The notes beneath the pieces are model-generated. The model made no database searches. It was not told where the DNA came from and worked only from the letters and a program-made list of their open reading frames with translations. A stretch of 35,560 nt of DNA from a virus: positions 1 through 35,560 of IMG/VR virus record IMGVR_UViG_3300045016_000341; one strand, given 5' to 3'. Positions 1 through 35,560 of this stretch are shown piece after piece. Position 1 is the stretch's first letter. Each line of letters begins with the position of its first letter. The position numbers and the translations under genes were made by a program.

Positions 1-291
1 TTGGACCGTCTCGTACTGCACTCGCCATGCTCTGCCGTCTGGATTGAGCACGATCGCATGCTCGCCGTAGGTCCCGAGAACCTCTGCACCGTCGCCGAAG
101 AGATCGACCCTGGAACGCACGGCCTCAGAAACCGCCGTCACACGCCTCTCGTAGCTTCCAGCCAGCAACTCGTCGATAAACCCGGCGTCCATGTACGTCA
201 TGGAGAAATCGTATGGAATAGCAGCGACATCGTCAAGCCTACTGTTGTCGAGGCTCGAAATGGACTGGTTTGTGTGCCGCACGGATATCAC
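1..291 (-). CDS. Unknown protein downstream of portal (partial, C-terminus outside window)
   Basis: A minus-strand frame stays open from a stop at about 294 to the window edge. It reads VISVRHTNQS, then passes through MTYMDAGFIDELLAGSYERR and EVLGTYGEHAIVLNPDGRAW, which looks like real protein. Candidate starts are GTG at 291 (GGTGG lies 8 nt upstream), GTG at 282, or ATG at 201 with no ribosome site. If 291 is right, the gene overlaps the portal 3' end by 53 nt. In gp20-type phages the gene after the portal is often a head-maturation gene, but I recognise no domain in the visible 97 residues. The C-terminus is cut by the window. Confidence 0.5.
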   Translation of the reverse strand, partial: MISVRHTNQSISSLDNSRLDDVAAIPYDFSMTYMDAGFIDELLAGSYERRVTAVSEAVRSRVDLFGDGAEVLGTYGEHAIVLNPDGRAWRVQYETVQ

Positions 292-3073
292 TCAAAAGAC
301 CACCAATTGCATGCAATCGTTTGCGGATGTCCGCATTCTCCGCCAAGAGTTTATCGAGCTTTCGGTCCGCCGCCCTTTCGGCTGCCCGCCCACCCTTGCT
401 CTCGAACTCGCGTCTCCAGTCCAATGACCGACGATGCCTTGCAGACGCAACCGATTGCGCCTGAAGCATCCTGGAAATCACATAGTCTGGCGTGTCACTG
501 GCAACGCTCTCCATGGGTGGCGCCCGCAATCGCTCGGCCTCTGCATCCGTTTGTGCTTGGGCGATCGCCTGACTCCTCTTGTCATCCAGAATCTCGACCG
601 CCTCGTCCTCCGAGAACCCAAGCACGTTCACAAGCACCCACTTCGTCCCGACGATCTCCTGTAAGCGCGTCGCAAGGTCTGCCTTCGCCGACATCACCTC
701 GCTTCGAGCAAGGTCAAGAATCTGGCTCGGCACAGCCATGCGAACGTCGAAGTCCTCCGGTTGGACCTGCCTGCCCTGGGCCGCGAAATGCACCCGCATG
801 ACCTTGTGCCACCCGCGCCGAGTAGCATGCTGAACCCGCATCTCCGTCCTGGCAAACCGGATGTCCTCAGACGAAAGCATGTTCCGAGCTTCGCCCTCGG
901 CCGACCCCATATAGGACTGAGGGACCTTCAGCGATGAAACCAACTTCCTGCGGAAGTAGTCGAGGGTATCGGTTTCGGAAAAATCGGCACCTTGAATCAA
1001 CTCGACGTCCGTCAGACGCTTCCCATCTCGCACCGGAATGAAGAAATCCTCATCAGGCGCCAGAATATTGAACCTCGTGTCAAGTTGCCCCTGCTTGTTC
1101 ACGTACCGTTTGCGAGAGAGGTCGCGGCGCGCATCCTCGAGCTTCTTCTTTCCGCGCCGAGCGTCATCCGATCCGATGTCGATATAGAATGCGTGCCGCG
1201 AAGGCGTCCGCTCAAGTTTGTAGAAGATCGCCGCGTCTTCCATGAGTGCCAGCCGTCGCCATGGCCAACGCGCAGGCTCGATCACTGGGTATCCATAGAT
1301 CGACCGAAGATGCTTCCCACGCAGCCTCCAGTGGACAACCTCCCAATCCTCAAACATCACAGCCGTCGAGAACTTGGAGAAACTCTGAGCATATGCCTGA
1401 TAAGCCCTTGACATGTTTGCAGAACTTCCACCGACCACGTATTGCGACCAGAAGTTCCAGAAACTTGTCAGGTCGGATGGAAAGAGCCCGGTCGGGTTCT
1501 GCATGAATCCCAACAACCCGACATTCGGATGTTCGATTCTCCGCACTGTCGGCGGCGGCAGGAAGTTGAGCCCGATCACACCGTCCTTGGAATCAGAACC
1601 GAGAACAATTTCGGCGTATGTGTCGCCATATTTGCAGAGAGTCCGAACCTGAGCCCAGATGTCATCGTGCGCGCCGACCTTCGCCAGCACATGATCGATC
1701 TCCTGCTTCACATCCTTATCGTTTGAGTATCCCCAGATGACCGTCTCGTCATCCGCTGTCGGAACTGTCGCGTCATCGGCGTATATGTCGAGCGCTGTGT
1801 TGTGAACCACAACGCCATCACAAACAAAATTGTGAAATCCAGGAACATGAAGATCGTAAACAGCAGGTCGCTCATCAATAACCTCGACCCGCAACACACG
1901 ATGGTTGTTTCCATCTACTAGAAGATCATAACGCTCTGCATTTCTCTTCAATGTACCCCACGATACACCAAGGAGACGAGCTGCCTCTGCTATGGTCCCA
2001 CAAAGATTGAGCGCAGACTCAACATCTGCACGGGAAAGATCAATTCTAGTCGGCTGCGAAAGCCCAATCTTGAGTCGATGATCTTCGCTCTTACGCCTTC
2101 CATTCTGAGCCATGGAGATCGCTTTTTTATGTTTTTCCGAGCGCTTACACCCACGGCTAAACGTGTTACCACGCATCTTCTCGGCCTGCTCGGCCTTTCG
2201 TTCATCAGTCCACTCTGGTAAGAACCTGCTGTTGTCAATCCCAGCAATGTGATGCATGGCGTGTGATGAATTGGTCTCGATAAAAAGATTTTCTGGTGAA
2301 TTATTTAGTGAGTCATTTCTTCCATGATGGATGATATCGCCGCTACCCTGCTCGATCCCAAGCATCTCCTCAGCAACCAGACGATGAAGCCACATCCACC
2401 GCTTCCCATCAGATGACCGCAACTTCGAATCAGGACTCGGCTGATGAATTTGCCAGTAAATTCCGTCGAACGATCCCCCAAGACACCCAAGCCGAAAGAC
2501 CCCGGGCATAAGACGCATCGTCGGCATGAGATCCCCGGCATCGACCCACTCTCCATCCTTTGTCATGAATGGATGGTCACTCGTGCAAACGATCTGCGTA
2601 CCGTTATCGAGCGTGACACGAACCATAGCCTTTCCGTGCCCATCGGGCGCGCTGACCATCGCTTTGGTAGCCTTCGCCGGAACCAACGATTTCCGATCGC
2701 GGTCGTAAGAAATGACATAGAATGAGTCTCCGTAAGCAGCAAGCTCCTCGATCCGCTTCCACCCCCACTCAAGGGTGAAGACCATGCACGATCCCTCGAG
2801 ACACCCGACTTCAGGGTAATCGTCCATCTCTTCGTATTCGATGTACCTAGAGACCAGATCCTGTTCGAGGTAGAGGTAGTCAACGAACGAAGATTGCCCC
2901 CACGCCCCTCCCATCGCTCCGCCGACGGAGCCCTTTCCATGACCAAGGTATGGCGTCCCGAGCCCGCGTTGAACTTGAGCCGCATGCCGTTCCGGTTCAC
3001 GCGCGAAGAAATCGCGGACCACAGAACCAAGTCGACCAACAAAGCCTTCTATACGAGACGCCATGCCGCTCAT
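239..3073 (-). CDS. T4 gp20-like portal protein interrupted by an intein
   Basis: This is the dodecameric head vertex protein through which DNA is packaged. The frame is 944 codons, or 609 residues once the 335-residue intein (residues 91-425) is removed, close to gp20-type portals. The spliced junction would read YPEV-G|T-ALDIYADDATV, matching the gp20 pattern of YPEV followed by ALD-I-ADEAT. RTPSRHAFYIDIG (about residue 625) matches the RAPERRVFYIDVG hallmark, and LDYFRRKLVSSLKVPQSYM matches the family YFRKKLY-LNVP segment. The gene starts 7 nt after the terminase stop. The start may be residue 1 or Met4, since no strong ribosome site distinguishes them. The insertion lies in the conserved N-terminal portal segment, so splicing should be essential for a functional portal. 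Confidence 0.88.
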   Translation of the reverse strand: MSGMASRIEGFVGRLGSVVRDFFAREPERHAAQVQRGLGTPYLGHGKGSVGGAMGGAWGQSSFVDYLYLEQDLVSRYIEYEEMDDYPEVGCLEGSCMVFTLEWGWKRIEELAAYGDSFYVISYDRDRKSLVPAKATKAMVSAPDGHGKAMVRVTLDNGTQIVCTSDHPFMTKDGEWVDAGDLMPTMRLMPGVFRLGCLGGSFDGIYWQIHQPSPDSKLRSSDGKRWMWLHRLVAEEMLGIEQGSGDIIHHGRNDSLNNSPENLFIETNSSHAMHHIAGIDNSRFLPEWTDERKAEQAEKMRGNTFSRGCKRSEKHKKAISMAQNGRRKSEDHRLKIGLSQPTRIDLSRADVESALNLCGTIAEAARLLGVSWGTLKRNAERYDLLVDGNNHRVLRVEVIDERPAVYDLHVPGFHNFVCDGVVVHNTALDIYADDATVPTADDETVIWGYSNDKDVKQEIDHVLAKVGAHDDIWAQVRTLCKYGDTYAEIVLGSDSKDGVIGLNFLPPPTVRRIEHPNVGLLGFMQNPTGLFPSDLTSFWNFWSQYVVGGSSANMSRAYQAYAQSFSKFSTAVMFEDWEVVHWRLRGKHLRSIYGYPVIEPARWPWRRLALMEDAAIFYKLERTPSRHAFYIDIGSDDARRGKKKLEDARRDLSRKRYVNKQGQLDTRFNILAPDEDFFIPVRDGKRLTDVELIQGADFSETDTLDYFRRKLVSSLKVPQSYMGSAEGEARNMLSSEDIRFARTEMRVQHATRRGWHKVMRVHFAAQGRQVQPEDFDVRMAVPSQILDLARSEVMSAKADLATRLQEIVGTKWVLVNVLGFSEDEAVEILDDKRSQAIAQAQTDAEAERLRAPPMESVASDTPDYVISRMLQAQSVASARHRRSLDWRREFESKGGRAAERAADRKLDKLLAENADIRKRLHAIGGLLSDIRAAHKPVHFEPRQQ
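445..460. repeat. Degenerate copy of the 16-bp palindrome
   Basis: ACGCAACCGATTGCGC differs from GCGCAACCGGTTGCGC at two positions. It lies in the portal 3' region. On its own it could be chance, so it is listed only because three exact copies exist elsewhere. Confidence 0.4.
1799..2803 (-). mobile_element. Bifunctional intein with HNH homing endonuclease, inside portal
   Basis: This in-frame 335-residue insertion begins with Cys91 (CLEGSCMVFTLEWGWKRIEE, block A). It has block B TSDHPF (the T-x-x-H motif, residues 164-167) and ends with block F/G YDLHVPGFHNFVCDGVVVHN, that is penultimate His424 and Asn425. The +1 extein residue is Thr426. All residues needed for standard Cys-type splicing are present. 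The centre (about residues 249-274) carries an HNH_3-like endonuclease, IIHHGRNDSLNN-PENL followed by H-MHH. A helix-turn-helix (IAEAARLLGVSWGTLKRNAE, about 361-380) probably reads the target DNA. The endonuclease looks intact, so the element is likely still mobile. The target would be intein-free portal alleles of related phages. Confidence 0.92.
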
Positions 3074-3079
3074 CCTATC

Positions 3080-5113
3080 CTATCTGTCGAATGGCATGCG
3101 GACAATCTTGCGCACAGGACGATCTCCTTGGACGACCTTCGGCGCGATGGAGAAGGTCGGTTCCGTTATACCATCAGCAGGACCGCCACGGATAATCGGT
3201 GCGACCTCGCCCTTCTCGAAGTTTGAAATCGAAAACACGACGCCAGCGAGCCCGTCGGCGACATCCTTCCGTCCTTTGCCTCCGGACCTGTTTCGGGCCG
3301 GATGATCCACCTTCACAGCGAGACCATTCGCCCGTTTCACGATCACACGACGAAGGTCAACGAGTTCCTCGATCAACACATCACAGGGCGAACACAACAG
3401 GAGGCGCCCCTCATAAAGCGCGTCTTTTGTCGTGTCGTATGGAGCCGTCGTCGAATCGATCGACTGGAGATCGGCATCGATGCCCTTCTGCCGAAATTGC
3501 TGGCGCGGCTCGACGCTCTGATACGCATCAAAGGTCGCTCGATGAAAAACGAAGCCATGTTCAGCGAACAGGTAGACAATCTCTCGAATCGATCCGAAAT
3601 CGATCTCGTCGCCTGGCGGGGGTTTGATTCTCAACACCAAGTCCGTCTCGATGACCGGAGCAACGTCTGTGTATTCATTGGCTCCACGATCCCGACGCTT
3701 TACCTCAACATAATCCACGACATGGCCGATAACCAACCCGGCAGCGTCACCTGTTACCGACAGGTCGATGTGTGCATGCCGCCTGGAATCAGGATGACGA
3801 ATCGGCTCCCACACCACCTCTTCGCCGCCATGCGGCAATTTCACCACATGCCGCCGCGCAACCCTCTCCCAGAAGAACTGGAGCGTTGTCCCTGACACGC
3901 ACTCGTCGTCATCCAATGGCGAAACAGCACCAGCAGACACGCCCCGATCATGCGCCTCGAAAATCTTGTCGGTTCGCTGGATGTATGGAGAAACCGATTC
4001 CGTCGAGACGCCTGCGATTTCCCGCAAAGACCCTTCCAGGTCACGCTCGAAATCGTTCCTGAAATCTTCCGGGATATCGATCACCCTCAACCCTGCCGCT
4101 CTGTAGATTTCCTCCTGCTCTGGAGTCGGATCGAGCATCGGTCGAATGCGCTCATTCCCAGCCGCGACCTTGAAAGTCCGCGCAGAGAACGTTTCACGCG
4201 GCTTCAAATCGATAATGCTGTACTCACGCACAAAGACAGACGGGTCACGCGTTTCTCTAGCCTGATCGATCAACTTTTCGATGTATGCAACAGGACGTTC
4301 TTTCGATGACACCTGAAACAGAAGTCCTGGCAATTTGCCGAACTTCTGAAATCGTGACTTCATGCGACGCAGAATGCTCGATGCCACCGCCTCCCCACGG
4401 TCCATCGTCATGTTCAATCCGCGCACCGCAGTTCCCCCAACATCGCTCATGAATGAGATTTCGTCGATGATTCCGCCGAAGACGTTACCTCCGATAGAGA
4501 CCGATTGCGACGATCCGCCAACGATCATGATCTTCTTGGCAGGTATCCTCACCTCCATGATCGACTGCGCCAACTCAAACGTCAGAAAGTCCTTGAAGTA
4601 AGGAGACGCGTCCATCTTCGACGCAATCTCGGGGGTAAGCCTAATCCGGACAACCTTGTTCGTGATTGAAACCAGAACAAATTCGATCTGCGAACCTGGC
4701 GCCAACCCATAGGTTCGCTGTGGGTTTTTCAAACAGCTAATCTGGTATACGACATACAGCAATGCACACGCAGAAAACCACGATTTCCCCCACCCTAATG
4801 ATCCGCCAAGTGCTACAGATGTGTATCCGCCATCGAACAACTCGACAAAGTCATCCTTGAGTCTCGGGTACATTCTCGACCCGGTCACACCGAGGTAGTA
4901 GTCATCTTCGAGAAACTGGATCGGCCCAACTGGCTCGCGTTCATAATCCTCGCGCATCACCTGGCGGATCAGCGAACCATCTTCATCTTCCAACATTGCA
5001 AAGAGCGCTTCCCGCTCCTCATCATTGAGGGCAGCGATCATGCCCTCAAGATCATCTTCCTCCTCGCCCTTTGTATAGATCGACCTCGGTCGACCATCAT
5101 CAACGATGATCAC
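3080..5113 (-). CDS. Terminase large subunit
   Basis: This is the ATP-driven DNA packaging motor and headful or site nuclease, which docks on the portal encoded next. It has 677 residues. Walker A is GGSLGWGKS (residues 103-111) and Walker B is GGIIDEISF (about 212-220), where the Asp-Glu pair supplies catalysis. The C-terminal RNase-H-fold nuclease starts with HIDLSVTGDAAGLVIGH (about 446-462), which carries the first metal-binding Asp. The acidic N-terminal 50 residues precede the ATPase. The start overlaps the upstream stop (TGATG at 5110-5113), so translation is probably coupled to the preceding gene. Portal follows after 6 nt. The overall architecture is that of a complete, active enzyme. 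Confidence 0.92.
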   Translation of the reverse strand: MIIVDDGRPRSIYTKGEEEDDLEGMIAALNDEEREALFAMLEDEDGSLIRQVMREDYEREPVGPIQFLEDDYYLGVTGSRMYPRLKDDFVELFDGGYTSVALGGSLGWGKSWFSACALLYVVYQISCLKNPQRTYGLAPGSQIEFVLVSITNKVVRIRLTPEIASKMDASPYFKDFLTFELAQSIMEVRIPAKKIMIVGGSSQSVSIGGNVFGGIIDEISFMSDVGGTAVRGLNMTMDRGEAVASSILRRMKSRFQKFGKLPGLLFQVSSKERPVAYIEKLIDQARETRDPSVFVREYSIIDLKPRETFSARTFKVAAGNERIRPMLDPTPEQEEIYRAAGLRVIDIPEDFRNDFERDLEGSLREIAGVSTESVSPYIQRTDKIFEAHDRGVSAGAVSPLDDDECVSGTTLQFFWERVARRHVVKLPHGGEEVVWEPIRHPDSRRHAHIDLSVTGDAAGLVIGHVVDYVEVKRRDRGANEYTDVAPVIETDLVLRIKPPPGDEIDFGSIREIVYLFAEHGFVFHRATFDAYQSVEPRQQFRQKGIDADLQSIDSTTAPYDTTKDALYEGRLLLCSPCDVLIEELVDLRRVIVKRANGLAVKVDHPARNRSGGKGRKDVADGLAGVVFSISNFEKGEVAPIIRGGPADGITEPTFSIAPKVVQGDRPVRKIVRMPFDR

Positions 5114-5814
5114 AGTTCGTCCCCTTCGCCGCTCTCACCCCCAGCATGCTCGTCTGTCCTTGACGCAACCGCCACCATTCTCTTAGCAATCGCTAACAAC
5201 TTCGTCCTCGACTGAGGATTTGCGATTGCTTCGGCCACACCCTTGCCGAAGCTCTCTCCGATTCCCTGAACATCGAGCGAGACCTTAATTGCATCTTGTG
5301 GCGCCCCACCAATAAATCCAAGCATTTTTCGTAGTTCGGCGTGGGTCAACAGCAACTTCCGATAGGTCTCGATGTCTCGATGCAAGGTCTCGCTGATCTG
5401 TCCGGTTTCGCTCTCGACGCGCACCAATTCGTCTATGCGATCGCGCTGCATAAGGATTGCGGACTCAACCTCGATGATGGCATTGACCCCGCCACGAGCA
5501 ACACGATACATCTGCGCCGACATCGCGCCCATGCGCCGTGGCTTTCGTTTGCCATCATCGTCCCCCGGATACAGCGTTTGAGGCTCAACACCAGGAAGAA
5601 AATCGTCCGCAACGTCGTCGTCTGTCTCACTCAGTTCATCCATTCTGTTCAGGACGGCGTGCCGAACACGACTGAATTTTACGCCAACACATTGCTTCAA
5701 CGAATCCTGAACGAATCGTGCAATCTCGGTCGCACTGTTGTTCCCCCTGATCAGATCATCCACTTGTCCAATGAAGGATTGTGCCTTGAATTCTTCATAG
5801 AATGCTTTTGACAT
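5110..5814 (-). CDS. Probable terminase small subunit
   Basis: The protein has 234 residues and no signature I recognise with certainty. It is called small terminase because it lies directly upstream of and overlaps the large subunit by 4 nt, has a helical N-terminus with an HTH-sized segment (SATEIARFVQDSLK, about 28-41) and a central helical stretch (IEVESAILMQRDRIDELVRVE) suitable for oligomerisation. The C-terminus is acidic. Small terminases recognise packaging sites and stimulate the motor. A TTG precedes the ATG at 5814, and the ATG is preferred. A TTGACC/GATACT promoter at 5822-5850 would put the transcript start at about the ATG, and no ribosome site is seen. It could instead be another packaging or scaffold protein. 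Confidence 0.5.
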   Translation of the reverse strand: MSKAFYEEFKAQSFIGQVDDLIRGNNSATEIARFVQDSLKQCVGVKFSRVRHAVLNRMDELSETDDDVADDFLPGVEPQTLYPGDDDGKRKPRRMGAMSAQMYRVARGGVNAIIEVESAILMQRDRIDELVRVESETGQISETLHRDIETYRKLLLTHAELRKMLGFIGGAPQDAIKVSLDVQGIGESFGKGVAEAIANPQSRTKLLAIAKRMVAVASRTDEHAGGESGEGDEL

Positions 5815-5821
5815 CAATCAA

Positions 5822-5850
5822 AGTATCATCTTCGTCAGCATCATGGTCAA
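5822..5850 (-). promoter_or_regulatory. Candidate promoter for the packaging operon
   Basis: On the minus strand TTGACC (5850-5845) is followed after 17 bp by GATACT (5827-5822), or after 16 bp by TGATAC. Seven bases further on is 5815, one base before the ATG of the probable small terminase, which has no ribosome site. It is weaker than the other promoters in this window because the -35 has one mismatch to TTGACA. Confidence 0.4.
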
Positions 5851-5913
5851 GATTCCACACAAATGAACATGCAAAGTGGATGCAGGTTGGCTGGTGAGGG
5901 AGTGGTTATCGCA

Positions 5914-6870
5914 TCAAATGTCCGAAATCATCGGATCGTCCGCCCATGGAAGACGCGCCATCATGTCTTTCCAATCCACGAGGTGAGATGGAATGCTCTC
6001 ATCGGTATTCTCGACGATCGTCGCCCCGGGGTTCCTCGCCTTGATGCGACCGGCTTCAACCAGGTTCGATGCGTACACTGAATCCGCATCGGTCAAGTTG
6101 ACCTTGCTTCTCATTCCGCGCCACCACTCACCGGTCATGAATCTGGTTCTCTCGTTGGACAGTGTACCCAGCCGATTCGATGGCGCCGTGCCGCCGTACA
6201 CTTCCTCACGCCGAAGATTCTCCACGACCGCGTAAAGCAGGGATTGCGGAATGACGCCTTCGACATCTTCCTTCTTTCCCGGCCGGAAATCGATCGAACG
6301 CCCGGAGGTCATTTTCGTCCGTGCGTTCACCCGTCGAATCGCTCCTCCAGCGAAGCCAAGATATCGGTACACGACATCGCAGAACGGCCGATAGACATTC
6401 TCCACCAGCCCTTCCACCACCGCGTTCCGCTCATCGTTGCCGATGTTTCTTCGTTTGTTGACACGGTTCAGTGCATCGATGGCACCAGCCCCCATCCGCG
6501 TCGCTTCATGGAGTGCCGCCCTCATATCACGTGCGATTCGCTTCGCGTCCTCCGCCAACTCTATCGCCGTGAGCCTCGAGATGTCCGAAGGAACTTGCGA
6601 ACGCGTGCTGCCATCGGCTTTCCGCAGCAAGACTTCCGTGCCTAACGCTTCGACGAATGCAACACGGAACCTCATGAAGTCTCCGTATGCGGCACCCATC
6701 GGAAACCCATGGGAACGAAATGCATTCTCGACCGCGACGTGATCGAAGCTGCTGGTCTCTGCGGCTTCGAGGATTCCACCAGCCGCATTTCCAACATCGC
6801 CGATTTTCACCACGACCTGCTGGAGATATCGTATCGTCTCACCGAACATGAGTTTTTCTACATCAGACAT
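5914..6870 (-). CDS. Unknown phage protein
   Basis: The 318-residue frame sits in the packaging/structural part of the genome. I do not recognise the family. It is mainly charged and helical at the N-terminus (MSDVEKLMFGETIRYLQQVV; AIELAEDAKRIARDMRAALH near residues 106-125). A mixed C-terminal half contains GGTAPSNRLGTLSNERTRF and MTGEWWRGMRSKVNLTDADS, with a final acidic tail. There is no signal peptide, membrane segment or enzyme motif. A 99-nt gap separates its stop from the start of the small-terminase candidate, with the terminase promoter at 5822-5850. The upstream gene ends 12 nt before its ATG. Position suggests a head or packaging accessory role, but nothing in the sequence proves it. 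Confidence 0.7.
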   Translation of the reverse strand: MSDVEKLMFGETIRYLQQVVVKIGDVGNAAGGILEAAETSSFDHVAVENAFRSHGFPMGAAYGDFMRFRVAFVEALGTEVLLRKADGSTRSQVPSDISRLTAIELAEDAKRIARDMRAALHEATRMGAGAIDALNRVNKRRNIGNDERNAVVEGLVENVYRPFCDVVYRYLGFAGGAIRRVNARTKMTSGRSIDFRPGKKEDVEGVIPQSLLYAVVENLRREEVYGGTAPSNRLGTLSNERTRFMTGEWWRGMRSKVNLTDADSVYASNLVEAGRIKARNPGATIVENTDESIPSHLVDWKDMMARLPWADDPMISDI

Positions 6871-6882
6871 GAGACGAATCTA

Positions 6883-7122
6883 TCACAACTGCGCCAGCAC
6901 CTCCAACTTGCCCGCCACAAGTAGCAATTCCGCCCGAAGCATCTTCTGGTCCATCCCATCGAGTTCGTCGACACGGAGCCCTTCGGGGACACCATCCGGG
7001 TAAGCCGCAACGACCTCGCCATTGAGACAAATACGAGGCGCTTCCAACTCGCACCTCCACGAGCCAAGGACGTCGATCGCGTTGGCGATCTCAGCCATGA
7101 CAGTTTCTCGACTCACTTGCAT
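6883..7122 (-). CDS. Small unknown protein
   Basis: The 79-residue frame begins MQVSRETVMAEIANAIDVLG. GAGGTG lies a few bases upstream of the ATG, a good ribosome site. It has a helical N-terminus, a short strand-rich middle (CLNGEVVAAYPDG) and a leucine-rich C-terminal helix (QKMLRAELLLVAGKLEVLAQ) that could dimerise. No family is recognised. It is packed tightly between neighbours, with 3 nt to the upstream gene and 12 nt to the downstream one, so it belongs to the same transcript. Confidence 0.6.
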   Translation of the reverse strand: MQVSRETVMAEIANAIDVLGSWRCELEAPRICLNGEVVAAYPDGVPEGLRVDELDGMDQKMLRAELLLVAGKLEVLAQL

Positions 7123-7125
7123 GAT

Positions 7126-7575
7126 TCACCTCTTCTCCCGACGACCATCACTGCGCCCTCTCTGCCTCTTCCGTTCGGTCTTGCCGGGCCTGGAGTACTG
7201 ACCGAGCCCGTGCCCACGCGCACGATTCCCGCCGTTCCCATCCTCTTTTTCTCGACGACGCTGGTCTCGTGCCTCCTTCTCCTCATTCCATTGGGTCAAC
7301 GCCCTCTGATAATCCCCATACAATGTCGGGTCCATGTTCAGTGTCCTGACGATTTCGACGAGCGCATCCACATCTGACGGTTCTTGATCTGCATTGAACC
7401 TCAAAACGAGGAACCCCCTCCCAACCTCGATGATCAGCGACAGGAATGGGTGCCCAAGCTCCCCATTCCCAAGTTCCAAACGCGACATTTCAACGCGCGC
7501 CATCACCCGACCACGCTCTATGCTGGTCAGTGTTGTCCGCTGATACGTTCTCTCGCTATTTCGATCCGTGTTCAT
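7126..7575 (-). CDS. Unknown protein with basic C-terminal tail
   Basis: The preferred start is ATG at 7575 (MNTDRNSERTYQRT), with GGGAG five bases upstream. The frame extends further back to 7623 without a ribosome site. The product is about 149 residues. Residues 1-100 form a compact strand-rich domain (VEMSRLELGNGELGHPFLSL, FLVLRFNADQEPSDVDALVE). The last 45 residues are low-complexity and very basic (QRRREKEDG, RKRQRGRSDGRREKR), typical of nucleic-acid contact. I recognise no family. An RNA- or DNA-binding role is inference from the tail only. Confidence 0.6.
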   Translation of the reverse strand: MNTDRNSERTYQRTTLTSIERGRVMARVEMSRLELGNGELGHPFLSLIIEVGRGFLVLRFNADQEPSDVDALVEIVRTLNMDPTLYGDYQRALTQWNEEKEARDQRRREKEDGNGGNRARGHGLGQYSRPGKTERKRQRGRSDGRREKR

Positions 7576-7638
7576 CTCGACTCCCAAACGACCTTTCTTG
7601 GCCACAATCCTGATTACAAACAAAACGATTAATGGAAT

Positions 7639-8577
7639 TCAATTCCCTGATGACATGCGCTCGGCAGCGTCCTGCCCGTACACGATCTCTTTCGTCTTCT
7701 CGTCGACAGCCACCAGCGTCAACCCGGTGATCCGCTCCACCCCGCGCAGCAGTTCATCGCGTTGTAGACACACATCGGCTGAAGCCGCCGACGCCAGGAA
7801 TGACACACAGATCATATCCAGGCAAAATGACGCATCCTTCGCGCGACCCTCAGACTGGCGACGACACACCTCAACGGCAGCGTCCACCGACTCCAACATG
7901 TCCCTGTGAAACCGATAGACACGCGTCACCCACTCGTCATTCTTCTCCAGTACCTTCTTCATCAGCTCCTCATCTGGAACTGCAAGCGGTGCGCTGGTGA
8001 GCAGTTCTTGGACAGCCTGCTTTGACATTGAACTCTTCTTTGGATCAGCCGATTCCGGCGGATTTGTGTCTCTATCAGGAATCTTCTCTGGCAGTTGCTT
8101 GCGATTTTTCGCCGCCAGATCGTCCAGTGCGGCGCGCTTCGCTGCTTTGAGATTGCGTACCCCCCCCTCCTCCGCAATGCGAAACCAGTCGCGGAAGTTT
8201 TGAGGTGTAACGATCCCCACCAGCTCCTTCGCGGCCGCCCATCCCACACGACGTGCTTCGGCCAGCATATCCGGGCACTCGCGCCACCGAACACCAAAGT
8301 ACTCCCACAGTTCCACAAGATACTGCGCCCGCCGTTCACCCATCCCGAACTGATCCTCGACGTATTCATGGAACGTCGGATAACCACCTGCGATTTTCCG
8401 GTATAGGTGGTAGCGATGAATCTCCCAAAGCAACTCGGCGACATCGAACTGAGCACTTCTGATCGACACCTCGATATCCAGCAGACGGCGATGGACCTCC
8501 GCAGCCCGCCGCTCATCGGAACGAAGGACCAACACACCATCCTCGCCTGTTAACGCGACAAGATTCGTGGACTCCAT
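7639..8577 (-). CDS. Putative DNA-binding protein, phage accessory
   Basis: The protein has 312 residues. The N-terminal half contains LLWEIHRYHLYRKIAGGYPT, FHEYVEDQFGMGERRAQYLV, and GWAAAKELVGIVTPQNFRDW. This arrangement (helical unit, tyrosine-rich FxEYVE block, helix-turn-helix-like GMGERRAQYLVEL, then Lys/Leu-rich helices) resembles phage and plasmid proteins annotated as DNA-binding or ParB/KorB-like, but I cannot place it in a named family. The middle (residues 155-190) is charged and probably disordered. The C-terminal 110 residues form a separate helical domain. No ribosome site fits the ATG, and a promoter at 8585-8612 would start transcription at it. Confidence 0.6.
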   Translation of the reverse strand: MESTNLVALTGEDGVLVLRSDERRAAEVHRRLLDIEVSIRSAQFDVAELLWEIHRYHLYRKIAGGYPTFHEYVEDQFGMGERRAQYLVELWEYFGVRWRECPDMLAEARRVGWAAAKELVGIVTPQNFRDWFRIAEEGGVRNLKAAKRAALDDLAAKNRKQLPEKIPDRDTNPPESADPKKSSMSKQAVQELLTSAPLAVPDEELMKKVLEKNDEWVTRVYRFHRDMLESVDAAVEVCRRQSEGRAKDASFCLDMICVSFLASAASADVCLQRDELLRGVERITGLTLVAVDEKTKEIVYGQDAAERMSSGN

Positions 8578-8584
8578 GTGATGA

Positions 8585-8612
8585 CCTCAAACCACTCTTT
8601 TACATTTGTCAA
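8585..8612 (-). promoter_or_regulatory. TTGACA promoter, 16-bp spacer, leaderless start predicted
   Basis: TTGACA (8612-8607) is followed by a 16-bp spacer and TTGAGG (8590-8585), a poor -10. The expected start at about 8578 abuts the ATG at 8577. The -35 box is perfect and the spacer matches nine other promoters here, which compensates for the weak -10. Confidence 0.5.
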
Positions 8613-9240
8613 GAAATAGTGCGAAGGCAGCAACCCACGCATCAGCCTCATGTTCCGTAGCAATGGCCACCTCTCCTCCGATCACCGCATCGAAAATCTG
8701 CTTCTTTTTCAGACTCCCACCATACCCGAGGACTTTCAATCGACCGCCCGTGATCGAAATCTTCCGCGCAACAATCCGACGGGTAAGCCACAATTGCGTC
8801 CGCACAACACCCGAAAGCTCGCCGAGCTGATGTGCCTGAAACCGTCGAGAAAACGCGAACGCTTCGATTCCGACGTACCCCACGGAGAACGTCTTCGCAT
8901 ACCCAACGATCTCGTTGGCAATTTGCAGAAGACGTTCTGTCTCGGCCGCATCCACTTCCTCCGACGATATGTTCCTCCGCTTGATCGGATGGTGCATCGT
9001 TATCGCACGAAGTAGATGCCCATGCTCCGTCAGGATCACCACACCCGTATGCGCTGGGGCGAGATCGATCCCCATGACCTTCGAATCAACATGATAGCCA
9101 CGAGCATTCGCACGGACCCCACGAACGGCGGCCTCCATATTGACAGCAAGGGACTTCGGTCCCGGCTTCGACGCCATCCGACGCCTTGGCTTCGGTTGTT
9201 CCGATGGCGGCAAGTCTCCGAACAAAGGAACATTGCTCAT
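8587..9240 (-). CDS. RuvC-like Holliday junction resolvase
   Basis: This is an RNase-H-fold endonuclease expected to cut four-way junctions or branched replication intermediates before packaging. The start is ATG at 9240 (MSNVPLFGDLPPSEQ), with AGGAG 8 bases upstream. Acidic catalytic residues are visible in family order: Asp59 in MGIDLAPAHTG, Glu126 in VGIEAFAFSRR, and the C-terminal HEADAW (Glu198/Asp200). Length 217 residues is slightly longer than RuvC (about 170), the excess being a disordered basic N-terminus (PKPRRRMASKPGPKS). Its first 51 codons overlap the preceding nuclease gene by 155 nt in another frame. A phage-type RuvC is likely, and a junction-specific versus flap-type substrate cannot be told from sequence. 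Confidence 0.82.
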   Translation of the reverse strand: MSNVPLFGDLPPSEQPKPRRRMASKPGPKSLAVNMEAAVRGVRANARGYHVDSKVMGIDLAPAHTGVVILTEHGHLLRAITMHHPIKRRNISSEEVDAAETERLLQIANEIVGYAKTFSVGYVGIEAFAFSRRFQAHQLGELSGVVRTQLWLTRRIVARKISITGGRLKVLGYGGSLKKKQIFDAVIGGEVAIATEHEADAWVAAFALFLDKCKRVV

Positions 9241-9979
9241 CGTACATCTCCTGATTAAAACCAAGTGGAGCATCGAATGAGAACCTCGACAGTTCTTCCT
9301 CTGCTCGCGCCTCGTACAAAATCACCGCCCTACGAATCCCGCTCAACCCCATGTAGAGGTTGACCTGAAAAACATGCTCATCAAAAGGAAACGCTCTGGG
9401 TCGCCACAACCTCTCGAACACGCCCACCGTCTTGACATCGATGATGATGAACTGCCCGTTGAGAAACACGATCCCATCTATCCGGCCAGCGAGTCGAATC
9501 GACTCATCGTAAACAGTCGGTTCGACGTATTCGAACGACTGTCCTTGTTCCGTTGTCGCGCCACAACCATCGCACACGAGTGGAATCGGCACAGCAGATC
9601 GAACAGTCACCTTTCGACGCAACCCATTGCCCAGCAACGCATCATCATCTGGATCAATGCCATGGACGTGTCCACATTCTGAACACCTCCACCCCCCGAA
9701 CAAGACACCAAGCCGCCCTAGCCGCTGCTGCGTCATCCTGTGAAAAGCCGTACCACGATCGGCCGCAAATTCTAGTTCCGGTGAATCAACCCCGACCTCT
9801 GTCAACTGGTCGCGGACTCTGATGTAAAGTACTCGCCGACATCTAGCCAGCATCGACGGCGAGAACCACATTCCATGATGGAACTGTCGCCGCCGCACTG
9901 CTTTTCCATACGAATCCGCCATCAAACCAGAGACGGTTTTTGGCTCTTCATCAAACAGCGCGTCGAAGAAGTCACCCAT
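9086..9979 (-). CDS. Cas4/RecB-like PD-(D/E)XK exonuclease
   Basis: The frame is 297 residues. An N-terminal cysteine motif (PSMLARCRRVLYIR, Cys47) is followed by RecB-family His80 (RGTAFHRMTQQRL). The catalytic core is Asp168 (LAGRIDGIV) with Asp181-x-Lys183 (FIIIDVKTVG), then the QxxxY motif at 205-209 (HVFQVNLYM). An inserted zinc ribbon uses CSEC (99-102) and CDGC (136-139). The extreme C-terminus has four or five cysteines (PCC, PCEC, SC), which with Cys47 could form the [4Fe-4S] site of Cas4/AddB-type nucleases. That C-terminal region overlaps the RuvC gene by 155 nt, so it may be genuine or a read-through of a lost stop. The role is probably DNA end resection for recombination. Confidence 0.8.
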   Translation of the reverse strand: MGDFFDALFDEEPKTVSGLMADSYGKAVRRRQFHHGMWFSPSMLARCRRVLYIRVRDQLTEVGVDSPELEFAADRGTAFHRMTQQRLGRLGVLFGGWRCSECGHVHGIDPDDDALLGNGLRRKVTVRSAVPIPLVCDGCGATTEQGQSFEYVEPTVYDESIRLAGRIDGIVFLNGQFIIIDVKTVGVFERLWRPRAFPFDEHVFQVNLYMGLSGIRRAVILYEARAEEELSRFSFDAPLGFNQEMYDEQCSFVRRLAAIGTTEAKASDGVEAGTEVPCCQYGGRRSWGPCECSWLSC

Positions 9980-10439
9980 TGTCGCGTGCCATCCTCTTCA
10001 CGCCACGCGCCAACAGTTCGTCACTGACCGCCTTCATGAGGGCGCCACGATGCATGTCAGACTCGAACTTCCCCAGAAACTCGGCTCGATACGGATCAAC
10101 AACGAACTTCACACCATCCTCATCATCGAGACGACGGAACTCATCAACCAACCGCTGCGTCTGCTGCGCCCGCGTCGTCAGCGCCACCAAACCGCCAATC
10201 GTATACTTCCCATGCGCCACATGATCGTCTGCCAGAATACGAAGCAGCGAGGTGTACAGAAACCCCGGTGGGTCATCCTCCCCCTCATCTGTCAGATGGG
10301 TATAGATCTTCGAGATGATCGCATCGACCGCCTTCCACGCAGGATCGGAATGGCTATTCACATCTGGTTGCGACGCCAATGATTCGATCTTTTTACATGT
10401 GGCAAGCACGCGTGCGTCAAACGCCCTGCTATCGATCAT
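9972..10439 (-). CDS. Unknown helical protein
   Basis: The 155-residue frame begins MIDSRAFDARVLATCKKIES. It overlaps the nuclease start by 8 nt and the upstream nuclease-like gene by 11 nt, so it is co-translated with recombination genes. It is mostly helical and charged: PAWKAVDAIISKIYTHLTDE, then LTTRAQQTQRLVDEFRRLDD, then a C-terminal LMKAVSDELLARGVKRMARD. No catalytic motif, signal or membrane segment is present. The family is not recognised. Context suggests a DNA-metabolism accessory. Confidence 0.65.
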   Translation of the reverse strand: MIDSRAFDARVLATCKKIESLASQPDVNSHSDPAWKAVDAIISKIYTHLTDEGEDDPPGFLYTSLLRILADDHVAHGKYTIGGLVALTTRAQQTQRLVDEFRRLDDEDGVKFVVDPYRAEFLGKFESDMHRGALMKAVSDELLARGVKRMARDNG

Positions 10440-10959
10440 CTTCTACATCCGCGAGAGCGCTCTGAATACGCTCGAAAATAGACATCGGAATAAGCACCCA
10501 ATCCGCCTCTGTTTCGGCACCATATTTCAATGCATGCTCGGAAATGACTTCCTCCCGAAATCGGATGGCAATCGCCGGAACCCTCGTCGGACCAGCCTCC
10601 GCTGTGATCTTGGCCAGCCACTTGGGCTCAAGGCGCAACCGGTTGCGCTGCGTGGTCTTGCACTCGACGAGGAACTCGAAGCAGCCAGCCTCGACGCCAC
10701 GGACGTCGCCTTTAGCGCATGGGAGCGCCCCAGAGGCTGGCGTCTGCCTCCCCGAAAGCCTCTGGGCGATCGCCCGCTCGTGGCGTTTGGGGGCAACGTG
10801 GACGGCTTTCCGTTTGGCGTCGTCGGGACGCAACAGACTCGGGATCACCATGCCGGGCATGATGGCCACCGGCGTCCAAATGTAACTCGCTCCTTCATGA
10901 TCTCTTCTCCAAGCACAGCCGACATGGGCTCTGACGGAATTCCTTCTCTCCAACGACAT
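10429..10959 (-). CDS. PD-(D/E)XK nuclease-like protein (resolvase or restriction-type fold)
   Basis: The frame is 176 residues with a compact core: Asp85 in KGDVRGVEAG and Glu99-x-Lys101 in FEFLVECKTT, the two halves of a PD-(D/E)XK site, followed by WLAKITAEAG and the strand-rich ending ADWVLIPMSIFERI. This layout resembles VRR-NUC and Hjc-type or phage-type endonucleases acting on branched DNA. ATG at 10959 directly follows the stop of a possible 42-codon gene (TGAATG). An alternative ATG at 10860 has GGTGG 5 nt upstream and would remove 33 residues. The 16-bp palindrome lies inside the gene at 10633-10648, encoding RNRLRL. It would be the third DNA-cutting enzyme in a 2.4-kb stretch. Confidence 0.62.
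   Translation of the reverse strand: MSLERRNSVRAHVGCAWRRDHEGASYIWTPVAIMPGMVIPSLLRPDDAKRKAVHVAPKRHERAIAQRLSGRQTPASGALPCAKGDVRGVEAGCFEFLVECKTTQRNRLRLEPKWLAKITAEAGPTRVPAIAIRFREEVISEHALKYGAETEADWVLIPMSIFERIQSALADVEDDR
10633..10648. repeat. 16-bp palindrome GCGCAACCGGTTGCGC, copy A
   Basis: A perfect inverted repeat inside the PD-(D/E)XK gene. The same 16 bases occur at 17426-17441 and 25191-25206, and a degenerate copy at 445-460. Being inside a gene does not favour a promoter operator here, but dispersed sites read by a ParB-like or regulatory protein could be intragenic. Confidence 0.75.
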
Positions 10960-11088
10960 TCACAGCCGAATTGCCTCCCGCACAGCATCGACATCGATCC
11001 ACAAGGCAGCGTGACAGACAGTGGAACCACGCCCGACCGACTGGATGTACTTCGGAGCAACCTCTGGATGCGCGACTACTTTCCCCAC
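10960..11088 (-). CDS. Possible 42-residue gene between RecA-like and nuclease-like genes
   Basis: The 215-nt stretch after the RecA-like stop holds a frame starting GTG at 11088 and ending TGA at 10960, directly before the ATG of the next gene. The translation (MGKVVAHPEVAPKYIQSVGR, then GSTVCHAALWIDVDAVREAI, then RL) looks protein-like. It overlaps the RecA-like 3' end by 13 nt. There is no convincing ribosome site, so translational coupling would be needed. No family is recognised. Without it the region would be the longest non-coding gap in this block. Confidence 0.4.
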   Translation of the reverse strand: MGKVVAHPEVAPKYIQSVGRGSTVCHAALWIDVDAVREAIRL

Positions 11089-12341
11089 ACCAACTTCTGA
11101 AACAAGAAGTCACGGACCTCTTTCCGAAGTTCGCGGTCATCGATCAGCCCTTGTTGCAGAGCATCCTGTGTCGGGAACGACCGCCCCAGAATCACGTACC
11201 CCTCGCCCTTCTCCTTCGTGACGAGATAGTGCATGGCGAACTTGAAATACTTCTCGTCATCATCAAAATCACCGATCTCGTACCGACCATCAGGGCGGCT
11301 CACCAACAGGTAATCGCCCTCAAACACACCCATGCTTGCAGTGTTGTTCTTCGTGACTTTGAAGCTGATTTTTTCGCGGACTGGCTGGGCAACGACGTCA
11401 TTCTTCGTGTCGTACTGCTCATCCCTCATCTCGGTCTTCGATGACAAAAACCTGATCTCGGCCTTCGCCGCAAATCGTTGACCAAGACCACAGGGGACAG
11501 TAGTCGGATCGCCGTACATCACACCTATTTTCATCCGCGTCTGATTGACGAGAATCTGCGTCAATCCATGCCCACCAGCCCGTCTGGTCTGAACAGCACC
11601 AACGATCAATGCCCGAATAGTCTTGTTCATGACCCGAGCCGCGAGCCCCTGCTGCCATTTCTCCAGCGACTCTTCGACCTCCAGCGACGGCGTCATCTGG
11701 GCAACGCTATCGATCACAATGAAATCAACCACGGTCGAAAGTGCGAATGCCTTCGCAACATCTGCCCCCTCCTCCGCCGTCGTTGGGCGAACAAGCATCA
11801 GACGCCGCGGGTCCATGCCCTGCCGAACCGCCCATGCAGCGTCGAATGCATTCTCCGAATCGATCCACAGCGCAACACACTCCTCGTAGGAGTTCGCGCG
11901 CATCGCCCCCTCAAAGGCCTCGCATCGCTCACGATAGTCCTTCGGCTTCTCTTCTTTCTCCTTTGGCGGAACGGGTGGCATCGGCTCAAGCCCGATCGCC
12001 ACGCAATCACACCACCCCTCGGCGGTCCACCGATCGTCCGGATTGCCCGAATCTGGGTGGAGAACGTTGAGGATGCGGGCTGGCCGCATACAACGACGAC
12101 ACAAACCCTGAAAAACGCCAACCGCGCGCATTGCCGTCGTCGTTTTCCCCGACCCCTGATTGCCATAGAAGAGACTGGTGGTTCCAACTGCAAGGCCACC
12201 ACCAAGGCCGACGTCAAGGAGGAGCGGCCCGATAGGGATGCGCTTCCGCTCCCCCACCATAGTCGTCGCATTGCCAGCCACGCGTTGACCAAATTTCTTG
12301 ACGACCGCGCCGAGGATGGCGCGTGTTCGATCTACGGACAT
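11076..12341 (-). CDS. RecA-family recombinase with cysteine-bearing insertion
   Basis: This enzyme should form ATP-dependent filaments on single-stranded DNA and drive strand exchange. Core motifs are IPIGPLLLDVGLGGGL, Walker A GNQGSGKTT (60-68), Walker B DFIVIDSVAQ, and the L2/C-terminal ILVNQTRMKIGVMYGDPTTV, which corresponds to RecA NQLRMKIGVMFGNPE. Total length is 421 residues, longer than bacterial RecA (about 350). The excess is a roughly 70-residue insertion between Walker A and the glutamate region containing CRRC and CDC, plausibly a zinc site, and a proline/lysine linker (PPVPPKEKEEKPKDY). A phage RecA or UvsX-type role is likely. It starts one base inside the upstream gene's stop. 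Confidence 0.88.
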   Translation of the reverse strand: MSVDRTRAILGAVVKKFGQRVAGNATTMVGERKRIPIGPLLLDVGLGGGLAVGTTSLFYGNQGSGKTTTAMRAVGVFQGLCRRCMRPARILNVLHPDSGNPDDRWTAEGWCDCVAIGLEPMPPVPPKEKEEKPKDYRERCEAFEGAMRANSYEECVALWIDSENAFDAAWAVRQGMDPRRLMLVRPTTAEEGADVAKAFALSTVVDFIVIDSVAQMTPSLEVEESLEKWQQGLAARVMNKTIRALIVGAVQTRRAGGHGLTQILVNQTRMKIGVMYGDPTTVPCGLGQRFAAKAEIRFLSSKTEMRDEQYDTKNDVVAQPVREKISFKVTKNNTASMGVFEGDYLLVSRPDGRYEIGDFDDDEKYFKFAMHYLVTKEKGEGYVILGRSFPTQDALQQGLIDDRELRKEVRDFLFQKLVWGK

Positions 12342-12724
12342 CAGAACCCCTTCCCGGAATCGCCGCTCTTCTTGTTCTTCTTATCCATGAAATCGGTCAG
12401 GGCTGCACGAACGAGCCCCTGCGCCGCCCCGAACATCTGAACCACCTCACCGGGCGCACATGGGATGGACACCCCGCAGTCAAGACGAAGGAACTCAAAA
12501 TTGCCGAGATTCTTCGTTCGACCATATGCCCACCTCACGACAGCGGGCTCCCCCTGAATCTCGACCTCCCCGAGCACGTTCTCCCACTCTTCAAGGGAGA
12601 CCGTCTCGCCCGACCGTGTGACTTCCTTGCGGAAACTCATGATCTTTTGGTGAGCCCCCGACTGGATGTTCTGCGTCTGCGGGATGCTCTTTGCCGGGCG
12701 CTTCTTCAGTTTCCTTCCGCTCAT
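12341..12724 (-). CDS. Unknown phage protein, possible recombination accessory
   Basis: The start is ATG at 12724 (MSGRKLKKRPAKSIPQTQNI), set by GGAGG five bases upstream. An earlier in-frame ATG at 12742 lacks a ribosome site. It has 127 residues. The central part, VVRWAYGRTKNLGNFEFLRL then DCGVSIPCAPGEV, has the NLGN-FE--R-D-G---PC pattern I associate with small conserved phage proteins of unknown function near recombination genes. The N-terminus is basic and the C-terminus is low-complexity. Its stop overlaps the RecA-like start by one base, so the pair is likely co-translated. A UvsY-like mediator role is speculation from context. Confidence 0.65.
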   Translation of the reverse strand: MSGRKLKKRPAKSIPQTQNIQSGAHQKIMSFRKEVTRSGETVSLEEWENVLGEVEIQGEPAVVRWAYGRTKNLGNFEFLRLDCGVSIPCAPGEVVQMFGAAQGLVRAALTDFMDKKNKKSGDSGKGF

Positions 12725-12745
12725 GATCGCCTCCAACTCCACACC

Positions 12746-12773
12746 AGCATGAGCATTGTTTCGTTTTTGTCAA
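12746..12773 (-). promoter_or_regulatory. TTGACA promoter, 16-bp spacer
   Basis: TTGACA (12773-12768) is followed by a 16-bp spacer and CATGCT (12751-12746). Its 3' half shares GAAnCATGCTCATGnTG with the amidoligase promoter at 29333-29360. The expected start at about 12739 gives a 15-nt leader containing GGAGG before the ATG at 12724. It drives the small protein and RecA-like operon. Confidence 0.55.
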
Positions 12774-13357
12774 CCGTCTTGGTGGCAGATACAACACGCA
12801 TTCGGACCGATCATCGACTCAGGGATCTCCTCCCCACGGTACATCTTCAGAGCTTCCTCCAAGGTCTCCACACCGACTGGAATTTCAGCCGCCCGCCACC
12901 CATCCTCGACTTTCCGACGGAACTCCTCATGTGACTGCCGATACTCGGCGGCGCCCAGAACACCAACCACTACCTTCGCCATTGCCGGTGTGTAGTAGGC
13001 AATACCTGTGTCGGTGATGAACGGGGTAGGTGGCAACGCACCACTCCGATGCCACCGCCGGATGGTCTGGATGCCACGACCAATCATGTCGGCGAAGCAT
13101 CGAATCGAAATCAAACACACATCACCATGTGGACCGTGGAAACACCGAACGCGCCGTCCCATCCGACGCCCAGGAGATGCCCGACTGCTCCTGTCTTTGA
13201 TCTTCTTCCGGTACTCTGAATCACTCACATATCGCTCTCGCCGTCGCCGTGAAATGTCCTCACGGTTTCTTCCGTACCAGTCCTTGAAATACGCCCTTCG
13301 TTTGGCGACAGCATCATCATCACCATGTGTCTCCGTTCCAACACCGATATCAGCCAT
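12770..13357 (-). CDS. MerR-like helix-turn-helix DNA-binding protein
   Basis: The protein has 195 residues. A basic N-terminus has the aromatic block YFKDWYGRNREDISRRRRER. The middle carries a MerR/excisionase-type winged HTH, ISIRCFADMIGRGIQTIRRW then HRSGALPPTPFI then GIAYYTPAMAKVV, where the RGIQTIRRWHRSGALPP element is diagnostic (recognition helix, Gly and the Pro-rich wing). The C-terminus ends CCICHQDG, a CxxC that could bind metal. GAGGTGG lies 7 bases upstream of the ATG. It sits between the SF2 helicase and the RecA-like operon, with its own promoter (13378-13405). A regulator or accessory factor of replication is inferred. Confidence 0.68.
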   Translation of the reverse strand: MADIGVGTETHGDDDAVAKRRAYFKDWYGRNREDISRRRRERYVSDSEYRKKIKDRSSRASPGRRMGRRVRCFHGPHGDVCLISIRCFADMIGRGIQTIRRWHRSGALPPTPFITDTGIAYYTPAMAKVVVGVLGAAEYRQSHEEFRRKVEDGWRAAEIPVGVETLEEALKMYRGEEIPESMIGPNACCICHQDG

Positions 13358-13377
13358 AGTAGAACCACCTCAACAAC

Positions 13378-13405
13378 AGGATAATCGCACTTCCAATTTT
13401 GTCAA
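13378..13405 (-). promoter_or_regulatory. TTGACA promoter, 16-bp spacer
   Basis: TTGACA (13405-13400) is followed by a 16-bp spacer and TATCCT (13383-13378). The predicted start at about 13371 gives a 14-nt leader with GAGGTGG before ATG 13357. This is one of the best -10 boxes of the set. Confidence 0.7.
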
Positions 13406-15252
13406 ACAACCCGAAACTCCTCGGAACTGTAATATCTCGCCCGGTACTTGTACCGCCTCTCCGCCAAATCCACACCCGTGTCTACGGGGTCCAAGACCAT
13501 GAGCGCAGGCTTTCCCCGGCACCCTTCCAACCGCCATGAGCAGAAGTGCCGACAGTCATCAGGTTCCATGACACCGCCGCAAGCCACGGGAACACACCGA
13601 CGGCGCCCCCTCCCTATCGTCTGCTCGATGTCGCTGTTCGGAGTTGCCAACACCAGGGTATCCACAGGCGGTAAATCCACGCCCTCCTCAACGAGTTGAT
13701 ACGTGGCGAGGATCATTCGCGCCCGTTCAGCCTCCCGCAGATCATCCTCGGTCTGCTGGACAGTGCTCCGCTTCCGGTCCTGCCGAACATTGTAATAGGC
13801 GGCGGCCGCGAAGAGTTCGTCGTCCGAAAGTGCCTCAAGCGCAATCCACGAACCTTCCGGCCGCATGCAACGGAGAATCACCGACGTTGCTTCGGGGTCG
13901 ATCCAGACGACGTGTGCCTTCCCACCCTGACACAATCCGTCGACACCGGAAACGCACGCTCCATTGACGATCTTCCCCTTCTCCCCTGCCTTGCGCCGAC
14001 TGATCGACTGATAGATGGCGAGCACAGCTTTCGCGCGCCCTTCGTCGTCCATCTTCCACAGTCCATGCGCAAGCACAGCCTTCGTTTCACCCGAGTACCA
14101 CGCACCCGTGTAGTGTCCTATCGTCAAATCGGCAGGCGCATCACGATGACCAGAAATCAACCGTTCGAGTTCATCGAGTTGCTCCAACCGATGACTCAAG
14201 ACCAAGACCTTCCGCTTGGAAGAATGCCGCAGAGCATCGATGATCGACCGCGCGATGAACCTGTTACGCGTCATGTCCTTCGCCAGGATGGAGAGCACAA
14301 TCGAGGACTTTAGTTCCCCGCTGCTCACCTTTTCGCTGAACTGTGCATTGAATCGTCGTACCGCGACCGTTGCCGGAATGGCTGGCGTAACCGCAACGAA
14401 CCGCACATCCCCGATGTGATGCCGGAAAACGGCCTCCGTACCGTCCTTCCGACGAGGCGTCGCCGAAATGCCGATGCGGAACAACGCTGAAAACCGCTTC
14501 GGAACCTCAGACCAGCTACTGGCCGAAATCCTGTGGACCTCGTCGTTGATGACACACCCGAAATAGTCATACATCCCCTGTGGATACCTGGAGCCATTCA
14601 GGTCATCCAACGCAAGACTGTGGACCATGGCCACGACGAAGTCGCGCCCCTCGAACTCGCACCGATTTTCCTGAATGATGCCGACCTTAGCGTCCGGAAG
14701 GAATTTTCTGATCCGGCTCACCCACTGCCGCATCAGGAATTCCTTGTGAACCACAATCAACGTGGTCACACCAAGTCGTGCGGCGAGTCCGAGCGCCCAC
14801 GCCGTTTTGCCCCATGCCGTTTTGGCCTGGAGAATCGCCCCCGCATCCCTGACCCACCGAACACCATCTGGCGTCGCCAGACCATCATGGACCGCCTCGA
14901 GCCGCTTGCGCGCCGTGCTGAACGTCGCCATGAACCGATCGATAGCCTCGCCCTGTTCGGCGTATGCGCCCTCGTGGCGAAGCGTGTTCGTCACGTTGAT
15001 CGGCCGACCGAGAGAAAGCCTCCACTCATAGTCGTGCTGCGCCACGACGTTCGAGAAGAAGTACGATCGCGGGATGCCAAACAACTCATCCGTCTCTGAA
15101 TACAGCCGGACCATTTCCGGCCCATCATCATCATCGCCGAAATCACCGACCTTTTTTCGCTCGATCGTGAGGTCCGCTCGGAGCTTTTCAACGAGTTCCA
15201 ACAACCCTGCATCCTTGCGAAACCAGACCTGTCCGCCAACCACAATCTTCAT
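13402..15252 (-). CDS. SF2 DNA helicase, UvsW/XPB-like
   Basis: An ATP-driven branch-migrating or unwinding helicase of 616 residues. Walker A is AKTAWGKT (143-150), motif II is DEVH (237-240), motif III is SATPRRKDG (263-271), and motif VI IEQTIGRGRR lies near residue 545. The lobes match UvsW and XPB helicases that process recombination forks. The C-terminal half carries cysteine-rich segments (CGGVMEPDDCRHFCSW, LEGCRGKP) that may bind zinc and are unusual for UvsW. No ribosome site precedes ATG 15252. The promoter at 15259-15286 places the transcript start at the ATG itself, so the mRNA is probably leaderless. Confidence 0.85.
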   Translation of the reverse strand: MKIVVGGQVWFRKDAGLLELVEKLRADLTIERKKVGDFGDDDDGPEMVRLYSETDELFGIPRSYFFSNVVAQHDYEWRLSLGRPINVTNTLRHEGAYAEQGEAIDRFMATFSTARKRLEAVHDGLATPDGVRWVRDAGAILQAKTAWGKTAWALGLAARLGVTTLIVVHKEFLMRQWVSRIRKFLPDAKVGIIQENRCEFEGRDFVVAMVHSLALDDLNGSRYPQGMYDYFGCVINDEVHRISASSWSEVPKRFSALFRIGISATPRRKDGTEAVFRHHIGDVRFVAVTPAIPATVAVRRFNAQFSEKVSSGELKSSIVLSILAKDMTRNRFIARSIIDALRHSSKRKVLVLSHRLEQLDELERLISGHRDAPADLTIGHYTGAWYSGETKAVLAHGLWKMDDEGRAKAVLAIYQSISRRKAGEKGKIVNGACVSGVDGLCQGGKAHVVWIDPEATSVILRCMRPEGSWIALEALSDDELFAAAAYYNVRQDRKRSTVQQTEDDLREAERARMILATYQLVEEGVDLPPVDTLVLATPNSDIEQTIGRGRRRCVPVACGGVMEPDDCRHFCSWRLEGCRGKPALMVLDPVDTGVDLAERRYKYRARYYSSEEFRVV

Positions 15253-15258
15253 GGTCCG

Positions 15259-15286
15259 ATTCTCGTCATTGTTTTGTCGTTGTCAA
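15259..15286 (-). promoter_or_regulatory. TTGACA promoter, 16-bp spacer, leaderless start predicted
   Basis: TTGACA (15286-15281) is followed by a 16-bp spacer and GAGAAT (15264-15259). Seven bases further is 15252, the A of the helicase ATG. The bases between are too few to hold a Shine-Dalgarno sequence, and none is present. Confidence 0.6.
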
Positions 15287-15311
15287 ATAGGAAGGTCAAG
15301 AAAAGGTTATC

Positions 15312-16217
15312 TTAGAAAGGCACTTCGTCATCCACGAAATCGGTCGGCGTTCCACCAGAATCGTTCTGTCCAGATGAGCGGCCGTTCGTACCGCTGCTGT
15401 TTCCGCCGCCGTAGTAGTCCTCATCGTTCGGCGGCGGAACACCCTCACGGCCATCACGCCCGTTGGAATCGTCACCGTATCCACCACCACCATCATCGCT
15501 TCTCGAATTGGACGCCAGCCGACGCTTCAGCTCTTTCAGATCAAGGGGCTCGAAGAGCTTGAAGAAGTCAAATGGGGTGACCGGATGCCACTTCAGGTGG
15601 TCTTCGACTGTCCGATGCTTGTCGCGCGGAAGCCGCCGATTCACCTCTTCGAGATACTTGGCGATTCTCGGTCGCAGGTACGCCTCGATGTCTGTCACGC
15701 GCTCGGTGCTCCGCGGGAAAATGATCGAATCCCCGCAGACTTCCGAGATCTCTCCCTGTCTCGTGCATTCGAGAATCACTCCCTTGAGACTGCCTCCGAC
15801 GTCCTTGCGGATCGCCTCGATGACGTGGAACATGCCCGGCTTCTTCTGCGACCCGGCCTTGGCTCGCAGGATCTGTCGATCGAAGCAGTACACACCGTTG
15901 TCCGTCCGGACTGGCGTGACGGCTGTCACCGTCAGATGGCCAGCGAACGAACACGCCTGCACCGACTTCTCATCGCTTTCACACATGATGCAGGAATCAT
16001 CCAACCTGTTCCGCGTTCGACATGGCTGGACCATCTTCTTCCGACGCCCACGTCCGATCCTCGTCCAGTACTCGTGCGACCAGAGCGTGAACGGCTGCTC
16101 GTCGAGGACAAGGTACCGCCTCTTGTCCCCCTGTTTCAGATAGACCAGTCGGGCACCTCCCTCCTCTTGATTGTAGTGCAGTCGTCCTTCCTCATACCCT
16201 ACCGGATTCCATGACAT
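15312..16217 (-). CDS. Single-stranded DNA-binding protein with SSB-type tail
   Basis: The start is ATG at 16217 (MSWNPVGYEEGRLHYNQEEG), with AAGGAGG six bases upstream. It has 301 residues. The N-terminal body (about residues 20-210) is strand-rich and holds cysteines in PCRTRNRLDDSCIMC and QACSF, a likely zinc site like that of T4 gp32. After a glycine/serine/asparagine-rich linker (roughly residues 222-285) the protein ends TDFVDDEVPF. That acidic, Phe-terminated tail is the hallmark of bacterial SSB and gp32-type proteins and recruits other replisome proteins. It sits in a replication operon with primase, UvsW-like helicase and RecA-like genes. The family is inferred from architecture, not from full alignment. 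Confidence 0.78.
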   Translation of the reverse strand: MSWNPVGYEEGRLHYNQEEGGARLVYLKQGDKRRYLVLDEQPFTLWSHEYWTRIGRGRRKKMVQPCRTRNRLDDSCIMCESDEKSVQACSFAGHLTVTAVTPVRTDNGVYCFDRQILRAKAGSQKKPGMFHVIEAIRKDVGGSLKGVILECTRQGEISEVCGDSIIFPRSTERVTDIEAYLRPRIAKYLEEVNRRLPRDKHRTVEDHLKWHPVTPFDFFKLFEPLDLKELKRRLASNSRSDDGGGGYGDDSNGRDGREGVPPPNDEDYYGGGNSSGTNGRSSGQNDSGGTPTDFVDDEVPF

Positions 16218-16265
16218 CTCATGCCTCCTTTGCCGTAACCACAATGGTCTTGGCTTTCCATTTCA

Positions 16266-16293
16266 ATTGTAATTCGACTTTCGTCTATGTCAA
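16266..16293 (-). promoter_or_regulatory. TTGACA promoter, 16-bp spacer, strong -10
   Basis: TTGACA (16293-16288) is followed by a 16-bp spacer and TACAAT (16271-16266), only one mismatch from TATAAT. The predicted start at about 16259 gives a 42-nt leader with AAGGAGG before ATG 16217. The -35 overlaps the end of the primase gene, so SSB can be made independently of primase. Confidence 0.8.
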
Positions 16294-17382
16294 CGGGTCG
16301 AACGGAGGTTTCCCGAGCAATTCCACAGCATTGTCTACCGACATACTACCAGGGTCCATGCCATCCAACGGACGAACACTGCTCACCTTCTTGCGCCCCG
16401 CGACCTTGTACTTCACGAGCCGAACCATGCTGTCGCCCGCATCATCGGCATCCTGCACGATGAGAATGTGGTTCCACCATGCAACCAGCTTCTCAACCTG
16501 AACATCAGAAACGTTCGATCCCAATGTTGCCACGACAGGACGATATCCGTATTGCCAGAGCATCGGCGCGTCGATATTGCCCTCGACAACGTAGATGATG
16601 TCCCCTCTGTCAATGTCCTTGCGAACCTCCCCGTACAGGAAAAACTCCCGCTTGAACCCCTTCGAATGAAGAAACTTCGGTGGCAACCGACGACCACAAC
16701 AACCACAGTCCCTTGGCTGCTTCTCGCGCGGCGGCCACGACCATCCGCACACTGAACATGCGTAGAGCCGACCGGACATCGCAACGAGACGCCCACGATG
16801 ATCCCGGAGGGCAAACATAAGGCGACGAGCGCGCCGGTCGTGCCCAAGTCCCCACGCCCTGCATGTCTCAAGCGTGAGCCCTCTATCCAGCGCATACCGC
16901 GGCACACCCCGACCGTACTTGGAGAAAGCATCGTCTGGCATCGCAGGAACATTGTCACCGAGGTCCACCGCCCGAGGGTCAAACCATGCCCCAGCTCGCT
17001 GAACACGAGCGCGAGACACGCCATCATGCGTCAGCGCCCGCACTCGGGAAATGATTTCCCTGCGTTCATTCTTTTGAGGTTGGTCATCTGTCTTCTTGGC
17101 GGCCTCTCCGGTGAGCATCTCGCGGGCCTTGGAAACGTCCATCCCTGCATCAGCAAGCTCATCCACCAAGCGCACAACGGCGCCCTTCCAATGGCACGCA
17201 GAACAAGCGCAAATTGGATCACCACGCTGACCCTCTGGGAACACAACCATCGAAGGTCTTTCATCCGAACGAGATGCATGAGAACGAGAGGCTAACGGAC
17301 ACGTCACCCGAAGTTTCCCAGAACCCCGTTTCACCTTGCTCCCCAGCAAGATGAAAACAGACGCCAACACAGACAGGTCCAT
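16285..17382 (-). CDS. DnaG-type primase with TOPRIM domain
   Basis: It makes RNA primers for lagging-strand synthesis. The preferred start is ATG at 17382 (MDLSVLASVFILLGSKVKRG), and the longer reading from TTG 17418 runs through the promoter. The N-terminal zinc finger uses a Cys (RVTCPLASRSH) and ICACSACHWKG. A second zinc ribbon (CSVCGWSW, CGCCGRR) sits mid-protein just before the TOPRIM. The TOPRIM core is YVVEGNIDAPMLWQYG, with TLGSNVSD and then ILIVQDADDAG. That is the EG and DxD signature of DnaG and gp4-like primases. It has 365 residues and no fused helicase, so it partners the separate DnaB-like gene. Confidence 0.85.
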   Translation of the reverse strand: MDLSVLASVFILLGSKVKRGSGKLRVTCPLASRSHASRSDERPSMVVFPEGQRGDPICACSACHWKGAVVRLVDELADAGMDVSKAREMLTGEAAKKTDDQPQKNERREIISRVRALTHDGVSRARVQRAGAWFDPRAVDLGDNVPAMPDDAFSKYGRGVPRYALDRGLTLETCRAWGLGHDRRARRLMFALRDHRGRLVAMSGRLYACSVCGWSWPPREKQPRDCGCCGRRLPPKFLHSKGFKREFFLYGEVRKDIDRGDIIYVVEGNIDAPMLWQYGYRPVVATLGSNVSDVQVEKLVAWWNHILIVQDADDAGDSMVRLVKYKVAGRKKVSSVRPLDGMDPGSMSVDNAVELLGKPPFDPLT

Positions 17383-17390
17383 CACCACCA

Positions 17391-17418
17391 ACCATGCGCA
17401 TAGTTTTACGTTTGTCAA
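17391..17418 (-). promoter_or_regulatory. TTGACA promoter, 16-bp spacer, next to palindrome, leaderless start predicted
   Basis: TTGACA (17418-17413) is followed by a 16-bp spacer and CATGGT (17396-17391), a weak -10. The expected start at about 17384 abuts ATG 17382. The 18-bp palindrome at 17425-17442 ends seven bases upstream of the -35, so a protein bound there could touch RNA polymerase. Confidence 0.5.
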
Positions 17419-17424
17419 CCGTCT

Positions 17425-17442
17425 GGCGCAACCGGTTGCGCC
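17425..17442. repeat. 18-bp palindrome GGCGCAACCGGTTGCGCC, copy B
   Basis: A perfect palindrome in the intergenic gap between the GroES-like stop (17459) and the primase promoter -35 (17413-17418). Its centre has no loop and no T-run follows, so it is not a terminator. It is the longest copy of the repeated 16-bp palindrome. Its promoter-proximal place suggests an operator or activator site. Confidence 0.8.
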
Positions 17443-17458
17443 GGGATACTAGAAGAAT

Positions 17459-17875
17459 TCAGGTGTTGAAGATGAGCTGCGGCGACTTCTGGCAGTCGGC
17501 TGGAACCCACCATGGCTTGAAGTCCTCGACCACTGCCTCGCATTGGTTCTGGTCGATAACACGCACCCACAGCAAGCCATACTCTGGATGGTTGTACTGC
17601 AGGTTGAGTTTCTGTCCCATCCGGCGCGAATACATCACGACATCACCGGGTTTGGGATCGGTCAACGGAATCCGAATGCCACGCCGACTGAACATCCCAG
17701 GACCAGTCGCCAGAACCAGACCAAACCGCCACTCGCTTCCGAAGTAACGAGAAGACGCTTCCGGCCCGTCATCATAGATGATCCCACCAGGAGACCGATC
17801 AGGCTGACCGAACTCGGCCAGGTAGATGAAAAAACTAAGCGGTCTAACCCCGAACCTGTCCTTCACCACGCTCAT
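17459..17875 (-). CDS. GroES-like co-chaperonin
   Basis: The start ATG at 17875 (MSVVKDRFGVRPLSFFIYLA) follows a purine-rich GGGAGAAGG. It has 138 residues. Line-up with GroES is good in fold-defining positions: GVRPLSFFIYLAE for IRPLHDRVIVKR, the mobile-loop GGIIYDD, then FGLVLATGPGMFSRRG for GEVLAVGNGRILENG, IPLTDPKPGDVVMYS for KPLDVKVGDIVIFN, and a closing CEAVVEDF for ILAIVE. The product is longer than GroES (97) because of a longer loop and a C-terminal extension (PWWVPADCQKSPQ). By analogy with T4 gp31 it would cap host GroEL for capsid folding. Sequence similarity is moderate, so the assignment is probable, not proven. Confidence 0.68.
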   Translation of the reverse strand: MSVVKDRFGVRPLSFFIYLAEFGQPDRSPGGIIYDDGPEASSRYFGSEWRFGLVLATGPGMFSRRGIRIPLTDPKPGDVVMYSRRMGQKLNLQYNHPEYGLLWVRVIDQNQCEAVVEDFKPWWVPADCQKSPQLIFNT

Positions 17876-18317
17876 CCTTCTCCCTCTCCTTCTCCTCTTC
17901 CACCTCAACACGACGTCGCGTCCGATCCAGCAACTCGCGCATTTGAGCGATCCCATCCAACACCGTCATCTGATCATCTGATGATGGGACCGCGCCATCA
18001 AACACATCGTCACCGCCGTCGTCAGCACATGTGGCACGCTCAAACCATGTGACAGCGCACCCCATCACCAACGACACCAGGCTGACACAACCACCCATAG
18101 CGAACAGTTCCAAGGGCGGAAAGCCGAGCACCATCGAGAACACCACGCCAACCCAGAATCCAGAACACATCGAGCACCGCATGGCTTTCCCGATCCATCG
18201 GAGCGGGTTGTACCACCGCGCAAACCCGACGAGATACCTGCGAACACCAGCAAATATCTCCCCCTTTGAGATGATCAGTGTGACACCCACCGCACCGATG
18301 AATACCCACCACTCCAT
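17844..18317 (-). CDS. DUF1360-like small membrane protein
   Basis: The frame is 157 residues. The first helix is MEWWVFIGAVGVTLIISKGE. Next is a basic loop, RWYNPLRWIGKAMRCSMC then SGFWVGVVFSMVLGFPPLEL, then a third hydrophobic span AMGGCVSLVSLVMGCAVTWF. The RCxMCxGFW pattern is that of DUF1360-type phage and bacterial membrane proteins. The C-terminus is cytoplasmic-looking and highly charged (LDRTRRRVEVEEEKEREKDE). Its stop shares 32 nt with the GroES-like gene and its start shares one base with the DnaB-like stop. The function of DUF1360 is unknown, and holin is only one option because there is no lysis cassette next to it. Confidence 0.5.
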   Translation of the reverse strand: MEWWVFIGAVGVTLIISKGEIFAGVRRYLVGFARWYNPLRWIGKAMRCSMCSGFWVGVVFSMVLGFPPLELFAMGGCVSLVSLVMGCAVTWFERATCADDGGDDVFDGAVPSSDDQMTVLDGIAQMRELLDRTRRRVEVEEEKEREKDERGEGQVRG

Positions 18318-19663
18318 CAGAAGGGCTCCACGTCATCGTAGCCACGATCCTCAAACTGTGGCTCGGTCTCCGGTCCGATCTCGCTGAAATCCATGGTGTC
18401 CATGTTCCAGTTGAGCATGACCGTCCTCGTCATCTTGATCGGGCGCCGAACCTTCAGAATCACGACCGCCATCTGTTTGTTCAACGCCATGTCGTCATCG
18501 CGCATGAGTGCAAAGACGTTATGACTGTGCTGGAGGATAACGTCGGTGAAAGCCAGCGTGTCCTCGAGTCCGCCGGTTGAAACGCCCTCCTTCACCTTCC
18601 GCTGGCTCTTCTTCTTGATCTTCTTCGCCTCTCGGGAGAGCTGCGAAACAGCAGCAGTTGCGATCCTCCTCCTGCGTCCATTCGACCGCAACCACTCCGC
18701 CACCGCGTCTACACGTTCCTTCTTGTCACCTTTCCCGAAATACTTCCTGAACCGCTCGTCATCAACGACCCGAAGCATATAGGTCGAATCGACATACAAT
18801 ACATCTGGTTCGACCGCATCCACAGCTTCCTCGATCGCTGTCGGCGACATCATCACATCATCGTCGAGGATGAAGAATCGATCGGCGAAACTCCGAACCG
18901 GGTCGGCCAGGAACTCGATCTCTTCGTCGAACTTCGGCTCGGCGTAGGCGCCAAGCATTCCCGAAATCAGTGACGAATAGTTGAATCGTCCGTGATAGGA
19001 GACAATCCGCTCTGCAAGCTCAACACGGTCCATCTCCGGGGAAACGATCAACACCCGATGTCCCTTTAGCCACGCGAAAACCGCCGAGATCGCTGCGGCC
19101 CAGGTCTTTCCCGTGGACGGCCTGGCCACCCAGAACGTGAGCGTCCCAGGATGCATGCCGAATGTAATCTGATTTAGACTCTCCCACGGGAACTCAATTC
19201 CGCGCGCTCCAGCCGCAACCCGCCTGTACTGGTCCTGTACATCTCGAACGGTGTCCGCCAGCGTATGAACCCGCAATCCGGCAGTTCTGAGTCTGCGCAG
19301 CTTCTCCGCATCACCAAGCGTCCGCTCAAGCGCAGCCTTCTGATCACCGCGTTCAAGGATCTTTCCCGTCTCAACGACATGGTGCTGAAGAATGCCAAAT
19401 TGCTTCCGCTCGAAAAGCTTCTCCGCCACATAGCGAATGGTTACCCCGTCCTCAACGGGAACAACCTCGATGCCTGAGTCATCCTTGATTAGAGACAGCG
19501 GTGGAATGACGCCGGGGTTGTCGGCCACATACCGAACAACAAATGCCCATGCCCTACGATGCGCCCCGACCAAGAGCCAATCTGCGATCCCGGCCTCTTT
19601 GCATTCCTTAAACGAGCGAGCGTTTCTGGTAGCGAGCCAAAGGATCGCATTGTCGAAGTTCAT
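18317..19663 (-). CDS. DnaB-like replicative helicase
   Basis: It is a RecA-fold hexameric 5'-3' helicase of 448 residues. Walker A is ARPSTGKTWAA (180-190), motif II EPDVLYVDSTYMLR follows, and the sensor region is AVSQLSREAKKI. The C-terminal TGGLEDTLAFTDVILQHS is the DnaB motif-4 region. The N-terminal 130 residues are helical and shorter than the usual DnaB N-domain. It is the motor of the fork, expected to work with the primase and to be loaded by the DnaC-like ATPase directly upstream (19673), with 9 nt between. The C-terminus is acidic (DRGYDDVEPF). Confidence 0.85.
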   Translation of the reverse strand: MNFDNAILWLATRNARSFKECKEAGIADWLLVGAHRRAWAFVVRYVADNPGVIPPLSLIKDDSGIEVVPVEDGVTIRYVAEKLFERKQFGILQHHVVETGKILERGDQKAALERTLGDAEKLRRLRTAGLRVHTLADTVRDVQDQYRRVAAGARGIEFPWESLNQITFGMHPGTLTFWVARPSTGKTWAAAISAVFAWLKGHRVLIVSPEMDRVELAERIVSYHGRFNYSSLISGMLGAYAEPKFDEEIEFLADPVRSFADRFFILDDDVMMSPTAIEEAVDAVEPDVLYVDSTYMLRVVDDERFRKYFGKGDKKERVDAVAEWLRSNGRRRRIATAAVSQLSREAKKIKKKSQRKVKEGVSTGGLEDTLAFTDVILQHSHNVFALMRDDDMALNKQMAVVILKVRRPIKMTRTVMLNWNMDTMDFSEIGPETEPQFEDRGYDDVEPF

Positions 19664-19672
19664 CGACTGTAC

Positions 19673-20287
19673 CTACGCGACCGCGCCAGCCGACCGGCGC
19701 TTATTCTGTCCTGACACCGGAACTGACCGGAGGGATTCTCGGGAAACATCCAACATGGATCGGCTGTACAAGCCGAACAAACCGGTCCCATCTTTCGACG
19801 TTCCGATCGGGACGTTCGTCGTGATCACGGTCAACAGCCGCCGAGCAGACCGCTGACGCAGAATATCCTCCAACAACCGCTCGGCATACCCACTGTCCCC
19901 ACGATGTTCCTTGCCCAGGTCATCGATCACCAGAAGATCGACCTCGCGCGCCCGATCGATGATGAGTTGGCTGTCATCAAACCACACCTCTTCGATCGAC
20001 CCTCGACGAAGCTCCTCTGCCGTAGTGAAAAGCACAGTCGCCCCAAGCCTCAACGCCTCCATCGACACCAACACAGCGATTGAAGTCTTCCCAGTGCCGT
20101 TCGCCCCATGAAGATGCAACCCTTCCCCATACTCCAGCATGTCTCCGAGATGACGCAGATATGCACATATCCGTTCACGGACATCTGGGGGCACTTGGTC
20201 CAGTCGGACATCCCAGAACCTTCTTGGGATGCCAGCCCGCTCCAAATGTTGTGTCGTCAGTCGCATTCTGTGTCCCGTGACACGCAT
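19673..20287 (-). CDS. DnaC/IstB-like AAA+ helicase loader
   Basis: The frame is 204 residues. Walker A is GANGTGKTS (61-69), Walker B is VDLLVIDDLGKE, followed by sensor 1 TVITTNVPIG. An N-terminal helical module (LTTQHLERAGIPRRFWDVRL) matches the DnaC/IstB layout. These ATPases open and load the DnaB ring at origins or forks. It precedes the DnaB-like gene by 9 nt. GAGG lies a few bases upstream of ATG 20287. IstB-type transposition function is less likely, since no transposase is near. Confidence 0.82.
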   Translation of the reverse strand: MRVTGHRMRLTTQHLERAGIPRRFWDVRLDQVPPDVRERICAYLRHLGDMLEYGEGLHLHGANGTGKTSIAVLVSMEALRLGATVLFTTAEELRRGSIEEVWFDDSQLIIDRAREVDLLVIDDLGKEHRGDSGYAERLLEDILRQRSARRLLTVITTNVPIGTSKDGTGLFGLYSRSMLDVSRESLRSVPVSGQNKRRSAGAVA

Positions 20288-20299
20288 CTCCTACCTCGA

Positions 20300-20932
20300 T
20301 CACCCCACCCACTTCTTCCTCGGCTTCCGCCGTTTCGGCACTTCCGGACTTTCGCCAACGGCACCATCGTCCGCCGGTCCCATGTCCTCACCGGCTGGCA
20401 CATCAACCGGAACATCGACCGGAACATCGACCGGTGCTGGTGGACTGCTCAACTCGACCGCATCTTCGACCTTCGTAGCAGCAGGCACCTCGTCGAACAC
20501 ATCCCCCCAACCGTCCTTGGGATCGGCCGATGCAACAGCCTCGTTGTGCTCACCGGACTCGATCCTCGACTTCGCCGACCCGATCACACCGATCTCCGCG
20601 TTGAGGATCTTTCCCCTCGTCGCCCACATGAACCCGACCGTCGGGATGTCAGTCTGCTGCCTCCAGCCACTGATGAAGGTTTTGATCATCCTCTCGACAG
20701 TCTCGACACCGCTCTCCGCAACCATCTTCGAAATCAGACTCACGTCCTTGCCACCCCATGGCTGGACGAATACTCCGATCCCGAAGCGATTGATCATCGC
20801 CTCTTTCCACACCGCCGACAGATGGCGCGCTGGAGAACTATCCCGCCGTTTTCTGCGCGCGGCGGCTCGCGCATCCCTCGTACTCGCCATGGCATTCACT
20901 CCCGTCTGACGCAGTAACGCCTCACGATCCAT
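20300..20932 (-). CDS. Possible replisome accessory protein with VDVP repeats
   Basis: The protein has 210 residues. Residues 35-120 form a helical domain (LSAVWKEAMINRFGIGVFVQ, KDVSLISKMVAESGVETVER, then IKTFISGW), whose W-KD-LL-Gly shape vaguely recalls DnaD/replisome-organiser modules. I cannot assign it. The C-terminal half is disordered and acidic, and contains three tandem VDVP units (PVDVPVDVPVDVPAG) encoded by a 12-bp repeat at 20400-20435. The gene sits just upstream of the DnaC-like loader, which supports a replication-initiation role by context. No ribosome site is present, and the promoter at 20939-20966 starts at the ATG. Confidence 0.6.
   Translation of the reverse strand: MDREALLRQTGVNAMASTRDARAAARRKRRDSSPARHLSAVWKEAMINRFGIGVFVQPWGGKDVSLISKMVAESGVETVERMIKTFISGWRQQTDIPTVGFMWATRGKILNAEIGVIGSAKSRIESGEHNEAVASADPKDGWGDVFDEVPAATKVEDAVELSSPPAPVDVPVDVPVDVPAGEDMGPADDGAVGESPEVPKRRKPRKKWVG
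20400..20435. repeat. Three tandem 12-bp repeats encoding VDVP
   Basis: Units ACATCAACCGGA, ACATCGACCGGA and ACATCGACCGGT follow each other without gaps inside the accessory gene. On the minus strand each encodes Val-Asp-Val-Pro. Slippage expansion of a disordered linker explains them. I see no adjacent AT-rich unwinding region that would make them origin iterons. Confidence 0.8.
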
Positions 20933-20938
20933 AGTTAA

Positions 20939-20966
20939 ATAATCGTCATGGATTGGCTTTTGTCAA
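20939..20966 (-). promoter_or_regulatory. TTGACA promoter, 16-bp spacer, leaderless start predicted
   Basis: TTGACA (20966-20961) is followed by a 16-bp spacer and GATTAT (20944-20939). Seven bases further is 20932, the A of the ATG of the accessory gene. Nothing resembling a Shine-Dalgarno sequence precedes it (the preceding bases are TTTAACT). It probably drives the accessory, DnaC-like and DnaB-like operon. Confidence 0.7.
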
Positions 20967-21022
20967 CAGAATGCTAGAAAACGATCAGAATTCTCGAACA
21001 CACGACACGGTACAATCGCCGA

Positions 21023-21853
21023 CTAACCGCATCGTTTTGACAGGGATCGCAGCCGTTCCGCCTTCGACGTAACCGCGTGATAGTATCGCCCAGACCAACC
21101 ATATGGCGTCCGGTGCCGAACAAAATACCACTCAGACGGTTGAAGGACGCGCAGACCATCTCGTTTGGTCCCCCGAGCTGTCCGTCGCCCACGGTCCAAC
21201 GTGTATCCCAGCGCATCTACTGACCATTTGAGCCCCAGCACTTGCTCCAAGCCTACACCCTCGGTCACTCCGTATGGCGAGCCCCATGGCCACAGAAATT
21301 GCGCGAGACCCGCATCGACACGACGACCATGACGCATATTCTTGAACCTGGACAGAACCTGTTCTTGTGTCGGGTGTTGCACAAGACCCGCAGCCTTCCG
21401 TGACGGTCGCCCAATCTGGCAACGATCGAACCCGCTCTCCTGCTGGACCAAACCAGACAGCAAGTACGGATCGTGCCGATACCAACTGGAAGCATCGTAC
21501 AACTGATCAGCGTACAGAGCTGCCAGTTGTTCATGCTCCGTCGAACCGACAGTAACCTTCACTCCGCATTCCCACCACGGGGCAGAACCAGACCACTGCT
21601 TGATCGCACACACCAGCTCACTCCGACCAGAGGAATCGACCGTGGAAACATCCACAGATGCGACAGCAAACACATCTGGTTCAAGACCATGATCATCGGA
21701 CTCGTCGACCGTTGCTTCCCCTCCAATTTTGATCGCCGGTTGCAGCACCACGCGAGAAGCAGTCGAGCATCCGTTGGACAACGAGATGATCAAAATCGCC
21801 ACAGCCATTGCGGCCAGCAAGAACAAAACCCCGATAATAAATTTCCTACTCAT
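21023..21853 (-). CDS. Membrane-anchored lytic transglycosylase-like protein
   Basis: The start ATG at 21853 (MSRKFIIGVLFLLAAMAVAI) follows AGGAGGG. It has 276 residues. Residues 5-27 form a hydrophobic signal-anchor (IIGVLFLLAAMAVAILIISL, then SNGC, a weak lipobox-like end). Residues 110-200 hold an SLT-type core: PYLLSGLVQQESGFDRCQIG, with the catalytic-type Glu in QESGFD, and VDAGLAQFLWPWGSPYG in the place of the GLMQ motif. This fold cleaves the MurNAc-GlcNAc bond of peptidoglycan. The anchor argues for a virion or membrane-bound murein hydrolase, or one used in entry, over a free endolysin. There is no adjacent holin. Confidence 0.7.
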   Translation of the reverse strand: MSRKFIIGVLFLLAAMAVAILIISLSNGCSTASRVVLQPAIKIGGEATVDESDDHGLEPDVFAVASVDVSTVDSSGRSELVCAIKQWSGSAPWWECGVKVTVGSTEHEQLAALYADQLYDASSWYRHDPYLLSGLVQQESGFDRCQIGRPSRKAAGLVQHPTQEQVLSRFKNMRHGRRVDAGLAQFLWPWGSPYGVTEGVGLEQVLGLKWSVDALGYTLDRGRRTARGTKRDGLRVLQPSEWYFVRHRTPYGWSGRYYHAVTSKAERLRSLSKRCG

Positions 21854-21942
21854 CGTCCCTCCTATCCCAACCCAACACCCAAGGTACACTCCGTCCCCAT
21901 CTGCCATTCGACAGATCAATAGGATCGAATTATTGCCTCGAA

Positions 21943-22452
21943 TCAGAGCTGTTCGGCAACCGCGTGCAGTTGAGGAATGTCATGGTCGCCGGTCTGCACC
22001 GCCACATCGAGCCGGAACTGAATTTCCGAGACACTCGGGAGAACCGTCGTTTGTCGGAAAGCCACGAACGTTCCTGTACTGCCCAAACGATACGAAAGCG
22101 TCATATCGGAGTTGTCGACAGGGGGATTTGTCCCCAAACCAACGTGCCCGACCAACGCCCCCACCTCCCCATGCGTTCCTTCGATCCTCACCGGAGTATC
22201 GAACTCCATCAGATCGAAGATCACATGCCCCGAATCACCATCGGCAACGGTCATCGAGTCCGTCGCTACGCTCACAGTCACGTTGGTGCTCGACAGCACA
22301 TTCCCCGCCGAAAGTTTGACGAGCTGTGTTCTCGTCAACGCGTCAGCCCGCGCCTTCAGCGCCACCTTCATGGTGTCGGAGAGATCGGTCGAATCGTCGA
22401 TCGCTTCCTTCAGCAACTGAACAAATACTTCGAATGTGGTCTCGACGGCCAT
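21943..22452 (-). CDS. Unknown strand-rich phage protein
   Basis: It has about 169 residues, starting at the second of two consecutive Met codons after GAGGTG. An N-terminal helical stretch (TFEVFVQLLKEAIDDSTDLS) leads to a beta-rich body (STNVTVSVATDSMTVADGDS, EFDTPVRIEGTHGEVGALVG, SYRLGSTGTFVAFRQTTVLP). This looks like a virion component or a decoration/tail-associated domain. No family is recognised. It lies between the transglycosylase-like and ParB-like genes. Confidence 0.6.
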   Translation of the reverse strand: MAVETTFEVFVQLLKEAIDDSTDLSDTMKVALKARADALTRTQLVKLSAGNVLSSTNVTVSVATDSMTVADGDSGHVIFDLMEFDTPVRIEGTHGEVGALVGHVGLGTNPPVDNSDMTLSYRLGSTGTFVAFRQTTVLPSVSEIQFRLDVAVQTGDHDIPQLHAVAEQL

Positions 22453-22499
22453 CATTGCACCTCGAAGACGATAGTAACAAACGAGCGAGGCGAGAGAAA

Positions 22500-23459
22500 C
22501 TACTTCTTCGGCTTGCGTCCACGCTTGGCGGCGGGTTTCCCGGCGATCTTGTTGAGGATGTCACGGAAACCGGGGATATCGTCTGCGGATTCCGCCCCAT
22601 CCACCCACCGCAGTGCAGACAGGAAACCTGCCGGGAGGACTTCGTCTGCTCCCTCGAGCGCGATGATCGAGCGGATCGTCTTCCTGCTCGGCTTCTTCGG
22701 TTCGGTGGAAGACCCCTTGACGCCTTCCCCACCTTCGCCGCCTTCCCCGCCTTCCTCACGGCTCTTCTTCGACTCCGGAGGCGTGAGCGTCTTCGTCAAT
22801 TCCGCACGTTGCTCATCGGCTGGCATGTCAGCCCACTGGATCGCCTGTGTGAGCGTGATCTGCCCAGCGTCGACCGCCGCCTTGACCTCGGCCACCGCCT
22901 TGTTCACCTTCAGGTAGTTGCGAACCATCTTCTCGCCGAGACCGAACCATCTTCCGATATCGGTCACCAAGATGCGACGCGCGGCCAGACCAGCCATGAG
23001 AGCAGCCCGGACGCTCGGCGGATCGCATTGGTAGAACCCGTTCGAGATCACCCGCGTTGCGAGCGCCTCTGGCAGACCTCCCTCGACGACCGAGGTCTTG
23101 ACCAGCATCTCGGGCTTTCCGCGGGCGGCCAACCGCGTGTTGACCTCTCTGAGAGCGTCCACGCGACGGGCGCCATCCACCACGATAAACAGATCCTCCC
23201 ACCCCTCTTCCTGCATCACCGGCAAGACCAGACCGGACTCATCCCGCAGCACCAGGATGGATGCCACTTCGATCGGAGTGCGCACACCATCCTGCTCGAT
23301 GGAGTCGATCATCTCCGGGGTCGGTGGTGCATGCATGCGCCGATGCAGTGGGTGATCGAGCGGGTCGCCATCTCGATCACCGATGACGTACAGGTCTTTC
23401 GTTGACAGGATGGGATTCGTGGTCGTCGGAACCTGTCGTGCCGTCTTCGCCTTCGCCAT
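22500..23459 (-). CDS. ParB-like DNA-binding/nuclease domain protein
   Basis: Start ATG 23459 (MAKAKTARQVPTTTNPILST) follows GGAGAAGGTG. It has about 319 residues. Residues 40-110 carry the ParB_N-like block: an RMHAPPTPEMIDSIEQDGVR segment, then PIEVASILVLRDESG, then FIVVDGARRVDALREVNTR, where DGARR corresponds to the GxRR motif. Residues 150-215 contain a helix-turn-helix (LVTDIGRWFGLGEKMVRNYL). The C-terminus has a GGEGGEGGEG linker and a second helical domain. ParB-family proteins bind short palindromes (parS) and some cut DNA. A 16-bp palindrome repeated in this genome is a natural candidate ligand. Confidence 0.75.
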   Translation of the reverse strand: MAKAKTARQVPTTTNPILSTKDLYVIGDRDGDPLDHPLHRRMHAPPTPEMIDSIEQDGVRTPIEVASILVLRDESGLVLPVMQEEGWEDLFIVVDGARRVDALREVNTRLAARGKPEMLVKTSVVEGGLPEALATRVISNGFYQCDPPSVRAALMAGLAARRILVTDIGRWFGLGEKMVRNYLKVNKAVAEVKAAVDAGQITLTQAIQWADMPADEQRAELTKTLTPPESKKSREEGGEGGEGGEGVKGSSTEPKKPSRKTIRSIIALEGADEVLPAGFLSALRWVDGAESADDIPGFRDILNKIAGKPAAKRGRKPKK

Positions 23460-23489
23460 GTTCACCTTCTCCTCTCCGCAAATGCGGTG

Positions 23490-23855
23490 TTACTTCGCTC
23501 CCCTCTTCGACTTCTTCGACGCCTCAGGATCAGGCGCAGGCTTGGATGCTTCCGCCAGCTTCCTTGCCTCGTCCAACTTCTTCTGGTGTTCTGCGATCGC
23601 TGCATCCACCTCATCCGGGCGGTAGAATGTCAGCATTCGCTTCTTCGCGGCACGCACCTCGGCGCGCAGCATCTTCAGCGCCTCGATCCGCTCCTTCTTG
23701 AAGGAACGAATCTTCTCCAGCCGATCATCCGCCTGGGATGCTGCCGTTCCAGCGATCGCCAACACACCAGCACCGGCCTGGCCACCCCCATCGGGCAGAC
23801 ACTTCACCCAGCCGATCTCATCCATCATGTCGCTTGTGCTCAGAAATCGTGCCAT
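23490..23855 (-). CDS. Small helical coiled-coil protein
   Basis: Start ATG 23855 (MARFLSTSDMMDEIGWVKCL) follows AAGGAGG by five bases. The longer reading from a TTG at 23873 starts inside the ribosome site. It has 121 residues. Residues 50-105 form a charged coiled coil (DDRLEKIRSFKKERIEALKM, then LRAEVRAAKKRMLTFYR, DEVDAAIAEHQKKLDEARKL) and the tail is basic. No family is recognised. It is encoded 30 nt upstream of the ParB-like gene with its own strong promoter, so a ParB partner or structural scaffold role is possible. Confidence 0.62.
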   Translation of the reverse strand: MARFLSTSDMMDEIGWVKCLPDGGGQAGAGVLAIAGTAASQADDRLEKIRSFKKERIEALKMLRAEVRAAKKRMLTFYRPDEVDAAIAEHQKKLDEARKLAEASKPAPDPEASKKSKRGAK

Positions 23856-23897
23856 TGATTCCTCCTTCAACACCTTTCACGCAGGTGAGATGCCTGC

Positions 23898-23926
23898 TTG
23901 AATGGCCAACCTGCATCACATAATAT
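23898..23926 (+). promoter_or_regulatory. Plus-strand promoter overlapping a divergent minus-strand promoter
   Basis: TTGAAT (23898-23903) is followed by a 17-bp spacer and TAATAT (23921-23926). The expected start at about 23933 coincides with an ATG in the KH frame, while the ribosome-bound start is 23963. Its -10 overlaps the minus-strand -10 (23920-23925) on the other strand, so the two promoters should exclude each other. Confidence 0.62.
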
Positions 23927-23947
23927 TGCATCATGTTTATTCGTCAA
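23920..23947 (-). promoter_or_regulatory. TTGACG promoter, 16-bp spacer, divergent
   Basis: TTGACG (23947-23942) is followed by a 16-bp spacer and TATTAT (23925-23920), a near-consensus -10. The predicted start at about 23913 gives a 58-nt leader with AAGGAGG before ATG 23855. It drives the coiled-coil and ParB-like genes and shares its -10 with the plus-strand promoter. Confidence 0.75.
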
Positions 23948-23962
23948 CAGGAGATGGCGACG

Positions 23963-24226
23963 ATGGAGGAGAAAAAACAAAATAATTTTGAGGGCACGCT
24001 GGGAGACGTGATTCGGTTGCTCGTCGACAGACCTGATCGGGTTCGCGTTGTGCCCGTCGCAGGCGATGGCATCACGTTCTACGATATCCAGGTCGATCAT
24101 CGTGACGTTGGAACAGTCATCGGTCCAAAGGGAAAGCACATCAGCGCCATCCGCACGATTTTCATGGCAGCATCCGCAGTCCAAAGGCAACGCATCTCGA
24201 TTACAGTCAACAGCAGGACCGACTAG
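23963..24226 (+). CDS. KhpA-like KH-domain RNA-binding protein
   Basis: The preferred start is ATG 23963 (MEEKKQNNFEGTLGDVIRLL) with AGGAG 9 bases upstream. In-frame ATGs at 23933 and 23954 give 10 and 3 extra residues. About 87 residues match bacterial KhpA: DVIRLLVDRPDRVRVV for the N-terminal strand-helix, then DVGTVIGPKGKHISAIRTIF with the GxxG loop GPKG, and a closing RISITVN strand. A single KH domain binds short single-stranded RNA. KhpA is normally a host chaperone-like RNA-binding partner of KhpB. A phage copy next to a tail-like gene is unusual. Its stop overlaps the next start by one base. Confidence 0.8.
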   Translation: MEEKKQNNFEGTLGDVIRLLVDRPDRVRVVPVAGDGITFYDIQVDHRDVGTVIGPKGKHISAIRTIFMAASAVQRQRISITVNSRTD

Positions 24227-24942
24227 TGAACCTCAACGACATCACAAGAACAGTATATCGATTGCCAGGCATTCTCGGGGTGTTCCGAGGCATCGCGGAG
24301 GTAACCGCTGTGTACCCAACGATCAGCAGCACAGTCCAGCCACACCGAACAGACATCACATTCCGTCAGGGTGATGCATTCGAAATCAACGTCACCGTTC
24401 AAGACGATTCCGACGATCCTCATCCCGTCAACATCGACAGATGTCTGCTTCGTTTCGCTGCCAAGTTGGGATCAGGCGTCGTGCCGGGCGATATCGCAGC
24501 CACGATCGGACTCGATGGAGCCCATGTCGTCAAACAAAGTTCCAACCCTGCCGAGATCGCATTTGCCGGACCTGGGAATGCACGAATCGTCATCGGGATG
24601 GCAGACACGATCGCCCACCCACTCAACACCGGATATGCGTGGGACCTTCAAGTCATCCGCCCGACAGAACAGCGAAACATGGTGGGCGCAGTCCGCATCA
24701 AAAACAACGAGAACATCGTGATGGGATTTGGAACTGACTTCACAGCAGTCGCAGTCGGAGACATCTTCGAAGCGCAGGGGAAGAAAGCCCTCGTTACCGA
24801 GGTGCTCAGCGCAGATACCATTCGTGTAGCCTGCTCTTCATGGGTGGACGAACGGCGGGCGCCCTATGCAGTCTGGCGCACCGAATCTCGCGTGGTGGCA
24901 TCAGGACGGTGGATGTGCGTTGGGAACACCGCCTCTCCGTAA
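24226..24942 (+). CDS. Probable baseplate/tail protein with BppU-like N-domain
   Basis: The GTG start at 24226 shares one base with the KH stop, so translation is coupled. It has 238 residues. The segment TDITFRQGDAFEINVTVQDD (about 42-61) followed by DRCLLRFAAKLGSG is the shape of phage N-domains with FxxGDTFxxxxTVxDxDGxP, seen in BppU-type upper-baseplate proteins and tail-fibre attachments. The second half (VGAVRIKNNENIVMGFGTDF, FEAQGKKALVTEVLSADTIR) is a separate beta-rich unit. With no signal peptide it is probably a virion protein. It is the last plus-strand gene, with no terminator seen after it. Confidence 0.6.
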   Translation: MNLNDITRTVYRLPGILGVFRGIAEVTAVYPTISSTVQPHRTDITFRQGDAFEINVTVQDDSDDPHPVNIDRCLLRFAAKLGSGVVPGDIAATIGLDGAHVVKQSSNPAEIAFAGPGNARIVIGMADTIAHPLNTGYAWDLQVIRPTEQRNMVGAVRIKNNENIVMGFGTDFTAVAVGDIFEAQGKKALVTEVLSADTIRVACSSWVDERRAPYAVWRTESRVVASGRWMCVGNTASP

Positions 24943-24943
24943 A

Positions 24944-25156
24944 TCACGATTCTCCATCCCAGATTCTATCGCGCCGCACCGATTCCTCGTTCTTCAAAAC
25001 CACAAGTTCCGACACAGGTACAATGGCAACACGGGCAGTATCGTCCCAGCGAACCAACGCACGTTGGTCGATGAGTCGTTCGACGATGCCAGTACGCACT
25101 GACCCTACATTGCCCAATTTTTGGTAGTACATGACACGTACACCTGACCGGACCAT
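24944..25156 (-). CDS. Small unknown protein, possible SH3/KOW-like fold
   Basis: The frame is 70 residues, and ATG 25132 (MYYQKLGNVGSVRTGIVERL) is another start after CAGGTG. Strand pattern (RTGIVERLIDQRALVRWDDT, then VAIVPVSELVVLKN) resembles an SH3-like or KOW-like barrel that binds nucleic acid or protein. Its 3' end meets the plus-strand baseplate gene tail-to-tail (stops 24942 and 24944). It lies just downstream of the deformylase. No family is proven. Confidence 0.5.
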   Translation of the reverse strand: MVRSGVRVMYYQKLGNVGSVRTGIVERLIDQRALVRWDDTARVAIVPVSELVVLKNEESVRRDRIWDGES

Positions 25157-25163
25157 CTACATT

Positions 25164-25802
25164 TCAGCCTTTCTTGGTCCCATGAACCAAGCGCAACCGG
25201 TTGCGCTCCTGCTTCATGCGGGCTTTTCGCGTCACCGCGTCGGCTCGGTCCATCATCGTCACCCCATTGAGATGATCGATCTCGTGCTGAACCGCACGAG
25301 CGATCAGGTGCGTAAATTCAGTCTCCCACCACTCACCTGTGTGGTACCTGGCGCGCACGCACACTCTCATTGGCCTCCGAATAGGAATGGTGACATTCGG
25401 GTACGACAGACATCCCTCGTTAACAACCTCCGTCTCGTCACTCTCCCAGGTGACCTCCGGATTCACCGCCACCAAGAGTTCGCTCTCTTTCCTCGGAACG
25501 AAAACCTCCCGACCATCCACCTTCACACGCCGTGGAGAAGCAAACAGGTCGACCACGAACACTCGCTTCAATACCTTGATCTGCGGCGCCGACAGACCAA
25601 CGCCGCCGACCGTGTACATCGCAGTCGCCAGGTCGCTCACAAGTTGCCGCGCATCCCCGAACTCATTGTCAGCAACTGAAACGCACGGCTCTGAAAGTCC
25701 TGGATGCGGGGCGAGAAGGATTGTCACCTTCCTTGGCTTCGGAGCATCCAGCAGAAGTTGAGGAACAGGCGGCGGAAATGAAGCATCAAAGTTGGTCTTC
25801 AT
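25164..25802 (-). CDS. def: Peptide deformylase
   Basis: It removes the formyl group from nascent N-terminal Met. Start ATG 25802 (MKTNFDASFPPPVPQLLLDA) follows GAGGG. The 35 upstream residues of the longer frame read into the neighbouring small gene. It has 212 residues and all three PDF motifs: GVGLSAPQ (G-x-G-L-x-A-x-Q), EGCLSYP (metal-binding Cys), and QHEIDHLNG (metal-binding His pair and catalytic Glu). The length is near bacterial enzymes, with a strand insertion before motif II. Phages of several groups encode PDF, where it is thought to speed early viral protein maturation. The 16-bp palindrome copy at 25191 lies in its 3' end. Confidence 0.93.
   Translation of the reverse strand: MKTNFDASFPPPVPQLLLDAPKPRKVTILLAPHPGLSEPCVSVADNEFGDARQLVSDLATAMYTVGGVGLSAPQIKVLKRVFVVDLFASPRRVKVDGREVFVPRKESELLVAVNPEVTWESDETEVVNEGCLSYPNVTIPIRRPMRVCVRARYHTGEWWETEFTHLIARAVQHEIDHLNGVTMMDRADAVTRKARMKQERNRLRLVHGTKKG
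25191..25206. repeat. 16-bp palindrome GCGCAACCGGTTGCGC, copy C
   Basis: A perfect copy of the same palindrome inside the 3' end of the deformylase gene, encoding Arg-Asn-Arg-Leu-Arg-Leu. The copy at 10633 encodes the same six residues in an unrelated protein, which argues for selection on DNA and not on protein. Confidence 0.75.
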
Positions 25803-25977
25803 CACGACCCTCGCCCACCATATCGAATGACGGTTCAGGATATTCTTGGCATGGCTGTTCACGTTCGTGCTGTTGCTCGGAAAAAACAGTCGTAACAGAA
25901 CCCCCAATCCGGATCACCGTCGGGCCATATCCTCCGTCCACAACGAGCACACGTTGTCGCGGTCCATCCAGGTTCAA
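25786..25977 (-). CDS. Small unknown protein upstream of deformylase
   Basis: The frame opens with a TTG at 25977 and codes for 63 residues. It begins with strands (RQRVLVVDGGYGPTVIRIGG, then SVTTVFSEQQHERE) and ends with an acidic tail. Only weak start signals exist, so the N-terminus may be one of the later GTG codons. It overlaps the deformylase start by 17 nt, consistent with co-translation and with starting the deformylase at 25802. No function is recognised. Confidence 0.45.
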   Translation of the reverse strand: MNLDGPRQRVLVVDGGYGPTVIRIGGSVTTVFSEQQHEREQPCQEYPEPSFDMVGEGRDEDQL

Positions 25978-26004
25978 GCCAATACAATGAGCCCATCAAC
26001 CACC

Positions 26005-26382
26005 TCACACAAGATCGAAATCATCGCTGAAACTGACATCTGCCGATGCCAACGAATGCCTAGACTTCCCCTTGCGCGCCCCATCCTGCTGAAGAACATG
26101 CTTCGGTGGCGGTGGACTGGACCCGATAGGACAATAGAACTCCCCGAAGGACGACCCGACAACGAATCGATACCCATTCGCCGGATTGTAGACCAGCATC
26201 ATTCCGGGCGACGCGATGTCACGTCTGCTTTCATGTCCATACCGCTCGCCACCGAGTGACACCTTCGCAAGCACAATCAACCGCCGATTTTGGATACAGA
26301 AATACCCCGCCATCCCATTTAGGACGGCATCGATCTCAGCATCCGTTTCGGAGTACGGATTAGGTCTTTGGTTTCCCGTCAT
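26005..26382 (-). CDS. Unknown protein
   Basis: The frame is 125 residues and begins MTGNQRPNPYSETDAEIDAV. The first 80 residues form a possible beta-rich domain (NGMAGYFCIQNRRLIVLAKV, then IASPGMMLVYNPANGYRFVV, SSFGEFYCPIG). A disordered proline/glycine-rich segment and acidic tail follow. It overlaps the next upstream gene by 23 nt. No family is recognised. Confidence 0.55.
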   Translation of the reverse strand: MTGNQRPNPYSETDAEIDAVLNGMAGYFCIQNRRLIVLAKVSLGGERYGHESRRDIASPGMMLVYNPANGYRFVVGSSFGEFYCPIGSSPPPPKHVLQQDGARKGKSRHSLASADVSFSDDFDLV

Positions 26383-26755
26383 CTGCGGAAATCATTTCCC
26401 GACGAATTGGCGGCCGTTCCCCACTGCCGGAACCGGACCGCTGTTCATCCATCAGAATCGCCCTCATGTCCGGCATGACCGAACGGATCACTGCATCCCT
26501 CGCGTCAGAAATGGGGCCGCTCAAATCCGGCGACTTCAACGACGACCCACCCCCGTCGTTCGACCGAACGACGCCGCTGGCGATACGAGCAGCCTCCGTG
26601 ATGATGGACTTGCCCACGAACGATGCAGACGCAGCCGACCCGCTTACTGCCTCGATGAGCCCACTTGCTCGACGAGAGACATCAAACGCTGCCTCTTCCT
26701 TGAACGCGCTCTCCCCAGAATCGTTGAACACCTCAACCACAACCCGCATCTTCAT
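26360..26755 (-). CDS. Unknown protein, starts directly after a terminator-like hairpin
   Basis: The start ATG at 26755 (MKMRVVVEVFNDSGESAFKE) follows GGAGG by 6 bases. It has 131 residues with a strand-rich N-terminus and a long Ser/Gly-rich disordered middle (SGVVRSNDGGGSSLKSPDLS). No family is recognised. The ribosome site abuts the T-run of a rho-independent hairpin (26767-26796), leaving no space for a promoter, so this gene can only be read through that hairpin or from a distant promoter. Confidence 0.55.
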   Translation of the reverse strand: MKMRVVVEVFNDSGESAFKEEAAFDVSRRASGLIEAVSGSAASASFVGKSIITEAARIASGVVRSNDGGGSSLKSPDLSGPISDARDAVIRSVMPDMRAILMDEQRSGSGSGERPPIRREMISADDGKPKT

Positions 26756-26766
26756 GGCATACCTCC

Positions 26767-26796
26767 AAAAAAGAGGGCGCTTCAGCGCCCTCTTAC
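26767..26796 (-). terminator. Rho-independent terminator-like hairpin, minus strand
   Basis: Read on the minus strand, AAGAGGGCGC pairs with GCGCCCTCTT across a TGAA loop, followed by a T-run (26772-26767). This is a strong intrinsic terminator after the zinc-finger gene whose stop is at 26821. The next gene's ribosome site GGAGG comes directly after the T-run. Confidence 0.8.
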
Positions 26797-26820
26797 CCCG
26801 AGCCCACTCATGTGCCGTGT

Positions 26821-27342
26821 CTACTTACATTCTGGCACAGCTATCGGAGTATTCAATGTGTACTTGACCACATCATCAACATCCAACCTGGCAAGCACCC
26901 CCACATCAACGAGCCTCATGATCGCCTTGTCCATGAGTGGTCGCTTGGCGTCCGACCACCTGGCTATACATGCCACCTCGAAAGCCTTAAGCGGACGGTT
27001 CTCTCGGTGCAATGTACTCACGACCAACCACTCGTCGCCCGAAACATCGCCAACCAGAAACTTCACCCACTTGATGAGAACTTCGACAGGGTCATCGCCC
27101 TCTACCAATTTCCGACGGCACGCGTCCGAGCACACCTCGCCTCGCTTACCGCCGAACTTCTTTCCGCAAACAACGCACCCGACACCACCAGTGCTTTTTT
27201 TCGGGGCGTCCTTCACATCATGATCTGATTCATGAGGAACACTCCGATGCTCCACGGAGCACGACCTCGAACAAAAACGCCGCAACCTCCAACACACAAA
27301 CGGCTGCCCACAGCTTTCACAGACGACTTGAATCGGAGTCAT
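26821..27342 (-). CDS. Double zinc-finger protein
   Basis: The start is ATG 27342 (MTPIQVVCESCGQPFVCWRL), whose ATGA overlaps the stop of the upstream gene. It has 173 residues. Two zinc knuckles are visible: CESCGQPFVCWRLRRFCSRS-C and CVVCGKKFGGKRGEVCSDAC, both CxxC-x(n)-CxxxC. The C-terminal helical half (GDDPVEVLIKWVKFLVGDVS, then LKAFEVACIARWSDAKRPLM) contains a winged-helix-like stretch with DKAIMRLVDVGVLARLDVDD. A nucleic-acid-binding regulator or HNH-like accessory is likely, and no catalytic motif is seen. Confidence 0.6.
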   Translation of the reverse strand: MTPIQVVCESCGQPFVCWRLRRFCSRSCSVEHRSVPHESDHDVKDAPKKSTGGVGCVVCGKKFGGKRGEVCSDACRRKLVEGDDPVEVLIKWVKFLVGDVSGDEWLVVSTLHRENRPLKAFEVACIARWSDAKRPLMDKAIMRLVDVGVLARLDVDDVVKYTLNTPIAVPECK

Positions 27343-27545
27343 CGTCGTTGTGCCAATTTGGTGACGGCGACATCGTAAAGCCGCTCGAAGAACAGATCGA
27401 GCCACTGTTCGAACGGAAGGTCTCCTACTCGATATCCTTCCACTTTCTCATCTACATTCACCGCCACCGACAGAATCTCACGAAACTCATCGCATGAGCA
27501 CAAATGCCCATCAATGTTCGGTCGCCGTCGTTGACCATTCCCCAT
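27339..27545 (-). CDS. Small unknown protein, leaderless
   Basis: The frame is 68 residues, beginning MGNGQRRRPNIDGHLCSCDE. It has a basic start and an amphipathic C-terminal helix (PFEQWLDLFFERLYDVAVTK). ATG 27545 has no ribosome site, but the promoter at 27554-27581 starts transcription within two bases of it. It overlaps the double zinc-finger gene by 4 nt. No family is recognised. Confidence 0.55.
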   Translation of the reverse strand: MGNGQRRRPNIDGHLCSCDEFREILSVAVNVDEKVEGYRVGDLPFEQWLDLFFERLYDVAVTKLAQRR

Positions 27546-27553
27546 TACCCATC

Positions 27554-27581
27554 AGAATCGGTCTTGTTTGATAGTTGTCAA
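27554..27581 (-). promoter_or_regulatory. TTGACA promoter, 16-bp spacer, leaderless start predicted
   Basis: TTGACA (27581-27576) is followed by a 16-bp spacer and GATTCT (27559-27554). The start at about 27547 lies two bases before ATG 27545. The -35 overlaps the 3' end of the cyclotransferase gene. It separately drives the small protein and zinc-finger gene. Confidence 0.6.
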
Positions 27582-28378
27582 GCCAAGATCGTCCGACGGC
27601 TCGCAGGGCGCACACGCCGCCAGTTTCCACTCTTGATGCGCTGGCAACCAGCAACAGCGGATCGATTGAGCATCAGGTATGCGAACGCCTTACATCCATC
27701 GCCCAAATCGATCAAACGACGTTGGTAGAACCTGGGATGCCCCTCCAGCCGATCAAGGTCGTTCAGCGTTTCACGGTCCACCTCGTAGACCTCGCCAACG
27801 ATGGCTGTCCTGCCCCCATCAAGCATTGCCGGATAGGCGCCGAGGCTCACGAGATCGAACGCTGGCTCGGTGCGCGCACGACCAACGAACGCGGCGCCCG
27901 CCAACAGTCGGTGATTCGATTCACCGAAGAGCAAGGTACCGTAGACGAACACTCGAACCACACCATCGACATTCAGACCTGACTCGTCCCAGCCATGGTC
28001 GCGGTAGACGGAACGAATCACTTCCAGGTAGGACTCCGACGGGAATCCAAAAACACAGTTTTTGAGACAATAAACGATTGCCCGCTGCTGACCACCAGGA
28101 CCGCTGACGACCCTCCAGCACCGATCGTAGACGTCTGGGTGTCCCTCGTACACATCGAGGCTGCCCAAGTCGTGGCGCCCAATCTCGTACAGCATGCCAG
28201 GAACCACGCTGCCCGCCTTCCGGGCGACTGTAGCCACCGCACCGCCCCAACGGGGGCTATACCAGCCGAACAGCAAGCGGTGGTCACGGAGGACCGCATG
28301 GCCGACCAACCTCGATTCGGGACACCGCCTCGCCATCTGCATCCCGTCCATGTTTGAACCATATGCGAAATACATCAT
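27578..28378 (-). CDS. Tandem gamma-glutamylcyclotransferase (AIG2/GGCT-like) protein
   Basis: The start is the first of two ATG codons at 28378 (MMYFAYGSNMDGMQMARRCP) with GGGG upstream. It has 266 residues in two GGCT-fold copies. Copy 1 has YFAYGSN, GGAVATVARKAGSVVPGMLY and LDVYEGHPDVYDRCW. Copy 2 has VFVYGTLL, GAYPAMLDGGRT, GEVYEVD and LDRLEGHPRFYQRR. Both keep the catalytic-type Glu in LDxxEG (about residues 78 and 212). These enzymes release 5-oxoproline from gamma-glutamyl amides (BtrG, GGCT, GGACT). Two domains in one chain are unusual. It follows the amidoligase by 19 nt, as expected for partner enzymes. Confidence 0.8.
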   Translation of the reverse strand: MMYFAYGSNMDGMQMARRCPESRLVGHAVLRDHRLLFGWYSPRWGGAVATVARKAGSVVPGMLYEIGRHDLGSLDVYEGHPDVYDRCWRVVSGPGGQQRAIVYCLKNCVFGFPSESYLEVIRSVYRDHGWDESGLNVDGVVRVFVYGTLLFGESNHRLLAGAAFVGRARTEPAFDLVSLGAYPAMLDGGRTAIVGEVYEVDRETLNDLDRLEGHPRFYQRRLIDLGDGCKAFAYLMLNRSAVAGCQRIKSGNWRRVRPASRRTILA

Positions 28379-28397
28379 CCGAATGTCCCCATTTGCG

Positions 28398-29312
28398 CTA
28401 GGCAACCCTGCGGGCCCCCGGCCATGCAGCCGACCCTTCGAGGTTCTTCAGCAAGTGCCGACGGCAGGTCTTGTAGCCGTCGCCGACGAGCCCAAGATCC
28501 AGCAGAAAAAGTCGAAAGTAATACTTCGAGCCGCCGTCCACCGCCCGAACACTCAGCCTGGGCATCGACTTCGTTTCTGCCCGCGCAACCAATGCAAGGC
28601 AAAATTGCAAATACGCCTTGATCTCACCGGCATGCAACGTGCCGTTGAACCAGCGAAACTCAATCGTTCCCCGAAAGAAAAGGCTGTGCAAGTTCAGCCC
28701 GCGGTAACGCGTGTTGAACTCCCTATCGTAGTGAGTTGGGGAGGAATTAAAGCATCCGTACCAAGCTGCATTGATGTCGTCCAGACATTGATTTGGGCGC
28801 ACCAGCCGCAGCCGCCGCAGCGTATCTTCAGGAATAACACGACACCACCGTCTTCGTTCTGCATTCTGAAGCGCCTTCTCCAAAAGGCCGTCGTACTTGT
28901 GGACCATCGTCGCCAGGGCGGCGACTGCCTTCGGGGTAAGGCCAGCGCCGTCAACGTGGACATGAATGCCGCATCCGCGCGCAGCGTCCGACTTCGCGCC
29001 TGCGTTTCGGAGGGCGCGAATCACCCCCTGGAGGAGGTCAATGTCTTCGCCGCCACACAGCGGCGGGGTCACGATCTCGCTCGATGTCGAGCTTTGGATG
29101 CTCGCATCGTCTTGGCATTTCCAAATGCGCCCCTGCCTGTCGCTAACTGAATACGTGCCGTACACTCCCCCCGTGTAACTGGGCTCCCCAGCCCCAAAAA
29201 ACCGAGCCAGCACGCTGGCCGCTTCCGAGTTGCTCAGCCCATACGTTTCGATTTCGACGCCAAATTTGCGGCTGGAAGGCGTCTGGGTTGCGATCTGGGT
29301 GTCTTGCGTCAT
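28398..29312 (-). CDS. Amidoligase (Amidoligase_2, glutamine-synthetase-like fold)
   Basis: It is an ATP-dependent COOH-NH2 ligase with the glutamine-synthetase/GshA-type fold. It has 304 residues and matches the Amidoligase_2 pattern: FGVEIET (17-23), the KCQDDASIQSSTSSEIVTPP region, CGIHVHVDG (113-121), and RYRGLNLHSLF followed by TIEFRWFNGTLH (about 204-230). Glu20, Glu22 and His116/His118 are candidate metal or ATP ligands. It would form an amide bond on a peptide, wall precursor or small metabolite. Its own promoter (29333-29360) gives a 14-nt leader with GAAGGA. The downstream cyclotransferase partner suggests reversible or edited gamma-glutamyl chemistry. Confidence 0.87.
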   Translation of the reverse strand: MTQDTQIATQTPSSRKFGVEIETYGLSNSEAASVLARFFGAGEPSYTGGVYGTYSVSDRQGRIWKCQDDASIQSSTSSEIVTPPLCGGEDIDLLQGVIRALRNAGAKSDAARGCGIHVHVDGAGLTPKAVAALATMVHKYDGLLEKALQNAERRRWCRVIPEDTLRRLRLVRPNQCLDDINAAWYGCFNSSPTHYDREFNTRYRGLNLHSLFFRGTIEFRWFNGTLHAGEIKAYLQFCLALVARAETKSMPRLSVRAVDGGSKYYFRLFLLDLGLVGDGYKTCRRHLLKNLEGSAAWPGARRVA

Positions 29313-29825
29313 GCTCTTCGTCCTTCTCTTTCAACATGAGCATGGTTCGCTATTTGTCAACGGCGCCACACACCTTTTTTTCGCATTCGGTCTCGAATCG
29401 AAAGGAAACCAATTCCGAAACCAGGCAACAAAACTGGCACGAAAACGACACGGGAATGACGCACAAAACAAACCCCGAACGGGAATTCATTTCCACCAAC
29501 AACGCCATGCGACCGATCGGGCCGGGCAGAAAGCCTGGGGCGCCCAACTTTTCTCGGAGGTCAACCAAATGGTTGACCGGGGAGACTGGCCTGGGAGGCA
29601 CGAACGAAAGAGGATACACATGGAGATGGAAATTCGTGCTGCTGGTTGCGCCGATAGATCGCATTTCTGTTAGTTCAACTAACGATCGCGTCATCATTGC
29701 TGCGTGAAAACCGTCACCCGACAATACGCCGCACAAGCCACTGTGATCGAGATGGAAGTTGAGGGCTTTCGCTACCTACGTCACCCCTGCCTCGAATAGA
29801 CCGGGGCGCGGCCGCTCGAAAACGG
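29313..29825. other. 513-bp stretch without a confident gene, with promoter and two palindromes
   Basis: It contains the amidoligase promoter at 29333-29360, an inverted repeat GGTCAACC-AAAT-GGTTGACC (29559-29578), and GTTAGTTCAACTAAC (29669-29683), flanked by GATCGC on both sides. Two frames of 128 and 139 codons are open here on opposite strands, but neither has a ribosome site, a domain or a sensible composition. A regulatory intergenic region between the amidoligase cassette and the zinc-ribbon genes is the best reading. Confidence 0.55.
29333..29360 (-). promoter_or_regulatory. TTGACA promoter, 16-bp spacer, amidoligase cassette
   Basis: TTGACA (29360-29355) is followed by a 16-bp spacer and CATGTT (29338-29333). 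The start at about 29326 gives a short leader with GAAGGA before ATG 29312. It shares the downstream GAAnCATGCTCATGnTG motif with the promoter at 12746-12773. Confidence 0.55.
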
Positions 29826-30056
29826 TCACTGCGCGCATGGGGAAGCCAACTCCAGTCGAGAGTCCGCGCAGCACCCCCCGTCGAGGATCGCCCGGTGTGG
29901 TCGCCCACAGTACGGGCACTGATCGGCGCACGCTGGCATCCTCTCTCCGCACTCACACGTGTACTCGTCGTGAATGCACCGGCAGGACCCCTTCGGAGGG
30001 CGAAGACGAATGACGTCCTTGACAACGGTTCGACGCCTATTTCGTTTTTTTGTCAT
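29826..30056 (-). CDS. Small zinc-ribbon protein
   Basis: ATG 30056 (MTKKRNRRRTVVKDVIRLRP) follows GGAGG by 3-4 bases. An in-frame ATG at 30323 would only read antisense-like sequence. It has 76 residues. A basic N-terminus precedes a cysteine-rich module: CRCIHDEYTCECGERMPACA then DQCPYCGRPH, which is C-x-C, C-x-C and a terminal CPYC ribbon. Such small phage proteins bind DNA, RNA or host RNA polymerase. The hairpin at 30066-30089 sits right before its ribosome site. Confidence 0.62.
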   Translation of the reverse strand: MTKKRNRRRTVVKDVIRLRPPKGSCRCIHDEYTCECGERMPACADQCPYCGRPHRAILDGGCCADSRLELASPCAQ

Positions 30057-30369
30057 GTTCCTCCAATGCTGCATGCAGCAATGCAGCATGCTCCATCTCG
30101 CCTGCTTCCTTGAGCTGTTCGGCCTCGAGGACCGCACACGACCGGCAGTACCATTTGCACCGACGTTGCGGCCGATAGGAGATCCAAACGATCGACGTCT
30201 CGTCTTCCGCGGCTCCGTCGTCGCGGTGGACTGGATAGGAGTAGTGGAGATCGGCAAGCGCTCCACATGCACAACAACGAAATCGACGTGGAGTCGCAGG
30301 CTGATGATGCACCAGCGTCCCACGTAAAAGCCCGGACAAGATATAAAACAGACTGCGCAGAATGGTCAT
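30037..30369 (-). CDS. Small zinc-finger protein with hydrophobic N-terminus
   Basis: The frame is 110 residues. It starts MTILRSLFYILSGLLRGTLV, a weakly hydrophobic helix that may associate with membrane. A zinc-ribbon pair follows: FRCCACGALADLHYSYPVHR and KWYCRSCAVLEAEQLKEAGE. The C-terminal helix EHAALLHAALEEHDKKTK is made of a near-repeat (encoded by inverted-repeat DNA). Its start overlaps the stop of the upstream gene by 4 nt and its stop overlaps the next gene by 20 nt, so all three are co-translated. No family is recognised. Confidence 0.6.
   Translation of the reverse strand: MTILRSLFYILSGLLRGTLVHHQPATPRRFRCCACGALADLHYSYPVHRDDGAAEDETSIVWISYRPQRRCKWYCRSCAVLEAEQLKEAGEMEHAALLHAALEEHDKKTK
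30066..30089 (-). promoter_or_regulatory. Hairpin directly before the zinc-ribbon ribosome site
   Basis: ATGCTGCAT pairs with ATGCAGCAT across a six-base loop. It ends one base before the GGAGG (30060-30064) of the gene at 29826-30056. A folded hairpin could expose or hide the ribosome site. It lies inside the coding region of the upstream gene. Confidence 0.5.
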
Positions 30370-31097
30370 GGCTTCATCTCCTGCCCATCATCCGTAGGTT
30401 TCGATTCATCGAACTGAGGAACCCACTTCACCTCATTACCTCGCCCGCCCTTGGACCGCTGGCGAATGACAACGCCACACTTTTCAAGGTATTTGACCAC
30501 CCTCACCACGGTCGGCCGATCGACTTCGGACAATTCAGCAAGCTCCGTCGCCGTCTGCGGCTCCGATGCAACCTCGATCCACTGAACGACTGCCAGGTAT
30601 TCAGCATGCGTGAATCCCCGCTTTGAGCGTCGTTTGGGAGTCGGCGGCCGATCGTCAACGATGGAATCGGGCGTTGATGAGGACTTGGTGGTGGTGGCGG
30701 CACGCGGAACAACATCTGCATCCACCGCTTCAAGAAACGACTGAACGCCGGTCTCACGAATTGGCTCGACGACGATCGACGCTGGGTCCGGCGGTGCTCT
30801 CCATTGCAGGGCCGACTGTCCCCGCTGGTAGGCGGCAATATCATCCGGCTCCCAGGTGGCTCCGGTGACCAACCTCATCCGCGATTTCCTGTCAGGGGGG
30901 GTGGGGAGGTTACGCACCCGTTGGATGAAGGCCGCAAGCCCGGCTGAGATCTGCACCAGGGATGCTGAGTCGAAGTACCCGGTCTGCCGGTCGTATTGCA
31001 CGGCTTCCCGCAGGACTGGAACGTAGAAACCATTGACCAACTCCCCGGAAGTCCCCGAGTACCGCCGCAGCATCCCGGTCAAGTCACGGAAGCTCAT
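30366..31097 (-). CDS. PLD-helicase N-terminus fused in frame to a winged-helix protein
   Basis: The N-terminal about 93 residues (MSFRDLTGMLRRYSGTSGEL, then FYVPVLREAVQYDRQTGYFD, then SRMRLVTGATWEPDDIAAYQ) are the phospholipase-D-like N-terminal domain of large DEAD/SNF2-type helicases found beside DUF1156 methylases. The helicase motifs that should follow are missing. From about residue 94 the sequence turns to an unrelated Ser/Pro-rich linker and a C-terminal winged helix: AEYLAVVQWIEVASEPQTAT, ELAELSEVDRPTVVRVVKYL, EKCGVVIRQRSKGGRGNEVK. The gene follows the methylase by 4 nt and overlaps the next phage gene by 4 nt. The two halves meet near 30815. The product is therefore a hybrid or an assembly artefact. 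Confidence 0.7.
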   Translation of the reverse strand: MSFRDLTGMLRRYSGTSGELVNGFYVPVLREAVQYDRQTGYFDSASLVQISAGLAAFIQRVRNLPTPPDRKSRMRLVTGATWEPDDIAAYQRGQSALQWRAPPDPASIVVEPIRETGVQSFLEAVDADVVPRAATTTKSSSTPDSIVDDRPPTPKRRSKRGFTHAEYLAVVQWIEVASEPQTATELAELSEVDRPTVVRVVKYLEKCGVVIRQRSKGGRGNEVKWVPQFDESKPTDDGQEMKP

Positions 31098-31101
31098 CGG
31101 C

Positions 31102-34100
31102 TCAGATCCGCCAGTTCTTCAGCAATAGATTCCAGGCCCTTCTGGCCTGGCTGGCCGAGTCGTGCCAGACGTTGCCCTCGGGATTCTTGCTGAAGACCCG
31201 TTCCAGCAGGTGCAGGGTCACGGCGAAAGCGCCGAAGAACTCGGGCTGGCTACCGTATCCAGACTCGACGAGCCAACGCCTCAGGGCCTCCACGCCCCTT
31301 GGTCCCTCCTCCGAGCCGTGCATCAGGGTGATGGCATTCCAGACCGCCGCACCGACGAAGTTGGGAAAGGTCCGTTCCTCCCAGACATCGGCCTCCCGAC
31401 TGGACCGTCCTCGCCCCCGGTCCACGACCTCACCCTTCAGGCGAAGTGCGACCAGGCGCAGGTCCACCTCGAAGGGGGAGCGCAGAACGAAAGTTTCCTT
31501 GTCCTTGCGGAGCAGCCCCATCTTGCCGAAGACCTCGGGGTCCACGCCGAGAGACTTGGCTAGCTTGCGGACATCGTCGGTGTGGGCGATTTCGCCCTGG
31601 AAGGTATCGAGCCAGAGCCAAAGGGTCTGGGTGTCCCGGTCGGCTCCCTCGGCGGAGAAGGAGGAAGTGGCCTCGCCGAAGTCTGGCATCTTGCTCAGGT
31701 CGGCCAGGATCTGGCCCAACCGCCACTGGCCCACTGCCTTGTAGGCTTCGTCGAGGGCTTCGACCAGATCGACCAGACGACCCGCGAGGTCGGTCACCGG
31801 CCAGTTGGCCGCCACCTGGCGGATAGCGGGGCCTAGGGCGGAGAGATACAGATCGGTTCCTGCCAGGCCCTGGCCTTGAAACCGTTCGGCAGCGGATCGA
31901 GCAGCGGCTGCCACCTTGCCTTGGACGGTACCCCAGTTGCCGACCGGCTGGTCGACCTCCTCCCGGGGCATGCACAGCAGCAGCACCGTGCTGCGGGCCG
32001 CATCGAGGCCGCGGATGTTCAGGCTCGACTCGGCCTCAGTGTGGATGGGGACGGAGCTGCGGATCTCGAAGCCAGCCCGGATGAGCGCCATACCGAGGGA
32101 GCGCCAGGCCCAGGTCTGCTTGTGGTTGAACATCACGACCATGCGGCCAGCCGGGTGCAGGAGCTGCCGGGCACGGCGGAAGACCGAGGCCATCTTGTCC
32201 TCGTAGAATTTGTCCGCGAGCTCCTTGGCCGTCATCGGCTTCGGCCCGGCCAGCGCCAAGGCCTGGGGCTTGGCTTCTTTGACCTTGACCTTCCGGCTCG
32301 TTAGCTCCTTGTAGAAAGCGTCGTACCTGGTCTGCCAGGCTTCCAGCTCCCGATCGGCCTCCTGCTGCCAGCGAGCGGCATTAGCCACGGCTTCTCGGTT
32401 CGACTCGGCCAGGGGCTCACGGAACAGGTGGGCCAGGCCAGGTATGTCACCGAGAGCACGCTTCAGCCAGACATAGAAGAAGTTGGACAGCTCCGAGTAC
32501 TGGACGTTGTTGTAATAAGGGGGATCTACGCAGATCAGATGCACCGTGCCGGGAGCCGGCGTCGAGAGTGCGGCAGCATCCTCGCAGGTCACGATCGGGA
32601 CGATGATCTCGGGGCGGAGGCCCCCGGAGACAGCCTGGACGGCGTTAGCCGAGCTGCTGTCAACTTCCTCCCCGCTCTCCTCGTCATCGGCGAAAAATTC
32701 TCCGTTCGTGCCTCCGCTCTCTACGCCATCCTCGTCTTCATCGTCCCCGCCTAGATACAACTCGCCGCCGTGGATGAGGGCCGCCAGTCCTTGATAGGCG
32801 TCGATGATCTGCGGAGTAGCCCACTGGATGGCCTCTTGGGAACCCTCGTACTCGCAAAAGGCTGCACGAAAAGCAAAATCGTGCCGGGAAAAGGTCTGCG
32901 TTCCCTTGATCCGTGTGTAGTCCCAAAACGTGTTCACACTGTTGTAGTTGATCACCTTGCTCAGTAGAAAGGCGAGATAGACGCTGACCGCCTCAGCCTC
33001 TGCCGGAGGGAGCTCGGCTCGGGCACGGTCCGAAGCGGTCCGGATTTCCTCCAAGATGACCATGTTGGTCAGGAGCTGACGAGGAAGGAAGAAGTCACGA
33101 AAGCGAGTGATCCCCATGTTCCTGGGCTCTTTCGTCTTTTCCCCTTCCGCTATCTCCTCGTTCGGAAGGAGGCCGAGGGCCTCCAAGCGGGGCATCAATT
33201 TCGCCAGTTCCAGTTCGGCGGCAGCAACGGCGTCGAGGTCGGCCTGGGTGGGAACACGGAACCGCCAGAGGTAGCGGGTCTTGGTGGAGCCGTCCTTGTA
33301 CGTCAGTAAAACAGGCACTTTGGAAACCACAGCGTACATCTGGGACGGCAGCCCACCCGGCCGGGAACGTGCGATCTCCTTCACCTGGTCGCCATCCATC
33401 ACGTGCCCGCAGCGGGGGCAGAGGGCGCGGCCGTCCTTGAAGGTAGTCGTATCCCGGGGATGCCAGTGGGTGAAGCCGGGGAGTGGCCAGCAACAGCTTT
33501 CCCACTCAGCCTTGCGCACGATCCGGAAGGTGCAGACGTTTCCCTGGCCCCGAGCAGGGACCTCGGGAAAGGCCGCGACGTGACCTTCGCTCTTGCCCTT
33601 GGTGTTGAGCTGAAGATTGGTGGAAAGCGGGATGTGCAACCTGCAAGAGGGGCACTCGACCGTTCTGAGCCAGAGGTACGTGTTCTTCTTCTGGGGTGCG
33701 TTTCGATCAGGAGCGATGGAAACGACATTGCGGGAGCCAAACCTCTGGTGCGCTCGTTCCGCCACATCGGCCCACCATTCGGTGATGGGAGGCATGGGGA
33801 AAAAGCCGGCGAGGCGATTCTGCACCGCTTCCTGCAGCGGCCGAGCAAAGGCCTCGAAGCGGGGCATCAAACCTTGCCCATGCCGAGCCGGGTACTGGAG
33901 GGTAGCCCGCAGGACCAAGGAGGCCACTGGGTTCAACTCGTTGGCAAAAACCCGTGCGCCGTAGCGGACTGCCGCCAGGGGGATCGCCCCGCCGCCGGCC
34001 ATGAAGTCGAGAACCACCGGTGCTTCGCCGAGTGGGAGCCCGAGATACCTGGCCGAGACACGGTTCAGATGTTGGAGGATGTCTTCGGGAATCGTTCCGT

Positions 34101-34572
34101 CCCGCTTACTGGACAGGAACCGGCTGAATGGCTCCGGTAGTTGAACCCCCTGCTCTTGGGCAGTCTCTTTCTGCTTGGCGAAGCGTGCGGGATCTCCAAA
34201 AACACGCAGGAACAGCAGCAATCTCTGGTGTACCTCAGGTAAATCGGTAGGAGGGATCGACTTCAGCAGAGACTGATAGAAGAGCAAATTTCCACGAAAT
34301 TTGCTTCCCAGGGCGGCCAGGTGCTCGTCATCCACCGGCGGGTCGAAGGTAGCGGCTGCTGGGCAATCTAGCGGCTCATCATACGGCAGCAGAGCAGTCA
34401 ACGCAGCCACTCTACAGATGGTCGGGGGACGTCGAGCCCACCAGATGTGCAGACGATTCTGGGGTGGACGCTGCCTGGCATCGTTGTCCGCCAGACACTC
34501 GGCTGACAGAGAGGAGCAGGGGAGCCCCGCCTCCAGCATGGATGGGACGGTCCTCACGAATCGTTCGCTCAT
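31102..34572 (-). CDS. DUF1156 / COG1743 adenine-specific DNA methylase
   Basis: This large protein (1156 residues) shows the COG1743 layout. The N-terminus has RLHIWWARRPPTICRVAALT, then SAM-binding DFMAGGGAIPLAAVRYGARV. A zinc-ribbon segment uses VECPSC and CPRCGH. Catalytic DPPYYNNVQYSELSNFFYVW (about residue 682-701, DPPY motif) follows an acidic, disordered insertion (DDEDEDGVESGGTNGEFFAD). Members methylate adenine and occur in defence islands beside helicase and ATPase genes. Start ATGA overlaps the upstream stop. It appears intact. Confidence 0.85.
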   Translation of the reverse strand: MSERFVRTVPSMLEAGLPCSSLSAECLADNDARQRPPQNRLHIWWARRPPTICRVAALTALLPYDEPLDCPAAATFDPPVDDEHLAALGSKFRGNLLFYQSLLKSIPPTDLPEVHQRLLLFLRVFGDPARFAKQKETAQEQGVQLPEPFSRFLSSKRDGTIPEDILQHLNRVSARYLGLPLGEAPVVLDFMAGGGAIPLAAVRYGARVFANELNPVASLVLRATLQYPARHGQGLMPRFEAFARPLQEAVQNRLAGFFPMPPITEWWADVAERAHQRFGSRNVVSIAPDRNAPQKKNTYLWLRTVECPSCRLHIPLSTNLQLNTKGKSEGHVAAFPEVPARGQGNVCTFRIVRKAEWESCCWPLPGFTHWHPRDTTTFKDGRALCPRCGHVMDGDQVKEIARSRPGGLPSQMYAVVSKVPVLLTYKDGSTKTRYLWRFRVPTQADLDAVAAAELELAKLMPRLEALGLLPNEEIAEGEKTKEPRNMGITRFRDFFLPRQLLTNMVILEEIRTASDRARAELPPAEAEAVSVYLAFLLSKVINYNSVNTFWDYTRIKGTQTFSRHDFAFRAAFCEYEGSQEAIQWATPQIIDAYQGLAALIHGGELYLGGDDEDEDGVESGGTNGEFFADDEESGEEVDSSSANAVQAVSGGLRPEIIVPIVTCEDAAALSTPAPGTVHLICVDPPYYNNVQYSELSNFFYVWLKRALGDIPGLAHLFREPLAESNREAVANAARWQQEADRELEAWQTRYDAFYKELTSRKVKVKEAKPQALALAGPKPMTAKELADKFYEDKMASVFRRARQLLHPAGRMVVMFNHKQTWAWRSLGMALIRAGFEIRSSVPIHTEAESSLNIRGLDAARSTVLLLCMPREEVDQPVGNWGTVQGKVAAAARSAAERFQGQGLAGTDLYLSALGPAIRQVAANWPVTDLAGRLVDLVEALDEAYKAVGQWRLGQILADLSKMPDFGEATSSFSAEGADRDTQTLWLWLDTFQGEIAHTDDVRKLAKSLGVDPEVFGKMGLLRKDKETFVLRSPFEVDLRLVALRLKGEVVDRGRGRSSREADVWEERTFPNFVGAAVWNAITLMHGSEEGPRGVEALRRWLVESGYGSQPEFFGAFAVTLHLLERVFSKNPEGNVWHDSASQARRAWNLLLKNWRI

Positions 34573-35339
34573 GCTGCCTCCAGCACCTGACTGAGCTGAT
34601 CCTGGTTCGACCAGCGAGTGATCTCGGAGAGGTCACTCAACAAGCGAAAGTCCTCTTCGTTCCAGACGTCCACCGTGTCGTCGAAGAGGGAGACGAAATG
34701 GAGCGCCGAGGGACCGACCTTATAGGTGGACAAGTCGTACCAGGCGGCAAGGACGTGCTCGGTTATGGGCTTGGCCGCCGCCCGGCTGCCGGTCGCTAGG
34801 ACGTAGACCAGCGAGCTGCGTCGGGGAGGTCGGACATGGAAGTCGGGCCGCCAGATCCGCCCGGATCGTCCTGGCAGGCTTTCCCCCCGCTCGAAGGGGA
34901 ACTGCTTCTCGACCAGAAAGTCCGCCACCTCGTCCGTCACCGTCTCGACGCTGCGCGCCCGGAAGGTGAACCAAAGATCGGCGACCCGCAGGCAGCCTTG
35001 AGCCAGCCGGGTGACGGCCTTTGCCAGCGACTCGGTGGGCTGGAGCCGGGTCAAGAGCTGCCCCTTGAACAACTCCAGACCATGGTTCATGCAGATGTCG
35101 CCGAGGAGCTGGCGCTGCTTGGCTGAGCGGCGAGTGGCGATCGTCTGGAGGCGCAGCCACCGCAGGCTCTCCCCCAGATCGGTCACCGTGATCATCTCCC
35201 CGGCGCTCTGGCGGAGGAAGACGTCGATCACGTCTCCATCCGGATAAAGGTAGGGAGTCCTGACCCGAACGTAGTTGCCGTGCTCCCCGCAGGCGAACAG
35301 GACGCCCATCTCACTCCGGAGCTTCTCGCAGAGGCTCAT
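34569..35339 (-). CDS. DUF1828/DUF1829 protein
   Basis: Start ATG 35339 (MSLCEKLRSEMGVLFACGEH) follows GGAGGAG by six bases. It has 256 residues. The N-terminal part (PYLYPDGDVIDVFLRQSAGE, then MITVTDLGESLRWLRLQT) matches the DUF1828 pattern, where a GD and DxG are conserved. The C-terminal part (LVEKQFPFERGESLPGRSGR, then WRPDFHVRPPRRSSLVYVLA) resembles DUF1829. The domain pair is common in bacterial mobile and defence loci and has no known activity. It overlaps the methylase start by 4 nt, which places it in the same operon. Confidence 0.7.
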   Translation of the reverse strand: MSLCEKLRSEMGVLFACGEHGNYVRVRTPYLYPDGDVIDVFLRQSAGEMITVTDLGESLRWLRLQTIATRRSAKQRQLLGDICMNHGLELFKGQLLTRLQPTESLAKAVTRLAQGCLRVADLWFTFRARSVETVTDEVADFLVEKQFPFERGESLPGRSGRIWRPDFHVRPPRRSSLVYVLATGSRAAAKPITEHVLAAWYDLSTYKVGPSALHFVSLFDDTVDVWNEEDFRLLSDLSEITRWSNQDQLSQVLEAA

Positions 35340-35560
35340 AGCAACTCCTCCTGGACCGGCGGCGGGTCGTGGAGCACCCCTGCGTGCGTGATGCGGGCCT
35401 CGGCGCAGAACTGCTCCCAGACTCGGACTGGCTCGGTGGGAAGTGCGGTGATGTCCCTCGGGACGTAGGCTTCTTTGTCGCGGTAGAGCTCGGACCAGGA
35501 GTGCTTGTGCTTCTCCCCGACGTACGTGCACTCGGGGTTGTGGTGGTCCTTTCCGAGGTC
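35336..35560 (-). CDS. Unknown protein, C-terminal part (5' end outside window)
   Basis: A frame open from the window edge to TGA at 35336-35338 encodes 74 residues, beginning DLGKDHHNPECTYVGEKHKH and continuing SWSELYRDKEAYVPRDITAL then PTEPVRVWEQFCAEARITHA. The HKHSW-E-YRDK-AYVP pattern recalls small bacterial proteins of unknown function with HRHRW-E-RDKWAYVP. It overlaps the DUF1828 gene by 4 nt (ATGA). Because most of it is missing, no role is given. Confidence 0.6.
   Translation of the reverse strand, partial: DLGKDHHNPECTYVGEKHKHSWSELYRDKEAYVPRDITALPTEPVRVWEQFCAEARITHAGVLHDPPPVQEELL

Follow-up and report, generated by a model that had tools for sequence, protein, structure and literature searches.

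Profile searches, structure prediction and comparison of related loci identify in the window, the whole 35,560-base stretch analysed here (an IMG/VR virus record in which phage genes are present), a pair of genes encoding an Amidoligase_2 enzyme and a fused GGCT-GGACT cyclotransferase. We consider it fairly probable that this pair would act as a gamma-glutamyl ‘make and cut’ cassette whose target is an amine or short peptide in the cytosol. Such amidoligase-cyclotransferase pairs occur often in viral contigs and in loci of Firmicutes and Myxococcota, yet the papers we found report a tested substrate for none of them; the window, with its two genes and its two cutters joined in a single protein, is a compact form convenient for biochemical test. 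The pairing in phages and the guess that it modifies the cell wall are already in the literature, with no tested function there. New here are the predicted fold link of the amidoligase, linkage counts taken in both directions, the description of GGCT-GGACT fusion as against separate genes, and the finding in relatives of a small companion protein that could point to the substrate.

The amidoligase and the double cyclotransferase

The preliminary description of this DNA had placed an amidoligase and a tandem cyclotransferase at 27578-29312, and the two genes do lie there, adjacent on the minus strand and of the families it named, with PF12224, PF06094 and PF13772 all scoring above their curated cut-offs. 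The amidoligase gene (28398..29312, minus strand) encodes 304 residues, of which residues 14-242 match nearly the entire PF12224 profile (E=1.4e-45, 156.5 bits against a curated cut-off of 22 in the profile search), and phrog_2443 matches the same protein at E=1e-73. Across 79 amidoligases G18, E20, E22, W64, D69, S71, H117, N207, E218 and R220 are invariant, as are others, and the putative metal- or ATP-site residues of these relatives (E20, E22, D69, H117, N207, E218 and R220) are all kept in the window protein. Of the catalytic pair Glu20/His116 proposed earlier, Glu20 stands; residue 116 however is Ile, and the conserved histidines are 117, which is invariant, and 119, which is present in at least 90% of the sequences.

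Searching the PDB with the amidoligase, either as a single sequence or as a sequence profile, gave no match, and for this reason its fold assignment rests on a predicted model. The AlphaFold model (pLDDT 90.8, pTM 0.91) finds its best matches in VIA-align among YbdK-type and plant glutamate-cysteine ligases (Z 13.4-13.7, with alignments of 237-251 residues at an rmsd of about 4 A), followed by glutamine synthetases, bacterial glutamate-cysteine ligases and Dop (Z about 10.5-11.3). The window amidoligase therefore has a predicted YbdK/glutamate-cysteine ligase/glutamine synthetase-like fold in common with this group, although identity to its members is only 10-14% and no sequence match is significant.

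The fused cyclotransferase gene (27578..28378, minus strand) encodes 266 residues when read from ATG 28378. Its longest open reading frame opens with TTG at 28405, but ATG 28378 is the likely start because it lies 19 nt past the amidoligase stop and has GGGGA, which we read as its ribosome-binding site, 7 nt upstream. With this start the catalytic glutamates carry the numbers previously assigned to them, 78 and 212, and both are intact. The GGCT-type domain (profile match at 27995..28384, minus strand; 144 bits with a type-specific profile) contains FAYGSN and Glu78 within LDVYEG, and the GGACT/AIG2-type domain (27665..27955, minus strand, likewise 144 bits) contains FVYGTL and Glu212 within LDRLEG; these type-specific profiles took over from early iterated profiles, which had failed to separate the two cyclotransferase types. 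The N-terminal half also matches PF13772 (36 bits, curated cut-off 27) and phrog_2520 (E=2.6e-50), and the C-terminal half PF06094 (E=4e-42, 143.9 bits, curated cut-off 22.8). Moreover, the human GGCT and GGACT structures match two separate halves of the protein, GGCT the N-terminal half at E=7e-8, and GGACT, together with YkqA and YtfP, the C-terminal half at E=5e-13 to 1e-8. Among relatives the GGCT-type glutamate is kept in 124 of 124 domains that cover the site (one further domain is cut short there) and the GGACT-type glutamate in 39 of 39. With both glutamates kept, it is plausible that the fused protein has two specificities, as had been suggested. Among deposited phages and plasmids no record covers at least 80% of the tandem cyclotransferase.

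Upstream of the pair, AGGA at 29321..29324 (minus strand), 8 nt from the ATG, is a plausible ribosome-binding site for the amidoligase. A dedicated promoter had been claimed at 29333-29360, and a perfect TTGACA -35 hexamer is indeed present at 29355..29360 (minus strand), yet no good -10 follows it: the candidate CATGTT agrees with TATAAT at three of six positions, and a consensus promoter scan finds no minus-strand promoter in this interval. We do not retain the claim.

The wider window encodes a T4-type portal split by an intein with an HNH endonuclease (239-3073, minus strand), resolvases, a Cas4-like exonuclease, a UvsX-like recombinase, primase, DnaB and DnaC. It also carries a phage-borne peptide deformylase (25164-25907, minus strand; PF01327, E=1e-36) and a small KH-domain RNA-binding protein of the KhpA/KhpB type (23933-24226, plus strand, opposite to most genes). 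A defence-like cluster at 30366-35531 (minus strand) comprises a DUF1156 methyltransferase, a DUF1828 protein that matches the PADLOC candidate PDC-M24B (E=4e-105) and an open reading frame whose resemblance to PbeA is confined to its N-terminal part. The DUF1156 methyltransferase is the sole base-modification gene among the searched reading frames near the cassette, and DNA hypermodification was dropped as a candidate.

Linkage, fusion and the companion in related loci

A scan with the single window amidoligase returned one relative, and alignments were used as queries instead. Linkage of amidoligase and cyclotransferase is clear from both sides, with a cyclotransferase close by in 141 of 157 amidoligase loci that had enough flank (viral and bacterial contigs) and an amidoligase within about 4 kb in 61 of 79 viral loci fetched by cyclotransferase alignment alone, although these counts are not independent events, since some of the sequences counted are related and the selection leans towards relatives of the window protein. 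The comparison sorts three partner types among the 157 loci: GGCT only (91), both types (35) and GGACT only (15, some resting on weak matches of 25-36 bits), with the remaining 16 having neither. As this pairing is found again in many further phage and prophage loci, its occurrence in the window is not chance.

The amidoligase tree divides the viral loci into two groups, one of them large and pairing with a single GGCT-type partner, the other, which includes the window, often carrying both GGCT and GGACT. No GGACT was seen in the Firmicutes genome loci. The amidoligases closest to that of the window come from Myxococcota genomes, at up to 53% identity, where amidoligase, GGCT and GGACT follow one another as separate adjacent genes. 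In a sample of 193 genomes from the phylum of one Myxococcus genome, 26 matched, mostly with adjacent GGCT-GGACT pairs. Myxococcus xanthus AM003 holds four such pairs in one genome, and its contigs L092, L110 and L168 have the pair with an amidoligase beside it. Loci of Desulfobacterota type combine an amidoligase, a DUF5049-bearing protein, a glutamine amidotransferase and a divergent GGACT. Two further features were seen in loci of Firmicutes type. Upstream of the main amidoligase gene, L012, L018, L019, L023 and others have a second, distant amidoligase-like gene, and in Firmicutes phages a protein of 65-68 residues with paired, zinc-ribbon-like CxxC motifs is encoded directly 3' of the GGCT gene (L004:5493-5699, L005:5488-5685).

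The fused double cutter is an uncommon version of the cassette, recurring in seven distinct contigs (the window, L010, L111, L178, L179, L184 and L189). Linker length varies among the fused proteins, and in the cyclotransferase domain trees, read without support values, those of the window, L010 and L111 fall in different places, on which grounds fusion of GGCT and GGACT probably occurred more than once; its repetition in turn suggests that the two cutters work together. The fusion is not tied to the pair, however, because within 4 kb of the fused genes of L179 and L189 there is no amidoligase, and this counts against the make-and-cut reading.

In most of 35 loci a conserved protein of about 80 residues is encoded downstream of the cassette (L168:4270-4509, L111:5700-5942 and about 33 further loci). 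Its predicted model (pLDDT 93.9) has the order beta-beta-alpha-alpha-alpha-beta; the best PDB match reached Z 3.1, Foldseek returned nothing below E=1, and two unnamed viral protein models resemble it at a TM of about 0.8. Profile comparison relates the companion to the N-terminal region of the DUF5049-bearing protein (hhalign probability 95.6%), and the C-terminal extension of the GGACT in L083 is possibly a further relative. One companion showed a similarity to L7/L12 that fell below the Pfam cut-off and was set aside, and tblastn did not find the companion in deposited phages. In the window no reading frame scores above chance as a companion, including a 68-residue frame at 27339-27545 considered as a hidden copy, and the companion is missing also from L010 and L013.

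These observations bear on two other explanations. In the first, the amidoligase would modify a particular protein, perhaps one of the virion or the companion itself, by attaching glutamate to it or through it, and the cutters would edit the product. The fold matches include Dop, an enzyme of the Pup system, and the companion is conserved after the cassette, but the window lacks it and, in contrast to Pup, it has no conserved C-terminus; a Pup- or LysW-like carrier role for the companion was rejected on the latter ground, and we regard protein modification as quite unlikely. Alternatively the window copy could be the decayed remnant of a larger cassette, given that neither the companion nor glutamine amidotransferase or ATP-grasp genes were detected among the window reading frames searched, in a record that may itself be a fragment. 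Both frames are nevertheless open and full length with their invariant residues kept, and L010 holds a similar two-gene set, which makes decay very improbable.

Proposed chemistry and what it may serve

YbdK, glutamate-cysteine ligase and glutamine synthetase make amides of the glutamate gamma-carboxylate, and Dop cuts them. The bond handled by the fold group of the amidoligase is thus the bond that cyclotransferases cut, and this predicted fold gives the best support for the proposal that the two enzymes share gamma-glutamyl amide chemistry. On the make-and-cut reading the amidoligase would spend ATP on activating the gamma-carboxylate, either of glutamate itself or of some glutamyl compound, and join it to an amine, a reaction modelled on those of YbdK, glutamate-cysteine ligase and glutamine synthetase. 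The fused cyclotransferase would then strip gamma-glutamyl groups with a free alpha-amino group to give 5-oxoproline and the amine, its GGCT-kind site presumably taking gamma-glutamyl amino acids and its GGACT-kind site gamma-glutamyl amines. We infer the direction of the reactions, the bonds concerned and a cytosolic location for both enzymes, whose target would be a small amine or short peptide, with the cassette serving as accessory phage cargo (a moron). Several points stand against this reading. Two enzymes that make and cut the same bond would cycle futilely unless they differ in timing or substrates, the fold comes from a model whose sequence profile has no PDB match, and, as the preliminary description had also held of substrates, the papers found show no enzyme activity for any member of a phage cassette.

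Known cyclotransferases require that the gamma-glutamyl residue has its alpha-amino group free, and in intact wall peptides that group is acylated. Given this requirement, and as no signal sequence can be seen by eye at the N-terminus of either protein, direct cleavage of wall peptides by the cyclotransferases, as formulated in the preliminary description, is unlikely. In a cytosolic variant the enzymes would alter peptidoglycan precursors or other components of the envelope and thereby make the lysogen or infected cell resistant to other phages, the chemistry being that of the make-and-cut reading put to this use. Envelope change that excludes other phages is the most discussed benefit, and a possible one: wall modification or superinfection exclusion is repeatedly suggested in PMC5498523, PMC11318856, PMC11253131 and PMC10580990, where the proposal, as they cite it, traces to the sequence analysis of Iyer et al. 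2009, its only cited basis. The setting of related cassettes is moron-like, those in L011 and L094 adjoining genes of the tail region and for amidase-type endolysins, a neighbourhood where lysogenic conversion genes usually lie, and others in Firmicutes phages lying near terminase. The window cassette, however, neighbours replication and methyltransferase genes and not lysis genes, and intact wall peptides lack the free alpha-amine at D-Glu, so we rate the envelope explanation as somewhat unlikely.

A slightly less probable, and in our judgement doubtful, alternative is auxiliary metabolism, in which glutamate, thiol, amine or polyamine pools would be shifted to favour phage growth. Both the folds and the families belong to glutathione and gamma-glutamyl metabolism, and PMC10945688 proposed a part in nitrogen or amino-acid metabolism and described growth stimulation by a phage carrying such genes, although whole phage was used and not the individual genes. 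The cassette moreover occurs in prophages and in phages of very different hosts, and the dedicated companion in relatives argues for a more specific target than general metabolism.

Returning to the make-and-cut reading, its boldest form would be a phage system, complete in itself, that puts gamma-glutamyl groups on one specific target and takes them off again, with the assistance, in many relatives, of a small dedicated protein of no known fold. This would amount to a new kind of reversible modification in phage-host conflict, and we offer it as speculation whose chances are low, a shade below those of protein modification. Overall the preliminary observation is confirmed and its interpretation borne out in part, with the promoter and His116 falling away.

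Comparison with known cassettes

Amidoligase and gamma-glutamyl cyclotransferase genes have been described together in phage genomes (PMC5498523, PMC11318856, PMC11253131), in cassettes of the phiEco32, LUZ24, RIO-1 and PSA-HP1 type, in Clostridium and Terrisporobacter prophages and in Ca. Heliusvirales phages. The window is a cassette of this known kind: as in the phiEco32/PSA-HP1 type its amidoligase lies near a cyclotransferase, but it is a variant in which both cutters are fused and no companion, amidotransferase or ATP-grasp partner was detected among the reading frames searched. The phiEco32-type sets, found also in Pseudomonas phage Bjorn, add ATP-grasp and glutamine amidotransferase genes, and Firmicutes sets have one GGCT-type gene where the window has the GGCT-GGACT fusion. 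Myxococcota loci have the three enzyme types of the window in an unchanged order, but nearly all of them keep the cyclotransferases as separate genes, L111 with its fusion being an exception, and they have a companion gene after the set.

Two other systems offer further parallels. In butirosin synthesis BtrJ, an amidoligase, adds a gamma-glutamyl group that the cyclotransferase BtrG removes, and the window pair is alike in principle; BtrJ is however an ATP-grasp enzyme and not of the glutamine-synthetase fold. Bacillus YkqA (PDB 2qik), similar to the window protein, places two cyclotransferase-type domains in one chain, but in the order GGACT-like then GGCT-like, the reverse of that found here.
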